DNA of 64,000 nt from Collinsella ihumii (GTDB lineage Bacteria; Actinomycetota; Coriobacteriia; Coriobacteriales; Coriobacteriaceae): assembly GCF_900046475.1 (NCBI RefSeq), contig NZ_FCOU01000003.1, forward strand, positions 407,713 through 471,712. Direction: 5' to 3'. A program made the position numbers and the translations under genes. The notes under the pieces are model-generated. The model saw nothing but the letters and a program-made list of their open reading frames with translations. It did not search any database and was not told where the DNA came from. Positions 1 through 64,000 of the stretch are shown piece by piece; within the stretch, counting starts at the first letter, position 1, and every line of letters begins with the position of its first letter.

Positions 1-879
1 CTCGGTGGCCTCCTGGATGACGTTCTTCAGGCGCTCCTCGAACTCGCCGCGGTACTTGGCGCCCGCGACAAGGCCCGGCAGGTCGAGCGTCCAGATGTTC
101 ATGTTGACGAGGTTCTCCGGCACGTCGCCCGAAGCGATCTGCTGGGCCAGACCCTCGACGATGGCCGTTTTGCCCACGCCCGGATCGCCCAGGATCAAGG
201 GGTTGTTCTTGGTGCGGCGGGAAAGGATCTCCATCATGCGGGAGATCTCCTTCTCGCGCCCGATGACCGGGTCGAGCTTGCCCTCGCGCGCCTGCGCGGT
301 GAGGTTCGTGCCGAACTGGGCGAGCGTGCTGGCGTTCGCGTCGTCGGCGCGCGCCGACTCGCCCGAGAAGAACGGCAGGCCCGCGCCGGGACGCCCGGAT
401 GCCGAGCCCGCCATGGGGCGCTTGCGCCCCTGGTCCTTCGACGTGAGCTTGTCCACCGCGCCGCGCACCGCGGCCGCGGACACGCCCAGGCGCTGGAGGA
501 TGTCCATGCCCATGCCATCGCCCTCGTCGACCACGCCGAGCAGCAGGTGCTCGGTCGACACGTAGGTCTGGTTGTTCTCGCGCGCCAAGCGGAAGGAGCG
601 CTCCATGACCGAGATGACGCGCGGGGTGAACGCGAGCTTGGCGGCCTCCGCGGGCTGCTCCTCATCGGGAACCGTGGTGCGGATCTCCTTGAGCTGCGTC
701 AAGATGTCGTCGTAGCTGATATCGAGGGAGCGCAGCGCCTCCGCGGCGATGCCCTCCTGCTCCTTGGCGAGCGCGAGCAGCAGGTGCTCGGTGCCCACCT
801 TCGTGGAATTCTGTGCCAGCGCTTCCTCCTTGGCCAAGGACATGACGCGCCGTGCACGGTCGGTGAATCGATCTAGCAT
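1..879 (-). CDS. clpC: ATP-dependent Clp protease ATP-binding subunit ClpC, N-terminal part
   Basis: The 293 residues visible are the amino end of a class I Clp/Hsp100 AAA+ unfoldase; the gene runs off the left edge. The reading begins [20 protein letters not shown], the classic ClpC N-domain opening, followed by two Clp_N repeats (about residues 5-145), a linker and the first AAA+ module with Walker A GDPGVGKT at residues 231-238. In the family this ring unfolds proteins for ClpP and serves heat-shock and quality control in the cytoplasm. The ATG at 879 is preceded by AGAGGT. I see no clear CtsR or CIRCE operator upstream. ClpB is the main alternative, but the N-domain text fits ClpC better. 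Confidence 0.93.
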
Positions 880-1078
880 GCGAATACCTCTTACGTGCTA
901 ACACTTGTTCGTTCGACCAGTGTGGTACCCAAAGTTGCACTATCTTAACCGAAACGTGAAATTTTAAAAGAAGCCCGTGGAAACACCGGCTAAAAACTCC
1001 TCGACGACATAACGAACGGGGTAATCGGTACCGGTCGCGTCGGCATGGGTTGAAACGAACCCGTCCCCAGCCAACCCG

Positions 1079-1966
1079 TTATGCGGGCGGGCGGGCGCCC
1101 AGATAGGTCGTGGCGAGAGCCGACGCCTCGGTTGCACAGGATATGATCTGCTCCAGCGGAAGACCGGCGGCAAGGCCGGTGACCAGCGCGCCGATGTAGG
1201 TGTCTCCGGCACCCGTGGTGTCGACCACCTCGACCTTCGGCGGCACGGATCGAATCGGGCCGCCGTCGCCGAGCACCATGGATCCCTTGGCGCCGAGCGT
1301 CAGCGCGACGGTGCGCACGCCCCACGCCCTCATGAGCTCCATCGCGCGAAGCGCGCTCTCGTCGTCCACGGGAGCCGTGCCCGTGATGACCTCGCACTCG
1401 GTCTCGTTCAGGCACGCGACGTCGACGTGCCGCCACACCTCGACGGGCAGCTCGCGCGCCGGAGCCGGGTTGAACACCGTGCACATCCCGCGCCGGTGGG
1501 CGCACACCAGGGCCGCCAGCGTGGCCGCCACGTCGCACTCCAGCTGGACGAGGAACACCGACCCCGCTCCGTCGCCGCCGACCAGGCCGTCGAGCGCCCG
1601 GGCGACCGCATCGGCATCGAGCAGGTGGTTTGCCCCCGGGTCGAGCACGATGCGGTTGTCGCCCTCGCAGCGCGTGATGACCGCCACGCCCGTGGTGGCC
1701 CCTTTCGCTTCGGTCACATGCGAGCACCCGACCCCGTCCGCCCGCAGGCCCTCGACGAGCCGCTCGCCGAACACGTCGGCGCCGACTGCCCCGATCATGT
1801 CCACCTCGGCGCCCATGCGCGCGGCGGCCGACGCCTGGTTGGCGCCCTTGCCGCCCGCGCCGATGAGGAAATCGCCGCCCGTGATGGTCTCGCCCGCCCG
1901 CGGCATCCGCTCGCATGCGATGCTGAGGTCCATGTTGAGGCTGCCGAACACGATGACTCGTCCCAT
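1079..1966 (-). CDS. rbsK: Ribokinase (PfkB family)
   Basis: This 295-residue sugar kinase has the two PfkB signatures: GGKGANQA near residues 38-45 and DTTGAGD at 249-255, whose last Asp is the expected catalytic base. The N-terminal GSLNMD motif is typical of ribokinase. It would phosphorylate D-ribose to ribose 5-phosphate. It starts 9 bp after the stop of a nucleoside hydrolase gene, so the two form an operon: the hydrolase frees ribose and this kinase captures it. The ATG at 1966 has an AGGAGC site. Another PfkB sugar as substrate is possible, but the operon partner favours ribose. Confidence 0.9.
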   Translation of the reverse strand: MGRVIVFGSLNMDLSIACERMPRAGETITGGDFLIGAGGKGANQASAAARMGAEVDMIGAVGADVFGERLVEGLRADGVGCSHVTEAKGATTGVAVITRCEGDNRIVLDPGANHLLDADAVARALDGLVGGDGAGSVFLVQLECDVAATLAALVCAHRRGMCTVFNPAPARELPVEVWRHVDVACLNETECEVITGTAPVDDESALRAMELMRAWGVRTVALTLGAKGSMVLGDGGPIRSVPPKVEVVDTTGAGDTYIGALVTGLAAGLPLEQIISCATEASALATTYLGARPPA

Positions 1967-1975
1967 GAGCTGCTC

Positions 1976-2923
1976 CTAACCGATTGCCTCGATGGCAGAG
2001 ACGACCAGATTCCAAAACCGTTCGATGTCGAGCCGCAGACCGACCTGCGTATGGCACGCGCGCGCGTCGGGCTCGGGCCCGCGCAGATCCGCCACGGTCA
2101 TGCCCGCCGTCACGGTGCCGGCGAGCTCGATATCGACCGGGCAGCGCCGCACCTCCATGACGCCGGGGTCGATGACATAGGCCACAGCGCACGGATCGTG
2201 CACGGGCGGGTCCGGAAAGGCCCTGTTGGCGCGGTATGCGCGACGGAAGAAATCCATCATGCCGCACACATGGGACGCGATATCGCTGCCCAGCCCGGCG
2301 ATGCGCCGCTGTACCTCCGGTGTGCACAGCGCCTGATGCGTCACGTCGAGGCCGACCATGGTGAGCGGCCACGCCTCGTGGAACACGATATGCGCCGCCT
2401 CGGGATCGGTCGCGATGTTGAACTCGGCGACCGGCGAGGCGTTCCCCTCGTGAACGGCGCCTCCCATGAGCACGACCTCGCGCACCCGCTCGACGATGCG
2501 CGGTTCCATGCGCGCTGCGAGCGCGATGTTGGTGAGCGGGCCCAGGGCGACCAGCGTCACCGTGCCCGGCTCGCGCGCCATGACGGTCTCGATGATCCAT
2601 GCGACGGCATGGCCCTCGTCGAGCGGGCGCACCGGCTCGGGCAGGCGGACGCCGTCAAGGCCCGTCTCCCCGTGGACCTCCGCCGCGACGCGCAGCCGGC
2701 GCACCAGGGGACGGGCGCTTCCGGCGTGCACGCAGACATCCCGGGCATGGGCGGCCTCCAGCACCGCGCGCGCGTTGCGTGTCACCTTGGGCAGGCTCTG
2801 GTTGCCGCCTACGGTGGTCACGCCGAGCAGGTTGACACGCGGGTCGCCCACCGCGAGCAGGAGCGCCACCGCGTCGTCCTGGCCCGGGTCGCAGTCGATG
2901 ATGATGTCCTTGGCACCGGCCAT
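1976..2923 (-). CDS. Ribonucleoside hydrolase (IunH/Rih family)
   Basis: The protein (315 residues) opens with IIIDCDPGQDDAVALL, the calcium-binding DxDPGxDD motif of inosine-uridine nucleoside N-ribohydrolases (residues 7-22), and has the family's NIALAAR and VLMGGAV segments further on. The family splits the N-glycosidic bond of nucleosides to base plus ribose. It is the first gene of an operon with ribokinase. The ATG at 2923 follows GAGAGGGGA, and a TATATA -10 candidate lies at about 2944-2949 in the divergent intergenic region. I cannot tell RihA, RihB and RihC (pyrimidine versus purine preference) apart from the sequence. Confidence 0.9.
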   Translation of the reverse strand: MAGAKDIIIDCDPGQDDAVALLLAVGDPRVNLLGVTTVGGNQSLPKVTRNARAVLEAAHARDVCVHAGSARPLVRRLRVAAEVHGETGLDGVRLPEPVRPLDEGHAVAWIIETVMAREPGTVTLVALGPLTNIALAARMEPRIVERVREVVLMGGAVHEGNASPVAEFNIATDPEAAHIVFHEAWPLTMVGLDVTHQALCTPEVQRRIAGLGSDIASHVCGMMDFFRRAYRANRAFPDPPVHDPCAVAYVIDPGVMEVRRCPVDIELAGTVTAGMTVADLRGPEPDARACHTQVGLRLDIERFWNLVVSAIEAIG

Positions 2924-3185
2924 CGTATTCCCCTCTCAAAGACATATATAGAGTACTGGTACCCGAATCGCCGGGTCAGGCGCGGATGCATCTGCCGAAC
3001 GCACCCGTCCCCGATGGCAGATGCCGGCCGCCCTCCGCTGGGCGCAAGACAGGCGTCCGACGGTTTCCCCACGAGATTGTACTGTACCTAAGTAGTTTTG
3101 CTGGACCCCCTTTCATTTCAAGCGCAATTGGGTAGCATTTTTCTGTCCCATCGATTCTCAACAGATTATTGAAGGTTTCGTCCGT
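2924..3185. promoter_or_regulatory. Divergent promoter region
   Basis: This 262-bp gap separates the divergently read nucleoside hydrolase and the giant activase-like gene and must hold both promoters. A TATATA stretch near 2944-2949 is a plausible leftward -10 box. No operator or riboswitch is evident. Confidence 0.4.
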
Positions 3186-6100
3186 ATGCCCCAGTCCCCT
3201 ATCTGCTCTTCTCACAAGAACGCCTGCGCGTCCGAGGCCCTACTGCTCGGCCTGGATATCGGATCGACCACGGTCAAAGCGGTCGTCGTCGATCCGACCA
3301 CGCACGAAGTGCTCTACACGAGCTACGAGCGCCATCACGCCCATCAAGCCGCGTGCGCCGCATCTGCGTTGCGCGCGGTCGCACGCGAGATTCCGGGCAG
3401 GAGGTTTCTGCTGGCGGTCACGGGATCGGGCTCGGCCCCCATCGCCGAGGCGTGCGGCGCCCCCTTCGTCCAAGAGGTCGTCGCCGGCGCCAACGCCGTG
3501 CAGACCCTGTACCCGCAGGCGCGCACCGTCATCGAGCTCGGCGGCCAGGACGCCAAGATGATCTTCTTCAAGACCGACCCCTATCACGGCACGTCGCGCG
3601 TGGACGACATGCGCATGAACGGGACGTGCGCGGGCGGCACGGGCGCGTTCATCGATGAGATCGCCTCGGTGCTGGGCGTCGCCACCGAGCAGTTCGAGTC
3701 CCTCGCCTCCCGCGGCACTACGGTCTACGAGATCTCGGGCCGATGCGGCGTCTTCGCAAAGACCGACATCCAGCCGCTGCTCAACCAGGGCGTCGCCAAG
3801 GAGGACATCGCCCTGTCGACGTTCCACGCCCTGGTCAAGCAGACGGTCGGCGGACTCGCCCAGGGCCTGGATATCGATCCGCCCGTGGTGTTCCAGGGCG
3901 GCCCGCTCACGTTCAACCGCACCCTCGTGCGCGTGTTCGCCGAGCGCCTGGGGCTCGATCCCGACCAGGTCATCATCCCCGAGCATTCCGAGACGATCGT
4001 GGCGCGCGGCGCGGCGCTTTGGCTCGCACGCAGCGGAAACGAGAAGGATGCGGGGCTGCCGCGCGAACTCGAGGAGGTCGCGGCCTCCCTCGACGGGATG
4101 GCCGAGCACCCCCTGCGCCACCATGCCGCGGTTCCGCCGTTCTTCTCATCCGACGAGGAGCGCCGTGCGTTCGAGGAGCGCTGCGCTCTCAAGCCCATCG
4201 AGCCGCCCCGGCTCATCGGCGGCGGCGTGCTGCCGGTCTATATGGGCATCGACGCCGGCAGCACGACCACCAAGCTCGTGCTGCTCGACGAATCCGGCAC
4301 GCCCATCGACTCGTTCTACGCCTCGAACCAGGGAGAGCCCATCGATGTCGCCCGCGAGGCCATCAACGAGCTTCGCGACCGCTACGCTGCCTGCGGCGTG
4401 ACGCTCGAGGTGCGCGCGCTGGGCACCACCGGCTACGGCGAGCAGATGTTCGCGCGCGCTTTCGGCGCGGACTACCACACCGTCGAGACGGTCGCGCACG
4501 CCCGCGCGGCCCTCGCCTACTGCCCCGACGCGACGTTCATCCTGGACATCGGCGGCCAGGACATGAAGGCGATGTGGGTCGACCGCGGCGTCATCACCGA
4601 CGTCATCGTCAACGAGGCGTGCTCGTCGGGCTGCGGCTCGTTCCTCGAGAACTTCGCGCGCTCGCTCAAGATCCCGGTCAAGGACATCGCGTCGACGGCC
4701 TTCTCGTCCACCAGCCCCGCGGCGCTCGGAAGCCGGTGCACGGTGTTCATGACGAGCAGCGTGATCTCCGAGCAGCGCGACGGCAAGACGCCCGCCGACA
4801 TCATGGCCGGCCTGTGCCGCTCCATCATCGAGAACGTCTTCACCAAGGTCGTCCGCGTGCCGAACATGGATGCGCTGGGCGAGCACATCGTGGTTCAGGG
4901 TGGCACGTTCGCGAACGACGCCGTGCTGCGCGCTTTCGAGCAGTACGTCGGCCGCGAGGTCACGCGCAGCCCCTATCCCGGACTGATGGGCGCGATCGGC
5001 GCCGCGCTGCTCGCCAAGGAGCAGCTCGAGGGCGCCCGGGGCGATGCGGCCGAGGAGCCGGTCTCGTCCTTCATCGGGTTCGATGCCGTCCGCGACCTCA
5101 CCTTCACGCGCGAGGGCAACGTGACCTGCCCGTTCTGCGGAAACCACTGCAACCGCACCATCATCAGCTTCTCGACGGGAGACCGCTACGTGACCGGAAA
5201 CCGCTGCTCGCGCGGCGAGGTCATCGGCGACCCCCACGACCACGCCGTGCGCGAGCGCGCCAAGCAGGCCGCGGCGGCCATCTCGAACGTCCCCAACCTG
5301 TTCGAGGAGCGCACGCGGCTGCTGTTCGCCAAGCGCGACCACAAGCAGATCCTTCCCGACAACGGCATCCGCATCGGCATCCCGCGCGTGCTCGCCATCT
5401 GGGACTCGGCGCCCTTCTGGACCGCGCTTCTCGAATCGCTCGGCTTCACCGTCGTGCTCTCCGCCATGAGCTCGCACAAGATGTACGAGCGCGGCCTTTC
5501 CGCCGTGAGCTCCGACACCATCTGCTTCCCGGCGAAGCTCGTGCACGGGCACATCCGCGACCTTGCGGACAAGCACGTCAACCGCATCTTCATGCCCATC
5601 ATCACCACGGTGGCGCCCGAGGGCACCGCCGAGACCGCCGAGTCCATGTGCGCGGTGGTCAAGGGCTACCCCATGGTCATCCGTTCCTCGGATAACCCCG
5701 CCAAGCGCTTCGACATCCCCTTCGACTCCCCGCTGTTCCACTGGTACACCGCCGAGGACCGCGAGCACCAGCTCGTGCAGTACCTCGCCTCGACCTTCAA
5801 TATCCCCGCCGAGGCGACGCACGAGGCCCTGGCGGAAGCCGACCGCGCGCAGGCGGCGTTCTCCGATGAGCTCGAGGCGCGCGGCGCGGAGGTGCTCGAG
5901 CAGGTTCAGGAGCGCGGCGGCACCTGCGTGGTCCTGGCGGCGCGCCCCTACCAAACCGACCCGCTGGTCAACCACAACCTGCCGGGCATGTTCATCGAGC
6001 AGGGCGTCCCCGTGCTCACCGCGGATTCCGTTCCCGGCATGCGCGAGGTCGACCTCACGCGAAGCCGTCTGGACATCGCCAACAACTACCATGCGCGCAT

Positions 6101-7610
6101 CCTGTCGTGCGCGCTCATCGCCGCGCGCACCGACTGCCTCGAGTTCGCGCAGATCGCGAGCTTCGGCTGCGGCCATGACGCCTACCTGGCAGACGAGGCG
6201 GCGCGCCTCATGCACGAGGTCTCGGCCAAACGGCCCCTGCTGCTCAAAGTCGATGAGAGCGCGGCCGAGGGCGCCCTGCGCATCCGCGTCCGCTCCTTCC
6301 TGGAGACGACGCGCATCCGCCGCGCCCGCGGCGATGCCGATATGGATGAGGTGCGCGAGCTTCCCGATCCGTATCCCGTCAAGTTCACCCGCGAGGAGCG
6401 CGACACCTATACCGTACTCGTGCCCAACACCTCGCATGCGTTCTCGCGCCTCATGGCCGCCGCATTCGCCAAGCAGGGCCTGAAGACGGCTTCGCTGGAC
6501 CTCGGCCGCGAGAACGCCATCCGCCTGGGCAAGCGCTACGTGCACAACGACATCTGCTTCCCCGCGCAGATCGTGATCGGCGAGGTGCTCGACGCGCTCA
6601 TGAGCGGGCGCTACGACCTGGACCATACCGCGGTCATGATGGCCAAGTACGTGGGCGACTGCCGCCTTACGCACTATTCGGCCCTGCTGCGCAAGGCGCT
6701 CGACGACGCCGGCTTCGCGCAGATTCCCATCGTCACCAACGATACCGCCGACGACCACAACCTGCACCCGGGCATCAAGATGAGCCCCGCCACCGCGCTT
6801 CGCATCGCGCACGGCCTGCCGATGATCGACGCGCTCGAAGAGCTGCTGCGCAAGATGCGCCCCTATGAGAAGGAGCCCGGCGCGTCCGATCGCGCCTTCG
6901 AGATCGCGCTCGACCACGTGATGGAGGGCATCAAACGGCGCGGCGTGCGCGGAGGGCTCGCCGGCTTCCGCCGCGGCATCCAGGTGATGTCGGAGGTGGA
7001 GATCGACCGCTCCCATCCGCGTCCGACCGTGCTGATCGTCGGCGAATACCTGCTCAACTTCCATCCGGGCGCCAACCGCGACATCGAGCTGTACCTGGAG
7101 CGCAACGGCTTCGAGGTCATCGAGGCGCGCATGACCGATGTCATCCGCAAGACGTATTTCTACAAGCACGCTCAGGTGCGCGAATACGGCATCCACAAGC
7201 CGTTCGCGCAGAAGGCGGAATGGGCGCTGTCCGACGACGTGTTCGAATTCGCCCAGAGCGCGGCCGACCGCATCGCCTGCAAGCACCCGCTCTACGAGCC
7301 GCCCGAGCGCATGCCGGAGCTGGTCCGCGCGAGCGACGACATCGTCCATCACACGTTCGACGCGGGCGAGGGCGTGCTCATCCCCGCGGAGATCCTGCAC
7401 CATGCCGAGCGGGGATGCCGCGCGTTCATCATCTTGCAGCCGTTCGGGTGCCTGCCCAACCACATCGTGGGGCGCGGTATCGTCAAGAGCCTGAAGGAGC
7501 GCTATCCCGACGTCTCGATCCTGCCGCTCGACTACGATCCCGACACGAGCCAGGCGAACATCGAGAACCGCCTCCAGATGCTCATCATGGAGGCCCGCGC
7601 ACAAGGGTAG
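3186..7610 (+). CDS. Giant 2-hydroxyacyl-CoA dehydratase activase-related protein
   Basis: This single polypeptide has 1474 residues. Two ASKHA ATPase modules of the BadF/BadG/BcrA/HgdC type come first: GLDIGSTTVK at about 22-31 with NGTCAGGTGAF at 145, and GIDAGSTTTK at about 353 with NEACSSGCGS at 475. The Cys in each second motif would ligate the 4Fe-4S cluster shared between activase subunits. A Cys-rich CPFCGNHC follows near 648, then a DUF2229 region (about 715-1020) and a CoA-dehydratase/double-cubane-like C-terminal half. In relatives such ATPases drive low-potential electrons into dehydratase or double-cubane proteins. Here donor and acceptor parts appear joined. The substrate is unknown, and no separate dehydratase genes adjoin. 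GAAGG precedes the ATG. Confidence 0.85.
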   Translation: MPQSPICSSHKNACASEALLLGLDIGSTTVKAVVVDPTTHEVLYTSYERHHAHQAACAASALRAVAREIPGRRFLLAVTGSGSAPIAEACGAPFVQEVVAGANAVQTLYPQARTVIELGGQDAKMIFFKTDPYHGTSRVDDMRMNGTCAGGTGAFIDEIASVLGVATEQFESLASRGTTVYEISGRCGVFAKTDIQPLLNQGVAKEDIALSTFHALVKQTVGGLAQGLDIDPPVVFQGGPLTFNRTLVRVFAERLGLDPDQVIIPEHSETIVARGAALWLARSGNEKDAGLPRELEEVAASLDGMAEHPLRHHAAVPPFFSSDEERRAFEERCALKPIEPPRLIGGGVLPVYMGIDAGSTTTKLVLLDESGTPIDSFYASNQGEPIDVAREAINELRDRYAACGVTLEVRALGTTGYGEQMFARAFGADYHTVETVAHARAALAYCPDATFILDIGGQDMKAMWVDRGVITDVIVNEACSSGCGSFLENFARSLKIPVKDIASTAFSSTSPAALGSRCTVFMTSSVISEQRDGKTPADIMAGLCRSIIENVFTKVVRVPNMDALGEHIVVQGGTFANDAVLRAFEQYVGREVTRSPYPGLMGAIGAALLAKEQLEGARGDAAEEPVSSFIGFDAVRDLTFTREGNVTCPFCGNHCNRTIISFSTGDRYVTGNRCSRGEVIGDPHDHAVRERAKQAAAAISNVPNLFEERTRLLFAKRDHKQILPDNGIRIGIPRVLAIWDSAPFWTALLESLGFTVVLSAMSSHKMYERGLSAVSSDTICFPAKLVHGHIRDLADKHVNRIFMPIITTVAPEGTAETAESMCAVVKGYPMVIRSSDNPAKRFDIPFDSPLFHWYTAEDREHQLVQYLASTFNIPAEATHEALAEADRAQAAFSDELEARGAEVLEQVQERGGTCVVLAARPYQTDPLVNHNLPGMFIEQGVPVLTADSVPGMREVDLTRSRLDIANNYHARILSCALIAARTDCLEFAQIASFGCGHDAYLADEAARLMHEVSAKRPLLLKVDESAAEGALRIRVRSFLETTRIRRARGDADMDEVRELPDPYPVKFTREERDTYTVLVPNTSHAFSRLMAAAFAKQGLKTASLDLGRENAIRLGKRYVHNDICFPAQIVIGEVLDALMSGRYDLDHTAVMMAKYVGDCRLTHYSALLRKALDDAGFAQIPIVTNDTADDHNLHPGIKMSPATALRIAHGLPMIDALEELLRKMRPYEKEPGASDRAFEIALDHVMEGIKRRGVRGGLAGFRRGIQVMSEVEIDRSHPRPTVLIVGEYLLNFHPGANRDIELYLERNGFEVIEARMTDVIRKTYFYKHAQVREYGIHKPFAQKAEWALSDDVFEFAQSAADRIACKHPLYEPPERMPELVRASDDIVHHTFDAGEGVLIPAEILHHAERGCRAFIILQPFGCLPNHIVGRGIVKSLKERYPDVSILPLDYDPDTSQANIENRLQMLIMEARAQG

Positions 7611-7634
7611 CCCCATCTGCCCCTTGCGGCAAAA

Positions 7635-7703
7635 GCCCGCCCGCTTCTCGCCCGACGCCCTCGCGCTGTGCGCGACGGGGTTTTGGACGAGAAGCGGGCG
7701 GGC
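7635..7703. terminator. Bidirectional hairpin terminator
   Basis: Perfect 16-bp inverted arms (7635-7650 and 7688-7703) sit between two convergent genes. An AAAA run at 7631-7634 becomes a T-tract for leftward transcripts, so it best serves the DUF2798 gene. Confidence 0.6.
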
Positions 7704-7729
7704 GCCGCGTGAATCGATCGGTGCTTCTC

Positions 7730-8233
7730 TTAGGACGCCTGAGGCTCCGCCAACACCGTGCCCTCGGGAAACGCACGGCGAAACAGCCGGCGCGCGACGG
7801 ATCCCGCAACAAGCAGGTTCCACGGCAGCGCGGCGATGAAGTTCCACGGGATGTTCGAGACCCATGCGGACAGGATCATCGCGGGGTTGCCCACGTGGAA
7901 AAACGCCTCGAGGGCGCCGTAGAGCGACATGAGCAGGACCATGGGAACCACCATCATGCCGCTGATGGCCAGCGTGATCGCGCGAGGCGAGCTCACGCCC
8001 GGCGTCACCAGGAACTTGAAGACGAACCACTTGGCAAAGCGGCTGGCGATGAGGACATCGAGCAGCATCGCGACCAGATACGCAAGCGGGAAGCCCAGCC
8101 AGGCGCTCGCCACCGTGCCGGGCCCAAAGTCCCAGCCGTGGACGCGGGCGACGTTGTAGACCGACATCCAGAGCACCATGCAGAAGCACATGATGATGGT
8201 GAAGATCAGACTTTCTCGTTTGTTGGTTGGCAT
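7730..8233 (-). CDS. DUF2798 membrane protein
   Basis: The 167-residue protein starts MPTNKRESLIFTIIMC and contains about four hydrophobic segments with short basic loops. The opening and the MVLWMSVYN stretch match DUF2798 proteins, small integral membrane proteins of unknown role that are common in gut anaerobes. I chose the ATG at 8233 because AAAGGAAA precedes it; an upstream extension would lack a ribosome site and look non-coding. It is monocistronic, and a large palindromic repeat lies just upstream. Confidence 0.75.
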   Translation of the reverse strand: MPTNKRESLIFTIIMCFCMVLWMSVYNVARVHGWDFGPGTVASAWLGFPLAYLVAMLLDVLIASRFAKWFVFKFLVTPGVSSPRAITLAISGMMVVPMVLLMSLYGALEAFFHVGNPAMILSAWVSNIPWNFIAALPWNLLVAGSVARRLFRRAFPEGTVLAEPQAS

Positions 8234-8396
8234 GTGTAGGCGTTTCCTTTCTCGACGGATATACCGCAGCTGACCGGCATGAAAAAAAGCCGGCGTACCG
8301 ATTCGCGCGGGCACGCCAGCTTTACGTATGTTCTATGGGGCAGCTGTGGTACCCACCCTACCAAGTTTTTACCGATCGCGTAAGTGTTTTGATTGT

Positions 8397-8527
8397 GCAA
8401 ATCGGGGGACGTACCTTCGGCGTGCACTGTTGCGTGTGGGAAATATATCTTCTACATGTATTTCTACATGTAGAGAATACATCCCCCATGCGCAGAGTGC
8501 ACGCTGAAGGTACGTCCCCCAATTTGC
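8397..8527. repeat. About 130-bp imperfect palindromic element
   Basis: The two halves are long imperfect inverted repeats. GCAAAT at 8397-8402 pairs with ATTTGC at 8522-8527, GGGGGACGTACCTTC pairs with GAAGGTACGTCCCCC, and the centre is TCTACATGTA repeated in opposite sense. It fills most of the 300-bp gap upstream of the DUF2798 gene and downstream of the AIM24 gene. REP-like palindromes of this kind are often mobilised by RAYT-type transposases, but none is encoded here. Confidence 0.8.
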
Positions 8528-8533
8528 ATTGAT

Positions 8534-9211
8534 CTAGCGCTTGTTGGCCTTTAGGCTCGGCAGGATCGCATCGACCAGGCTCGCCATGGGCATGGTCTGC
8601 AGCCACACGGTCCCCGGACCCGTAAGCACCGTGTTGAACACGCCCTCGCCTCCGAACACTAGATTCATTCCGCCCCTGACCGCCTGGATGTCGAGCGTCA
8701 CGCCCGCCGTGAACCCCAGCACGTTGCCCGTGTTGACGACAAGCTGCTCGCCGGCAGCAAGCTCATAGCTCACAAGATCGCCGTCGACCTCGATGAACGC
8801 CGTGCCGCACCCCGATAGGCGCTGCATGATGAACCCCTCGCCGCCAAAGAAGCCTCCGCCGATGCGCTGGTTCACATGCATGGACAGCTCGACGCCCATC
8901 TCCGATGCGAGAAAGCCCATCTTCTGCACGATGAACTCGCGTCCGGGCGCGATGGCGATGGGGACGATGCGACCGGGAAAACTGGATCCAAAGGCCACCT
9001 TGCCCGGCCGTGTGGCGGTATACACGTTTTGGAAGATGCTCTCGCCGGTCAGCACGCGCTCGAACACGCCGCCGATATCTCCGGTCTTGGTGGCCATATC
9101 GATCCACGAATCCATCCACACCATGGACCCGCGCTCGGTCTTCATCTGCTCTCCCGGCCCCAGATGGCACACGACCACCGGATATGCCTTGCTCACGATC
9201 TCGTACTGCAT
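8534..9211 (-). CDS. AIM24/TIGR00266 family protein
   Basis: The 225 residues form an all-beta, glycine-rich protein (GGGFFGGEGFIMQ, FGGEGVFNTVLTGPGTVWLQ) matching the TIGR00266/AIM24 family, which has a tryptophan RNA-binding attenuator-like fold. No biochemical role is established for bacterial members. The start MQYEIVSKA at 9211 is fixed by GGAGGTG. A 9-bp palindrome lies 22 bp upstream and may be its operator. The stop almost touches the palindromic element to the left. Confidence 0.8.
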   Translation of the reverse strand: MQYEIVSKAYPVVVCHLGPGEQMKTERGSMVWMDSWIDMATKTGDIGGVFERVLTGESIFQNVYTATRPGKVAFGSSFPGRIVPIAIAPGREFIVQKMGFLASEMGVELSMHVNQRIGGGFFGGEGFIMQRLSGCGTAFIEVDGDLVSYELAAGEQLVVNTGNVLGFTAGVTLDIQAVRGGMNLVFGGEGVFNTVLTGPGTVWLQTMPMASLVDAILPSLKANKR

Positions 9212-9232
9212 CGTCCACCTCCGCAATAACAC

Positions 9233-9255
9233 TATGAACTGCTATTCAGTTCATA
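9233..9255. promoter_or_regulatory. Palindromic operator candidate upstream of AIM24 gene
   Basis: TATGAACTG and CAGTTCATA form perfect 9-bp arms around 5 bp, just upstream of the ribosome binding site, in an AT-rich promoter-like stretch. Confidence 0.4.
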
Positions 9256-9476
9256 TTTTGTTTTGCTAGTATAGACTATTAGTACACTATTTCATATTGT
9301 CGTAGTTCTTCTTTTCGTTATTTATATATTCATATCGCTCCAACGTTGCCTTTCGCACAGCCAGTGCCGGCCATGAACCTCCGATGTTCAATATGTGGTT
9401 GGGAGGGTACGCACAGCCGATCGAACCCGATATAGTGGGCGTGCCAGCACCTCCGTTGCCAACCGAAAGGAACATC

Positions 9477-9791
9477 ATGGATATCAAGGCTATCGCCGAT
9501 CAGGTTATGGGAGCTTTGGGCAACAGCCCCGAAGCCATCAAGGATTTCATCGCCGACCCTGCGGCGGCCATCGAGGGCATTACGGGCAACAAGCTCGAAG
9601 GCGCCGACCTCGCAGGCGTCGTCGACCAGATCAAGGAGACCGTCATGGGCGGGGACTTCCAGCTCCCCGAGGGGCTCGATTTGGGCAATCTCGATCTGAG
9701 CGGCATCGCCGGCAATCTGGGCGGCATGCTCGAGAACTCCCCGCTGTCAGGAATCGCCGAGGGGCTGGGCAGCCTGTTCGGCAAGAAATAA
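9477..9791 (+). CDS. Small hypothetical Gly/Leu-rich acidic protein
   Basis: I do not recognise this 104-residue protein. It starts MDIKAIADQVMGAL after an AAAGGAA site at 9466-9472 and contains loosely repeated LGNLDLSGIAGNLGGML and SGIAEGLGSLFG segments that would form amphipathic helices or a small coiled structure. It is acidic, has no signal peptide and no Cys. The upstream AT-rich region 9256-9380 carries promoter-like sequence. It is a single gene between AIM24 and a MITE-like repeat. Confidence 0.7.
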   Translation: MDIKAIADQVMGALGNSPEAIKDFIADPAAAIEGITGNKLEGADLAGVVDQIKETVMGGDFQLPEGLDLGNLDLSGIAGNLGGMLENSPLSGIAEGLGSLFGKK

Positions 9792-9881
9792 TCTCGCTGA
9801 GAGTCGAAAAGCCTACATGAGCGATGCCGGCCGCAGCTCCCCGCGTCGGATGCCGCCCCGGCCGCGCCCCTCTCCGGGCGT

Positions 9882-10092
9882 AAGTGGCTAGAAATTTCTG
9901 TTTTGCTGTCAGCCGGGCGCGGCCGAGATGTCCGGAGGAGCCGTCTTGGCTGTATTGACCATTTGGGAAGTCGGTTTCCGATCCACCAGACCCCCGAATC
10001 GGACGTTGCCGGGGAGAAATCGATGCCGGCGACGGGCTCCCGACCCCTCCATCCCGGCTCGGCGACAGCAAAACAGAAATTTCTAGCCACTT
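9882..10092. repeat. MITE-like element, copy A
   Basis: A 211-bp non-coding element has perfect 29-bp terminal inverted repeats (9882-9910 and 10064-10092; core GTGGCTAGAAATTTCTGTTT). A second copy at 60027-60241 lies in the opposite orientation, and its interior is clearly homologous. Homology continues some 20-35 bp beyond both ends. It fills the gap between the small protein gene and the MFS gene. Confidence 0.85.
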
Positions 10093-10163
10093 TCCCACGG
10101 AGTGCGGCATATGGACTCTCCGACGCAATTGAGGGAAGGGCGGTACCGCTGGTCGGCGCTTCC

Positions 10164-11408
10164 CTAGAGCACGCGCGAGCTCACCAAGCGCTGGGCGAGC
10201 AGGGCGAGGGCCGCGACACCCCACAGCACGGGATACCCGCCCGCGGCGAGCACCATGCTGCCGACCGCGGACCCGATGCCGCCTCCCACGAACACGCCAA
10301 ATCCGATCAGCCCCGTACACAACCCCGCTTGATCGGGGTCGGCGTCCATGGATAGGGTCACGAGCGTCGGCTGCACGAGGATGTAGCCCAGACCCAGGCA
10401 GCCGGCAGCACCCAGCGCCGGCACCCACGACGCCGTGACGGCGGATGCCGCAAGCAGCACGGCCGCCGCGATACCGGAGGCCTCCCCCACCGCGATCACG
10501 CCCGGCAGCCCCTTGCGCGCACCCAGCGCACCCGAGCAGGCGCCTCCCACGAGGCAGAACACGCCGTACATCATCATGACCAGGCCGGATTGCGTGGAGG
10601 AAAGCCCGCACACCTCGTTCAGAAACGTCCCCATCAGGCCGTACACGCCCAAAAACAGAACGCCCGTCGTGCAGGCGAGAAGAAAGACCGCGCGGTGCGG
10701 ACCGAAAAACAGGCGAAGCGCCGCCCACATGAATCCGAGCACGGGGCGCTCCCGCACGCCCGCATGAGCGGCGGCCTCGATGCCATCGCGATGCCGCGGC
10801 GCAGGCTCGCGCAGCGTGAACAACAGCAGCCAGGCGAGGGCGGCGAGCAGGCCGAACGAGACGAACGCGGCGCGCCAGCCCACCGCATCCGTCAGGATGC
10901 CGCCGAGACCGGCAGACAGCCCCTGCCCGGTAAACGTGATCCCCATGAGGATGCCGACCGCCCCCGCACGGTTTCGCTGACCTACCACATCCCCCACGAA
11001 CGCCTGAGACACCGATATGATGCCGGCAGCGAAACAGCCGGTCAGGATGCGCGCAAGCACCAGCGCCGGCAGACTTGGGACCGCCGCGCACAGCAGCGTC
11101 CCCACGCAAAGGCCGAGCACGATGATGCGCAGCAGCCTCAGGCGCCCCACGGTGTCGCCCAGCGCGCCGCAGACCGGCTGCAGGGCGCCGTAGGGAACAA
11201 GATACGCGGTCAGCACGACCGCCGCGGCGGCCGGCGCCACAGCGAGCGTCTGCGCGATCGCCGGGAGGGCGGGCGAGACGAACCAGTTGTCCGCCGCCGA
11301 CACGAGCCCGCAGAATCCGAGCGTGGCCACGATGCGCAGCTGCCGCGCGCCCAATCGATCCGAGACGGACTCCCCGTCTTCCCGTTCCTGCGTGCTCCCC
11401 TGTTCCAT
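10164..11408 (-). CDS. Major facilitator superfamily transporter
   Basis: The 414-residue protein has about twelve hydrophobic segments. Its early DNWFVSPALPAIAQ and loop GALGDTVGRLRLLR correspond to the MFS motif-A region, as in drug:H+ antiporters of the DHA1 type. The substrate cannot be read from the sequence. The ATG at 11408 has AGGTGG eight bases upstream; an upstream in-frame extension reads as non-membrane, basic sequence and is rejected. It is monocistronic. Confidence 0.85.
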   Translation of the reverse strand: MEQGSTQEREDGESVSDRLGARQLRIVATLGFCGLVSAADNWFVSPALPAIAQTLAVAPAAAAVVLTAYLVPYGALQPVCGALGDTVGRLRLLRIIVLGLCVGTLLCAAVPSLPALVLARILTGCFAAGIISVSQAFVGDVVGQRNRAGAVGILMGITFTGQGLSAGLGGILTDAVGWRAAFVSFGLLAALAWLLLFTLREPAPRHRDGIEAAAHAGVRERPVLGFMWAALRLFFGPHRAVFLLACTTGVLFLGVYGLMGTFLNEVCGLSSTQSGLVMMMYGVFCLVGGACSGALGARKGLPGVIAVGEASGIAAAVLLAASAVTASWVPALGAAGCLGLGYILVQPTLVTLSMDADPDQAGLCTGLIGFGVFVGGGIGSAVGSMVLAAGGYPVLWGVAALALLAQRLVSSRVL

Positions 11409-11794
11409 AACGCCGACCACCTGCAACCTATAGCCTGTAGAGATAAAGAGCCCTCGATGAGAGCACCACCGACCGATCGCTTTCACGCGCCGTGCCACCG
11501 CGATGAGGCAGATGAGCACGAAGGCGGGGAAGGCGCAGTTGAGCTGCGCCGACGCAGCCTTAAGCCCGCAGGCGTCCGGCACGGGGACGTCCGGCGCGGA
11601 ATGAATTGGCCAGCGCTTCCCTCAGAATACTCCATTGTCCTCATTCCCGAAGCGTTCAGTCCGTGCGTGAAAGGCGCGGTCGCCACCGCCGTGGCCGCCG
11701 CTGTCCGCGAGACGGGTGTCGCCCGCCTGTAGCGGCCCCTTAGCCGTCCCCAGCGGTCTCAATATTTCTTGCGGTCCCTCCCCCGCAATCGTTG

Positions 11795-11843
11795 GTGCAC
11801 CTTTGGCATCTTCGTTACCGCAAGGCACATGCCAAAGGTGCAC
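11795..11843. repeat. Inverted repeat, 15-bp perfect arms
   Basis: GTGCACCTTTGGCAT (11795-11809) is repeated inverted at 11829-11843 with 19 bp between. No T-tract follows, so it looks like a REP-type palindrome rather than a terminator. Confidence 0.6.
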
Positions 11844-11971
11844 TCGTGGTTTTCAGGCTCTCATTTCCCATGAGATGTGCGCCGCATCGCGTTTAGAGGC
11901 CTTTACGAACCCAATCAGAAAACCCGACTGCGCCGCCTTCTTCCCACATCGTGCCTCTCGCTTTGTTGTAG

Positions 11972-11984
11972 AATATAGAACATT
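11972..11984 (-). promoter_or_regulatory. GntR-type operator, DUF4125 promoter
   Basis: AATGTTCTATATT on the minus strand matches the island consensus AATGTTCTACATT at 12 of 13 positions and lies 33 bp before the DUF4125 start, next to a TATATT -10 candidate. Confidence 0.6.
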
Positions 11985-12016
11985 TCAGTTGGTTATATTC
12001 GCGGTTGGAGAAAGTC

Positions 12017-12676
12017 GTGTGCAGCCGAGACAACCTTATCGATACGATCACCGCCCGGGAATGGGAGTTCTTCCAAGAGGTGAATAACGTCGGAGGCCCT
12101 GCAAGCTGCCAATCGATGCCCCGCACATTCTCGACGATGCGCCGCGCGCAATACACCTGCTGGGACAGACAGGCACTTGAGAGCTGGCTGGACGATTTGG
12201 CCGACTACCGGGCGCGCGGCATGAATCCCGTCACCATCAAGTACGCGCGCATGATGGAATCGACGCATCCGGACGAGTTTGCCTCACTCGCCACCATGCT
12301 GCCACCCGTCCCAAATGAAACGCACGAGGCGGTCGAAGAGCTGGTAGGCCTCACGGTCCGCTGGGCAGATGAGCTTGCCCAGCACTACCCGCTCTATATG
12401 GGGCGGGGACGGGTGCTGCATACCCGTGACGACACGCCAGACAAGACCTCCGTCGAGACCTATGCCCGCGGAGAGATGTCGACGTACTCACTTCGCACGC
12501 TCACCTCCCTGCTCGCCACATACCGCACCGCAGCACAGGAGGGCAGAAACCTTCAGGAACTGATCGCCGTAGCTCAGGTTCATGCCTACGGCTACCAAAG
12601 TCTGGATGATGTAGAGCGGGCACTCGCCACGGGGAGCATGGGGGACCGGGGCTTGGACGGCCAGCACGTCTTATAG
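12017..12676 (+). CDS. DUF4125 family protein
   Basis: The 219-residue soluble protein contains REWEFFQEVNNVGGPASCQ, MRRAQYTCW and KYARMMESTHPDEF, the conserved blocks of DUF4125, followed by a GRGRVLHTRDDTPDKTSVETYARGE block. The molecular function is not established. A GTG at 12017 is six bases after GGAG; a TTG at 12005 in the same frame is the alternative start. A copy of the GntR-type operator lies just upstream, which ties it to the glycyl-radical island. A DUF4037 gene, a family I recall as a frequent neighbour of DUF4125, is in the same island at 31.6 kb. Confidence 0.8.
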   Translation: MCSRDNLIDTITAREWEFFQEVNNVGGPASCQSMPRTFSTMRRAQYTCWDRQALESWLDDLADYRARGMNPVTIKYARMMESTHPDEFASLATMLPPVPNETHEAVEELVGLTVRWADELAQHYPLYMGRGRVLHTRDDTPDKTSVETYARGEMSTYSLRTLTSLLATYRTAAQEGRNLQELIAVAQVHAYGYQSLDDVERALATGSMGDRGLDGQHVL

Positions 12677-12779
12677 ACCGTACACCGGCAAACCGATACC
12701 GCTCGGGTGCATTCGCGCTAAAACCGCAACAAGCCATTGACTTCTTTCTCACTGGTCGTAAGATGGACGTAATTCATAT

Positions 12780-12792
12780 TATGTTCTACATT
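12780..12792 (+). promoter_or_regulatory. GntR-type operator 1, alcohol dehydrogenase promoter
   Basis: TATGTTCTACATT differs from the consensus at one position and sits 38 bp before the alcohol dehydrogenase start, where repressor binding would block transcription. Confidence 0.65.
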
Positions 12793-12801
12793 CCAACAAC
12801 T

Positions 12802-12814
12802 CTTGTAGAACACG
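12802..12814 (-). promoter_or_regulatory. GntR-type operator 2, alcohol dehydrogenase promoter
   Basis: Read on the minus strand this keeps the nine-base core TGTTCTACA. With the site at 12780 it forms a pair whose centres are 22 bp apart, two helical turns, suggesting cooperative binding. Confidence 0.5.
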
Positions 12815-12830
12815 AATGAGGGAGGCACAC

Positions 12831-13979
12831 ATGAAGGATTTCCGATTTGGGATTCCGCAAAATATCGTCTTCGGCACCGGCAGCCTGCAACGCTTGCCCG
12901 AGCTGGTCAAGGAACTCGGATCGAAGCATGCGTTCTTGATTTCGGACCGCGGACTTGAGAAGATCGGCACAGTCGGGCACGTTTCGGACATCCTCGAAGA
13001 TGCCGGCATCACGGTCTCCTCCTATCTCGACGTGCTGCCCAATCCGACCGTCGAGATCGTGGACGCCGCAACCGAGGCGTATAAGGCAAGCGGCGCCGCG
13101 TGCTTGGTCGCTCTCGGCGGCGGTAGCCCCATGGATGTTGCCAAGGCCGTCGGCGTGCTCGTGCGCTTTGGGGGCAGCATCACCTCCTACGAGGGCACCG
13201 GCAAGGTTCCCGGCGATATCGAACCGCTCATCGCCATTCCCACCACGGCGGGCACTGGCTCTGAGGTCACCCCGTTCTCCGTCATCACCGACGAGGCCCG
13301 CAACCACAAGCTGTCCGTATACAGCGCGAAAATTCTGCCCGCATTCGCCCTGCTCGACCCCGAGCTCATCATGACCGCCCCAGCGGGCGTCGCCGCCGCC
13401 TGCGGCATCGATGCCATGATTCATGCCTGGGAGGCCTATACATCGCTCGACGCAAACCCGTTCACCGACGCGATGGCAGAGAAGGCCCTGGGGCTCATCG
13501 GTGCCAACATCCGCCGTTTCGTGGCCAACCGCGCCGACATCGAGGCCGCTGAGGCCATGATGGTGGGCTCCACGTTCGCCGGCATCGCCTTCGGTTTCGC
13601 CCGCTGCGGCGATGTGCACGCCATGAGCCATCCGGTAAGCGCCTTTTTCCACGTCGCGCACGGCATGGCGAACGCCATCCTGCTTCCCACGATCGTCGAG
13701 TACAACGCGCTCGCCGACCACGGCCGCTACGAGCGCATCTTCAACTACATCCGCGAGGATCGACATCCCGTCATCGACTTCCGCCCGCAAATGCTCGCCG
13801 ATGAGGTTCGTCACCTGCTCAAGCAGCTGGACATCCCGGCGACGCTTTCTGAGGTCGGCGTGACGGAAGACAAGATCGAGGCCATGGCCGCCGATGCCAT
13901 GACGAGCGGCAACATCGCCGTCAATCCCCGACAGACCACCATCAAGGATGTCATCGCACTCTACCGCAAAGCCCTGTAG
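12831..13979 (+). CDS. Iron-containing alcohol dehydrogenase (class III/IV)
   Basis: The 382-residue enzyme opens KDFRFGIPQNIVFGTGSL and carries the nucleotide-binding GGGSPMDVAKAVG and the metal-binding region with DAMIHAWEAY, DVHAMSHPV and VAHGMANAILLP. It would interconvert an aldehyde and a primary alcohol with NAD(P)H. It converges on the GRE operon and has two copies of the island operator in its promoter, so it is likely the branch that re-oxidises NADH by reducing the aldehyde made in this pathway. The ATG at 12831 follows GGAGG; an ATG 15 bp upstream has no ribosome site. Close relatives include lactaldehyde and butanol dehydrogenases. Confidence 0.9.
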   Translation: MKDFRFGIPQNIVFGTGSLQRLPELVKELGSKHAFLISDRGLEKIGTVGHVSDILEDAGITVSSYLDVLPNPTVEIVDAATEAYKASGAACLVALGGGSPMDVAKAVGVLVRFGGSITSYEGTGKVPGDIEPLIAIPTTAGTGSEVTPFSVITDEARNHKLSVYSAKILPAFALLDPELIMTAPAGVAAACGIDAMIHAWEAYTSLDANPFTDAMAEKALGLIGANIRRFVANRADIEAAEAMMVGSTFAGIAFGFARCGDVHAMSHPVSAFFHVAHGMANAILLPTIVEYNALADHGRYERIFNYIREDRHPVIDFRPQMLADEVRHLLKQLDIPATLSEVGVTEDKIEAMAADAMTSGNIAVNPRQTTIKDVIALYRKAL

Positions 13980-14080
13980 GCGCGAAGCATCATAGCCGGG
14001 CTCAGTACCCCTCTCTTTACCTTTCTCCCCCATTCTCGCCCGGCGGCGCCGGTGCCTGCCTAATTACCGTGCGCCACTCC

Positions 14081-14128
14081 AGAGCCGCCCGTGCGCTTGA
14101 CCTTACAGTCGAACGCACGGGCGGCTCT
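14081..14128 (+). terminator. Terminator of alcohol dehydrogenase
   Basis: Perfect 15-bp arms AGAGCCGCCCGTGCG / inverse (14081-14095, 14114-14128) with a short T run, about 100 bp after the dehydrogenase stop. Confidence 0.7.
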
Positions 14129-14155
14129 TTGCGGCCTATACGACCTATGAAAAAC

Positions 14156-14188
14156 GCCGGCTGTGCCAAGCTTTTCCGCACAGCCGGC
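14156..14188 (-). terminator. Terminator of the GRE operon
   Basis: Ten-bp arms GCCGGCTGTG / CACAGCCGGC (14156-14165, 14179-14188). Read leftward the stem is followed by GTTTTTC, a good intrinsic terminator for the operon ending at 14243. Confidence 0.8.
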
Positions 14189-14242
14189 ACATGGTGCAAG
14201 CAGACTCGGGCGCATGGCGAGACCCCATGCGCGCACTCGATA

Positions 14243-15016
14243 TCACGAGCCGAAACGCTGGCAGTGAGCTATTCCCTCCGGCGTCACCATAGGCTCCATC
14301 TGATATCGTCGCACATCCTCGCCGACCGGGCACACGGCGGCACAGATGCCGCATGGCCAGTGATGTGCCCCGACGAGCTCCTCGTGATACTTCGTGCAGG
14401 CTATCGCATCCATGTCGTAGACGTCTTGCCCCTGCTGTAAGGCGTGCGTGAAGGCGCGCACCGGACATGACCTGAGGCACTTCTCGCAGTGGATGCAGAG
14501 GTCGTGCTCCAACATGGGATCGGGCTCGATCGGCGCGTCGGTCAGAATCGACACGATACGCAGCCGGGGACCGAACTGTGTCGTGACGAGGTTGTGCGAG
14601 TCGCCAATCGTGCCCATGCCGGCATAGTAAGCCGCCAGGACATGCGAAAAAGCGGCTCGAGGGTCGTCTTCGAGCACGTTGATGTTGAAATAGCAGTCCC
14701 GCGGGAAGTACATCGCCCGATAGCCAAGAGTCGTCACATAGTTCGACAGCAGGTACGCAATATCATCGAGCACCCGGTTGCTTGTATCGTAGAGCTCCTG
14801 GTAGACCATCGAAGGCGCGGTCGCCATCATGGGCGCGAAAAGCGGCATCCCGAGCACGACGACACGGCTGGCCCATGGCCAGATGTTGCGAGGCCAAAAC
14901 TCCGGGTCTTGAACGGGACGCTCCTCCCACGCATCCGCAGAGCAGGTTCTCACGAGGTTTACACCCAGCTCGCGAGCTTTGCCGTATACGGCGCGCTTCA
15001 CCTCTCCGTCCGCCAT
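14243..15016 (-). CDS. Epoxyqueuosine reductase-like 4Fe-4S protein
   Basis: The 257-residue protein resembles the reductive-dehalogenase/QueG family (COG1600): a N-terminal half with ASRVVVLGMPLF and NINVLEDDPRAAFSHVLAAYYAGMGTIGDSHNLVTTQFGPRLRIVSILTDAPIEPD, then a double cluster region CIHCEKCLRSCP and CGICAAVCP. It is much shorter than QueG (about 380 residues), so queuosine synthesis is unlikely. It is the last gene of the GRE operon, 45 bp after the activase, and could supply electrons to the activase or reduce a pathway intermediate. The ATG at 15016 follows GGGGAGG; an upstream in-frame ATG lacks one. Confidence 0.75.
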   Translation of the reverse strand: MADGEVKRAVYGKARELGVNLVRTCSADAWEERPVQDPEFWPRNIWPWASRVVVLGMPLFAPMMATAPSMVYQELYDTSNRVLDDIAYLLSNYVTTLGYRAMYFPRDCYFNINVLEDDPRAAFSHVLAAYYAGMGTIGDSHNLVTTQFGPRLRIVSILTDAPIEPDPMLEHDLCIHCEKCLRSCPVRAFTHALQQGQDVYDMDAIACTKYHEELVGAHHWPCGICAAVCPVGEDVRRYQMEPMVTPEGIAHCQRFGS

Positions 15017-15061
15017 ATTCGCAGTCCTCCCCTCTCGCAACCGACCCACACGACGCATCGG

Positions 15062-16033
15062 CTAATCCCAATGGATGTTCTCGCCGCCAACGGTGACGCG
15101 AACCTGGGGCGCCAGGCGCTCGCAGGCCTCCACGATCAGCCCGATGCGCTCATCGGTCTTCTTCATCATATCGAGGCCCGTGACCTCGCACTCCTCACCG
15201 ATCATGGTGTATTTGAGCTCGCCGAGGTTGTGGTAGGGCAGGATGTTCAGATCGGGCTTTCCGGGCAGCTGCGCCATGAAACGGGCGATGGCCTCCGCGT
15301 TGGATTCATCGTCGGTGTACCCGGGGATCACCGGATGGCGCACGATGACGCGGCGCCCGCGCTGCTCCATATAGGCGCACAGGCACTCGATGTTCTCCAA
15401 GATGAGCTCATTGGGTGCGCCAGTAACCTCGCGATGGCGGGCGGAATCCATATGCTTCAGGTCGACGAACGCTGTGTCGCAGTATGCGGCAAGCGCCTCA
15501 AGGTGCTCCCAAGGGCCGAACGCGGAGGTCTCGATGCAGGTGTCGATATAGTCGCGCTTGCACAGGCGCAAGACCTCGGCGGCAACCTCCCACTGCATGA
15601 GGACCTCGCCTCCGGACAGGGTGATACCGCTGCGTCCGCGGCGCGTGAAGGTGAGATCGCGGCGCACCTGCTCGTACAAACCCTGGGCATCATAGCGCTC
15701 GCCGGCGATCTTTCGGCAGCTGGCGGGACATATGGCGACGCACAGCCCGCAGGCGCTGCAGCGCTCCCAATCCATCTCGACCCTGCCGTCCTCGCCGATC
15801 GAGTTCACCTGCTGTTTGCATACGCGCACGCACGCGCCGCAACCCACGCAACGCTCGCGGTTCACGGCGAGCTGCGGGGCGACCGAAAGCCCCCAGGGGT
15901 TCGAGCACCATTTGCAGCGCAACGGACAACCCTTGAAAAAAATCATGGTGCGGATACCCGCTCCGTCCGTGTTGCGAAAATGCCCGAAATCGAACACGGT
16001 CGCTTCTCGCCCCGAGACGTTGCCCTCTGCCAT
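15062..16033 (-). CDS. Glycyl radical enzyme activase (radical SAM, 8Fe ferredoxin insert)
   Basis: The 323-residue protein has the radical SAM triad C36-x3-C40-x2-C43 (CPLRCKWC) followed by a ferredoxin insert with two clusters, C62/C65/C68/C72 and C92/C95/C98/C102. This is the architecture of activases for non-PFL glycyl radical enzymes. LSGGEVLMQ and DLKHMDS are further family motifs. It would cleave S-adenosylmethionine to abstract H from the partner's glycine. It lies directly downstream of the separate radical-domain gene, with a strong hairpin between them. AGGAGG six bases before the ATG at 16033 fixes the start. Confidence 0.93.
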   Translation of the reverse strand: MAEGNVSGREATVFDFGHFRNTDGAGIRTMIFFKGCPLRCKWCSNPWGLSVAPQLAVNRERCVGCGACVRVCKQQVNSIGEDGRVEMDWERCSACGLCVAICPASCRKIAGERYDAQGLYEQVRRDLTFTRRGRSGITLSGGEVLMQWEVAAEVLRLCKRDYIDTCIETSAFGPWEHLEALAAYCDTAFVDLKHMDSARHREVTGAPNELILENIECLCAYMEQRGRRVIVRHPVIPGYTDDESNAEAIARFMAQLPGKPDLNILPYHNLGELKYTMIGEECEVTGLDMMKKTDERIGLIVEACERLAPQVRVTVGGENIHWD

Positions 16034-16090
16034 CGAAAACCTCCTTGCACCGAATGCCGGCGCCCCACGAAAGCCCGCCCGCAGCATGCA

Positions 16091-16127
16091 GCGGGGGCCA
16101 CAGGATTATGCTCCCTGCGACCCCCGC
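16091..16127 (-). promoter_or_regulatory. Intercistronic hairpin between radical-domain and activase genes
   Basis: In the leftward mRNA the 14-base arms (16127-16114 and 16104-16091) pair completely, with two G-U pairs and a 9-base loop. No U-tract follows, so it is more likely an mRNA processing or stabilising element that keeps activase levels below enzyme levels. Confidence 0.55.
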
Positions 16128-16180
16128 ATATCCGCTGGTGGACTGCCCTTACCGGTTACGTCATCTCATCAAAACCGAAT

Positions 16181-16477
16181 TTAGAACGTATGCTCCGTAC
16201 GGTTGATGATGTCGTCCTGCACGCGCTCGGCGATGTCGGTCCAGTAGACACTGTATCCGGCGACACGAACGAGCAGGGTCGGATAGTTCTCGGGGTGCGC
16301 CTTGGCGTCGATAAGCGTTCCCTTATCGATGGTGTTGAACTGGACGTGATACACGCCGTAATCGTTCAGCATGGTGCGCACCAGGTTGACGAAGTTATTC
16401 ATGCCCGCTTCCTTGTAGGTGGGCATCTGATAGGTGGCCTCGGGCAAATCGAGACCGGTCTCGCGAATAGTCTGCAT
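16181..16477 (-). CDS. Separate glycyl radical domain subunit of a split GRE
   Basis: The 98-residue protein is nothing but the carboxy-terminal domain of a glycyl radical enzyme: GVYHVQFNTIDKGTLIDA followed by LLVRVAGYSVYW, with the radical glycine at G74, and VQDDIINRTEH at the end. In ordinary GREs this domain ends the large polypeptide. Here the upstream gene stops with UAG, a second in-frame UGA follows, and this frame restarts at an ATG nine bases after AAGGGAG. The two gene products together (757 + 98) match a normal GRE length. It resembles YfiD/GrcA only in being a free radical domain; the sequence is of dehydratase/decarboxylase type. Confidence 0.93.
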   Translation of the reverse strand: MQTIRETGLDLPEATYQMPTYKEAGMNNFVNLVRTMLNDYGVYHVQFNTIDKGTLIDAKAHPENYPTLLVRVAGYSVYWTDIAERVQDDIINRTEHTF

Positions 16478-16501
16478 AACACATCACTCCCTTGCTGGAC
16501 T

Positions 16502-18775
16502 CTAGACTTCCATCATTTCAGACTGGCTGATCCACATGTTCAGCAGCGTGCCGTTGCTGTACTTCGTATAGTCCAGCTTGCCGTAACTGCGAGCAGCTGC
16601 CAGCGGGCCGTGGGTGTCGGCCTGCTGAGAGGCCGACATGGTATCGGAAATGGGGGCGCCGGCAAGACGGCCGTTGGGGGTGGCGCCGGTCATCGCGCCG
16701 TAGCCCACGTTGGACTGGACCATCTGGATGGCCGCATCGCAGTAGTTGCCGCGGTACATCTTGAGCTTGTTGGTCGTGTCGCCGAAGAACGACCAGACGC
16801 GGCAGGCCACGTCGTCGGCGTAATCGTCGTCGTTGCCGAACTTGGGGGCAGCCATCAGCAGGGCACGGGTATCCTCGTAGCCCACGAAGTTGGCCTCGAT
16901 GGCGTTGGCCACGCAGCGCAGCGGCACAGCCTTGTCGTCGTAGACGACCTTCTTGATGGCGACCATGGAGTCGACGGCGGTCGCGAAGCCCACCATCTGC
17001 ATGGTCGGGCCGATGTTGACCTTGGCGCCACCTGCGGTCGCGTCCACACCGCGCTCAAGCGCCCCGTCGAGCAGCATCGTGAAGGTGGGCAGGTTGAACT
17101 GTTCGGCCAGAAGCTTCTCGACGATGATCAGGTTGGAGTGGGCCTCCTTGATCGCATACTCGATCTGGGCGAGGCACGCCTGCTCGAACTTCTCGTAGGT
17201 ATCGAGCGTCTCGGGCTCGCCAGAGGGGAACGTCACGATCTTGCCGCAGTGGGTGCCGTCCACGCCCTTGGCCTTCTTGCCGTTGGTGACGGCAGCGTAG
17301 ATGCAGCCCGCGACGTTGATGATGCCGGAGTCGGTATGGCCATACTGCATGCCCTCCACGCCGGGCTCGACGCAGCCGATCGGGCTGCCGTACTTCATGA
17401 TGTCCTGCAGCGAGTAGTTGGAGCGACCGGCGCCCGCGCCACGGGTGGCGAGCATCTTGTAGAGCGTCTCGACATCGAAGAAGCTTGGATGGCCCATGCC
17501 GTCGGCGGCGAGCTCGCAGGCCTCGCGCAGCAGCGAATCGGGGGTCTTCTGGTGCAGCAGCAGCGAGACGGCCGGCGACGTGGTGCGAGAATAGCGCATG
17601 GCGCGCAGGCACAGGTAGGAGAGCTCATTGGAGGCGTCGCGGCCGTTGGCGTCTAGACCTCCCACGTCCAGATGCGGATAGCGGTAGTAGCCGCCGAAGA
17701 TGTAGGCCATCTGGGTGGACTGGAACCACACGTTGGAGGTGACCTTGATGTACATCTCCTCGATCAGCTCGAGCGCCTTCTCCGGGGTGAGCGTGCCCGC
17801 CTCGATGTCGGCCTTGTAGTAAGGGTACATGTACTGGTCGAAGCGACCCCAGGTGATGGACGGACCGGCACCCTCGACGAACAAGAAGAAGCAGACGGCC
17901 CATGCGGTCTCCATGGCATCATGGAAGTTGGTGGCGGGACCCCACGGCACGCGCTTCATCATCGCGGCCATCTCCTCGAGTTCCTTCTTGCGCACGGGAT
18001 CGGCCTCTTCTTTGGCCTTGAGCAGGCACGAGGCGCTCATGCGGTCGGCCCAGTCGTGGATGGCCTCGCAGACCTCGATGATGCCCTCGTAGAAGTACTT
18101 CTTCTCGATGGAGGCGGGATCGTTGGGGTCGAGCTCGGCCAGCAGCTTCTTGGCCTTCTCGTAATACTTCTGGAAACCGTTGGCGATGACGTCGGTCCAC
18201 GAGGGGATGAAGTGGCTGCCGTTGGCGCAGATGTAATTGGAGACATCGGACACACCGCCGAACTGCGCGCGGTCCCACTCCTCGGGAGTCACGTAGTGCT
18301 TCCACTGGGCCGCAGCCGTCTTATCCTTCCAGTACGGCAACAGGTCCTCTTCGAGTTCCTTGTAGTCCTCGTCGGTGACTTCGAACGGATCGTAGGTGCG
18401 GTCGCGCAGATTGGGCAGGTCGTCGACCAGCCAGTGCGCATGGAGCTCGATGGCGAAGTTCGCGCCGCGGATGCGCTTGGTGGGCCAGCCCACGAGCTGC
18501 TCGTAATCGTACACGGTGTCGGACAGGGTGCGGTAGACCTCAGCGCACGCCTTATAGCGGCGGTACAGCGCAGGGTAGCCCTCGGTCTCGCGATACACCT
18601 TGGTGAAGGCACGGGCGCGCGTGATGTCAAGGTTGGGACGGTTGGCGTGGAGCATGCCGTTGAGCTCCTGGGTGCGCTTGGTGGAGCCCGTCTTGGCGAC
18701 GGTGCCGGCGCGCAGCTCGTTACCGAGCTTGGCGCCTCCCTCGACGACCTTGACCTCGATGGTTTCCTCGGCCAT
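16502..18775 (-). CDS. Glycyl radical enzyme catalytic subunit lacking its glycyl domain
   Basis: The 757-residue protein is a PflD-type GRE barrel. The N-terminal half has RGANFAIELHAHWLVDD, YDPFEVTDEDYKELEE and LLPYWKDKT, blocks shared with diol, choline and hydroxyproline GREs. The thiyl residue is C468 in GSPIGCVEPG, with E470 as the CxE general base of dehydratase/lyase-type members. It ends at NGTLLNMWISQSEMMEV, exactly where the glycyl domain should begin, and that domain is the next gene. AGGAGG precedes the ATG at 18775. The substrate is unknown: residues after CVEP (GVEGMQYGHTDSGI) do not match a characterised clade I can recall. Neighbouring aldehyde enzymes suggest an aldehyde product. 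Confidence 0.92.
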   Translation of the reverse strand: MAEETIEVKVVEGGAKLGNELRAGTVAKTGSTKRTQELNGMLHANRPNLDITRARAFTKVYRETEGYPALYRRYKACAEVYRTLSDTVYDYEQLVGWPTKRIRGANFAIELHAHWLVDDLPNLRDRTYDPFEVTDEDYKELEEDLLPYWKDKTAAAQWKHYVTPEEWDRAQFGGVSDVSNYICANGSHFIPSWTDVIANGFQKYYEKAKKLLAELDPNDPASIEKKYFYEGIIEVCEAIHDWADRMSASCLLKAKEEADPVRKKELEEMAAMMKRVPWGPATNFHDAMETAWAVCFFLFVEGAGPSITWGRFDQYMYPYYKADIEAGTLTPEKALELIEEMYIKVTSNVWFQSTQMAYIFGGYYRYPHLDVGGLDANGRDASNELSYLCLRAMRYSRTTSPAVSLLLHQKTPDSLLREACELAADGMGHPSFFDVETLYKMLATRGAGAGRSNYSLQDIMKYGSPIGCVEPGVEGMQYGHTDSGIINVAGCIYAAVTNGKKAKGVDGTHCGKIVTFPSGEPETLDTYEKFEQACLAQIEYAIKEAHSNLIIVEKLLAEQFNLPTFTMLLDGALERGVDATAGGAKVNIGPTMQMVGFATAVDSMVAIKKVVYDDKAVPLRCVANAIEANFVGYEDTRALLMAAPKFGNDDDYADDVACRVWSFFGDTTNKLKMYRGNYCDAAIQMVQSNVGYGAMTGATPNGRLAGAPISDTMSASQQADTHGPLAAARSYGKLDYTKYSNGTLLNMWISQSEMMEV

Positions 18776-18888
18776 GATGTTCCTCCTCTTTCTTGTGATC
18801 TGGCAGGTCGCAACCTGCAAGCTTCAGACATGCGGGGACGGGCTCACTCGTCTCGCCTGCGGCCACGCATGTCAACATTACCTAAGGA

Positions 18889-19494
18889 TTAATCCTGCTG
18901 CGGTTTCGGAAGCTGGAACTTTCCGGTCTTCTGGTTAATGAAGTTCAAGCCCTCGTTGCAGATGAGGCCCAGAAGCGTGCCGCCGCAGAGCGTGAGCGCC
19001 AGAATCGGAAAGGCGGCGAAGTTGTAGAAGCCTCCCACCGAGGTCGCACCCGGGCCCAAGATGGAGATGGTCAGATTCGACAGCCAAAACGCGTTGGAGA
19101 TGGCGCCGAAGTGGGCGGGCACGACGGAAAACGGAAGCTTGGACAGAACCGTGAAGTGAAGGGCGCACTCGACGGTGCAGACGATCGCTACGATCAGGGC
19201 GATGTTCACCCACGGGTCGACGCCCATGGCGGAGAGCTGGTCCATAATCCACAGGTAGACCATCGACCACAGCAGGCCAACGAGGTAGCTGGAGATGTAA
19301 CGCCAGAAATCCTCACGCTTGGCACCCGCCGTGAAATAGATGGGGAGCGCCGTGAAGGTACCGTAGACGATCTGGTAGCCCGGCAGGACGTTCTCGGACG
19401 TGAAGGTCCCGACCGTATACAGGTAGACCAAACAATAGATGCCGGACAGGACGCTGATCCAAATCGCCCAATTGATATATCCCTTATTGTTCAT
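18889..19494 (-). CDS. DUF1097-like membrane protein
   Basis: The 201-residue protein (MNNKGYINWAIWISVLSGIYC) has about six hydrophobic segments and resembles DUF1097 integral membrane proteins of unknown function. It is the first gene of the GRE operon, 113 bp before the catalytic subunit, so it may move a substrate or product across the membrane. The ATG at 19494 is chosen because MNNKG leads directly into the first transmembrane helix. The promoter just upstream holds a perfect palindromic copy of the island operator. Confidence 0.65.
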   Translation of the reverse strand: MNNKGYINWAIWISVLSGIYCLVYLYTVGTFTSENVLPGYQIVYGTFTALPIYFTAGAKREDFWRYISSYLVGLLWSMVYLWIMDQLSAMGVDPWVNIALIVAIVCTVECALHFTVLSKLPFSVVPAHFGAISNAFWLSNLTISILGPGATSVGGFYNFAAFPILALTLCGGTLLGLICNEGLNFINQKTGKFQLPKPQQD

Positions 19495-19564
19495 GGGTGT
19501 CTCTTTCTCGCGGAGTTCCGAGCGGGATCCCTGCACGTACCTCTTTGTACGTCGTAATTCATTC

Positions 19565-19577
19565 TATGTTCTACATA
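19565..19577. promoter_or_regulatory. GntR-type operator, GRE operon promoter
   Basis: TATGTTCTACATA is a perfect 5-3-5 palindrome matching the island consensus at 11 of 13 positions, 71 bp upstream of the DUF1097 start. Confidence 0.65.
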
Positions 19578-19688
19578 CGATTAAGGAGCAGGGTTTAGGC
19601 GAGCGGTACGATTCGTGAGGTATACGGTCGAAGCGCAGGTCAGAGACTATGTTTCAAATTCATGTACACGAATGTTCCGTATAGAACG

Positions 19689-19724
19689 ACTGCCTGCAAC
19701 CCTCCCAAAGGGGTCTGCAGGCAG
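19689..19724 (-). terminator. Terminator of the DUF3237 operon
   Basis: CTGCCTGCA and TGCAGGCAG form a stem around 19689-19724, downstream of the DUF3237 stop and before the GRE promoter. The following U-tract is weak. Confidence 0.5.
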
Positions 19725-19808
19725 CCGTGGCATGCTTTACTCTTGTGACGGGCTGAAGCGTCGGCGCAGTATGCGCCCTTGACGCCCCGAGTGCCCGGTA
19801 TAGTTCGC

Positions 19809-20300
19809 CTAGTCGAGCGCCGGATGGTCGTTTTCCTGCTCGACCGTATAATAGGTCAACAGGACGCAATCCGGCAGGCGGACGGCATCGCACACGAAGA
19901 TCTTCTTGGTCATCCAGGCGAGCGACTCGTCGTACACCTCGAACGTGGGCGTCGTGACGTAGTAGAACTGCTTGGGGTCGACCGCGCCGCCCGCCTTGAC
20001 CGTCTCCACCAGCTCGTCCGGCACCGCGCGGATGCCCTCGACGTGGATGTAGACGGCGCGCCCGTCATCGAGCTTGAAACCGTAGGAGGCGTTGATCTCG
20101 GTCACCCCGTCGTCGCGCACAAGCTGGTGATCGATGCCGGCGCACATCATGGTGCCATGGAAATCGGGGCCGGTGAGCTCGCCTTGGGGGCACGGCACGA
20201 GGATACGCCTCCCGGCTCCGGCGAAGTCGGTGCCCACGACCTCGGAGGGGGCGACCAGGTCGAGACGGACCTCAAACTGCTTCTTCAGGGACAAAGACAT
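19809..20300 (-). CDS. DUF3237 family protein
   Basis: The 163-residue protein matches DUF3237, a small beta-barrel family: VVGTDFAGAGRRILVPCPQGELTGPDFHGTM, DHQLVRDDGVTEINASYGFKLDDGRAVYIHVEGIRA and a late YYVTTPTFEVYDESLAWMTKKIFV. Members often sit in catabolic gene clusters, but no activity is firmly assigned. It is the last gene of the long operon, 99 bp after the flavoenzyme gene, and a terminator follows. AAGGAA precedes the ATG at 20300. Confidence 0.8.
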   Translation of the reverse strand: MSLSLKKQFEVRLDLVAPSEVVGTDFAGAGRRILVPCPQGELTGPDFHGTMMCAGIDHQLVRDDGVTEINASYGFKLDDGRAVYIHVEGIRAVPDELVETVKAGGAVDPKQFYYVTTPTFEVYDESLAWMTKKIFVCDAVRLPDCVLLTYYTVEQENDHPALD

Positions 20301-20399
20301 GGTTCTTCCTTTCTTGATTTCAGGTAGGTCTATCGCCTAAGGGCGCCGCCGCGCACGGAGGCATCGGGTGCGCGACGGAGCCCAGGGGCATCTGATGGA

Positions 20400-22304
20400 C
20401 TACGCGAGTGCGTAGGCGGCATCGGCGCCGGAGCGGATGTTGGTCGGGATGCGACCGAGCGCGGCCGCGTCGCCGACCGGCACCACGCGCTCGAAGGCAG
20501 CCTCAAAGGCCTCGATGACCGCAGGGTCTGCACGGATGCCCATCGACAGGATCACCGCGTCGCAATCCATACGCACGTCGGTGTCGGATGCAAGGTCGCG
20601 GACGTCGATGCCGCCCTCGTCGATCAAAACGAGCTGGTGCTCGTAGTGGATCTGGACGCCGTCGGTGAACGCATCGCCGAAGGACAGCTTGTCGGCGATA
20701 CCGAGCGGCTTTTCGGGCAGCATCTCGATTACATGGACCTCGTTTCCGCCCAACGCCAGCATGTGCGCCGTCTCGATGCCCGTCATACCGCCCCCGATAA
20801 TGGCGAGGCGCTTGTCGCAGAAGCGGACCTTGCGGTTGAGCACGTCGCGCACGCGGACGACGTTGGGCCCGTGGATGCCGGGGATACGACCTGGCACGAC
20901 CTCGTTGGTGCCGGTCGCCACGAAGACCGCATATGGGTTGATCTGCGACACGACCTCAGGGGTCGCCTCGACGCCCAGTCGCACCTCGACGCCCAGACGG
21001 CGCAGCTGGCGCTCGTAATAATCGATGATCCAGGCGAGGCGCTCCTTGTGCGGGGGCTTGGCGGCAAGGTCGACCAGGCCGCCCAGATGGGTGCTGCGCT
21101 CGAAGACGGTCGGCGCGAAACCGCGCCCAGCGAGCACGACCGCCGCCTCGAGACCGGACACGCCCGCACCGACGATAGCCACGCGGCGGCCATCCCCATC
21201 GTGCACCAACTCGGGGTGGGCGCGCTCCGAGCGGCACCAGGGGTTCACGGTACAACCGGGAATCGAGTCATCCTCGGGCACCGGCGTGAAGCAGTACAGG
21301 CAGCTCACGCAGTAGCGCAGCTCATCCTCACGGCCGGTCGCGCACTTGACGGGGAACTCGGGGTCTGCGTACAGCTCGCGACCGAGCGCGATGATATCGG
21401 CCTTGCCGTCGCGTATGAGCTCGTGCATATAGTCGGGATGGCGAATGTTGCCGCAGGTCGCGACGGGGACCGAAACGCGTTCCTTCACCGCTGCGGCGAA
21501 GTCGACCTTCCAGCCCTCCGGACGGTGCCCGTTATCCGACATGTACTGGTAGCCCACGAGCGCGCCGCCCGCGTTCACCGTGAACATAGTGGCGCCGGCC
21601 TTCTCGAGGATGGCCGCGGCCTCAGCGGCGCGATCCGCCGTGATGCCGCCCGTTGTGCAGTCCGAGCCTTGAAGCTTGACGATCACGGTGAACGTGTTGT
21701 CGCACAGCTCGCGGTCGATGCGCTCGATGACGTTTTTGGCAAACCGTGTTGCGTTCTCGATGGTATCAGAACCGTACTCGTCGGTACGATGGTTGAAAAA
21801 GGGGCTCAGCAGCTGAGAGGCGAGATAGGTGTGCGCCATATGGAACTCGACGCCATCGGCGCCTGCCGCCTTGGCCCGACGCGCCGCATCCACGAAGCGA
21901 CCCTCAAGCGCGCGCAGCTCCTCGGTCGTGAAGTCGTCGACCATCGATTTCAATCCGTCGGGCGTCGCGTAGCAACCGGAGTGCCAGATCTGGAACATGA
22001 TGAGCGCGCCTTCGCCATGCACCGCATCGACCACGCGGGCGAGCTGCCCGATCGCCTCATCGGTTGCAAGCGAGGGGTTGAAGGTTCCCATGAAGATAGG
22101 CGGGTCCTGTGGCTCCACCAGCGGGATGATGCCGGGCACGACAAGCGATGCCCCGCCCGCGGCAATCGTGCGGTAGAACTCGACGTAGCGGTCAGAAACC
22201 GTCCCGTCGCCCGCGCAGATGTACTCGGCCATGGCCGACTTGGTGATGCGGTTGCGCAGCGTGTGCGGGCCCACCCTCACCGGTTCGAGAAAACTATATC
22301 CCAT
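20400..22304 (-). CDS. Old-yellow-enzyme family NADH:flavin oxidoreductase / dienoyl- or enoate-reductase-like
   Basis: The 634-residue protein has the two-domain plan of 2,4-dienoyl-CoA reductase, 2-enoate reductase and BaiCD: a FMN TIM barrel (about 1-330, with VEFHMAHTYLASQLLSPFFNHRTDEYG), a 4Fe-4S site C332/C335/C338/C351 and a C-terminal FAD/NAD(P) domain with GAGVSG near 380 and GGGMTGIETAH near 520. Such enzymes reduce activated C=C bonds. The active-site HMAHTYLASQ is of OYE type. It lies 38 bp after the nitroreductase gene. The substrate may be an unsaturated intermediate of the island's pathway, but this is inference. Confidence 0.88.
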   Translation of the reverse strand: MGYSFLEPVRVGPHTLRNRITKSAMAEYICAGDGTVSDRYVEFYRTIAAGGASLVVPGIIPLVEPQDPPIFMGTFNPSLATDEAIGQLARVVDAVHGEGALIMFQIWHSGCYATPDGLKSMVDDFTTEELRALEGRFVDAARRAKAAGADGVEFHMAHTYLASQLLSPFFNHRTDEYGSDTIENATRFAKNVIERIDRELCDNTFTVIVKLQGSDCTTGGITADRAAEAAAILEKAGATMFTVNAGGALVGYQYMSDNGHRPEGWKVDFAAAVKERVSVPVATCGNIRHPDYMHELIRDGKADIIALGRELYADPEFPVKCATGREDELRYCVSCLYCFTPVPEDDSIPGCTVNPWCRSERAHPELVHDGDGRRVAIVGAGVSGLEAAVVLAGRGFAPTVFERSTHLGGLVDLAAKPPHKERLAWIIDYYERQLRRLGVEVRLGVEATPEVVSQINPYAVFVATGTNEVVPGRIPGIHGPNVVRVRDVLNRKVRFCDKRLAIIGGGMTGIETAHMLALGGNEVHVIEMLPEKPLGIADKLSFGDAFTDGVQIHYEHQLVLIDEGGIDVRDLASDTDVRMDCDAVILSMGIRADPAVIEAFEAAFERVVPVGDAAALGRIPTNIRSGADAAYALA

Positions 22305-22342
22305 GATGCCTCCTTACAGGATATAAAACTATTCGCACAGCG

Positions 22343-22852
22343 CTATGCCATGCGGTTGTACACGATGACCTCGTCGGTGCTTTTCTTGGGCGAGCGCTTC
22401 CCCTCTCTGGCGGGATAGCCGACCGTGGCGACGGCGACCACCATGAAGTCGTCGGGGATGTTCAGCACCTCGCACACCTTCTCGGGGTAGAACCAGCCGA
22501 GCCAACAGAAACCCAGGCCCTGCTCGATGGCCTCGAGTGTCATGTAGCTCATGCCGATGGTGCAGTCCACGGTGCGCGCGCTCTGGCCGCAGACCATGGT
22601 GCGGTCGCCCTCGGAGCAGGCGACGAGGATGAGCGGCGCGGTCCCCACCCAGGCCACGTCCTTGCAGGCGGGCACCATCTGGGCAATCAATTCGGGATCG
22701 GTGACGGCGATCAAGCGCCACTTCTGCTCGTTAGAAGCTGTCGGCGCCAGGCGGCCCGCCTCCATGATGGCCTCGATTTTCTCCGGCTCCACCGCGCGCA
22801 GGGCATATGTGCGCACGCTCCAGCGGGCCTGGATCGCATCCATTACGTTCAT
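22343..22852 (-). CDS. Nitroreductase family protein
   Basis: The 169-residue flavoprotein shows the nitroreductase signature: AIQARWSVRTYALRAV at the start for FMN phosphate binding, GRLAPTASNEQKW, and a late GFCWLGWFYPEKVCEVLNIPDD. The family uses FMN to reduce nitro groups, quinones or enones. It is inside the catabolic operon between the TPR and OYE-like genes, so it probably acts on a pathway redox step rather than on xenobiotics. Confidence 0.88.
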   Translation of the reverse strand: MNVMDAIQARWSVRTYALRAVEPEKIEAIMEAGRLAPTASNEQKWRLIAVTDPELIAQMVPACKDVAWVGTAPLILVACSEGDRTMVCGQSARTVDCTIGMSYMTLEAIEQGLGFCWLGWFYPEKVCEVLNIPDDFMVVAVATVGYPAREGKRSPKKSTDEVIVYNRMA

Positions 22853-22879
22853 ATCAAACCCCTTTGTTGCCGATACCGA

Positions 22880-23677
22880 TCAATTCGCCTGAGCCGCCAG
22901 CGCCGCATCGCGGTTCCCCACCAAGGTCGCATAGGCACCGCCTTCGCCAAAGGCCCGACGGTAAGCATCGGCCGCCTTGCCGTACGAATCCGCCGCCGCC
23001 GCGAAATCGCCGCGTCGATAGGCGATGCGCGCCGATGCGGCGAGCGCTGCCGACAGGTCCACACCTCCCGTATCGCCGGAGCAGGTCGCGACCGCGCGGT
23101 CGGCGAATGCCTGCGCTTCATCCAAATCCCCCTGCTCGATTGCGAGGTCCGCCAGATTCGAGCAGGTGGCACCAACGGCTGCCGTCGCATCGGGCAGGGC
23201 CTCGGCGATGGTGAGCGCCTCGGTCAGATAGTGCCGCGCAGAGGCGAGGTCGCCTTTGGCGCGATAGGTGAGCCCCAGGTTGTTGGCTAGGCTCGCCTGA
23301 CGGAAGTCGCCGGGCTCGATCTCGCGCGCATAGATGTCGCGCACCTGCAAGAAGAGCCGTTCCGCCTCATCGAGCCGCCCCATGGCGCGGCAGGCGTTGG
23401 CGATGTTCAGCGCAAAAGTCGCATACACGGGGCCGTCCTTAAGGTCGAGGGCGCGCAGCTCGCGCAGAAGGGCCTTGCGCACGGAATCGCATGCCTCGAA
23501 ATCGCCGGCTGTGCGGTAATGGCCGAGCAGCTCGTTCAAGACCGTCGCGCGATCCTCGTGGTTGCGCTCATCGGACCACGCCTCGTCGAGCGCGGCGCGC
23601 AGATAGGTCTCCGCCCCCGCGGCGTCGTGCGCGGCATAGCGGGCGTCAAGTTCCTGATAGAAGGTTTGATCGAGCAT
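22880..23677 (-). CDS. Tetratricopeptide repeat protein
   Basis: The 265 residues consist of helical hairpins with TPR spacing: MGRLDEAERLFLQVRDIYA, ASLANNLGLTYRAKGDLASARHYLTEALTIAEAL, TCSNLADLAIEQGDLDEAQAFADRAV and IAYRRGDFAAAADSYGKAADAYRRAF. There is no signal peptide or catalytic domain. It is 9 bp from the symporter gene and 27 bp from the nitroreductase gene, so it is a genuine operon member. A scaffold or assembly role for the pathway enzymes is possible, but nothing in the sequence proves it. Confidence 0.85.
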   Translation of the reverse strand: MLDQTFYQELDARYAAHDAAGAETYLRAALDEAWSDERNHEDRATVLNELLGHYRTAGDFEACDSVRKALLRELRALDLKDGPVYATFALNIANACRAMGRLDEAERLFLQVRDIYAREIEPGDFRQASLANNLGLTYRAKGDLASARHYLTEALTIAEALPDATAAVGATCSNLADLAIEQGDLDEAQAFADRAVATCSGDTGGVDLSAALAASARIAYRRGDFAAAADSYGKAADAYRRAFGEGGAYATLVGNRDAALAAQAN

Positions 23678-23686
23678 GGCTCCTCC

Positions 23687-25219
23687 TTAGCTGCGAGTTC
23701 GTACGGCGCCGGTGCGCGCGGGCGTACGGCCCCCGGCATACAGACCGACGAGCATGATGACAAGGCAGACGGCTACACCCAGAAACAACGGGTCGAACGG
23801 CAGGCCGATCAGATTGCCTGCGATGACGGCGACCGGCCCCATGATCACGCTCGCCAAGCCCCAGCCGCTGTGGATCTTGCCCGGGGCGAATAGTGCGAAC
23901 GTGAACGGGATGAAGATCACCGCGCCGCGCAGGCCCATCGACAAAAATCCGAAGTCGTTGATCATCGAGCCCGGCAGGGCGAGCGCCGCCGCACCGGCGA
24001 GCACGAGCACGATGACGATGAGCGAGCGCGTGACGACGAGCTTGAAGATGGGGTCGCGCAGACGGTCCACCATATGGGACAAAAGGTCCTCCACGACGAC
24101 CGTGGCCACGCCGAGCGAGAGGCCAGAGCCGCCACCGACCGTCGCGATGAAGAAGGCGCCCAGAGCGATGCCACCCGCGAGCTGGGGCAGGAAGTGGATG
24201 ACGAACTGCGGGAACACCTGGGCGGTGGAATCGATGACGAACACGCCCTCGGGTACCGCCTGGCCGATCGCCGCGAGCGCAGCCGCCTCGTCGGCCGTCA
24301 CGCATACGCCGCGCATGAACAGACCAATCAGGATGCAGGCGATGCCGATGGGCGGGATGAGCGCAGCCGAGAGCAAAGCTCCCTTGCGCGCCGCCCCATC
24401 GGACTTGGCGGCCCAAATCGCCGAGGCGTAGGACTGGGTCGAAATCACGCCGAGCACGAGCGAGAGACCGGAGCCCAAATCCTTGAACGGTCCGCGCGCA
24501 ACAAGCGACAGGAAGCGGCCCGGGATATCCTCCGCGCCGGCGATCCCCGACAGCGCGCCCAAGTCCGTGCCGGCGAGCGCCGTGGTCACGCCGCCCAGGA
24601 CCCCAGCGGGTCCGCCCGCCAGCATGAGGACGACACCGGCGCCCACGATGCAGGAGGCGTACAGCAGAACCAGCTTCACCACTCCGCCGATGCCCGCTCC
24701 CCATACGCCGCCGAAGATGACATAGACTGCCATGATGGTGCCGGCGATGAGCGCGGCGGCGAGTGCCGGCATGGGAAAGAGCGTCGTGATGAGCGCCGAT
24801 GCGGAGATCATCTGGGAGATGACCGAGATGAAGATGCCGACAGCGGAAAAAATCGAGGCGACGAAGTCGATCCGCTCGCCGTACTCGGCAACCACTGCAC
24901 CCACAAGCGTCGTCGACGACGTGGCACGCATGCGCACAGCATAGGCGAGACCCAAGATCAAACATCCGATGCCTGATCCCAGCGTGAACCACCACGCAGC
25001 GAGCCCGTAGCTGAAGGCGAGCTGCGCGGTGCCGACCGTCGCCTGGCCGCTCACGAGCGTGCCCATGATCGTGCCCGCCACGACCGCCGTGCCGGCGCGG
25101 CCGCCGCCCGTCGTGAAGTCCGACGCATCCGAGACCTTGCGTCCCGACCAGGCGCCCACCGCGGCGATCAGGATAAGCACCGCGACGATGCCCACGATAT
25201 GCCCGATTCCGATATTCAT
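23687..25219 (-). CDS. Sodium:solute symporter (SSS family)
   Basis: The 510-residue membrane protein has about thirteen hydrophobic segments and SSS-family features: DFTTGGGRAGTAVVAGTIMGTLVSGQATVGTAQLAFSYG in the first third and GGGSGLSLGVATVVVEDLL later. The family couples Na+ entry to uptake of sugars, amino acids, carboxylates or amines. Within this operon it most likely imports the substrate of the glycyl radical pathway, which would be a diagnostic clue if the carrier's specificity were known. GGAGG stands ten bases before the ATG at 25219. Confidence 0.88.
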   Translation of the reverse strand: MNIGIGHIVGIVAVLILIAAVGAWSGRKVSDASDFTTGGGRAGTAVVAGTIMGTLVSGQATVGTAQLAFSYGLAAWWFTLGSGIGCLILGLAYAVRMRATSSTTLVGAVVAEYGERIDFVASIFSAVGIFISVISQMISASALITTLFPMPALAAALIAGTIMAVYVIFGGVWGAGIGGVVKLVLLYASCIVGAGVVLMLAGGPAGVLGGVTTALAGTDLGALSGIAGAEDIPGRFLSLVARGPFKDLGSGLSLVLGVISTQSYASAIWAAKSDGAARKGALLSAALIPPIGIACILIGLFMRGVCVTADEAAALAAIGQAVPEGVFVIDSTAQVFPQFVIHFLPQLAGGIALGAFFIATVGGGSGLSLGVATVVVEDLLSHMVDRLRDPIFKLVVTRSLIVIVLVLAGAAALALPGSMINDFGFLSMGLRGAVIFIPFTFALFAPGKIHSGWGLASVIMGPVAVIAGNLIGLPFDPLFLGVAVCLVIMLVGLYAGGRTPARTGAVRTRS

Positions 25220-25273
25220 CCGAACACGACCTCCTCGATCGCCTCGGGACGCAGCCCTAAAGCCGCCTCCCCC

Positions 25274-26398
25274 CTATGCCACCGCGGGAGCGGTCTCGTA
25301 GAGCTTGTCGAATCCCGGAAAGACCGGCTCGCCGGTATAGGTCTTGGGCTCCTCGATACCGTCGAGCACGCGGATCGCTCCGGCGGCGAGCGCCTCCATC
25401 TCGAACTCGCCCGGATACACATCGACCGGCGCGATCCACCCGGCTTGGGCGGAGATGAGCGCGCACATGCGCTCTGAGTAGGCGATACCGCCGGTCAGAA
25501 CGATGCCATCCACCGCTCCGCGCATCACGTTCGCCATCGCGGCGATGTCCTTGCCGATCTGATAGGCGGTCGTGCGGTAGACGAGCTCCGCGTAGGCGTC
25601 CCCATCATCGATGCGAGCCTCGACCTCGCGCGCGTCCGAGGTACCCAGATGCGCGACCCAACCGCCGCGCTTCATGACCTCTTCGATCATCTGTTCGCGC
25701 GTCCGCGTTCCTGAATAGCACAGCTCGATCACGTCGGCGAGCGGTGCGGTGCCGCTGCGGGTGGGCGCCATGCGACCCTCTCCGCGCGTGGAGTCGACGG
25801 TGTCGACCATCTTGCCGCGCTCGTGCGCGGTGACCGAGATGCCGCCGCCCAGATGGGCAACGACCAGATTGACCTCCTCGTAGGAGCGCCCATGGTCGAC
25901 GGCCCAGCGGCGCGCAACGGCCCGTTGGTTCAACGGATGGCCGCGGCTCGTGCGCAGGATCTCGACGAACCCGGTCATGCGCGCCTCCTCGCGAAACTCA
26001 TCGACCGAGCTCGCATCGACCACGAAGGCGCGGGCGCCGTATTCGTTTGCGAAATCGCGCGCCAAAAGCGGGCCCAGGTTGCCGGGATGCTTGGAGCCCG
26101 GCCCGATCTTGCCGTGCTCGTACATGACGTCGCCCACCTCGAACACGCCGCCCGGCATGGCGAGCAGACCCGTGCAGATGGCGGAGAACGCATCGGCCGT
26201 CGCGGGGTCGATACCCTCGGCGTCGAGCATCTCGGCGATCATCCGGCGCCGATAGGGCAGCTGATCGACGATGCGCTCGAAGCCGGCGAGCTCGTCAGCA
26301 GGATGGTCAATCGTGCGCTGGAACACGCGCGCGTCCCCGTCATAGACGGCTACCTTGGTGGACGTCGACCCGGGATTCAAGACGATGATACGGTGCAT
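25274..26398 (-). CDS. buk: Butyrate kinase
   Basis: The 374-residue acetokinase-family enzyme starts HRIIVLNPGSTSTKVAVYDG with the phosphate-binding NPGSTSTK at 8-15, and has NLVVAHLGGGISVTAHERGKMVDT and GIVLTGGIAYSERM later, as in butyrate and branched-chain fatty acid kinases. It makes ATP from an acyl phosphate. It follows the phosphotransbutyrylase gene by 9 bp. Chain-length preference cannot be read: butyrate, isobutyrate, valerate or propionate are all possible. Confidence 0.92.
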   Translation of the reverse strand: MHRIIVLNPGSTSTKVAVYDGDARVFQRTIDHPADELAGFERIVDQLPYRRRMIAEMLDAEGIDPATADAFSAICTGLLAMPGGVFEVGDVMYEHGKIGPGSKHPGNLGPLLARDFANEYGARAFVVDASSVDEFREEARMTGFVEILRTSRGHPLNQRAVARRWAVDHGRSYEEVNLVVAHLGGGISVTAHERGKMVDTVDSTRGEGRMAPTRSGTAPLADVIELCYSGTRTREQMIEEVMKRGGWVAHLGTSDAREVEARIDDGDAYAELVYRTTAYQIGKDIAAMANVMRGAVDGIVLTGGIAYSERMCALISAQAGWIAPVDVYPGEFEMEALAAGAIRVLDGIEEPKTYTGEPVFPGFDKLYETAPAVA

Positions 26399-26407
26399 GA
26401 TGCCCCC

Positions 26408-27319
26408 TTATGCCGCCAGGCCGCGCGCGATGAGACGCGCGAGCGCAATCGTGTAGAGTTTGGATTCCGCAGAGCTGGCACGGCTCGTCAGGGCCACCGG
26501 GGCCTTAGCGCCCACGATGACGCCGGCCTTCTTGGCGCGCCCGAAGTACTCGGCCGCCTTGACGAGCATGTTGCCCGCCTCGATATCGGGCACGAGCAGG
26601 ATGTCCGCCACGCCCGCCACGGGAGAGTCGATTCCCTTATGGTGCGCCGCCTCGACGGACACGGCGTTATCGAACTGGAGCGGACCGTCCACGATGCAGC
26701 CGGAGATCTCGCCCTCTGCGTTCATGCGCGCGAGCTCGGCCGCCTCGACGGTGCAGGGCATCTTCTCGTTCACCTTCTCGACTGCGCAGAGCGCCGCGAC
26801 CTTGGGGCACGCATTGCCCAGCGCATGGGCGACCCGGACGGCGTTGCGCACGAGGTCTACCTTCTGCTCCAGCGTGGGCGAGACGGTCATGGCGGCGTCC
26901 GTCACATGGAAGAGCCGGTCGAAGCCGGGCACCTCGAGCACGAGGTCATGGCTGATCGTGCCGCCGAGGCGCAGGCCGTTGTCGCGGTTCAGAATCGCGC
27001 GCATGACGACCGCGGTGTCGACGATGCCCTTCATGATGAAATCGGCATCGCCGTCGCGCACCATGCGCGCGGCGACCTGGCATGCCTCCGCCTTGTCAGG
27101 CTCCTCGACAATCGCATACGTAGTCGGGTCCGCCCCGAGCTCTTCCAGAATTTGAGCGATTTTCTTGGCATCACCTACGAGCACCGGGTCTGCGATGCCT
27201 GCATCTGCAGCCTTGACCACGGCATCGAGCACGTAGGAATCCTGCGCCACCGCCACGGCGAGCCGCCCGGGCTCACCTTCGCACGCCGCCGTCAGCAGCT
27301 CCTCCATCGAATGCACCAT
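26408..27319 (-). CDS. ptb: Phosphate butyryltransferase
   Basis: The 303-residue protein belongs to the PTA/PTB family: DPVLVGDAKKI near the start, FIMKGIVDTAVVMRAILNRDNGLRLGG in the middle and VADILLVPDIEAGNMLVKAAEYFGRAKKAGVIVGAKAPVALTSRA near the end. It exchanges CoA for phosphate on an acyl-CoA. Together with the kinase it converts the acyl-CoA made by the aldehyde dehydrogenase upstream into acid plus ATP. AAAGGAGG six bases before the ATG at 27319 decides the start over a GTG 21 bp upstream. Confidence 0.92.
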   Translation of the reverse strand: MVHSMEELLTAACEGEPGRLAVAVAQDSYVLDAVVKAADAGIADPVLVGDAKKIAQILEELGADPTTYAIVEEPDKAEACQVAARMVRDGDADFIMKGIVDTAVVMRAILNRDNGLRLGGTISHDLVLEVPGFDRLFHVTDAAMTVSPTLEQKVDLVRNAVRVAHALGNACPKVAALCAVEKVNEKMPCTVEAAELARMNAEGEISGCIVDGPLQFDNAVSVEAAHHKGIDSPVAGVADILLVPDIEAGNMLVKAAEYFGRAKKAGVIVGAKAPVALTSRASSAESKLYTIALARLIARGLAA

Positions 27320-27391
27320 CAGCGGCCTCCTTTCCCGCACAGGCGGCGGGGCCGCCGAGAGGGCCGGTCCCGCCGCGTCGCCTTACCAGGG

Positions 27392-28759
27392 CTACTCGCC
27401 CCAGACCTCCTCATCACTCGGAACCTGCACATCGGGCAGGGCCACGGCGATGCGGGCGATATTCACCAGGTGATGCCACCAGAGGTTCTCCGAGATGGAG
27501 TTGTTGCCCCAGGAACCGCACCCGAGGGTCGCCGTCGGGTTGAGCCCGTTATCGAAGGCGCCGCCCAGGCCGGAAGAACCGATCATGTTGACGCCGATAC
27601 GCGACACCGGGAGCTGTTCGCCGGCGTAGTCGACGTGTTCCGCCGTGTGCGAGCGCACAATCGCGGAGTGACCCGCACCCTCGTGCAGCAGGTTGGTCTT
27701 GGCGTTGGCCACGCCCTCCTCCCACGTGCCATAGGAGGCGACGCACATCACCGGGCAGAGCTTCTCCTTGCACAGAAGCTCGTCGGCACCGTAGGCGTCA
27801 ACCTTCACCATGAGGAGCTTGGCGTCCTCGGGCACATCGAGACCGGCAAGGGAGCCGATGAACTGCGGGGAGGCGCCCACCGCATCCTTGTTGATGGCAC
27901 CGTTGGGGAACAGCGCGGCGCGCAGCGCGTCGACATCGGCCTGCTCGCTGATATAGAAGGCGCCCTCCTGCTGAAACAGGCGAACCATCTCGCCGTAGAT
28001 GTCCTCCTGCACGTGGATGCACTGCTCGCAGGTGCACAGCACGCCGTTGTCGTAGGTACGGCTGCGCACGATCTGCTGGGCGGAAAGCTCGAGGTCGGCA
28101 TCGGTGTCGACGATGGTCTGGACATTACCGGCGCCCACGCCGAAGGCGGGCTTGCCGGAGGAGTACACTGCCTTGACCATACCGGGACCGCCGGTGGCGA
28201 TCGTACAGTCGCACATGCTCATGACGAGGCTCGAGATCTCGAGCGTGGGATCGGGGATGATCTGGATGAGGTCCGCAGGCGCGCCCATGGCCTCGAGCGC
28301 CTCGCGCATGATGCGCACCGTCTCCACGCCCGTCTTCTTGGCGCGCGGATGCGGGCTGATGAGCAGGGCGTTTCCGCCCTTGAGAGCGCACATGGCGTTA
28401 TGCGCCGGTGTCATGGTCGGATTCGTGGTCGGCGGGATGCAGCCGATAACGCCCATGGGCTTGGCCACCTCGACGATGCCCTCGTCCTCATGGCGTGCGA
28501 TGATACCGCGCGATTTCACTCCCTTGAGACGGTCCCAGGTGATCTTGGTCTTACCTGAGTTCTTGGCGATCTTGTCCTCATAGCGACCCATACGGGTCTC
28601 CTCGACGGCGAGCTTGGCAAGCGGCTCGGCCGCGTCGAACACGGCCTTGCCGATCGCGCGGACCGCGCGGTCGACCTCCTCCTGCGAATAGGTCTCAAAC
28701 TCGGCTTGCGCCACGCGTGCGCGCTCGATGAACTCCGCCACGTACTTCTCGGGATCCAT
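27392..28759 (-). CDS. CoA-acylating aldehyde dehydrogenase (EutE/PduP/AdhE-N type)
   Basis: The 455-residue enzyme contains PTTNPTMTPAHNAMCALKGGNALLISPHPRAKKT, the CoA-acylating class signature, and the active-site NGVLCTCEQ with C242 (C244 next). It converts an aldehyde, CoA and NAD+ to acyl-CoA and NADH. It lacks the N-terminal encapsulation extension typical of microcompartment versions: the protein begins MDPEKYVAEFIERARVAQAEFETYS. It heads the long operon through DUF3237. AGGAGGAGCC fixes the ATG at 28759, and the promoter carries the operator. Confidence 0.9.
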   Translation of the reverse strand: MDPEKYVAEFIERARVAQAEFETYSQEEVDRAVRAIGKAVFDAAEPLAKLAVEETRMGRYEDKIAKNSGKTKITWDRLKGVKSRGIIARHEDEGIVEVAKPMGVIGCIPPTTNPTMTPAHNAMCALKGGNALLISPHPRAKKTGVETVRIMREALEAMGAPADLIQIIPDPTLEISSLVMSMCDCTIATGGPGMVKAVYSSGKPAFGVGAGNVQTIVDTDADLELSAQQIVRSRTYDNGVLCTCEQCIHVQEDIYGEMVRLFQQEGAFYISEQADVDALRAALFPNGAINKDAVGASPQFIGSLAGLDVPEDAKLLMVKVDAYGADELLCKEKLCPVMCVASYGTWEEGVANAKTNLLHEGAGHSAIVRSHTAEHVDYAGEQLPVSRIGVNMIGSSGLGGAFDNGLNPTATLGCGSWGNNSISENLWWHHLVNIARIAVALPDVQVPSDEEVWGE

Positions 28760-28824
28760 GGCTCCTCCTTCGCGAAGCATCCGACTGAAAGCGAGTCGCT
28801 TTCCTAAATCTACGTTCATTGTAG

Positions 28825-28837
28825 AATGTCCTACATT
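28825..28837. promoter_or_regulatory. GntR-type operator, aldehyde dehydrogenase operon promoter
   Basis: AATGTCCTACATT matches the island consensus at 12 of 13 positions and is palindromic. It lies 66 bp upstream of the aldehyde dehydrogenase start. A weaker copy (10 of 13, minus strand) follows at 28848-28860. Confidence 0.65.
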
Positions 28838-28917
28838 TGAGTCAAGAACAATAGAACATTGACCGTTCACCGACCGTGAGCGGTCAAATCACAGGTCAGA
28901 TGCAGTGTTTAGAGGTG

Positions 28918-29622
28918 TTAATCGACTTTGGTAACCGCAAGCAGCAGAGCGCCACCGTCCCGCAACACCCTCATTGCCAGCTTCTCATCGCCCATAAGGA
29001 TGGACTCCGCAAATTCCAGCCCATACTGATAAATGGTGGAGAGGCCATCTTCCTGGAAGATGCGCTCGATGGCGACAGCGCTTTGATAGGAGGCGATCAG
29101 CACGACCTCGCAAACGAGTTCACGCAGAAGCGGATTGGCGACGCCGCGAGCACAAGCGCATGCGAGCTGCGTCAAAGCGGAAGCGACCGCATCCGGTGCT
29201 TCCAGTGAGGCGTCTTTCAACTCTGAGAACGCGGCACCGATCGCTGAGGCATCGGGAGATGCCGCCATATCGGGCACCGCGAGCCCGATCACGCGCTCGC
29301 ACAATTCAAGCATGTCTCGACCGTTGCCACGCCGCAGAAGGATTCCGAAGACCAGCGGCTTCAACATCCCGCCATGGAACTCGTCGACGATGTAGGTCCC
29401 GTCGGCGCGCCTGATCTCAACCACGCCGTACGCCTCGAGAATCTTGATGGCCTCGCGCACCGAGCTGCGCCCCACCCCGAGGCGAGCGGCGAACTCCTCC
29501 TCGGAGGGCAAGCGTTCGCCCGGTTGGAGCTCACCGGTCGCCAAGCTCGTGGCAACGCGCTCGATGATAATCTTGGATATGTTCTTCGTCCGCAAAGATC
29601 CCGTAAGCGAGGAACGTGCCAT
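28918..29622 (-). CDS. GntR/FadR-type transcriptional regulator A
   Basis: The 234-residue protein has a winged helix at about 12-80 (GELQPGERLPSEEEFAARLGVGRSSVREAIKILEAYGVVEIRRADGTYIV) and an all-helical FCD-type effector domain after it. FadR-subfamily repressors bind short GT-n-AC palindromes and are released by a pathway metabolite. It sits between the aldehyde dehydrogenase operon and a paralogous regulator. A degenerate operator copy in its own promoter (29644) suggests autoregulation. Confidence 0.9.
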   Translation of the reverse strand: MARSSLTGSLRTKNISKIIIERVATSLATGELQPGERLPSEEEFAARLGVGRSSVREAIKILEAYGVVEIRRADGTYIVDEFHGGMLKPLVFGILLRRGNGRDMLELCERVIGLAVPDMAASPDASAIGAAFSELKDASLEAPDAVASALTQLACACARGVANPLLRELVCEVVLIASYQSAVAIERIFQEDGLSTIYQYGLEFAESILMGDEKLAMRVLRDGGALLLAVTKVD

Positions 29623-29643
29623 ACGATGTCTCTCCCTACATCC

Positions 29644-29656
29644 TATGTTCTATGTT
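29644..29656 (+). promoter_or_regulatory. Degenerate GntR-type operator, regulator A promoter
   Basis: TATGTTCTATGTT matches the consensus at 10 of 13 positions, about 22 bp upstream of the regulator start. Confidence 0.4.
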
Positions 29657-29685
29657 CCTGCCCATTGTATCAGTCCTATAGGAGA

Positions 29686-29739
29686 AGGGCGTCTCGGTAC
29701 ACCATCTTTCGGTAATTAGATGATGCGCCCAGACGCCCT
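29686..29739 (-). terminator. Terminator after regulator B
   Basis: AGGGCGTCT (29686-29694) and AGACGCCCT (29731-29739) close a stem that contains a smaller CATCT/AGATG stem. It lies between the stop of regulator B and the promoter of regulator A. Confidence 0.55.
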
Positions 29740-29762
29740 CTCGCTCAGCCAAGGTCGCGCGT

Positions 29763-30479
29763 TTACAGAAGCAGGCGCTTCCAGAGCTCCATGCGCTCGT
29801 CCATAAAGTCCGCGATCTTGCTCTGGCCGCCCTCCTCGATAAGGTCGACCTCCTTGAGGTAGTTTGCGGGAAGCAGGTCGGGTTCACCGATCTCGCGAGA
29901 CTTCTCGATTGCCGCATGGCGCGTAAAGGCGGCGATGCGGCGTACCACGCTATCGAGCTGATCGAGCATGGGATTGTGGGTGATGCTCCCCAAGAACTCG
30001 TTGAATGCGAGGCTTGCTTGATAGCACGCCTCGTTGTCGGTCCCCGGATCGTTCATCGCCGTCCTGAACGTCTCGCCGAGCTCGCGCAGATGGGCGATGT
30101 CCTCAGGCGACGCCTCTTTCATGGCGAGATACATGACCGAATTCGACAGCGCGATCTTCACGTCGAGCAGCTCGCTCATGGAGTGCTCACTCAGGATGAG
30201 ACCGTAGATCATGGGGTTCAGCAGACTCGTCTTGTAGTGGTCGACCACAAAGGTCCCCGCAGAGCGACGAATCTCGAGCACGCCGAACGCGACGAGCACC
30301 TTGATTGCCTCACGCACAGCGTTACGGCCTACACCGAGTTTCTCCGCAAACTCAGTCTCGGTGGGAATCCGATCGCCCGGCTTGAGCTCACCCGAGATGA
30401 GGGCGTTCGTGATGCGGTCGACGATGATATCGGAAAGCGAGCCTTTTGGCAGCTCGGCGAACAGGCTGCTGTAGTCCAT
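29763..30479 (-). CDS. GntR/FadR-type transcriptional regulator B
   Basis: The 238-residue paralogue of regulator A keeps the same winged helix (GELKPGDRIPTETEFAEKLGVGRNAVREAIKVLVAFGVLEIRRSAGTFVV) followed by an FCD-type helical domain. The recognition helix (GVGRNAVREAIK versus GVGRSSVREAIK) is nearly identical, so both should read the same operator. GGAAGG precedes the ATG at 30479; an in-frame ATG 45 bp upstream is less likely. A perfect operator stands 56 bp upstream, in the divergent gap shared with the radical SAM gene. Confidence 0.9.
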   Translation of the reverse strand: MDYSSLFAELPKGSLSDIIVDRITNALISGELKPGDRIPTETEFAEKLGVGRNAVREAIKVLVAFGVLEIRRSAGTFVVDHYKTSLLNPMIYGLILSEHSMSELLDVKIALSNSVMYLAMKEASPEDIAHLRELGETFRTAMNDPGTDNEACYQASLAFNEFLGSITHNPMLDQLDSVVRRIAAFTRHAAIEKSREIGEPDLLPANYLKEVDLIEEGGQSKIADFMDERMELWKRLLL

Positions 30480-30534
30480 CGGTGTTCCTTCCGTTACGCA
30501 GACGGGGCAATGCCCCGAGAACATACTACTTGCA

Positions 30535-30547
30535 AATGTTCTACATT
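30535..30547. promoter_or_regulatory. Perfect GntR-type operator in divergent promoter
   Basis: AATGTTCTACATT is the best copy of the island motif (5-3-5 palindrome). It lies between regulator B and the radical SAM/DUF4037 operon and could control both. Confidence 0.7.
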
Positions 30548-30653
30548 CATTTCATACTCACTTTAGGAGAGAAAGCCCACGATTTCAAGGGTCTGCCGAA
30601 CAAGAGCGCAGGAGAACTCGGCGAAGGGTAGCCGACATCCCAAGGGGGAACAC

Positions 30654-31568
30654 ATGCATTACACCGGATTAACCTATCGCCCTCCTTACGAGGCGAATTC
30701 GCTGCTCCTTCAGGCCACGAGCGGCTGCAGCCACAATCGCTGCACGTTCTGCAGTATGTACCTGGACACGCCGTTTTCCGCATCGCCGCTCGCCGAGATC
30801 GAGGAGGACCTGATCGAGGCGGCGCGCATCTGGCCCGATGCGCGCCGCGTGTTCCTCGTCAACGGCGACGCCTTCGCCCTCTCCAGCGATCGGCTGCTTG
30901 AGATCTCCGAACTCGTTCACCGCTATCTGCCACAAGCCGAATCCATCGGCGCCTACGCGCGCGTAGACAACATCGCACACAAGACCGACCGGGAGCTCGC
31001 CGCACTCGCGCAGGCCGGCTATGCCGAAATCAACATAGGAGTCGAATCCGGGCTGGACGACGTCCTGGCCTATATGAACAAGGGCCACACCGCCGAGAAG
31101 GCCCGGCGCGAGCTCGCGCGCCTCACCGCCGCCGGCCTCCCCTTCAACACCAACATTATCACGGCCGCCGCCGGACCCGACCGAATCGCCGAGCATGCAA
31201 CCGCCAACGCAGCCCTAGTCAACGAGACGAACCCGACCCTTGTGTTCGTCTCGCCGCTCCACGTCGACCCGGGCTCCCGCTTGGAGCGCGAGGTCGCCGC
31301 CGGGCGCTTCACCGAGTGCACGCTCGGCCAGTATCTTGAAGAGGAAATCTTGTTCCTCGAGGGACTCGAACTCGACGGCTGTCTGTTTTTCGGGTTGCAC
31401 GTCTCGAACCCCGTACCTGTGGCCGGCTGGCTGCCGCGCGACAAGGCAGAACTGCTCGAACGCCTGAGAGCGGGACGCGATGCCCTCGGTCCCGAGCTGC
31501 TCGCCTCGCACCCGAGCAAGGGCGCCGAGGGCAGTCTGCATGGACGCATCCCGGGACTCGAGCGATGA
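30654..31568 (+). CDS. Radical SAM protein
   Basis: The 304-residue protein has a CX4CX2C cluster motif in ATSGCSHNRCTFCSMY (C25, C30, C33), as in a common COG1032-like family of small radical SAM proteins without a cobalamin domain. It has EINIGVESGLDDVLAYMNKGHT, typical of the Elp3/HemN-like barrel. The reaction is unknown. It is the first gene of a two-gene operon; the following DUF4037 gene overlaps its stop by 4 bp. AAGGGGG stands five bases before the ATG. The shared operator upstream suggests membership of the glycyl-radical regulon. Confidence 0.85.
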   Translation: MHYTGLTYRPPYEANSLLLQATSGCSHNRCTFCSMYLDTPFSASPLAEIEEDLIEAARIWPDARRVFLVNGDAFALSSDRLLEISELVHRYLPQAESIGAYARVDNIAHKTDRELAALAQAGYAEINIGVESGLDDVLAYMNKGHTAEKARRELARLTAAGLPFNTNIITAAAGPDRIAEHATANAALVNETNPTLVFVSPLHVDPGSRLEREVAAGRFTECTLGQYLEEEILFLEGLELDGCLFFGLHVSNPVPVAGWLPRDKAELLERLRAGRDALGPELLASHPSKGAEGSLHGRIPGLER

Positions 31569-32512
31569 GCGCCTCCGGACCGGGGCTCGCCCTTGCCGAG
31601 CGCTTCTGGCAGCGCAACCGAGCCGAGCTGTTTGAAGGAGAGCTCGCCGGCCTTGGGCGCCGTGTCGCGGCGGGCCTCGTGGGCGAGGGCTCAGAATGCT
31701 GGGGCTACGACGACGCCATATCACGCGATCACGACTGGGGACCAGGCTGCTGCATCTGGCTCATGCGTTCGGATTGGGAGCGCTTCGGAGGCGAGCTGCA
31801 GCGGCGCTATAACATGGTCGCAAGCCGGTATATGGAAGGCATAGCGCCTCGCCCGGCCACACCTCCTGGAACCCCGCCGCGCGTCGGCGTCTTCGACATC
31901 GAGATCTTCTACCAGCGTTTCCTCCCATCCGGCATGCCTCACGACTCCACCGGGTGGCTACAGGCGCGCGAGGCCATGCTCGCCGCAGCGACCAACGGCC
32001 GCGTGTTCTACGACGGAAGCGGTCGGTTTTCCGCCATCCGCAAGCAGCTGCTTGCCTACTATCCCGACGACGTGCGCCTGCACCGTATCGCCTCCAACCT
32101 TGCCCGCGCTGCGCAGGCGGGCCAATACAATTTTCCGCGTCAGGCGGCGCGCGGCGACAGCCTTGCCGCCCTGTCGGCCCTCGTCCGCTTCAACGAGGCG
32201 GTCTGCGGGGTTCTCTACGCCCTCGCCCGCCGATACCGGCCATTTTACAAATGGGTGGCGAGGGAATTGCTCGATCTGGGACAGGTGGGCGCACGGGCGC
32301 ATGCGCATCTCGAAGACCTCGCCGCTCTCGTGCGCGGGGGCGATGCGGCGGCCTCTGTCGCCAGAATCGAAGAGGTCGCCAAGATGCTCGTCGACGCGCT
32401 GGATGCGGCGCATCTGAGCTCCAACGTATCACCTTGGCTGATGGATCAAGCGACCGAGGTGGCCCGCCATATCGAGAGCCCGTCGCTACGTGCCCTGGAT
32501 CTCATCGATTAA
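31565..32512 (+). CDS. DUF4037 domain protein (nucleotidyltransferase-like)
   Basis: The 315-residue protein matches DUF4037: an N-terminal segment GSECWGYDDAISRDHDWGPGCCIWL resembles the core of nucleotidyltransferase-fold proteins, followed by a helical C-terminal half with RFNEAVCGVLYALARRYRPFYKWV. The function is unknown. It overlaps the radical SAM gene by ATGA, so translation is coupled. I recall DUF4037 and DUF4125 genes as neighbours in other gut anaerobes; here the DUF4125 gene lies 19 kb away but under the same operator type. Confidence 0.82.
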   Translation: MSASGPGLALAERFWQRNRAELFEGELAGLGRRVAAGLVGEGSECWGYDDAISRDHDWGPGCCIWLMRSDWERFGGELQRRYNMVASRYMEGIAPRPATPPGTPPRVGVFDIEIFYQRFLPSGMPHDSTGWLQAREAMLAAATNGRVFYDGSGRFSAIRKQLLAYYPDDVRLHRIASNLARAAQAGQYNFPRQAARGDSLAALSALVRFNEAVCGVLYALARRYRPFYKWVARELLDLGQVGARAHAHLEDLAALVRGGDAAASVARIEEVAKMLVDALDAAHLSSNVSPWLMDQATEVARHIESPSLRALDLID

Positions 32513-32732
32513 CCTCTACCCTTCAGCCAAGAGAGGAGTGGGCGCCGGTTATGCCCGCTGCGCTCATCTTCCGATACCCCGCTGGACCCGAACGCTACAA
32601 ACGACCATAAACCCGTGGGATCCGCCGCCCACAGCAGGATGGCGACCGGAAAAACAACCCCCAATCCGCATGGAAACGCATGGGGGATTATACTGAGTGG
32701 CACGATGGAATATAGCACGTAGGAGGTAGAAT

Positions 32733-33554
32733 GTGAACCATATCGGAACCACGCTGCTCGGCATGATCAACACCACGTCCTACCACACGACCAACCATCA
32801 GATCGCCATGTGGGTCCTAAGCAACCTCGAGCGCATCGACCACCTGACCGAGCCCGAGATGGCGCGCACCTGCAACGTGTCGAAAAGCTCGATCAACCGG
32901 TTCTGCAAGGAACTCGGCTACGACACGTTCCGGCAGTTCCAGCTCGACGCGCTCCGGTTCCAGCGGCAGTATGCGACCAAGTACTACCTCCCCGCCTCGG
33001 AGATCTCCAACCCCGACGGAACGTTGCTCGAGAACTACGCGGCGAGCGTCGCACGCAACGCGCTGAAGCTCGCCGAGCACGTCGACGATGCCGTACTCGC
33101 CCAGATCGCCGCCGACCTTGACGAATACGAGCACGTCATCGTCATGGGTGGGCAGCAGTCGGGAGACATCGCCTGCATGTTCCAGCACAACCTCTTCGGC
33201 ACCGGTCGCGTCATCACGGCCTACACGTACGCCAAGGAGCAACGTGAGATACTCAGCCGCCTGGATTCCGATACCCTTTTGATCGTCTTCTCGCTGTTCG
33301 GCAACATCTTCCATCGCGTGATGGACAACATCGGCCCCTTCGAGCGCCCCGAGCACTGCAAGATCTGCTGGATCACCTCGCAGCCGACGCTGCCGCCGAC
33401 CATCCCCATCGACGCCATCATCGATTGCGGGCTCGGCCGCGACCTGTCCGCCGGAAACCTCGCCATGGAGCTTGCCGCCAACACGATCGTCTTGCACTAC
33501 TGGCGGCTGCACCATCCCGATGGGGTCGACGGCAGCCTACCGTTCGCCCGCTAA
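32733..33554 (+). CDS. MurR/RpiR family transcriptional regulator
   Basis: The 273-residue regulator has an N-terminal RpiR-type helix-turn-helix (LTEPEMARTCNVSKSSINRFCKELGYDTFRQFQ, about 38-70) and a C-terminal SIS-like sugar-phosphate domain (VIVMGGQQSGDIACMFQHNL onward). Such proteins sense phosphosugars. It precedes and probably controls the PTS and phospho-beta-glucosidase genes. A GTG at 32733 six bases after AGGAGG is the start; the ATG two bases earlier leads straight to a stop. Confidence 0.88.
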   Translation: MNHIGTTLLGMINTTSYHTTNHQIAMWVLSNLERIDHLTEPEMARTCNVSKSSINRFCKELGYDTFRQFQLDALRFQRQYATKYYLPASEISNPDGTLLENYAASVARNALKLAEHVDDAVLAQIAADLDEYEHVIVMGGQQSGDIACMFQHNLFGTGRVITAYTYAKEQREILSRLDSDTLLIVFSLFGNIFHRVMDNIGPFERPEHCKICWITSQPTLPPTIPIDAIIDCGLGRDLSAGNLAMELAANTIVLHYWRLHHPDGVDGSLPFAR

Positions 33555-33637
33555 ATCCAACCGCTCGCCACGCAAGCAGATGTGGGGCCTTTTGCTCCAA
33601 TTCGTCATAACAAGCATCTACCTGCGGTTTCATGCCA

Positions 33638-33652
33638 TGGAACCAAGTTCCA
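33638..33652. promoter_or_regulatory. Candidate RpiR operator upstream of PTS gene
   Basis: TGGAACCAAGTTCCA is a perfect 6-3-6 palindrome in the 213-bp gap between the regulator and the EIIBC gene. It is the only clear palindrome in that gap. Confidence 0.4.
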
Positions 33653-33767
33653 GCTTGCGGAACCCCTTGATGTCCTCAACCGAGCTTCCAGCCCGTAGGA
33701 TACGAGATGTCAAAAGCGCCGCGCACCCGGGAGCGGCAACGAATCATCTGACGAATAGGAGCAACAG

Positions 33768-35162
33768 ATGGACAACGCTACGTTCGCGCAGGAATGCGTG
33801 CGCCTCGTCGGCGGAAAGGAAAACGTCGAGACCGTGACGCACTGCTTCACCCGGCTGCGCTTCCGCCTGAAGGACAAGAGCCGGGCCGACCTCGCCGCCG
33901 CCAAGGAGACCGAAGGGATCCTCGACGCCCTCGAAGTGGGCGATCAGACCCAGCTCATCATCGGCCCCCAGGTCAACGAGGTCTTCAAGGAGGTCGAACA
34001 GATCGTGGGCGTCGGCGTCGCCGACCCCGCACGCGTGGAAGACGAAGCTGCTGACGATGGCGAGTCCAAGAAGAAGGGTTTCTCCGTCGGCATGCTGCTC
34101 GACACCGTCACCGGCATCTTCGCCCCGGTCATCACGGCGATCACCGCCGGCGGTATGGTCAAGGCGGCTCTGCTCATCATGGGGCTGTTCGGCCTGTCCT
34201 CGGATTCGCAGGAGTACTACATCCTGAACTTCATCGCGGACTCCGTCTTCTACTTCCTGCCGATTCTGCTCGCTTTCTCGAGCGCCAACAAATTCGGCTG
34301 CAACCCCTACATCGCGGGCATCGTCGGCGGCGTGCTTCTGCACCCCAACTGGACCGCCCTGGTGAACGCGGGCGAGCCAGTGAGCTTCTTCTCCATCCCC
34401 GTCACCCTCTACAACTACTCCTCGAGCGTGCTGCCCATCATCCTCACGATCCTGTTCATGTCGTTTGTCGAGCGCTTCGCCGAGAAGGTCTCCCCCAACG
34501 TGGTCAAAGCCGTCCTGCAGCCCCTGCTGACGCTCGGTATCACCGCGCCGGTCGCCCTTATCGTTATCGGCCCGCTCGGCAGCTGGATCGGTGGCATCTT
34601 CGCTGCAATCCTGTCCTTCCTCGACACCAACGTACCCATCCTCGTGCCCACCATCGTCGGCGCCGTCTGCCCGCTGCTCGTCTTCGCCGGCATGCACCTG
34701 GCCATCTTCCCCTCGCTCCAGACCATCCAGCGCGCCGCTATGGGCTATGAGACCGTCTGCGGCCCGGGCATGCTCGCCTCCAACATGGCCATCGCCGGCG
34801 CGACCCTGGGCACCGCCCTGCGCGTGAAGAACCCCAAGAACCGCGAGATGAGCATCTCCACCGGTATCACCGCCCTGTGCGGCATCACCGAGCCCGCCCT
34901 CTACGGCGTGGTCTTCAAGTTCCACAAGCCGCTGATCGCCGGCATGATCGGTGGCGCGGTGGGCGGCCTGTTCGCCGGCATCATGCACCTCAAGCGCTAT
35001 GCCTTCGCAACCCCCGGCATCCCGGCGCTGCCGACCTTCATGGGCGACGACCCGATGAACATCGTCATCGCCATCGCAACGGTCGCCATCGCGTTCGCGG
35101 TCGCCTTCATCGTCTCGTTCATCCTGGGCGTCGATGAGGACGCGCAGGCCAAGAAGGCCTAA
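33768..35162 (+). CDS. PTS beta-glucoside-type EIIBC component
   Basis: The 464-residue permease has an N-terminal EIIB domain with the phosphorylated Cys in THCFTRLRF (C26), a charged linker around 88-104 and a glucose/glucoside-superfamily EIIC membrane domain with GITEPALYGV near 374. It imports and phosphorylates a beta-glucoside. It ends right after EIIC (DAQAKKA), so the EIIA domain found in BglF is absent and must come from another gene. GGAGC precedes the ATG. The following gene hydrolyses the product. Confidence 0.92.
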   Translation: MDNATFAQECVRLVGGKENVETVTHCFTRLRFRLKDKSRADLAAAKETEGILDALEVGDQTQLIIGPQVNEVFKEVEQIVGVGVADPARVEDEAADDGESKKKGFSVGMLLDTVTGIFAPVITAITAGGMVKAALLIMGLFGLSSDSQEYYILNFIADSVFYFLPILLAFSSANKFGCNPYIAGIVGGVLLHPNWTALVNAGEPVSFFSIPVTLYNYSSSVLPIILTILFMSFVERFAEKVSPNVVKAVLQPLLTLGITAPVALIVIGPLGSWIGGIFAAILSFLDTNVPILVPTIVGAVCPLLVFAGMHLAIFPSLQTIQRAAMGYETVCGPGMLASNMAIAGATLGTALRVKNPKNREMSISTGITALCGITEPALYGVVFKFHKPLIAGMIGGAVGGLFAGIMHLKRYAFATPGIPALPTFMGDDPMNIVIAIATVAIAFAVAFIVSFILGVDEDAQAKKA

Positions 35163-36746
<1,584 letters not shown>

Positions 36747-37036
36747 CATCTGCCGGACGGGGTACCCCAACCGCGCGGTGCCCCGCCCCCTCCAACCCCT
36801 GCCTCCTTGTGGTACCGCACTCGGCATGCTTCACCGGAATCTGCCGTCAGGCGACATCGCCGTCTCGTCAATCGACTGTCTGTTGCTCCACGCGATTCGC
36901 CCGGCGCATTCAGGCATGAAGGACGTGCAGTGCCGCAAGGAGGGCAGGGGTTTTTCAGCTCCCTCGCGAGCCATTGCCGCGTCGGGCAGCGCGCGCTACC
37001 ATGGGTGCGTTTTACCCCGATCCCAAGGAGACGCCC
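36747..37036. other. Intergenic region before EamA gene
   Basis: A hairpin-like GGGGTACC/GGTGCCCC stretch at about 36759-36786 may end the beta-glucoside operon, though no T-tract follows. Otherwise I see nothing until the AAGGAG of the EamA gene. Confidence 0.4.
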
Positions 37037-37987
37037 ATGGAGCCGCAGCGGCAGGAACAACCCATCCTCACCCGCACCTGGTGCGTATGCCTGCTCGCCC
37101 TGGTCTGCTGTGCGTTCTGGGGAAGCGCCATCCCCTGCATCAAGACCGGTTATGCGCTGCTTGGCATCTCGTCGGCCGACGTGCCCTCCGAGCTTCTGTT
37201 CGCCGGGCTGCGCTTCGCTCTCGCCGGCGTCATCGCGCTCACGGCGGCGTCGATCGCCGAGCACAGACCCGTCCGCATCAAACGCGGCTCGCTCGGCATG
37301 GTCGTGCGCCTCTCCCTCGCGCAAACCATCGTCCAGTACGCGTTCTTCTATATCGGTGTCTCCCATGCGTCGGGCGTCAAGGGCACCATCGTCAACGCAT
37401 CGAGCACCTTTCTCACCATCCTTGTGGCCACGCTCGTGTTCCGCCAGGAGCGCATGACGACCCGCAAACTCGCAGGTTGCCTGATCGGGTTCGCCGGCGT
37501 CGTGCTCGTGAACCTCACCGGCGATCTCGGCGGCGCCATGACGCTCACGGGCGAGGGGTTCATCCTCGTCGCGTCCCTGTCCTATGCCGTGTCCTCCTCG
37601 CTTATCCGCATCTACTCGCAGCGCGAAAACCCCGTGGCGCTGTCCGGATACCAGTTCGTGCTCGGCGGCCTGGTTCTCGCCGGGGCGGGCGCGTGCATGG
37701 GCGGGCGCATCCCCCACATCGATCCGGCCGGCATCGGCATGTTGATTTACCTGGCGTTCGTATCAGGAATCGCCTATTCGCTGTGGTCGGTCCTGCTCAA
37801 ATACAACCCCACGTCGCGCGTCGCGATCTTTGGGTTCATGAACCCCATCTTCGGCGTCATCCTCTCAAGCATCCTGCTCGGCGAGGCGGGGACCCTGCCC
37901 TGGCAGCAGACCGCCGTCGCACTCGTCCTCATCACGGCGGGCATCGTCATCGTGAACCGCGTCCCGCAGACGGAACGAGCGAAGTAG
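37037..37987 (+). CDS. EamA/DMT family transporter
   Basis: The 316-residue protein has ten hydrophobic segments in two EamA repeats: FWGSAIPCIKTGYALLG and FYIGVSHASGVKGTIVNASSTFLTILVATLVF in the first, FVSGIAYSLWSVLLKYNPTSRVAIFGFMNPIFGVILSSILLGE in the second. These carriers export metabolites or amino acids; the substrate is not predictable. AAGGAG six bases before the ATG fixes the start. It is monocistronic and ends in a convergent terminator. Confidence 0.88.
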   Translation: MEPQRQEQPILTRTWCVCLLALVCCAFWGSAIPCIKTGYALLGISSADVPSELLFAGLRFALAGVIALTAASIAEHRPVRIKRGSLGMVVRLSLAQTIVQYAFFYIGVSHASGVKGTIVNASSTFLTILVATLVFRQERMTTRKLAGCLIGFAGVVLVNLTGDLGGAMTLTGEGFILVASLSYAVSSSLIRIYSQRENPVALSGYQFVLGGLVLAGAGACMGGRIPHIDPAGIGMLIYLAFVSGIAYSLWSVLLKYNPTSRVAIFGFMNPIFGVILSSILLGEAGTLPWQQTAVALVLITAGIVIVNRVPQTERAK

Positions 37988-38012
37988 CGGTACCCGCCGT
38001 CAACGCAAGCAA

Positions 38013-38034
38013 GCGGGGTGCTTGCGCACCCCGC
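38013..38034. terminator. Convergent terminator
   Basis: Perfect 9-bp arms GCGGGGTGC / GCACCCCGC with a 4-base loop, between the EamA gene and the CitMHS-type gene that converges on it. Confidence 0.65.
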
Positions 38035-38135
38035 CACGGAAAAGGGAGAGCATTGTAAGGATGCCCGGGGAACTGCCGGCCGATCGCTTTCGCGGCAGGC
38101 GCCCCGCGGCGTCGAATGAAGCGGTCGGAGTTTCC

Positions 38136-39503
38136 CTAAAACGGCAGCGCACCGACGACGCCGTACACCACCAGGTACAAAACGAGCAGCGCGATGCCGT
38201 AGTACTTGCCGTACTCCTTCATGAAGTCCGTGAAGTTGAGCTTGCACTCGCCGCACAGCATGTACAGGGCGGGGATGACCGGGCTCACCAGGCGGAACGA
38301 CTGACCGACCATGGAGGCGACCGCCGCCTGCGTGGCGCTGATGCCGAACTGCGCCATGACGTCTTTCATCACGCTCGCGATACCGAAGTAGAACGCATCT
38401 TGCGGCAGGAAGCACACGGCGGGCGTGGCGATGACCGCGTAGATGGGCGCCATATGGCTCGACAGCTGCGTCGGGATGATGCCGGCGATGAAGTTCGCCA
38501 GCGCCGTCGCCATGCCCGAACCCGTCAGCACGCCGGAGAACACGCCCGCGCCCAAGGTGATCACGGCCGTGGGCAGCACGTCGGCAGCCAGATCCTCCAG
38601 GCGCTGCGAGCTCTCCTCCACCTTGGGATAGTTCACCACCAGCGCGATGGCCGAGGCCAGCATGAAGATGATCGAGCCGTGGATCTCGCCCTGGATGAGC
38701 AGGACGACGGCGACAAGGGTCAGAACGAGGTTGAACGCGAACAGCTTGGGGCGCTTGAGCTCGACATCCTTATCGCGCACGGCGGCGATCATCTGGTCGA
38801 GCTGCTCGGGCGACACGGCCTTGGCGTCCGCAGCGGACCAGCCCAGGCGCTTGCGCTCCTTTTTACCGAGCAGGTACGTGATGGCGATTACGGCGACCTG
38901 CGCGGCCAGCAGGCCCGGCAGCAAGGTGGCGAACAGCTCGTTGACCTCGATGCCCTGCGCGGTCGCCGACGCGATGGTGGGACCGCCCCACGGGAGCTGG
39001 TTCCAGATGCCGATGGGCGCCACGATGACGATCGCCAGGTAGATGAGCTTCAGGCCCATCTGCCGGTACAGGTTGATGAACGCCGAGGTGCAGATGATGA
39101 TCGTGGTGGTCGTATCGCCGTTAAACGATACGACCGAGGCGACCATCACGGTGGACATGAGCACCTTCAGCGGATCGCCCTTGGCCATCTTGATGAAGAA
39201 GGCCGCGACGGGGTCGAACAGGCCGACGCCGAGCATGAGGTCGAAGTACAGGATCGAGAACAGGATGGTCAGACCGGGCGAAATGACGCCCATCGATGTG
39301 CTCTGGCCCTCGTAGTCGACCGTGTAGAAAATGCCATCTTTGATCCAGGAGAACAGGTCGGACATGGTGGCACCGGTTGCGAACACGGCGATGACGCCAA
39401 ACACAAGCGGCACCAGGGTGAGCGCGTTGAATACCGAGAGCTTCTTCATCGAAAGCAGGACGATGAAGCTCACGATCATGGCAAAAGCCAAAAAGGTCAG
39501 CAA
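38136..39503 (-). CDS. CitMHS-type carboxylate transporter, probable tartrate carrier
   Basis: The 455-residue permease has about twelve hydrophobic segments and ion-transporter-superfamily features (GVISPGLTILFSILYFDLMLGVGLFDPVAAFFIKMAKGDPLKV, SFNGDTTTTIIICTSAF) typical of CitMHS citrate:metal symporters. It follows the tartrate dehydratase genes on the same strand, so tartrate or another dicarboxylate is the likely substrate. I place the start at TTG 39503 because AGGAGG lies ten bases upstream and no ATG fits; the next in-frame Met would remove the first membrane helix. Confidence 0.78.
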   Translation of the reverse strand: MLTFLAFAMIVSFIVLLSMKKLSVFNALTLVPLVFGVIAVFATGATMSDLFSWIKDGIFYTVDYEGQSTSMGVISPGLTILFSILYFDLMLGVGLFDPVAAFFIKMAKGDPLKVLMSTVMVASVVSFNGDTTTTIIICTSAFINLYRQMGLKLIYLAIVIVAPIGIWNQLPWGGPTIASATAQGIEVNELFATLLPGLLAAQVAVIAITYLLGKKERKRLGWSAADAKAVSPEQLDQMIAAVRDKDVELKRPKLFAFNLVLTLVAVVLLIQGEIHGSIIFMLASAIALVVNYPKVEESSQRLEDLAADVLPTAVITLGAGVFSGVLTGSGMATALANFIAGIIPTQLSSHMAPIYAVIATPAVCFLPQDAFYFGIASVMKDVMAQFGISATQAAVASMVGQSFRLVSPVIPALYMLCGECKLNFTDFMKEYGKYYGIALLVLYLVVYGVVGALPF

Positions 39504-39669
39504 GGGGTATACACCTCCTACGTCATGCACGTTATTTCGTTGTGGGAAGGAAAAGAGCGGGGCCGGCGATCGGTTCATTCGGCGCCCGGTGCCCCATCGC
39601 GGGGCGCATCCGGCGCGAGGGCGGCCGATCGGGGCACCCTTGAAAGCGCTGACGCGCAGCGGGGTTTCC

Positions 39670-39692
39670 GGAAGGGGCGCAAAGCCCCTTCC
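39670..39692. other. Intercistronic hairpin before the carboxylate transporter
   Basis: GGAAGGGGC (39670-39678) and GCCCCTTCC (39684-39692) form a perfect 9-bp stem just after the ttdB stop. Leftward no T-tract follows, so it may attenuate or process the transcript before the transporter gene. Confidence 0.5.
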
Positions 39693-39709
39693 GCATCAAA
39701 AAGGAGAGA

Positions 39710-40330
39710 CTACTTGATGAAGTGAACCTTGTCGTACAGGTCGGTGAGCACGGCCTCCTTGCGCTCGTTGTAGGTCACCTTGTTCTGCTCGAACAGGTTG
39801 TTGCCCTCGGCGTCGATGGAGACGATCAGAGGACCGAGCTCGTTCACGCGGCAGGTCCACAGGGTTTCGGGCATGCCGAGCTCACGCCAGTTGGCGTCCT
39901 CGATCTCCTCCACCTCGGTGGCGGCGAGCACCGCGCAGCCGGCAGGGAACACGCAGTGGATGGCGGGGCCGATCTTGCATCCCGCCTCGGTGTTGGGGCC
40001 CATGCCGCCCTTGCCCACGATGACCTTGACGCCGGTCTGCTCGATGAACTCCTTCTCGAACTTCTCCATGCGCATGGAGGTGGTAGGGCCGAGCGAGATC
40101 ATCTCGTGGGTCTCGGTGCCGTCCTCGTTTTTCGTGCTGCGCACGATGGGGCCGGCGTGGAAGATGGCGCCTCCGTCAAGATCGATGGGAAGCTCGCGGC
40201 CGAGCTCGATCAGGCGACGGTGCGCGACGTCGCGGCAGGTGGTGATGTGTCCGGTCAGATAGATGACGTCGCCGACGTGGATGTCTTTCAGATCCTCTGC
40301 GGAAATCGGCGTATGGAGTACCTTTTTCAC
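39710..40330 (-). CDS. ttdB: L(+)-tartrate dehydratase beta subunit
   Basis: The 206-residue protein follows E. coli TtdB closely as I recall it: [76 protein letters not shown] and [28 protein letters not shown]. It is the swivelling C-terminal domain of class I hydro-lyases. With TtdA it dehydrates L-tartrate to oxaloacetate. It overlaps ttdA by 4 bp. A fumarase beta subunit is the alternative, but the match to TtdB is stronger. Confidence 0.9.
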
Positions 40331-41226
40331 AGCTCAACCCCCTTGTGCGTAAGCAATTCGTAGTTCAGGTCGGAATCGATCACGATGGTGCCGCGGCGAT
40401 GCGACCAGCAGCCCACGTTGACCGCGCAGGACAGGACGGACGGATGGCGCGCGGAGTTCTCGATGTGGACGTCCATGACGGACTTCGTGCCGCCGAGGCC
40501 CTGCGGGCCGAGGCCGATCTTGTCGATGCCCTCGATCAGCTCCTCCTCGAGCTGGGCCGCGAGCGCATTCTCGTTGCGGCTGCCCACCGGGCGCATGAGC
40601 GCAAGCTTGGACATGTAGGCCGCCGAGTCGATCGAGGTGCCGATGCCGATGCCGACCATGAGCGGCGGGCAGGCGTTCAGGCCGTAGGAGGTCATGAGGT
40701 CGAGCACGAACTTCACGACCGCCTCGTATCCCTCACCGGGCATGAAGGTCTTGCCCGAGCCGGGCAGCGAGCAGCCGCCGCCGGCCATGTAGACGTGGAT
40801 CTTGACCTTGTCGTCGCCCGGGACGATGTCCCAGTACAGCCACGGAGACTTGGTGCCCACGTTGGTGTAGGTGTTCTTCTCGTCGAACGTCTCGACGGTG
40901 TTGTGGCGCAGCGGCGCCTTTTTCGTCGCGCGGAAGACGGCCTCCTTGAGCACATCGGCGAGCTCGTCGATGTAGGGGAATTTGCTGCCCACGCTCACGA
41001 ACATCTGGATGAGGCCCGTGTCCTGGCACGACGGCCTGTTGAGCTCCCAGGCCTTCTCCTGATTCGCCGCCATGGTGTGATAGATCATCTGTGCCATGGG
41101 ATTCGTTTCCGTCGCCGCCAGCTCCTTGAGCTTGGCCGTGACGTCGTCCGGCAGGCGCTTGCCCACCAGGCTCGTGAAGTCGGAGACGATGTTGGTCAAC
41201 CGCTCCAAGTTCTCACTTCTCTCCAC
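40327..41226 (-). CDS. ttdA: L(+)-tartrate dehydratase alpha subunit (Fe-S hydro-lyase)
   Basis: The 299-residue subunit aligns along its length with E. coli Ttd[85 protein letters not shown] and [16 protein letters not shown]. The three Cys in CQDTG, GGGC and NACPP are candidates for the 4Fe-4S cluster ligands. It is the first gene of the operon ttdA-ttdB-transporter. The start is a GTG at 41226 ten bases after GGGAGG; no ATG fits upstream. Confidence 0.92.
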
Positions 41227-41623
41227 CTTGACTCAACCTCCCTTTATCTGTGCTGTTTCGGCAGGTCACCTGAGGTGTTTCCCGCCTCTCGACACCATGA
41301 AGGGTACGGTTTCGGAGCACGCAGCGCCTTCCGATTATCAAGGATCGGCAGGCGCGGATGAACAGACCGGGAGCACTGTTGCGGCGCATTCGGGGCCACG
41401 AGGAGCATAAAGTCGGCAGACCGTAGGGCTGCGCCCTTCTACCTGCGCATTCGCCGCGCACCCCTCGTTTTTTCCCATGGGGTGCGCTGTGCAGGGACCT
41501 AAAGATTTCCCCTACGACGATGTTTTAGAAATCGAAATCTGGCACATTCCGATAGCACGCCGCGAACGGTTAATTGGGCACGGTGAACGGCATGATCATG
41601 GGAAAGGCAGCGCGATTGCGGTT
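41227..41623. other. 397-bp region upstream of ttdA
   Basis: No gene is supported here. It should contain the ttdA promoter and the binding site of the adjacent AraC-type regulator, but I cannot point to a convincing operator or hairpin. Confidence 0.4.
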
Positions 41624-42700
41624 TTACGCCTCGGTCCCCATCCGCGCGAGCGCCTCGTCAAGAAGCGCACGGGCTTCCCGGGCCGCCTGCGCCACCTCGT
41701 GCAGCGCGCGGATCTGATCCCGATCGGCACGGAGCGCGCTGTCGTACGCGTCTTGCCCTGCCCCCGCAGCCATGTAGTCCGCGAGCTTCGCGCCCACATA
41801 CTCGTCGTCTGCCGATACGAATACCTGCTTGAACGCGGCATCGCCCGCGCGGTTATCATCGGATAGCAGCCCGCGGTACTCGGCGGGCGTCTTGCCGAAC
41901 GTCTTGCGAAACGCCGCGTTGAACGACTTGAGGTCCGCAAAACCATGAGCCGCCGCGATATCGCTGATGCGGGCGTCGCTTGCCGACAGCTCGGCCGTTG
42001 CCGCCGACAGGCGCACGCGCAGCAGGTACTCCGAGAAATTGATCCCGAGCTTGCCCTTGAACAGCTGCGAGATGTAGCTCGCGTTGTATCCGGTCTTTGC
42101 GGCAAGATCCGCCAGCGTGATGCGCTCGCGGTAGTTGTCGTCGATGTAGGCCACGAGCCTGCTCACCGCATCCTTGCCGCGCCGGTCGATGCGGTAGGCG
42201 CGGCCCCGCTCGTCAGGCACCTGGTCGATGGGAACGACCGCCGACATCAGGCGGTAGAGCAACGCATCGTAGCGCAACCGGCTCGCCGGATCGCGCCGCA
42301 CGTTCAGCACCATCATCTGGGCCAAGCACCGGCGAATGACGGCGAAGCGCGCCTCGCTTCTCGTCGACTCGTCCGACACGAGCTCCAGGCGGATGAAGTC
42401 GTCCTCGCCGAAATAGCCCTTGAAGAACACGGGGTCGATATGGAGCACCATGGCGATATTGCCCTGCCCGAGCCCCAGCGTCGCATGCCCCTCGTTGGGA
42501 TTGATGAGGGCCATGTCGTCTTCTTTCAGGATGTGGCGCGCGCCGCTGACGCACATCTCCACGGACCCCTTGAGGACCACGAGCAGCTCGAAATCCGTAT
42601 GCCAGTTGTAGTGGTACGACCCGATACGGTACACGTAGTGCTCAAGCTTGAGGTTGGCATGCGGGTTCTCGTACGTATAGCGCAGCTGGACGGATTCCAT
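41624..42700 (-). CDS. AraC family transcriptional regulator
   Basis: The 358-residue protein has an N-terminal cupin sensor domain (HYVYRIGSYHYNWHTDFELLVVLKGSVEM onward) and a double helix-turn-helix at about 190-285 (ERITLADLAAKTGYNASYISQLFKGKLGINFSEYLLRVRL, then ISDIAAAHGFADLKSFNAAFRKTFGKTPAEYR). A 70-residue helical tail after the HTH is unusual for the family. It lies upstream of ttdA in the same direction and probably activates tartrate use. AAGGGAG precedes the ATG at 42700; the in-frame extension upstream lies in a repeat. Confidence 0.9.
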   Translation of the reverse strand: MESVQLRYTYENPHANLKLEHYVYRIGSYHYNWHTDFELLVVLKGSVEMCVSGARHILKEDDMALINPNEGHATLGLGQGNIAMVLHIDPVFFKGYFGEDDFIRLELVSDESTRSEARFAVIRRCLAQMMVLNVRRDPASRLRYDALLYRLMSAVVPIDQVPDERGRAYRIDRRGKDAVSRLVAYIDDNYRERITLADLAAKTGYNASYISQLFKGKLGINFSEYLLRVRLSAATAELSASDARISDIAAAHGFADLKSFNAAFRKTFGKTPAEYRGLLSDDNRAGDAAFKQVFVSADDEYVGAKLADYMAAGAGQDAYDSALRADRDQIRALHEVAQAAREARALLDEALARMGTEA

Positions 42701-42752
42701 GGGCTCGCTCCCTTCCCTCGCGTGCCATGGTAGCAAATCGACCGCCCACGAT

Positions 42753-43036
42753 GCGGGAAGCCAGGATGCACGTCCGCCATACCGCCCCTTCGCCTCCGCT
42801 CTGCCACCAGTGGAGGCTACGGCGAGCATTTTTGCTGAAAAATCGACGTTGTGGACGCCTCGTTTCGCGACGCCCTGAATACCGCACGTGCTGCAGCGGC
42901 GTTACCTGCGGAAACGCCGCTGCAGCACGTGCCGTTTCGGGCGGGTCCGGATTTGAGCCGTCCACAACGTCGATTTTTCAGCAGTTTCCAGCTCGCGAGC
43001 CTCCACTGCCACGCTCTGACGGAAACCCCGGATGAA
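42753..43036. repeat. 283-bp palindromic direct repeat, copy 1
   Basis: This copy is nearly identical to 44805-45087 in the same orientation. Its core is a nested palindrome: 24-bp arms (42834-42857, 42959-42982; GAAAAATCGACGTTGTGGAC) enclosing a second stem with 20-bp arms (42884-42903, 42913-42932). No gene is inside. The remaining sequence 43037-43225 holds only the next gene's promoter region. Confidence 0.9.
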
Positions 43037-43225
43037 GGAAAGGTCCGGAGCCGCCCGGCGCGGGATGAATTGATAAGTGGTTCCCTACCGCCCTCCCCTT
43101 CCGCTTCCGCCAAAAATCCGCCCTTTCGCCCATGTTGCGCAACAGCGCACCTGGTTTCGCGCGCATCATGAAATAACCCCCTTACGCTTCTCAGGGGGGC
43201 ATGGACAACAGGAAGGAGCATCCCC

Positions 43226-44722
43226 ATGAAACGACCGCGCATCTTGGCGATCGCGCTTGCCGCCATGCTGGCCCTCACGCCAGCTTTGGCGAGCGCTCAG
43301 CCGCAAAGCACCTCCATTGCCGAGCCGATCGTTCGCACCGCTGACGACCAGGCGGCATCCGACATCGACCTGCAGGCAACCTACACCACGCTCAATATCC
43401 CCGGCACCGACCTCTACGACGAGGCGTTCGAGGTGCTGGACATCGTGAACCAGCATCGCACGGCAGAGGGGCTCAGGCCGCTTACCATGGATGCCGAGCT
43501 GCTCGAAGTCGCCATGCAGCGCGCCGCCGAGACCGTCGTGTCCTACAGCCACACGCGTCCGAACGGCACAGTATGCTTCACCGCCTCCAGCAAGATGTTC
43601 GGCGAGAACATCGCGACGGGCCAGTGGACCGCCGCTGAGGTCATGGACGACTGGATGCACTCTACGGGCCACCGCGAGAACATCATGAACTCGAGCTATG
43701 CGAGCATCGGCGTCGGTTGCTTCCAGGCTCAGGACGGCGCCCTGTACTGGGTCCAGTGCTTCAGCCCCAGCGCCGGCACCGCCGCCACCCAACCTGCCAA
43801 CATCGATGTAGCGCACCCGGTCGAAGTGTACACGGGCCACATCAACCCTCAGATCGCCGTCGGTATCCCCGGTGTCGAGCAGACCGACGACACCGCGTTC
43901 ATGCCGCGCGGTTCTCGCAATCCCATCATCCTGCAGGGCATCAACGCCGGCGAGCAGGGCTGGAACACGAGCTACTTCATCAACGCCGACAGCTTTACGT
44001 GGACGTCATCCGACGAGAGCATCATGACGGTCGAACCTGACGGCACGCTCATTGCGCTTGCTCCGGGCGACGTCACCATCACCGGCGTCTCCGGTGGACT
44101 GCAGATCGACATCTTCCTGACCGTGACCGACGAGAGCCCCTTCTCCGATGTGGACGAGACGCAGTGGTATGCCGAAGCCGTCAACTTCGCCTCGAGCAAC
44201 GGGCTCATTACCGGCTACAGCGGCTCCGACCGCTTCGGTATCGGCGACGATATGACACGCGCACAGCTCGTGACGGTGCTCTTCCGCATCGCTGAGCCCA
44301 ACGGCGCCGATCCGAACGCCGTCAACACGACCGGCATGTCCGATGTCAAGAACGGCGAGTGGTACACCTCCGCCGCTAACTGGGCCGTCGAGAACGGCGT
44401 GGTCAACGGCTTTATTCAGGCGGACGGGTCCGCTCTGTTCAAGCCCGACGACCCCATCACCCGCGAGCAGTTCGTGACCATCCTCGCCAACTTCACCCAA
44501 GCAGACACCGCCGCAGCCGATGACAGCGCCTTCAACGCGCTGCCCGACCATAGTGCCACAAGCAGCTGGGCCACCCCGGCGGTGACGTGGGCGGTCGATG
44601 AGGGCATCATCAACGGTAAGGACAACGGCGGCTCGCGCGTGCTGGCCCCCGGTGACGTCGTGACCCGCGAGCAGGCCGCAGCCATCCTCATGAACTCCTA
44701 CAACCTGGGTGTTTTGCCGTAA
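43226..44722 (+). CDS. Secreted CAP-domain protein with Ig-like and SLH domains
   Basis: The 498-residue protein has a signal peptide (about 1-24, KRPRILAIALAAMLALTPALASA), a CAP/SCP domain (about 66-190, with NQHRTAEGLRPL, HSTGHRENIMNSSYASIGVGC), a Big2-type Ig-like domain (about 225-305, ending VTITGVSGGLQIDIFLTVTDE) and three SLH-like repeats (from SPFSDVDETQWYAEAVNFASSNGLITGYSG; then MSDVKNGEWYTSAANWAVENGVVNG; then SATSSWATPAVTWAVDEGIING). SLH repeats bind secondary cell-wall polymers, so this is surface-anchored. The CAP domain's role is unknown. It is flanked by long direct repeats. Confidence 0.92.
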   Translation: MKRPRILAIALAAMLALTPALASAQPQSTSIAEPIVRTADDQAASDIDLQATYTTLNIPGTDLYDEAFEVLDIVNQHRTAEGLRPLTMDAELLEVAMQRAAETVVSYSHTRPNGTVCFTASSKMFGENIATGQWTAAEVMDDWMHSTGHRENIMNSSYASIGVGCFQAQDGALYWVQCFSPSAGTAATQPANIDVAHPVEVYTGHINPQIAVGIPGVEQTDDTAFMPRGSRNPIILQGINAGEQGWNTSYFINADSFTWTSSDESIMTVEPDGTLIALAPGDVTITGVSGGLQIDIFLTVTDESPFSDVDETQWYAEAVNFASSNGLITGYSGSDRFGIGDDMTRAQLVTVLFRIAEPNGADPNAVNTTGMSDVKNGEWYTSAANWAVENGVVNGFIQADGSALFKPDDPITREQFVTILANFTQADTAAADDSAFNALPDHSATSSWATPAVTWAVDEGIINGKDNGGSRVLAPGDVVTREQAAAILMNSYNLGVLP

Positions 44723-44748
44723 GGGAAACGCTTCTCGCATGTAACGCC

Positions 44749-44779
44749 GCGGGCTGCCCCGTTCTGAGGGACAGCCCGC
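44749..44779 (+). terminator. Terminator of the CAP/SLH gene
   Basis: GCGGGCTG and CAGCCCGC (44749-44756, 44772-44779) form a stem followed by ATTTCTTAT, 27 bp after the stop codon. Confidence 0.75.
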
Positions 44780-44804
44780 ATTTCTTATCTGCGGGGTAAG
44801 CCCC

Positions 44805-45087
44805 GCGGGAAGCCAGAGCGCACGTCCGCCATACCGCCCCTTCGCCTCCGCGCCGGCTCCAGAGGAGGCTGCGGCGAGCATTTTTGCTGAAAAATCGACG
44901 TTGTGGACGCCTCGTTTCGCGACGCCCTGAATACCGCACGTGCTGCAGCGGCGTTACCTGCGGAAACGCCGTTGCAGCACGTGCCGTTTCGGGCGGGTCC
45001 GGATTTGAGGCGTCCACAACGTCGATTTTTCAGCAGTTTCCAGCTCGCGAGCCTCCACTGTCGCGCTCTCGCAGAGACCCCGGACGA
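44805..45087. repeat. 283-bp palindromic direct repeat, copy 2
   Basis: Same element and orientation as 42753-43036, differing at only a small fraction of positions; the nested palindrome is conserved, with one change in the inner stem. It lies between the CAP/SLH gene and lysS. Confidence 0.9.
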
Positions 45088-45094
45088 AAGATAA

Positions 45095-45135
45095 GGCCCG
45101 GGGCCGTCCCGCATAATGCGAAACGGCCCCGGGCC
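45095..45135 (-). terminator. Terminator of lysS
   Basis: Perfect 13-bp arms GGCCCGGGGCCGT / inverse (45095-45107, 45123-45135), about 40 bp beyond the lysS stop. Confidence 0.65.
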
Positions 45136-45173
45136 AGCTTATGCAGCGATCAAATCGCTCGGCGCGCAGGCGC

Positions 45174-47147
45174 TTAGCACAGCTTGGCGCCCGCCGGCAT
45201 GGCGTCATCGAGCATCAGCACGTTCAGGCGCTCCTCGTCGCCCTCCTTGTGCACGGCGCTGATGATCATGCCGCACGAATCGATACCCATCATCTTGCGC
45301 GGAGGCAGGTTGGTGATGGCGACCAGCGTGCGACCGACCAGGTCCTCCGGCTCGTAGAACGCGTGGATACCCGAAAGGATCGTGCGGTCCGTACCCGACC
45401 CGTCATCGAGCGTGAACTGCAGGAGCTTCTTGCTCTTGGGCACCGCCTCGCAGGCCTTGACCTTCACGACGCGGAAATCGGACGTGCAGAACGTATCGAA
45501 ATCGACCATGTCCTCGAACAGCGGCTCGATGGCGACCTTGCTGTAGTCGACGGTCGGCATCTTGTTCGGCGCGATGGACACGCCAGAGGCGGCCTGGGCA
45601 GCCTCCTCGTCCTCCTTGGCGCGAGCGGCGGCCGCACCGTTGGCGCTACCGCGCTCGGGCTTCATGTGCGGGAACAGCAGCACGTCGCGGATGGATGCCT
45701 GGTTGGTGAGCAGCATGACCACGCGGTCGATACCGATGCCGATGCCGCCCGCCGGGGGCATGCCGTACTCGAGGGCGCGCACATAGTCCTCGTCGTACTC
45801 CATGGCCTCCTCGTCGCCGGCGAACTTCTCCTCGACCTGCTTGCGGAAGCGCTCCGCCTGGTCGACAGGGTCGTTCAGCTCGGAGAACGCGTTGGCGTAC
45901 TCGTGACCGGCGATGACGAGCTCGAAGCGGTGCGTGAGGCGCGGATCGTCCTCGTGGCGCTTGGCGAGCGGGCTGACCTCGACCGGGTAATCGCACACGA
46001 ACGTGGGGTTCACGATGGAAGGTTCACCCTTCTCGTCGTAGATCTCGGCGATGAGCTTGCCCGGGCCCCACGCGGAGTTGACCTCGATACCGCACTCGGA
46101 CGCCGCGGCGCGCAGCTCCTCGATCGGCGTGTCAAGGGTGAGCTCGCGGCCCATGACCTCGGAGACGATCTCAGTCATGGGACGGCTCGGCCACGTGCCG
46201 GACAGGTCGATGGTCGTGCCCTGGTACTCGATCTGCTCGGACTCGTTCACGGCGGCGTTCGCAGCCTTGATGACGCCCTCGGCGAGCTCCTTCATGCCCT
46301 CGAGGTCGGAGTAGGCGCGATAGGCCTCCATGGTGGTGAACTCGGGGTTGTGCGTGAGGTCCATGCCCTCGTTACGGAAAATGCGCCCGAGCTCGAAAAC
46401 GCGCTCGTAGCCGCCCACGAGCAGGCGCTTGAGATGCAGCTCGGTGGCGATGCGCAGGTAGTTCTCCTGGTTCAGCGCGTTGAAGTGCGTGATGAACGGC
46501 TTGGCCGTCGCGCCGCCCTGGATGGTCTGGAGGATGGGGGTCTCGACCTCCATGTAGCCGTTATCCTCCATGTAGCGGCGGAAGGCCGACACGATGCGCG
46601 AGCGCTTGGCAAAGGTCTCGCGGACGTCGGCGTTCACGATGAGGTCGACGTAGCGCTGGCGATAGCGCGTCTCCTTGTCGGACAGGCCATGGAACTTCTC
46701 GGGTAGCGGGCGGACGGCCTTGGACAGCAGAACGAGCTTGCGCGGAGCCACGGAGAGCTGGCCGCGCTTGGTGCGGACCACGACGCCCTCGGCGCCCACG
46801 ATGTCGCCCAGGTCGAGCTCGCCGAGCAGCTCCCAGGCGTCTTCAGGCATGTCGTTGATACGGCAGAACAGCTGCATGTCGCCGGTGGGGTCGCGCAGCA
46901 CGATGAACATGATCTTGCCCTGGCCGCGCTTGGCGACCACGCGGCCGCCGATCTTCACGACATCGGCGGTATCCTCGCCGTCGGCCAGATCGGCATAGTT
47001 CTTCTCGATGTCAGCCACGTAATCGGTGACATCCGAGTGCTCGGGATACGGGTTCTTGCCGGCAGCGTACAGCGCCGCGCGATCGGCCAGACGGCGCGCA
47101 CGCTCGTCGTTGAGCGTGGAAGCCGCATCAACCTGGGTTTGGTCCAT
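45174..47147 (-). CDS. lysS: Lysyl-tRNA synthetase (class II) fused to a C-terminal tRNA-binding domain
   Basis: Residues 1-510 are an ordinary class II LysRS: OB-fold N-domain, motif 2 in IFRNEGMDLTHNPEFTTMEAY and motif 3 in GIGIGIDRVVMLLTNQ. After an Ala-rich linker the protein continues for about 120 residues with FDTFCTSDFRVVKVKACEAVPKSKKLLQFTLDDGSGTDRTILSGI and LPPRKMMGIDSCGMIISA, the tRNA-binding EMAPII/Trbp111 fold otherwise found at the end of MetRS. Total length 657 against about 500 for typical bacterial LysRS. The extra domain probably raises tRNA affinity. GAGGAG precedes the ATG. Confidence 0.93.
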   Translation of the reverse strand: MDQTQVDAASTLNDERARRLADRAALYAAGKNPYPEHSDVTDYVADIEKNYADLADGEDTADVVKIGGRVVAKRGQGKIMFIVLRDPTGDMQLFCRINDMPEDAWELLGELDLGDIVGAEGVVVRTKRGQLSVAPRKLVLLSKAVRPLPEKFHGLSDKETRYRQRYVDLIVNADVRETFAKRSRIVSAFRRYMEDNGYMEVETPILQTIQGGATAKPFITHFNALNQENYLRIATELHLKRLLVGGYERVFELGRIFRNEGMDLTHNPEFTTMEAYRAYSDLEGMKELAEGVIKAANAAVNESEQIEYQGTTIDLSGTWPSRPMTEIVSEVMGRELTLDTPIEELRAAASECGIEVNSAWGPGKLIAEIYDEKGEPSIVNPTFVCDYPVEVSPLAKRHEDDPRLTHRFELVIAGHEYANAFSELNDPVDQAERFRKQVEEKFAGDEEAMEYDEDYVRALEYGMPPAGGIGIGIDRVVMLLTNQASIRDVLLFPHMKPERGSANGAAAARAKEDEEAAQAASGVSIAPNKMPTVDYSKVAIEPLFEDMVDFDTFCTSDFRVVKVKACEAVPKSKKLLQFTLDDGSGTDRTILSGIHAFYEPEDLVGRTLVAITNLPPRKMMGIDSCGMIISAVHKEGDEERLNVLMLDDAMPAGAKLC

Positions 47148-47173
47148 GGTATCTCCTCTTATATAACGTGAAA

Positions 47174-47204
47174 CGCTCCCTGAGGCGCACGGTCCCAGGG
47201 AGCG
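47174..47204 (-). terminator. Terminator of greA
   Basis: CGCTCCCTG / CAGGGAGCG arms (47174-47182, 47196-47204) between greA and lysS; leftward the stem is followed by TTTC. Confidence 0.55.
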
Positions 47205-47308
47205 AGCAGGCAGGTGCGCGCGGGTCCGCGTGAGCCCAAAGAACGCTGCTCAATCCATCTCGCGCCCGGCGCGTAGGCCCGAGCGCGAAAGCAATTGATC
47301 AGTGATTC

Positions 47309-47782
47309 CTAGCGCGTGATGTTCGTGATGGTGTAGATGCGGGTCTTGCCGGAAGGAAGGACGACCTCCACCGTCTCGCCGGCGCCGTGGCCGATGATGG
47401 CGCGGCCGACGGGGCTCTCGTTGGAGATCTTGTGCTCCAGGGAGTTGGTCTCGGTCGTACCCACGAGCGTGACGTCGGTGGCGACGCCGTCGCCGTCGAC
47501 CAGCGAGACGGTGCAGCCGATGGAGACGATCAGGTTGTGATCGCCGTCGGCGACGTCGCGCGCGTTGGCGAGGATGGCCTGGATCTCGGCGATGCGGGCC
47601 GCGTTTTTGGCCTGCTCCTCCTTGGCGGCATCGTACTCGGCGTTCTCGGAAAGGTCACCGAACGCGCGGGCTTCCTTGATGTGCTCGATGATCTCCTTGT
47701 TCTTCTCGCCCTCGCGCCACTCAAGCTCCTCGATGAGCTTCTGGCGGCCATCGGCTGTCAGTACGATCTCGCTTGCATCCAT
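47309..47782 (-). CDS. greA: Transcription elongation factor GreA
   Basis: The 157-residue protein has the GreA coiled-coil N-domain (LTADGRQKLIEELEWREGEKNKEIIEHIKEARAFGDLSENAEYDAAKEEQ, with the acidic tip DLSENAEY) and a FKBP-like C-domain ending NESPVGRAIIGHGAGETVEVVLPSGKTRIYTI. It rescues backtracked RNA polymerase by transcript cleavage. The ATG at 47782 is preferred over a GTG six bases upstream because the GAGGAG spacing fits it. Confidence 0.95.
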   Translation of the reverse strand: MDASEIVLTADGRQKLIEELEWREGEKNKEIIEHIKEARAFGDLSENAEYDAAKEEQAKNAARIAEIQAILANARDVADGDHNLIVSIGCTVSLVDGDGVATDVTLVGTTETNSLEHKISNESPVGRAIIGHGAGETVEVVLPSGKTRIYTITNITR

Positions 47783-47909
47783 GCGCACAAACTCCTCGTC
47801 TATGTCTGCTCGGCAGCACCGGTGCGGCCGATATCCTCACATAACATGGAAATGACCGGCATGCCCTGGGGCAGCCGGCCATCGCTCACCCCGATTGTCA
47901 GGGTTTGAG

Positions 47910-48170
47910 CTAGTCCTCCTCGATGGGGCTTTCATCCTTCTTGGCCTTGGCCTCCTTGGCCTCGGCAAGCTTGGCCTCGAGCTCGCGAATCTCCTTGTCC
48001 TCCTCGCTCTCGGGCTCCTCCTCGGTGGCCTCATCCTCGGTGGACATACCCTCGCGGATGTTCTTCACCGTCTTGCCCAGGGAGGCGCCGAGCTTCGGAA
48101 GATTCTTGGGGCCGAAGATCAGCAGGGCAACGATCAGAATGACAACCCACTCAAAACCCTTAGGGAACAT
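47910..48170 (-). CDS. tatA: Twin-arginine translocase subunit TatA/E
   Basis: The 86-residue protein has a short N-terminus, one membrane helix (EWVVILIVALLIFG), the FGPKNLPKLGASLGKTVKNIREG amphipathic helix of TatA, and a charged tail rich in Glu and Lys. It forms the Tat channel. TatC is not in this window. AAGGAAAAG precedes the ATG at 48170. TatB is a less likely alternative given the length and FGPKNLP motif. Confidence 0.9.
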   Translation of the reverse strand: MFPKGFEWVVILIVALLIFGPKNLPKLGASLGKTVKNIREGMSTEDEATEEEPESEEDKEIRELEAKLAEAKEAKAKKDESPIEED

Positions 48171-48394
48171 ACTTTTCCTTCCACGGTACTCAGGTACAGT
48201 CGAGATGGAAGCCGCATCTCGCAAGACAAGGCGTTTCCAGCTCGAAAGAGTATACCGCGCCTATGTGGCGCAAACAACACCGCCATATTTTACACGCGAG
48301 CGCGAAACACGTCTGACAAGGATACGACATGCCCTTATCGCGCAGCTGAGAGACCGCGCGCAAGCGGCCACGGGCCTCTCCCATCAACAAAAAA

Positions 48395-48420
48395 GACCGG
48401 AGCGATCTCTCGCCCCGGTC
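48395..48420 (-). terminator. Terminator of tRNA-Pro
   Basis: GACCGGAGCGA / TCGCCCCGGTC stem; leftward it is followed by six T, 12 bp beyond the tRNA 3' end. Strong intrinsic terminator. Confidence 0.85.
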
Positions 48421-48431
48421 CTCACATGCAA

Positions 48432-48508
48432 TGGTCGGGTTGACTGGATTTGAACCAGCGACCCCCGCGTCCCGAACGCGGTGCTCTACCAAACTGAGCC
48501 ACAACCCG
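48432..48508 (-). tRNA. tRNA-Pro (anticodon CGG)
   Basis: Seventy-seven bases form a complete cloverleaf with encoded CCA: acceptor CGGGTTG/CAACCCG, anticodon stem CCGCG/CGCGG around loop TTCGGGA, T-arm GGTTCAAATCC. The anticodon CGG reads CCG proline codons. Confidence 0.95.
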
Positions 48509-48556
48509 AAAGCTTGATTATCCTACCACACTCCGAAAACGAATGCTAGGGAAAAT

Positions 48557-49453
48557 CTACCCGACAACGATATTTGGCCCCGACTTCTCCATTTTTACCG
48601 CCTGGGCCCACCATCCGTGCTCGTTGAGCGCGGAGAGCGCGATGGCCTCGGCCGCCATCTGGGTATCGCACACCGCGAACACCGAGGCGCCGGAACCCGA
48701 GACCTCGACCGCGCGCACGCCGGGCTGCTCGCGCATCCACGCCACGATGGTTCCGATCTCGGGCATGAGGGCGCACGCCGCCGGCGCGAGGTTGTTGCCG
48801 ATATGCGCGAAGATCGACGCCTCATCGTGCTCGCGCATGGCCGCAAGCATCGGGTCGAGTTCGGGCAGATCCTGGGGGTCCGCATCGAAATGCGCGTAGG
48901 CCTCCCCCGTCGACACGCCGCCGTCGAGCGGCTTGACCAGCGCGACGGGCGTTCCGGTCAGCGGCCGGAAGACCTCACGCATGATATCGCCCGCCCCGGT
49001 GAAGTACGCCGGCGGCCCATAGAGGAAAAACGGCACGTCGGCGCCGATGGAGCGGGCGACGCGGTCGATCCGCTCGTCAGCCGGGTCGATCTTCCACAGA
49101 TGGCAGATCCCCTTGATGGTCGCAGCCGCGTCGGTGGACGGGCCGCCCAGCCCGCTTTTGATCGGGATGTGCTTGTCGATGAGGATCGTGAAGCGCGGCT
49201 CGCGGCCGAACGCCTCCCCCATCGCGACGGCGGCTCTATAGGCCGTGTTCTCCTCCATGGGAAAGCCCGCTTCGGGGACCGTGCGGACCATGAGCTCGTC
49301 TGCCGGCGCGATCGCCAGCGTGTCGGCCAGATCGATCGCGGTCATCACCGTGTCCACGCGATGGTAGCCGCGCTCGTCCTTGCGCGGATGGACGCCCAGA
49401 TACAGGTTGATCTTGGCGGGCGCCGTCACCATGATGAAGGAGGGGGCGTCCAT
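48557..49453 (-). CDS. ispE: 4-diphosphocytidyl-2-C-methyl-D-erythritol kinase
   Basis: The 298-residue GHMP kinase has APAKINLYLGVHPRKDERGYHRVDTVM at the start and the ATP-binding IPIKSGLGGPSTDAAATIKG in the middle, where a Pro and Thr replace the commoner GGGSSDAA residues. It phosphorylates CDP-methylerythritol in the MEP isoprenoid pathway. It starts 3 bp after the veg stop, the same gene order seen in Firmicutes, and its Shine-Dalgarno lies within the end of veg. Confidence 0.93.
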   Translation of the reverse strand: MDAPSFIMVTAPAKINLYLGVHPRKDERGYHRVDTVMTAIDLADTLAIAPADELMVRTVPEAGFPMEENTAYRAAVAMGEAFGREPRFTILIDKHIPIKSGLGGPSTDAAATIKGICHLWKIDPADERIDRVARSIGADVPFFLYGPPAYFTGAGDIMREVFRPLTGTPVALVKPLDGGVSTGEAYAHFDADPQDLPELDPMLAAMREHDEASIFAHIGNNLAPAACALMPEIGTIVAWMREQPGVRAVEVSGSGASVFAVCDTQMAAEAIALSALNEHGWWAQAVKMEKSGPNIVVG

Positions 49454-49456
49454 GGT

Positions 49457-49753
49457 CTAATGCTCCTCGAGCTGATTTCCCAGCGGCGTGAACAGGTGCT
49501 CGCTCGTCTCGGGGTCGAACAGCTCGACGGTTCCCGTCAACACGTCGACGTACTGGTAGGACTGACGAGACTTGCGGCCGCGGCGCTCATCGACCTCGAC
49601 GATAAAGACGGAAGGGTGCACCGTCTTGATGGTGCCCATGCGCTCGACGACGCGGGTGCGGCCCATGTTGGCCTTGACCTTCACGCGCTGGCCGATCATC
49701 TGGGTCAACTTCTCATGGATGTCATCGACGTGATTGACTTCCAGCTCTTCCAT
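49457..49753 (-). CDS. veg: Veg family protein
   Basis: The 98-residue protein (VNHVDDIHEKLTQMIGQRVKVKANMGRTRVVERMGTIKTVHPSVFIVEVDE) is a member of the small Veg/DUF1021 family, KOW/SH3-like proteins linked in Bacillus to biofilm control. The gene directly precedes ispE. Here the C-terminus LFTPLGNQLEEH extends slightly beyond the Bacillus protein. Confidence 0.9.
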   Translation of the reverse strand: MEELEVNHVDDIHEKLTQMIGQRVKVKANMGRTRVVERMGTIKTVHPSVFIVEVDERRGRKSRQSYQYVDVLTGTVELFDPETSEHLFTPLGNQLEEH

Positions 49754-49903
49754 AACGCCTCCTACAGAGACAAAAGGCGGGCGCGATGCCTACGCACAGA
49801 ATTGTCCCAAGATATCAAACAAACGCACAGAGTATAGCAAGCCCGCATCAACATTGCACGTCAGCGCGGCAGATATGGAGGGCTTGACAAATAAGCGACA
49901 AAT

Positions 49904-49957
49904 GGGGCGCGACGCGCTCGGACGGGGCCATTACCCCTCCCGAGCGCGCCGCGCCCC
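49904..49957 (-). terminator. Terminator of the murI-rph-rdgB-dtd operon
   Basis: Eighteen-base arms at 49904-49921 and 49940-49957 pair with one mismatch, 16 bp beyond the dtd stop; leftward the stem is followed by ATTTGTC. Confidence 0.65.
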
Positions 49958-49972
49958 CAATACAGCACCGCG

Positions 49973-50419
49973 CTACAGATCGTCGGTATCGAGCAGGATG
50001 GTGAAAGGACCGTCGTTGACGAGCTCGACCTGCATCATCGCGGCAAACGTGCCCGTCGCCACATGCTCGACATCGGCACGGACCAACTCGACGAAGTACT
50101 CGTAGAGCTCGCGCGCCAGCTGTGGCGCCGCCGCATCCGTGAACGATGGGCGACGGCCGCGGCGGCAGTTGGCGTACAGCGTGAACTGCGAGACGACGAG
50201 CACCTCTCCGTCCACGTCGGCAAGCGAGAGGTTGGTCTTGCCGTCGGCGTCCTCGTTGATGCGCAGGCCGCGCAGCTTGCCCCACAGCTTGTCCGCCTCG
50301 GCGCGCGTGTCGGACGCGCCCACGCCGAGCAGGATGAGGTACCCGCGCCCGATCGACGCGGTGCGCTCGCCCTCGATGGTCACGCTCGCGCGCGTCACCC
50401 GCTGGACGACCGCCCTCAT
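49973..50419 (-). CDS. dtd: D-aminoacyl-tRNA deacylase
   Basis: The 148-residue protein starts MRAVVQRVTRASVTIEGE and carries VVSQFTLYANCRRGRRPSFTDAA, the DTD signature including SQFTL. The usual late NGPVT motif reads NDGPFTILLDT here. It removes D-amino acids from mischarged tRNA. It overlaps rdgB by ATGA and ends the operon. Confidence 0.93.
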   Translation of the reverse strand: MRAVVQRVTRASVTIEGERTASIGRGYLILLGVGASDTRAEADKLWGKLRGLRINEDADGKTNLSLADVDGEVLVVSQFTLYANCRRGRRPSFTDAAAPQLARELYEYFVELVRADVEHVATGTFAAMMQVELVNDGPFTILLDTDDL

Positions 50420-51060
50420 TCGTCCTCGCCGGAGATCTTGGCGGACAGGGCCTCGAGCGCATGGAACCGGTGGCTGATGGCGTTCTTCTCGGCTGGCGTG
50501 AGCTCGGCCATCGTCTTGCCCGGCGTGTCGTCCGGCAAAAACAGCGGGTCGTACCCGAAGCCGTTCGTGCCGCGACCCTCGCGGCCCACGACACCCTCGC
50601 AGGTCCCCTCGCCGTAGGTGACCAGGCCGTCCGTATCGATCAGGGCGACGACGCTCACGAAGCGCGCCGTGCGCTCGCCGTCAGCGACGTCGGCCAGGTT
50701 CTCGAGCAGCTTCGCGTTGTTTGCCGCGTCGTCGCCGTGCACGCCCGCGTAGCGCGCCGAGTACACGCCCGGCTCGCCGTCCAGCGCGTCGACCACGAGG
50801 CCCGAATCGTCCGCGATGGCGGGAAAGCTGGTCTGCTCCACCGCCGCCTCCGCCTTGATGAGGGCGTTCTCCAAAAACGTCGTGCCGGTCTCCTCCGGAT
50901 CGTCGAACTCGCCCAGCTGGCCGAGCGCCACGAAGCGCACGTCGGGCAGCACGCGGGACAGGATGTCCTCGATCTCGGTCAGCTTGTGCATGTTGCCGGT
51001 CGCCACCACGATGGTGCGCGCCGGATCCAGTTCATCTATGTCGATCTTCTCGAGCGCCAT
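50416..51060 (-). CDS. rdgB: XTP/dITP diphosphatase (RdgB/HAM1)
   Basis: The 214-residue protein has the substrate motif VVATGNMHKLTEIEDIL near the start, TTFLENALIKAEAA, AIADDSGLVVDALDGEPGVYSARYAG and GTNGFGYDPLF. It hydrolyses non-canonical purine triphosphates. Residues 1-15 (MALEKIDIDELDPAR) form a short extension before the core. An AGGAGG site 11 bases upstream supports the ATG at 51060. Confidence 0.93.
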   Translation of the reverse strand: MALEKIDIDELDPARTIVVATGNMHKLTEIEDILSRVLPDVRFVALGQLGEFDDPEETGTTFLENALIKAEAAVEQTSFPAIADDSGLVVDALDGEPGVYSARYAGVHGDDAANNAKLLENLADVADGERTARFVSVVALIDTDGLVTYGEGTCEGVVGREGRGTNGFGYDPLFLPDDTPGKTMAELTPAEKNAISHRFHALEALSAKISGEDE

Positions 51061-51098
51061 GTTGCTGTCATCCTCCTCGGTATGCCGTGTGCGTGCGG

Positions 51099-51839
51099 TC
51101 AGTCCTCGTCGCGAAACGCGGTGACCCGGTTCTGCAGGTCGATCAGCTGCTTGATGCCGGCCTCGCCCAGATCGAGCAGGCGGCCCAGTCGCGCCCGGTC
51201 GAACGGCGTCTGCTCGCCCGTCCCCTGGATCTCGACGATCTCGCCGGTATCGGTCGCCACGAGGTTCATGTCCACCTCGGCGTGCGAATCCTCGATGTAG
51301 TTGAGGTCGAGCAACTCGGCCCCGTCGACCACGCCCATGGACACGGCGGCCACCTGGCCGGTGAGCGGCAGGCGCGAGATCTTGCCCGCCTCGACCCACG
51401 CCATGAGGGCGTCATGCAGCGCGACCCAGGCGCCGGTGACGCTCGCCGTACGCGTGCCGCCGTCGGCCTGGAGAACGTCGCAGTCCACGGTCACGGTATA
51501 CTCGCCGAGCGCGCGCAGGTTCGTGACCGTGCGCAGGCTGCGGCCGATCAGGCGCTCGATCTCCATGGAGCGGCCCTTGCGGTTGGCGCGCTCGCGCGGG
51601 CTGCGGCGACCGGTGGCCGCGGGCAGCATGGCGTATTCGGCCGTCACCCAGCCCTGTCGGCTCGCGCGGCGCCATGCGGGCAGCCCCTCCTCGATGGTGG
51701 CGGCGCACAGCACGCGCGTGTCGCCGAACTCCACCAGGCACGACCCCTGCGCATGCTTCATGACCTCGCGCGTCAGCTTGACCGGACGCAGCTTATCCGC
51801 AGCGCGCCCATCGACGCGGTTGATCTCCATGTGGTCCAT
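51099..51839 (-). CDS. rph: Ribonuclease PH
   Basis: The 246-residue protein has NRVDGRAADKLRPVKLTREVMKHAQGSCLVEFGDTRVLCAATIEEGLPAWRR and EIERLIGRSLRT, both RNase PH signatures, then DCDVLQADGGTRTASVTGAW and VDLNYIEDS-like text. It trims tRNA 3' ends phosphorolytically. It is in an operon with murI and rdgB. ATG 51839 is preferred; ATG 51830 (MEINRVDG) is an equally readable start. Confidence 0.94.
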   Translation of the reverse strand: MDHMEINRVDGRAADKLRPVKLTREVMKHAQGSCLVEFGDTRVLCAATIEEGLPAWRRASRQGWVTAEYAMLPAATGRRSPRERANRKGRSMEIERLIGRSLRTVTNLRALGEYTVTVDCDVLQADGGTRTASVTGAWVALHDALMAWVEAGKISRLPLTGQVAAVSMGVVDGAELLDLNYIEDSHAEVDMNLVATDTGEIVEIQGTGEQTPFDRARLGRLLDLGEAGIKQLIDLQNRVTAFRDED

Positions 51840-51867
51840 ATTTCTCGCACTCCTCACTATCTTGCTG

Positions 51868-52752
51868 TTAGTAGCGGTCGAGCTCATCCAGGCTGATGTG
51901 CTCGATGCTCTTGAGCGGCTGGCCGAAGATGAAGCTGCCCGCCGCCGCGAACTCCGCGATGTTGTCCGACGTGGTCGCGAAGCGGTGCTCGGGCACTACG
52001 TCGTCTTCCGCCAGCTGCTCGCGGCGGACCAGGATGTCGGTCAGCTCGCGCGTGGTCTCCTCGGCCGACGACACGACGCGGACGCCTTCGCCCAGCGCAT
52101 GGCGAATCGGGTTCACGAGCAGCGGGAAATGTGTGCAGCCCAACACGACCGTGTCGATGCCGATGCCCGGCTCCAAGATGGGGCCGAGCGTGCGCGCGAC
52201 CTCCTCGCGGTTCTCCGGCGTGTCGAACACGTCGCCGTCTTGCAGCCAGCGCTCCTGCAGGTGCGCGCCGGTCGCCAGCTCGTTCTCGACGATCTCGACG
52301 AAGCTCGGCGCGGGGCACCCGTACACGGACACGCCGGCATCCAGGTCGCGGATGGCGCGCGTGTAGGCGCCCGTGCGCACCGTGAGCGGCGTCGCCAGCA
52401 CGCCCACCTTGCGCGTCCGCGTGCTGTTGATCGCCGCGCGGGCGCCCGGGGCGATCACGCCGATGACCGGAACCGGGAGCATCTGCTGCGCGATCTTGAG
52501 GCCGGCAGCCGTGGCGGTGTTGCACGCGATGATCATGATCTTGATGTCGTGGGCTGCAAGCCAGCGACCGGCCTGCAGCACGAATGAGCGCACCTCGCTC
52601 TCCGAGCGCACACCATAGGGGCAGCGCTTGGTGTCGCCCACATAGTAGATGGACTCGTGCGGCAGCGAGGTCGCGATCGAGCGCGCCACCGTCAGGCCGC
52701 CGATACCGGAATCGAAAACGCCGATAGGCCTGTTGTCTCCTTGAGCCGCCAT
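51868..52752 (-). CDS. murI: Glutamate racemase
   Basis: The 294-residue enzyme contains IGVFDSGIGGLTV, YVGDTKRCPYG, IIACNTATAAG (first catalytic Cys) and VVLGCTHFPLL (second catalytic Cys). It makes D-glutamate for peptidoglycan. It starts 14 bp after the HAD gene and precedes rph. AGGAGGGGA precedes the ATG at 52752. Confidence 0.95.
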   Translation of the reverse strand: MAAQGDNRPIGVFDSGIGGLTVARSIATSLPHESIYYVGDTKRCPYGVRSESEVRSFVLQAGRWLAAHDIKIMIIACNTATAAGLKIAQQMLPVPVIGVIAPGARAAINSTRTRKVGVLATPLTVRTGAYTRAIRDLDAGVSVYGCPAPSFVEIVENELATGAHLQERWLQDGDVFDTPENREEVARTLGPILEPGIGIDTVVLGCTHFPLLVNPIRHALGEGVRVVSSAEETTRELTDILVRREQLAEDDVVPEHRFATTSDNIAEFAAAGSFIFGQPLKSIEHISLDELDRY

Positions 52753-52766
52753 CTGAGCATCCCCTC

Positions 52767-53672
52767 CTATGCGAGCGCCGCGAGCAGGCAGCGCATACTC
52801 TGGACCCAGCCGTCGACGATGCGGCCGCGCGTCACGAACGCGTTGTCGTGCGTCGCCAGGAACTCTTCGGCCGTCGGGTTCTTGAGGCCGTTCTCGACGA
52901 GAAAGAACGTATCGCAGTAGTCTGCCATGAGGAAGTCCGAGGTCGCGTCGCCGATAGCCATGGTCTCGGACAGATCGATGCCGCGCAGCTCGCAGAAGCG
53001 CTCGATGCCGCGGCCCTTGTTCAAGCCCTGCGGCATAAGGTTGAACGCGCGGCCCTTCACGCCCTCGGGAAGCTTGAGCGTGGTGGGCGCGGAAATGTAG
53101 TTGAGGTAGCCGTTGTCGCCCCAGTCAAGCTCCGCGCCCGAGCGGCGAATGATGTCGCGGGCGTCCTCGTCGGGAATCTCGCCGCGCATACCCACCGTCA
53201 CCTCGCGGTGCTTGTAGCCGGTCGACATATCGTTGTGGTATTCCAGCAGGCCTGGCCAGCGATTCTGGAACTCGTCGAGAATGCCCGTCGCCTCGATGCA
53301 CTCATGCGGCGAGTAGCCCCAGATAGGATTGAAGGGCATGTCGGCGGTGAAATACTCCCAGCGGTTATCGCTGCGGTCGAGCATGAGCAGGCCGCCCATC
53401 TCGCCGATGTAGGAGTTCAGACCGAGCAGACGCGTGTCCTCGTGCAGCATGGAACGATTGCGGCCCGAGCACGGGATGACCTCGATACCGGCGCGTTTGA
53501 GCTCCAGCAACGTGGCGACGAAGTCGATGCACGGGTTCCCCTCGGCATCTGCCAGCGCGCAGGAACCAGGCGCGAGCATGGTGCCGTCGAGGTCAGTGAA
53601 CACGTAGCGCACGCGCGACAGGCGCTCTTTGAGCTCGCCGGTGGGGATATCGGGCAGCACGGTATGGGGCAT
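52767..53672 (-). CDS. HAD-family phosphatase (Cof/MPGP-like)
   Basis: The 301-residue protein has HAD motif I in YVFTDLDGTML (about 24-34), motif II near VIPCSGRNRSML, and motif IV in MAIGDATSDFLMADYCD. A type C2 cap lies between. The family dephosphorylates sugar phosphates or similar metabolites; mannosyl-3-phosphoglycerate phosphatase-like and Cof-like members are closest, but the substrate is not predictable. GAGGAGG fixes the start. It is the first gene of the operon that ends in dtd. Confidence 0.85.
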   Translation of the reverse strand: MPHTVLPDIPTGELKERLSRVRYVFTDLDGTMLAPGSCALADAEGNPCIDFVATLLELKRAGIEVIPCSGRNRSMLHEDTRLLGLNSYIGEMGGLLMLDRSDNRWEYFTADMPFNPIWGYSPHECIEATGILDEFQNRWPGLLEYHNDMSTGYKHREVTVGMRGEIPDEDARDIIRRSGAELDWGDNGYLNYISAPTTLKLPEGVKGRAFNLMPQGLNKGRGIERFCELRGIDLSETMAIGDATSDFLMADYCDTFFLVENGLKNPTAEEFLATHDNAFVTRGRIVDGWVQSMRCLLAALA

Positions 53673-53884
53673 GGGGCCTCCTCGCAGACGCGGATTCGTC
53701 GCGCTCCATTGTAGCCCGACGATCCCGACGAAGTGGGGACGTCGACATTTCGCGCATATCCCTAAGGAGACGCTGATCGGTTGCGTTCGCGGCGGTCGGT
53801 TCCATGGCGGGCGCGCGTATCCGCCCGCGTGCGAAACCGTACCCTGATAAAAGGTTTTATCAAGGTGCGCGAGAGACCCGTTTT

Positions 53885-54043
53885 GAATTTGGTATCAACT
53901 CTTGGGCAATAAAGACGGCTTGGGGGGCGAATCGGAGGCCCCTCCCGGGGCCTCCGGGATCAACCGGACGGAGAAACCGCAGGTCACAGGCTTGTCAGAT
54001 ATGGCCGTTTTCCTTGCATACTCCCCGATTTGATACCAAATTC
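53885..54043. repeat. 159-bp palindromic element
   Basis: GAATTTGGTATCAA (53885-53898) is inverted at 54030-54043. Inside is a perfect hairpin with arms CGGAGGCCCC / GGGGCCTCCG (53933-53942, 53947-53956). A separate small palindrome TGATAAAA/TTTTATCA lies just before, at 53846-53863. No gene is present in 53673-54298. Confidence 0.75.
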
Positions 54044-54094
54044 GTTTTCAGAATATATTAACACCCTCTTTCCTGGGGTTTTGCGGTGCGGCTT

Positions 54095-54163
54095 CCCCAC
54101 CGTGCGTATACGGGGCCCGGAATCTGCCTGTCGCACGGTGGGAACGCGCGACAGGCAGATTCC
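54095..54163. repeat. Two overlapping, mutually exclusive inverted repeats
   Basis: CCCACCGTGCG (54096-54106) pairs with CGCACGGTGGG (54132-54142), while GGAATCTGCCTGTCGC (54119-54134) pairs with its inverse at 54148-54163. The two stems share bases 54132-54134, so they compete. Confidence 0.65.
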
Positions 54164-54180
54164 GCGTCTTGCGAGAGGCG

Positions 54181-54267
54181 CCGATGACACAAAACTGACC
54201 GTTTGGCACGCTAAAGGGGGTCAATAGAAGCTCTTAGCGTGCCAAACTGCCCGTTTTGTGTCATCGG
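54181..54267. repeat. 87-bp inverted repeat upstream of tRNA-Val
   Basis: Arms of 34 bases (54181-54214 and 54234-54267) match at 31 positions around a 19-base spacer. It ends 31 bp before the tRNA. The promoter of the tRNA must lie within or after it; CTATACTT at 54283-54290 is a -10 candidate. Confidence 0.75.
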
Positions 54268-54298
54268 CCCCATCCCTTTGCGCTATACTTACCCCCAC

Positions 54299-54374
54299 GG
54301 GCGATTGGCGCAACGGTTAGCGCAGGTGCTTTACACGCACAAGGCTGGGGGTTCGAATCCCTCATCGCCCACCA
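54299..54374 (+). tRNA. tRNA-Val (anticodon TAC)
   Basis: Seventy-six bases with encoded CCA: acceptor GGGCGAT/ATCGCCC, anticodon loop TTTACAC giving anticodon TAC (reads GUA/GUR valine codons), T-arm GGTTCGAATCC. The first anticodon-stem pair is a mismatch. Confidence 0.95.
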
Positions 54375-54740
54375 CTTGGTTGTTACGGTCCCAGCAAAGG
54401 GACCGTTTCTTTATCGGGCCCCTTACAGAGGGATTCGAACCCGAAGGGCCTCATGGTGAGCAAAGCGCGTAAGCGTCTTTGCCACCATGAGTCGCAAGGC
54501 GGGCGCACGCCCGCCGCAGCGGGAGGTCGCTCGCGGAGCGAGCGGCCGACATCCCTCATCGCCCACCACTTGGCTGTTTCGGTCCCAGCGATGGGACCGT
54601 TTCTTGTTTGAGCCCGTCTCAGAGGGATTCGAACCCCGTTGGGGGCGCGGAGCTGAGCAAATGCGTTGAGCATTTGCCAGCGAAGCGCGCAAGGACGCCG
54701 CAGGCGTCCGCAGCGGGAGGTCGCGCGAAGCGCGGCCGAC
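54357..54740. repeat. Two tandem units starting with the tRNA-Val 3' end
   Basis: A 23-bp sequence comprising the last 18 bases of tRNA-Val plus TTGG-type flank recurs at 54551-54573. The following about 190 bp are also duplicated: hairpin CGGTCCC/GGGACCG, GAGGGATTCGAACCC, GAGCAAA...TTTGC, and GGGAGGTCGC...CGGCCGACATCC. Units are 54357-54550 and 54551-54740. The second unit has no complete tRNA. Confidence 0.8.
54386..54412 (+). terminator. Terminator of tRNA-Val
   Basis: CGGTCCC (54386-54392) and GGGACCG (54399-54405) followed by TTTCTTT; duplicated in the second tandem unit. Confidence 0.8.
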
Positions 54741-54838
54741 ATCCACAAGACGTCGGCCGCGAGCGCTTCCGCCGTGCCCGAGCACGCCCAGTGGATCCAC
54801 GACCTGAGTGCACGGCTCGCAACAGGGTCCGGAACGGA

Positions 54839-54910
54839 TATTTTGGGGCTGGGTCGTTATTATCCAAGGCAGTGCGCTGTGCCGCCTTGGGTGATAACGA
54901 CCCCAAAATA
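54839..54910. repeat. Palindromic element downstream of argD
   Basis: TATTTTGGGG...TCGTTATTATCCAAGGC (54839-54870) is inverted at 54884-54910 with a five-base bulge and two mismatches. It lies 20 bp after the argD stop and could also act as its terminator. Confidence 0.65.
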
Positions 54911-54929
54911 CCAGCTCCGAATGTACGCG

Positions 54930-56213
54930 CTATGCCAGCACGCGCGTCAAGCCCTCCACCAGGGCATCGGCTTCCGCCTCGCCGCAGATAAGCGGCGGCA
55001 GGAAGCGCAGCGTGTGGGCGCCGGTCGCGTTGATCACGAAGCCGGCGTCGAGCATCTTGGCCACGACGTCGTGGGCATCGCCCACCGCCTCGTCCAGGTC
55101 GCAACCAATCATCAGGCCACTGCCGCGCACCTCAACCACATGCGGCGCGCCTGCGAGCTTCTCGCGCAGATAGCCGCCCACCTGCTCGGCATGCTCGTCG
55201 TACCTGCCGCGCGTCAGCTCGCACAGCACGGCGCATGCTGCGGCAACAGCCAGACAGCTGCCGCCGAAGGTCGTGCCGTGGTCGCCCGGGCGAAACACGT
55301 CCGCGATCTCCTTCTTGGCCACGCAGGCTCCCGCGGGCACGCCGCCCGCGATGCCCTTGGCCAAGCTCATGATATCCGGCTCGACCCCGTAGGTCTGGAA
55401 GGCGAAGGGCTTTCCCGAACGGAAGATGCCCGTCTGCACCTCATCGGCGATGAGCACGCCGCCCACACCGTGCACGAGCTCGGCCGCGGCCTCCATGAAC
55501 TCCTGCGTGAGCGGATGCACGCCGGACTCGCCCTGGATGGGCTCGAGCAGGACCGCGCAGATCTCGCTGCCGTAGCGCTCGAAGATCCCGCGGAGCTCGT
55601 CCACGTCATTCGGCGTGCAGGCGACAAATCCGCCGGGCAGCGGCTTGAAGCTGTCCTGCAGGCGGTCCTGCATGGTTGCGGCGATGGTCTCGAGCGTGCG
55701 CCCGTGGAAGCTGCCGCGCAGCGCCACGATGGTGTTGCCGCCGTTGCCGGCGCGCTTGGCGTACAGGCGCGCAAGCTTCATCGAGCCCTCGTTGGCCTCG
55801 GCGCCGGAATTGGCGAAAAACGTCTCCCAGACCTGCTCGCCCTCTGCAGGAGCCGCAGCGGCCAGCAACGCATCGGCATCGCCCGCAACGGCAGCGTCCG
55901 CCACGGCACGGGCGCCGTCCATATCGCCGTTCGCAAGCTTGGACAAAAGCGCCGCAACCTCGCCGCGGTGCTCGATATAGAAGTAATTGGACACGTGCAG
56001 CAGCTGCTCCGCCTGCGTGCGCAGCGCATCCGTGAGCACGGGATGGGCGTGCCCCAGGCAGCACACGCCGATACCTGCCAGAAAGTCCAGGTACTCGCGG
56101 CCGGCGTCGTCGACCAGCGTCATGCCGTGGCCCGATACGAAATCGACCTCCGAGCGGCCGAACGTATGCATCACGTACGAAGACTCAAGCGCCTTCTGCG
56201 TAGAAAGAGACAT
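54930..56213 (-). CDS. argD: Acetylornithine aminotransferase
   Basis: The 427-residue class III PLP aminotransferase has FLAGIGVCCLGHAHP early, SFHGRTLETIAATM, LIADEVQTGIFRSGKPFAFQTYGVEPDIMSLAKGIAGGVPAGA with the PLP lysine in LAKGI, and GDHGTTFGGSCLA. An insertion at about 105-135 (DMDGARAVADAAVAGDADALLAAAAPAEGEQ) is longer than in E. coli ArgD. It is the last gene of argC-J-B-D and makes N-acetylornithine. Confidence 0.93.
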   Translation of the reverse strand: MSLSTQKALESSYVMHTFGRSEVDFVSGHGMTLVDDAGREYLDFLAGIGVCCLGHAHPVLTDALRTQAEQLLHVSNYFYIEHRGEVAALLSKLANGDMDGARAVADAAVAGDADALLAAAAPAEGEQVWETFFANSGAEANEGSMKLARLYAKRAGNGGNTIVALRGSFHGRTLETIAATMQDRLQDSFKPLPGGFVACTPNDVDELRGIFERYGSEICAVLLEPIQGESGVHPLTQEFMEAAAELVHGVGGVLIADEVQTGIFRSGKPFAFQTYGVEPDIMSLAKGIAGGVPAGACVAKKEIADVFRPGDHGTTFGGSCLAVAAACAVLCELTRGRYDEHAEQVGGYLREKLAGAPHVVEVRGSGLMIGCDLDEAVGDAHDVVAKMLDAGFVINATGAHTLRFLPPLICGEAEADALVEGLTRVLA

Positions 56214-56235
56214 GGTGGTTACCCCTCGCGTTTCC

Positions 56236-57192
56236 CTAGATGTTTTCGGACAGCCGCGCAGCGAACTGCGTCAACGGATGCGGATGCGTGTCCTGCTCAT
56301 ACGCGGTATGCGTCGAATGGATGACGGTTCCGACACCGGCGTCGGTCAGAAGCTCGAGCAGCAGCGAATGCGGCGACGTGCCGTTGATGATATGCGAGCG
56401 GAAGACGCCCGCCTTGAGCGCATGGATGCAGCTCTCGAGCTTGGGGATCATGCCCTTGTCGACCTCGCCGCGCGCGAGCATCTGCTCGGTCTCCTCGAGC
56501 GTCAGGTTGGAGATGAGCGAGTCCTTGTCCGAGAAATCCTCGTACAGGCCGTCGACGTCGGTCAGGAAGATCACCTTGTGCGCATGGACCGCCGCGGCGA
56601 TGTGACCGGCCGCGACGTCGGCGTTGATGTTGAAGAACCCGCCGTCCTCGCCCTGGGCGACCGTGGCCACCACGGGGATGTACTCGTTGTCCATGATGCT
56701 TTCGAGGTAGTCGGCGTTGACGCGAACGATCTTGCCCACACGGCCGAGCTCGGGGTCGAGCTCGCGGGCGACGATGGTCCCGGCGTCCGCGCCCGATACG
56801 CCCACGGCAAGGTTGCCGTGCACGTTGATGGCCGCCACGAGCTCCTGGTTGACCTTGCCGCCCAGCACCTCGCGCACGATCTCCATCGTGGCGTCATCGG
56901 TCACGCGCTGACCGTGCTTGAACTCGACGGGGATGTCGTAGTGCGACAGCGCCTCGTTGATGTCCTTGCCGCCGCCGTGGACGATCACCGGCTTCATGCC
57001 GATGATCTTGAGCAGCACGATGTCGCTCATGACGTCGGCGCGCAGCTCGGAATCGACCATGGCCGCGCCGCCGTACTTGATGACGACGGTCTTACCGGTC
57101 AGGTTCTTGATCCACGGAAGCGCCTCGAACAAAAGCTGGGCGGTTTCCTCGTCGGAACGGGATGCGGAGCGTGAATCGCGTGCGTACTTCAT
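56236..57192 (-). CDS. argB: Acetylglutamate kinase
   Basis: The 318-residue amino-acid kinase has VIKYGGAAM, IGMKPVIVHGGGKDINEAL, GVSGADAG and late KLESCIHALKAGVFRSHIINGTSPHSLLLELLTDAGVGTVI. An N-terminal helix (YARDSRSASRSDEETAQLLFEALPWI) is the type found in arginine-sensitive hexameric enzymes, so feedback inhibition by arginine is likely. It lies 22 bp before argD. Confidence 0.94.
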   Translation of the reverse strand: MKYARDSRSASRSDEETAQLLFEALPWIKNLTGKTVVIKYGGAAMVDSELRADVMSDIVLLKIIGMKPVIVHGGGKDINEALSHYDIPVEFKHGQRVTDDATMEIVREVLGGKVNQELVAAINVHGNLAVGVSGADAGTIVARELDPELGRVGKIVRVNADYLESIMDNEYIPVVATVAQGEDGGFFNINADVAAGHIAAAVHAHKVIFLTDVDGLYEDFSDKDSLISNLTLEETEQMLARGEVDKGMIPKLESCIHALKAGVFRSHIINGTSPHSLLLELLTDAGVGTVIHSTHTAYEQDTHPHPLTQFAARLSENI

Positions 57193-57287
57193 GTGCGGTC
57201 TCTTTCAATAGATGGCCGCCCGCATGACGGGCGGGCGGCCGGCCCCGATGCGGGGCCATGGATGGTTCGGCGAGGGCCGAGTACAGC

Positions 57288-58559
57288 CTATGTGCGGTAG
57301 TCGCCGTTGATGGTGATGTACTCGTGGGTCAAGTCGCACGTCCAGACCGTCGCCGTGCCCTCTCCGGCGCCGAGGTCTGCCGAGATCACGATCTCGGGTG
57401 CCTCGAATCGTCGCAGGGCCTCTTCCTCGTCGAACGGCACCGTCAGTCCCTCGCGGCACACCGGCAGGCCCATGATGTCGATGGAAGTGCGGGTCTGGTC
57501 GAACGCCACGCCGCACTTGCCGAGCGCCGCGGCGATGCGGCCCCAGTTGCAGTCGCGGCCCGCGATGGCGGTCTTCACGAGCGGCGAATTCGCCACCGCG
57601 CGGGCGGCGGTATCCGCATCCTCGTCAGTTGCCGCGCCGGTCACGTTGACGGTCACCAGGCGCGTGGCGCCCTCGCCGTCCGCCGCGATGGCACGCGCCA
57701 GGCTCTCGCACACGACGTGCACGGCGTAGACGAGCTCCTCATAGGCCTCGGTGCCCTCGCGGATGGGCTGCTCATCGCTCGCCGCGGCGCCCGAGGCGAG
57801 CATGATGCAGGTGTCGTTGGTCGACGTGTCGGAGTCGACGGTCACCTTGTTGAAGGTCTGCTTGACGCAGGACGTCAGGATCGTGTGCAACGTCTGCGGC
57901 TCCACCGGCGCATCGGTGGTGATGCAGGCGATCATGGTCGCCATGTTCGGCATGATCATGCCGGACCCCTTGACGCAGCCGCCCACCGTGAACGTGCAGT
58001 CGACGTACTCGAGCACGCCGCTCTCGTAGGTCACCGCGAGCTCTTTGGGATGCGTGTCGGTGGTCATGATGGCGCGCGCCATGTCGGCTCCGCCGGCCAC
58101 GGAGAGCTGGTCGTATGCCGCGGGGATGCCCGTCTCGAACGGCGCGATGTCGAGCTGCTGGCCGATGACGCCCGTCGAGGCGACGAGCACCTGGTCAGAG
58201 GTGCACCCGACCACCTGCGACACGATGTCGCAGGTCTCGCGCGCTACGGCGAGACCGGGTTCGCCGGTCGCCGCGTTGGCGTTTCCGGAGTTGATCGCCA
58301 CGGCCTGCACGCGGCCAAAGCCCTTATCGGGACCGCCCAGATGCTCGCGGCTGACGGTCACCGGCGCCGCGCAGAACCGGTTCGTGGTGAACACGCCCGC
58401 AGCGCTTGCCGGCTTGTCGGCCACGATGAGGGCAAAGTCGGCACGCTCCGGGTTCTTGCGGAACCCCGCGTGGATGCCCGCGGCCTTGAAGCCCCGAGCG
58501 CTCGTCACGCCTCCCCCGGGGATAGCGCGCAGTCGTGTGTCAAAGGCATCGACATTCAT
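57288..58559 (-). CDS. argJ: Bifunctional glutamate N-acetyltransferase / ornithine acetyltransferase
   Basis: The 423-residue protein has GGVTSARGFKAAGIHAGFRK, AVAINSGNANAATGEPG, and the self-cleavage site in GSGMIMPNMATMIACITTDA, where Thr after MA is the expected nucleophile. It ends with DLTHEYITINGDYRT. It recycles the acetyl group in arginine synthesis. A GAGGAG site stands ten bases before the ATG at 58559. Confidence 0.95.
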   Translation of the reverse strand: MNVDAFDTRLRAIPGGGVTSARGFKAAGIHAGFRKNPERADFALIVADKPASAAGVFTTNRFCAAPVTVSREHLGGPDKGFGRVQAVAINSGNANAATGEPGLAVARETCDIVSQVVGCTSDQVLVASTGVIGQQLDIAPFETGIPAAYDQLSVAGGADMARAIMTTDTHPKELAVTYESGVLEYVDCTFTVGGCVKGSGMIMPNMATMIACITTDAPVEPQTLHTILTSCVKQTFNKVTVDSDTSTNDTCIMLASGAAASDEQPIREGTEAYEELVYAVHVVCESLARAIAADGEGATRLVTVNVTGAATDEDADTAARAVANSPLVKTAIAGRDCNWGRIAAALGKCGVAFDQTRTSIDIMGLPVCREGLTVPFDEEEALRRFEAPEIVISADLGAGEGTATVWTCDLTHEYITINGDYRT

Positions 58560-58660
58560 GAAGACAGTTCTCCTCGTCCGTCCTGATACTGGCATCAGTG
58601 TAGCGCAGCGCCCTGCGACGCCGCGACCGAATCGACGATCGCGGCGGATGGCCCGCTCGA

Positions 58661-59731
58661 CTACACCGGCAGGGCGCACAGAGGTAGACCGCAGGTCTCG
58701 TCCAGGCCGAGCACGATGTTGGCGCACTGGATTGCCTGGCCGGCAGCACCCTTGCACAGGTTGTCGATAGCCGAGGTGATCACGAGCATGCGGGCGCGGC
58801 CGTTCACCGCAAGGCCGATCTGGCAGGCGTTGGATCCCGCGACGGAGCTCGTCTTGGGGAACTGACCCGCGTCGAGCACGCGCACGAACGGGCTGCCCTC
58901 GTAGAAGGCGCGATAGCGCGCGACGGCGTCCTCGGTGGTGAGCGTGTCGGCGACCTCGGGAGCAAGCGGGATGTTCACCGTGGACAGCAGCCCGCGCTTG
59001 AGCGGGGCGAGATGCGGCGTGAACACCACGCGGTCTTCAAGGCCGAGGATCTGCTCGATCTCGGGCGTGTGGCGATGCTTGCACACGCCGTAGGCCTCGA
59101 CGTTCTCGTCGGCGCTGCAGTAGTGCGTGCGCGCGTTGGCGGACTTGCCCGCACCGGTCACGCCCGAGATGGCGTCGACGACGACCGAGGAGCCCTCCGC
59201 CATCCATCCGGCCTGGATCGCCGGATACGCGCCGAGCGACGTCGCCGTGGGATAGCAGCCCGCGCAGGCCACGAGCACCGCTTCGCCCGCGGCACGGCTC
59301 GCAGCGGCCCGCGCAAGGTCGGCCGCGAACAGCTCGGGCAGGCCGAACGCGCGCGTCTTCAGCAGCTCGGGCGAGGTGTGCTGCGTGTTGTACCACACCT
59401 CGTAGACCGCAGGGTCGGACAGGCGGAAGTCAGCGGAGAGGTCGAACACGCTCACGCCGGCCTTGAGCAGACCGGGCGCCGCAGCGAGGGCGGCTGTGTG
59501 CGGAACGGCCAGGAAGACCGCGTCGCACGCCGTGAGCAACGGGTTGTCATGCGTCGTGAACTCCAGGTCGCTCACGCCGGCGAACGCGGGATACACGTCG
59601 ACGAGCTTCTGGCCGGCGTCGGCGTTGGACGTGATAGCGACGAGCTTGAACTGCGGATGCCCCAGCAGCAGGCGGACAAGCTCGATTCCCGCATATCCCG
59701 CTGCTCCCACGACTCCAACCCGATAGGCCAT
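58661..59731 (-). CDS. argC: N-acetyl-gamma-glutamyl-phosphate reductase
   Basis: The 356-residue NADP-dependent reductase has VGVVGAAGYAGIELVRLLLGHP at the N-terminus, the catalytic Cys in VACAGCYPTATSLGAYP and later HRHTPEIEQIL and DNLCKGAAGQAIQCANI. It is the first gene of the arginine operon. GGAG precedes the ATG at 59731, and two direct AATGCATAT repeats lie 17-46 bp upstream. Confidence 0.95.
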   Translation of the reverse strand: MAYRVGVVGAAGYAGIELVRLLLGHPQFKLVAITSNADAGQKLVDVYPAFAGVSDLEFTTHDNPLLTACDAVFLAVPHTAALAAAPGLLKAGVSVFDLSADFRLSDPAVYEVWYNTQHTSPELLKTRAFGLPELFAADLARAAASRAAGEAVLVACAGCYPTATSLGAYPAIQAGWMAEGSSVVVDAISGVTGAGKSANARTHYCSADENVEAYGVCKHRHTPEIEQILGLEDRVVFTPHLAPLKRGLLSTVNIPLAPEVADTLTTEDAVARYRAFYEGSPFVRVLDAGQFPKTSSVAGSNACQIGLAVNGRARMLVITSAIDNLCKGAAGQAIQCANIVLGLDETCGLPLCALPV

Positions 59732-59747
59732 ACGACGTCATCTCCAA

Positions 59748-59777
59748 AATGCATATTCTTGGCCTGAAAATGCATAT
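59748..59777 (-). promoter_or_regulatory. Candidate ARG box pair upstream of argC
   Basis: AATGCATAT occurs at 59748-59756 and 59769-59777, 21 bp apart (two helical turns). Actinobacterial ArgR sites contain spaced TGCAT elements, so this is a plausible arginine repressor operator. Confidence 0.5.
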
Positions 59778-59880
59778 ATCCGCATCTTCAATCCCTATTC
59801 ATTGAGCAAGTTGAGACAATAGCACTCCGATTATGAGAAGGGCGGCAGTTTTTCACAGGATACATTCTCGCAACACAGCA

Positions 59881-59966
59881 TGGTGCTTTTAGGGACAGGT
59901 GATTTTTGTTCATGCCGGCGCGACGGCGCCGGCATGAACAAAAATCACCTGTCCCTAAAAGCACCA
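59881..59966. repeat. Perfect 41-bp inverted repeat
   Basis: Two perfectly complementary 41-base arms (59881-59921, 59926-59966) flank a 4-base loop. The arm contains AGGGACAGGTGATTTTTGTT and CATGCCGGCGC. No T-tract follows and no gene is inside. Confidence 0.95.
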
Positions 59967-60026
59967 TCTATGGGCTGGAACGAACCCGTCCCCCCATGAC
60001 CTGCCAGAGAGGCCGCACTCCGTGGG

Positions 60027-60241
60027 GAAAGTGGCTAGAAATTTCTGTTTTGCTGTAGCCAAGCCAGGATGGAGGGGTCGGAAGCCCGCCGTCGGCACCG
60101 GTTTCTCCCCGGAAGCACCCGATCTGCGCATTTTGAGGTCCAGAAACCGGCTTCGCAGCCGGTCAATGCAGCTAAAACGGCTTATCTGGACATCTCTGCC
60201 GCACCCGGCTTACAGCAAAACAGAAATTTCTAGCCACTTTC
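60027..60241. repeat. MITE-like element, copy B
   Basis: A 215-bp element with perfect 31-bp terminal inverted repeats (60027-60057, 60211-60241). Its interior matches the inverted interior of copy A (9882-10092) at roughly four of five positions. It lies between the argC promoter and the stop of the first PPOX gene. Confidence 0.88.
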
Positions 60242-60304
60242 GCCGGAAGAGGGTGCGGCCGGGGAGGCGCAGGGCGCTCCTGATCGGAATTGGCCAGCGT
60301 TTTC

Positions 60305-60724
60305 CTAGAAAGCGATGCGGCGCTCGCTGCCGTCGATGTCGCAGAAGCGTGCAATGCCGTCCGACACGCTGAAGAACGCGAGCCTACCGTCATGAGCCGA
60401 TTCATGCGCCTCGCCGATACCGACCATGTGCGCAAAGCCCGCCTGGCGCACCTCCTCACTCACCTGGGCGTCGTCCGCGAGGTTCGCCCTGCCGGACACC
60501 ACGATCCAATACGCCCCGGGCTTCCAGCCGGAAAGCTCGAATTTGGGATGAGCGGACAGTTCGCGCCATACATCCTTGTCGCGCGACGTGACGAACCACA
60601 GCTTGCCCGCGTCCACGCATGCAAACGAAAACGGGCGCACGCGCGGCTGCTCGGCATCGTGCTCGTCGATAGTCGCCAAGAACCACGCGGGGATCCCCGT
60701 CAGATAGCCAACGATCTCGTCCAT
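60305..60724 (-). CDS. Pyridoxamine 5'-phosphate oxidase-fold protein (1)
   Basis: The 139-residue protein begins MDEIVGYLTGIPAWFLATIDEHDAEQPRVRPFSFACVDAGKLWFVTSRDKDVWREL, the split-barrel flavin-binding pattern of small PPOX-family proteins. They bind FMN or F420 or merely related cofactors; the reaction is unknown. It starts 20 bp after a paralogous gene. AGGAGG precedes the ATG at 60724. Confidence 0.85.
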   Translation of the reverse strand: MDEIVGYLTGIPAWFLATIDEHDAEQPRVRPFSFACVDAGKLWFVTSRDKDVWRELSAHPKFELSGWKPGAYWIVVSGRANLADDAQVSEEVRQAGFAHMVGIGEAHESAHDGRLAFFSVSDGIARFCDIDGSERRIAF

Positions 60725-60744
60725 GGTAGACCTCCTGTACTTCT

Positions 60745-61158
60745 CTACAGCTCGAGCGGCTTCCACTCGTCATGGTTGCAGATCCACGCCTGCGGATCCT
60801 CCACGCTGAAAAACACGAGCGTCGGGTCGTCCGGGCCGTCGTAGTGCTCGCCGAGGCCCTCGAGATGCCTCCAGCCCGCCTCGCGCACGTCCGCTGCCGC
60901 CCGGTCCTCCAGCCCGGCGCGCCCGCGGAGGATGAGCCAGCCATGACCCGGCCACCACGCCGTCGCCTCGAAGCGCTGGTTCTGCAGCAGCTCCTCCCAC
61001 ACGTCCTTGGTCGTCGCGGTGCAGAACCAGAGCTTTCCGTCCTGAATCGCCGCGAACGAGAACGGGCGCACGTGCGGCTGATCGTCCACGCTGGTCGCCA
61101 GGTACCATGCTGGAATGGACGTCAGGTACTGGAGCGTCGTCTGCAATCCGTCCGACAT
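60745..61158 (-). CDS. Pyridoxamine 5'-phosphate oxidase-fold protein (2)
   Basis: The 137-residue paralogue of the next gene downstream shares IPAWYLATSVDDQPHVRPFSFAAIQDGKLWFCTATTKDVWEEL. The C-terminal halves diverge (GLGEHYDGPDDPTLVFFSVEDPQAWICNHDEWKPLEL), so the pair probably arose by tandem duplication with specialisation. It lies 17 bp after ecfT in the same direction. Confidence 0.85.
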   Translation of the reverse strand: MSDGLQTTLQYLTSIPAWYLATSVDDQPHVRPFSFAAIQDGKLWFCTATTKDVWEELLQNQRFEATAWWPGHGWLILRGRAGLEDRAAADVREAGWRHLEGLGEHYDGPDDPTLVFFSVEDPQAWICNHDEWKPLEL

Positions 61159-61175
61159 ATTCGATCACACCTTTC

Positions 61176-61979
61176 CTATCCTGCAATAACGCCGATTGCT
61201 ACCACGCAGGCGCCCAGGGCCGCCAATATCGCCGCGGCGACGCCGTCGCACGCCCGATACCGCAGCGGATGCAGGCGCGTGCGCCCGGCCTCGCCGTGAT
61301 AGCAGCGCGCCTCCATGGCGGCCGACAGCGTCTCGGCATGCCTGAAGATGCTCGCGAACAGCGGGATCGATATGCTCGAGAGCATGCGGACGCTGCCGAG
61401 CGGACCGGCCGTCACGTGCGCGCCGCGGCTGATCTGGGCGCGATAGGTGCACATGAGCTCCGTGGCGAACTGGGGCATGAAGCGCAGCGCGATGCCGAGC
61501 ATCATGCCGAGCTCATGCGCCGGCAGGCCGATGCGCGCGAACGGGGCGAGCAGGCGCTCGACGGCGCAGGTGAGGTCGAGCGTCATCGTCGTCATGGTCA
61601 CCAGGCTCATGCCGCACATCATGAGCAGCATGCGCGCCGCCATGAACGCGCACGAGCGCAGGCTCCCCTCGCTGATTTGGAACGGGCCCAGCGCGGCCAG
61701 GACGCGACCGCTGTGATTGGTCAGGAGGTTGAGCGCGGCGACCACCAAGACGATGGCGAGCAAGGGCGCCAGCGAGCGCAGGGCGCGGCCGGAGGGGATG
61801 CGCGCCGCGCCGTAGAGCGCCGCGATGAACACCGCGATGGCCCCGAGCGCGACGAAACTGCGCGCAAGCAGGGCGATCAGCAGAAACACGATGCCGCCGA
61901 GCAGTTTGGTGCGCGGGTCGAGACGATGCAGCGCGCTGTCGCCCGGATAGTAGCTGCCGAAGGAGAAGACCTCGTTCAT
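61176..61979 (-). CDS. ecfT: ECF transporter transmembrane component EcfT
   Basis: The 267-residue membrane protein starts FSFGSYYPGDSALHRLDPRTKLLGGIVFLLIALL and has the two coupling-helix Ala-Arg motifs, seen here as MEARCYHGEAGRTRL near 225. It couples the ATPase to the substrate-binding S component. It overlaps the ATPase stop by 4 bp. Confidence 0.93.
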   Translation of the reverse strand: MNEVFSFGSYYPGDSALHRLDPRTKLLGGIVFLLIALLARSFVALGAIAVFIAALYGAARIPSGRALRSLAPLLAIVLVVAALNLLTNHSGRVLAALGPFQISEGSLRSCAFMAARMLLMMCGMSLVTMTTMTLDLTCAVERLLAPFARIGLPAHELGMMLGIALRFMPQFATELMCTYRAQISRGAHVTAGPLGSVRMLSSISIPLFASIFRHAETLSAAMEARCYHGEAGRTRLHPLRYRACDGVAAAILAALGACVVAIGVIAG

Positions 61980-63790
61980 CGAGCCGCCCCCTTGATGAGC
62001 AGCGCGATGTCGTCGGCCAATCCGTCGACGTCGTAGAGCCGGCTGGTCGCGAGTGGCACGCCGCGGGCGGCCAGCGCGCATGCCATGCGCTGGGCCGCGG
62101 GCACGCCGAGTCCGACCCCGCGCAACCTGTCCGCCTGCGTGAACACGTCGCGCGGGGTGCCGGACATGAAGACCGAGCCCTCGTTCAGCACGATGACCCT
62201 ATCGCAGTACGCCGCGAGGTCGTCCATGCTGTGCGACGACATGACCACCGTGAGCCCCTGCTCATGAAGCCCGGCTATGAGCTGCAAGAACTCGTGGCGA
62301 GCCGCCGGGTCGAGACCGGCCGCCGGCTCATCGAGAACCAGCACCTCGGGCTCCATCGCAAGAACGCCGGCGAACGCGCAGCGCCGCTGCTGGCCGCCAG
62401 ACAGCTCGAAGGGGCTTTTGCCGGCCAGCTCGTCGAACGACAGGCCGACCTGCTCAAGCGAGCGGCGCACCCGCACATCGACCTCATCGGCGGAAAACCC
62501 GAGGTTGCGCGGACCGAACGCCACGTCGTCGTAGACCGTCGTCGCGAACAGCTGGTGCTCGGGATATTGGAACACGAGCCCGACCTTCGTCTTGATGCGC
62601 GCCGATGCGCGCCTGTCGGCAAGATTCTCGCCGTAGGCGACGACGCGCCCCATCGTCGGGTGCACCAGGCCGTTCATGTGCTGGATGAGCGTCGACTTGC
62701 CCGAGCCCGTGTGCCCGGCAAGCCCGACGAACTCGCCGCGCCGAATCGTCACGTCGACGTTGTGGAGCGCCCAGACCGCGTCGGGGTCGTTGCCCCAGAC
62801 GGCCTGCTTCTTCGCGCGCGGGCGGCGGCGCTTGGCCGCGCGCTCGCGCACGCTCGCCTCGTAGCTGTAGCTCACGTGCTCAAAGGAAAGGCACGCCTCG
62901 GCCCGGTCTTGCGAGACGGCGTCCGCATCCGAGGCGGAAGCCGCATCCGAGGCATCGCCGGACCCGCAGGACACGCCGTCCAGCATGCCGGCGATCTCGG
63001 CGATCATGGCCTCCTCGTCCACGTGAGGCGTGACGTCCACGCCCCGGCTGCGCAGCGCCAGCCCCAGCCGGCACGATGGCGGCACCTCGAGGTCGAGCCG
63101 TTCGAGCACCTCGGCGCGCGCCAGGACATCGGCCGGGGCGCCCTCGAGCGCGATGCGCCCCCGATCGAGCACAACCACGCGATCGGCCAGCGCCGCCTCC
63201 TCCATGAAGTGCGTGACCATGACGATCGTCATGCCCTGCGCGTGCAGCTCGCGGCATACGCGCATGAGCCCCGCGCGGCCGCGCGGGTCGAGCATCGCCG
63301 ACGCCTCGTCAAGCACGAGCACCTTCGGATGCATGGCGAGCACGCCCGCGATCGCCACGCGCTGCTTCTGGCCGCCCGACAGCGCGTGCGTCTCATGCCG
63401 CTCGAAGCTCATGAGGCCCACTTCGCGCAGGGCGTCACGCACGCGCTCGGATATCTGAGCGGGCTCGATGCCGAGGTTCTCCGGCCCGAACGCCACGTCG
63501 TCTTCCACCAGCGTGGCGACCAGCTGATCATCGGGATTCTGGAACACGATGCCCACGGCCGAACGGATGTCGTATACGTACTCGGGATCCGCCGTGTCGA
63601 GCCCCATCACCGTCACGCGCCCCTCGTCGGGGACGAGCAGCGCGTTCAGGTGCTTGGCGAGCGTCGACTTGCCCGAGCCGTTGCCGCCCAGAATGCAGAC
63701 GAACTCGCCGTCTTCGATGGAAAGCGACACGCCGTCGAGCGCGCGCGTCCGTCCGTCATAGGAGTAGCAGACGTTGTCGCAGCAGATCAT
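61976..63790 (-). CDS. Fused ECF transporter ATPases EcfA1-EcfA2
   Basis: The 604-residue protein contains two full ABC ATPase domains. The first has Walker A GGNGSGKST, signature LSGGQKQRVAIAG and Walker B VLVLDEASAMLDP; the second, after an acidic/Ala linker near 295-320, has GHTGSGKST, LSGGQQRRCAFAG and VLVLDEPAAGLDP. In many bacteria EcfA and EcfA' are separate proteins of about 280 residues. The ATG at 63790 follows AAGGGG and overlaps the S-component stop. Confidence 0.93.
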   Translation of the reverse strand: MICCDNVCYSYDGRTRALDGVSLSIEDGEFVCILGGNGSGKSTLAKHLNALLVPDEGRVTVMGLDTADPEYVYDIRSAVGIVFQNPDDQLVATLVEDDVAFGPENLGIEPAQISERVRDALREVGLMSFERHETHALSGGQKQRVAIAGVLAMHPKVLVLDEASAMLDPRGRAGLMRVCRELHAQGMTIVMVTHFMEEAALADRVVVLDRGRIALEGAPADVLARAEVLERLDLEVPPSCRLGLALRSRGVDVTPHVDEEAMIAEIAGMLDGVSCGSGDASDAASASDADAVSQDRAEACLSFEHVSYSYEASVRERAAKRRRPRAKKQAVWGNDPDAVWALHNVDVTIRRGEFVGLAGHTGSGKSTLIQHMNGLVHPTMGRVVAYGENLADRRASARIKTKVGLVFQYPEHQLFATTVYDDVAFGPRNLGFSADEVDVRVRRSLEQVGLSFDELAGKSPFELSGGQQRRCAFAGVLAMEPEVLVLDEPAAGLDPAARHEFLQLIAGLHEQGLTVVMSSHSMDDLAAYCDRVIVLNEGSVFMSGTPRDVFTQADRLRGVGLGVPAAQRMACALAARGVPLATSRLYDVDGLADDIALLIKGAAR

Positions 63791-64000
63791 GCGCGCCCCT
63801 TGACCTGGTCCTTCTTGGGCGTGATGAGATTCGAGACCGCCTTGTAGACCGCAAGGGTGAGCACCGAGTTCAGCAGCGTCTTGATGAGGTTGAACGGAAT
63901 GACCGCCGGGACGAGCAGCGGCATGATCACGTCGGCGGAACCGTACCAGAACCACACGCCGATGGTGAGATTCGACACCACCGATCCCGCCGTCGCCAGC
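63787..64000 (-). CDS. ECF transporter substrate-binding (S) component, C-terminal part
   Basis: Seventy-one codons to the window edge read ATAGSVVSNLTIGVWFWYGSADVIMPLLVPAVIPFNLIKTLLNSVLTLAVYKAVSNLITPKKDQVKGRA, the last membrane helices of an S component. The PFNLIKTLLN segment resembles riboflavin (RibU-type) S components, but the substrate cannot be settled from this fragment. It is the first visible gene of the S-A-T operon. Confidence 0.8.
   Translation of the reverse strand, partial: LATAGSVVSNLTIGVWFWYGSADVIMPLLVPAVIPFNLIKTLLNSVLTLAVYKAVSNLITPKKDQVKGRA

Follow-up and report, generated by a model that had tools for sequence, protein, structure and literature searches.

A glycyl radical enzyme (GRE) encoded in Collinsella ihumii is very probably an obligate two-subunit enzyme, in which a 757-aa chain carries the catalytic barrel and the thiyl cysteine and a separate 98-aa protein carries the radical glycine, a reading that we draw from the sequences of the locus and of its relatives. 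The textbook GRE is a single chain, destroyed when oxygen cleaves it at its radical glycine. The two genes lie in a 64,000-nucleotide stretch of DNA that was analysed as a whole (the window), together with the following features:

12816 to 13976, plus strand: iron-containing alcohol dehydrogenase, the probable aldehyde reductase of the pathway; conserved (66–76%) only in the related loci L060, L063 and L066
14246 to 15058, minus strand: QueG/reductive-dehalogenase-like 4Fe-4S protein, directly 3′ of the activase gene; no counterpart found in the related loci
15065 to 16087 (to 15062 including the stop), minus strand: radical-SAM GRE activase with two 4Fe-4S ferredoxin motifs (TIGR02494)
16184 to 16477 (ORF including the stop, 16477 to 16181), minus strand: predicted GRE small subunit, 98 aa (PF01228), with Gly74 in RVAGYS
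16478 to 16501, minus strand: 24-nt intergenic spacer with the ribosome-binding site AAGGGAG and an in-frame TGA
16502 to 16504, minus strand: TAG stop codon of the large gene
16505 to 18775 (ORF including the stop, 18775 to 16502), minus strand: predicted GRE large subunit, 757 aa (PF02901), a catalytic chain of the 10-stranded-barrel type with Cys468 and Glu470 and without a glycyl loop
18892 to 19491, minus strand: DUF1097-like membrane protein, a possible transporter; conserved (59–76%) in L060, L063, L064 and L136
19812 to 20300, minus strand: DUF3237/UPF0311 protein; conserved (68–93%) in L060, L063, L064 and L136
20403 to 22304, minus strand: FMN/FAD NADH:flavin oxidoreductase (BaiCD/bilirubin-reductase type); conserved (71–80%) in L060 and L063
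22346 to 22852, minus strand: nitroreductase-family protein; conserved in L060 (85%)

The large chain, which ends at NGTLLNMWISQSEMMEV, contains the thiyl motif GCVEP that places its cysteine at position 468, and the 98-aa frame contains Gly74 in RVAGYS; both assignments had been made in an earlier note on this DNA and are borne out by the ORFs. The same is true of its observations that the two frames share a phase and are separated by two stop codons (reading through both would give 864 residues, of which 758 falls on the TAG and 764 on the TGA) and that AAGGGAG stands nine bases before the second ATG, where the sequence AAGGGAG-TGATGTGTT-ATG provides the small gene with a ribosome-binding site. 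The large chain matches the Pfam PFL-like profile (PF02901) with an E value of 2.6e-160, far beyond chance, and the Pfam Gly_radical profile (PF01228) is itself divided between the two proteins, with positions 2–45 matching the C-terminal part of the large protein (E = 3.4e-4, falling slightly short of the curated cut-off) and positions 48–105 matching the small protein (E = 4.3e-18). Alignment with GREs indicated that the invariant residues of these enzymes are all kept in both halves, including G467, C468 and E470, GNDDD and GATPNGR. The thiyl loop (G467-C468-x-E470) is thus found on the large chain and the glycyl loop (RVxGY) on the separate one, and the barrel and glycyl loop that define a GRE polypeptide are encoded by two genes in 12 of the 12 loci that could be read. 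The third gene of the core encodes the cognate radical-SAM activase expected of a GRE (280.5 bits against TIGR02494, whose cut-off is 174.35). The large chain also has an insertion of ~10 residues immediately ahead of the thiyl loop that is absent from the fused GREs compared.

Judging from comparative sequence data, the two-gene arrangement is a stably maintained form of the enzyme rather than a damaged gene, since every close relative that we found, in two phyla, keeps two genes. A scan of 84,980 species genomes returned six with orthologs at 76–88% identity (a Lachnospiraceae MAG, a Clostridiales MAG, Clostridium viride DSM 6836, two Atopobiaceae MAGs, and a Coriobacteriaceae-titled MAG), and a search of the family of C. 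viride returned five more, one of them with a tandem duplicate. Twelve loci have a readable 3′ end, the window and 11 others at 71–86% identity from Actinomycetota and Bacillota, and all 12 have the two-gene layout, including that of the isolate C. viride; they come from Coriobacteriaceae/Atopobiaceae-type genomes, Oscillospiraceae-type genomes and one Lachnospiraceae MAG. In every readable locus the large gene is closed by a stop codon and followed by a separate small gene of 97–98 aa, and the spacers of the orthologs (16–60 nt) differ in length and sequence and each contain their own G-rich ribosome-binding site. Moreover, of the 10 other loci that were measured, 8 have the small and large genes out of frame with each other. 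Together with the activase gene, these two genes form an invariant three-gene core in all loci with enough sequence. The small-subunit orthologs are 82–87% identical, and over the pairs with computable dS (several pairs being saturated) dN is 0.015–0.14 against a dS of 0.7–2.2 for the small gene, and 0.04–0.10 against 1.1–2.2 for the large gene, whose dN/dS is well under 0.1, values indicating that both genes are under strong purifying selection.

Uninterrupted homologues in close relatives had been set beforehand as what would refute the two-subunit reading; we looked for them and found none. No fused relative above 34% identity turned up in 396 phylum genomes, in 67 from the host's family, or in the 140, 350 and 299 genomes searched in the relatives' families. 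Viral contigs scanned with the GRE alignment and with the window small protein contained no relatives, and no close homologs (>60% identity) were found on plasmids or in phage records. The earlier note's proposal of an obligate two-subunit GRE is therefore supported, as all orthologs whose end can be read are split, in two phyla and mostly in different frames. The window GRE is carried by only 1 of the 67 genomes of the host's family, and the loci closest to it, found in another family and in a Bacillota MAG, have an identical gene order; the cluster has accordingly moved between phyla.

The expectation that large and small proteins co-occur as adjacent, separate genes held in the family sampled. 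Among 350 genomes of the family of C. viride, the large gene and the orthologous small gene occur in the same six, as seven pairs that are all adjacent, and no orphan small ortholog is present; the next best matches to the small protein in these genomes are at most 53% identical and almost all lie within fused frames of ~800 residues. Stand-alone glycyl frames in three Oscillospiraceae genomes (G697, G668 and G639) were, on inspection, fragments of fused GREs, either broken or cut off at a contig edge, and a motif scan of L141, L143, L144 and L145 found no such frame. The split pair is the sole PF01228 content of two ortholog-bearing draft genomes (G623 and G624), and in another genome (G626) the single other PF01228 match covers columns 78–103 in a separate ORF. 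A spare part needs a complete enzyme, and since none was found in G623 or G624, drafts in which a fused GRE may hide on missing contigs, the small protein would not be a spare part there. The window's own genome does contain a complete GRE, a trans-4-hydroxyproline dehydratase with a glycyl domain that shares 54% identity with the small protein, and so the small protein may have an additional repair role in that genome.

A model of the small subunit built with 14 sequences (mean pLDDT 73) comprises a helix, a second helix, a beta hairpin (69–72/75–78) around a turn at Gly74, and a last helix. Residues 21–98 of this model superpose on solved GRE C-terminal domains (Z about 8, rmsd about 2 Å, 75–76 residues), suggesting that the split falls immediately ahead of the helix preceding the glycyl domain; the YfiD structure matches the model only from residue 40 (Z 8.0 over 58 residues). 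Ahead of this domain the small subunit has a conserved N-terminal extension of ~22 residues (TIRETGL..PEATY..PTYKEAG) that is found in no fused GRE and probably holds the small subunit to the barrel. An AlphaFold prediction for the read-through pair, made from 12 close sequences of little diversity, had a mean pLDDT of 50.9 and a pTM of 0.42, values too low for the model to be informative.

In the mechanism that we propose, the 757-aa chain would supply the barrel, the substrate site and the thiyl Cys468, and the 98-aa protein the Gly74 radical. The large, small and activase genes are co-transcribed and give separate polypeptides, as the sequences show through separate ribosome-binding sites and, in most orthologs, different frames. 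By analogy with GRE biology and YfiD, the activase would then abstract a hydrogen from Gly74 while the small subunit is free or flexibly bound, and the small subunit would dock, as homology predicts, at the site on the barrel usually occupied by the covalent C-terminal domain and pass the radical to Cys468, the resulting thiyl radical attacking the substrate. Were oxygen to cleave at the glycyl residue, the cell would presumably discard the 98-aa subunit only. Comparative genomics strongly supports the need for both subunits; that the small one is exchanged after oxygen damage is for now a good hypothesis.

A second split GRE, a pyruvate formate-lyase (PFL), is encoded in the window's genome (L011:3994-6456; contig C3:528993-531455). 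Its large chain of 725 aa lacks the glycyl loop and scores 1086 bits against TIGR01255 (cut-off 994), its small gene (83 aa) has its own AGGAGG, and a PFL activase is encoded nearby. PFL of the split kind was detected in 64 of the 67 family genomes at E < 1e-100, the copy in G019 being more distant (61% identical), and 51 of 54 classifiable PFL loci are split with an adjacent small gene; the remaining three are fused and belong to a more distant PFL type from other families. Split PFL thus occurs in most of the host's family, and also in part of a neighbouring family. Each of ten good genomes, several of them single-contig, has the split PFL pair, and in eight of the ten the glycyl-domain proteins otherwise number just one, with an NrdD-sized frame (~750 aa); in the window's genome, inspection of the sequence of this match identifies it as an anaerobic ribonucleotide reductase. 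The split PFL is the sole PFL of most genomes in the host's family, which shows that having the glycyl domain on its own chain does not stop a GRE from working. The small chain of this PFL matches NCBIfam GrcA3 (NF038360; 165.6 bits over 158) and is named accordingly as an 'autonomous glycyl radical cofactor GrcA3', but the genes around it favour reading it as a subunit. The earlier note had described separate glycyl domains only as spare parts, an incomplete account that overlooks the split PFL of the same genome. In a tree of 30 large chains, built quickly, with long branches and hence used only to establish two separate positions, two separate fused/split changes are needed (starred branches, in the window-GRE clade and the PFL clade), and the split design therefore appears to have arisen at least twice.

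It could be argued that the window holds a one-chain GRE interrupted by a recent nonsense mutation or an assembly error, or expressed by programmed read-through, as its two ORFs share a phase and are separated by two in-frame stops. However, the identical two-gene layout recurs at 11 other loci from unrelated assemblies, the small genes have their own ribosome-binding sites and a conserved N-terminal extension absent from fused GREs, both parts are under purifying selection, and the out-of-frame orthologs (8 of the 10 others measured) already refute it. Because the spacers differ, each with its own ribosome-binding site, and the frames mostly differ, we regard read-through, sequencing error and recent mutation as excluded, with a residual probability close to nil. 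Somewhat less far-fetched, though still very improbable, is that the small protein serves, in the manner of YfiD/GrcA, to repair some complete GRE encoded elsewhere, the large gene being an unrelated or dead GRE. The complete hydroxyproline dehydratase of the window's genome, the resemblance of the small protein to GrcA3 (70.7 bits, under the cut-off of 158) and its structural likeness to YfiD (Z 8.0 over 58 residues) all point this way, yet the large chain is conserved (dN/dS well under 0.1) despite having no glycyl loop of its own, the small gene always adjoins the large one and never occurs alone, two ortholog-bearing genomes encode no other PF01228 protein, and the small protein spans the whole C-terminal domain (21–98), beyond the YfiD-like part.

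We give more weight, while still thinking it rather unlikely, to a two-subunit GRE that is split mainly for regulation, dosage or radical storage, with a single pool of activated small subunits for several large chains, and not for oxygen repair. Two tandem large and small pairs precede a single activase gene in one Oscillospiraceae genome, and the window's genome encodes two different split GREs, as this explanation might lead one to expect. A shared pool of small subunits is argued against by the fact that the small subunits of the genome's two split GREs are only 40% identical and that each of the two adjoins its own activase. Extending the preferred reading, that of an obligate two-subunit enzyme, we tentatively suggest, at somewhat less than even chances, that GREs have at least twice become obligate heteromers with a cheap, replaceable radical subunit, among them PFL as the central fermentation enzyme of an entire family, and that the free glycyl subunits of rumen phages, 67–76% identical to the small PFL chain, could fit straight into that PFL.

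With regard to substrate, the window enzyme passes no NCBIfam equivalog cut-off. It was rejected as a choline TMA-lyase CutC (TIGR04394, 480 bits against a cut-off of 1050, with changed choline-contact positions), as a trans-4-hydroxy-L-proline dehydratase (NF043068, 336.6 bits against 1100) and as a (2S)-3-sulfopropanediol dehydratase HpsG/HpfG (NF048011/NF048009, 428.2 and 358 bits against 1000). Tyr208, Asp216 and Tyr506 of CutC correspond to Asn, His and Ile in the window enzyme, and Asp482 stands twelve residues after Glu470; the His at the Asp216 position and Asp482 resemble diol/glycerol dehydratase sites. The core is accompanied in the window, L060 and L063 by the iron alcohol dehydrogenase, the DUF1097-like protein, DUF3237 and the BaiCD-like flavoenzyme, and in Oscillospiraceae by a LysR regulator and a metallo-beta-lactamase-fold hydrolase. 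Given the diol-dehydratase-like His and Asp482, and the iron alcohol dehydrogenase that adjoins the core in the Coriobacteriia-type cluster, our best guess, a weak one, is that the reaction is of the eliminating dehydratase type and gives an aldehyde. No pathway was indicated by the neighbouring families or by the DUF3237 literature.

The closest solved relatives by sequence (about 33% identity) are in the branch of CutC and the diol/glycerol dehydratases, which share the barrel fold and the GCVEP, GND and GATP-GR motifs with the window enzyme but lack its second polypeptide for the glycyl domain and its ~10-aa insertion before the thiyl loop. Benzylsuccinate synthase and 4-hydroxyphenylacetate decarboxylase, like the window GRE, combine a catalytic chain with small partner subunits, but they keep the glycyl domain on the large chain and have iron-sulfur proteins as small subunits. 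Consistent with this, alignment of the 4pkc and 2y8n chains places the glycyl part within the large chain. The GrcA3 PFL system shares with the window GRE a truncated large chain, an adjacent small glycyl gene and a nearby activase, but belongs to the PFL family, represents an independent split and has no window-like N-terminal extension. YfiD/GrcA and a T4-type phage relative are free glycyl domains that receive their radical from a radical-SAM enzyme and take their place in a GRE barrel (PMC8683613). Whereas YfiD rescues a complete PFL after oxygen cleavage, the window-type small protein has its partner gene next to it, includes the preceding helix that YfiD does not, and has no complete same-family partner chain in the draft genomes G623 and G624; it also scores under the NCBIfam GrcA, GrcA2 and GrcA3 cut-offs (42, 61.6 and 70.7 bits against 170, 145 and 158). 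Only YfiD and Y06I are validated spare parts, those for other GREs being speculation (PMC8683613). The split class II ribonucleotide reductase NrdJab is likewise a radical enzyme made as two polypeptides (PMC4520616), although it is a cobalamin enzyme without a glycyl radical and so an analogy only. We found no description of two-component, split or bipartite GREs in the literature covered, which included few subscription papers and no bioRxiv preprints. A radical domain that is always separate would allow activation, docking and exchange to be tested directly, without cutting a protein, and the split PFL suggests that some proteins annotated as 'autonomous glycyl radical cofactor' are essential subunits, which would change the annotation of those genomes.

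We note several further arrangements of these genes. The tandem duplication of the large and small pair of the window-type GRE, with its single activase, is at L136:8058-16097 in the Oscillospiraceae genome G760. Among split PFLs (L030-L073, L113-L124 and L128), many large chains have a new tail in place of the helix of fused PFL, often with closely spaced cysteines (CDACN, CDCC, CADC, CGDCGCR). One genome (G561; L127 and L128) has both a fused and a split PFL. Phage contigs from IMG/VR (L099-L111), several of them longer than 100 kb, carry free glycyl-domain ORFs that are 67–76% identical to the small subunit of split PFL, and the locus L112 encodes a complete fused PFL-like chain.
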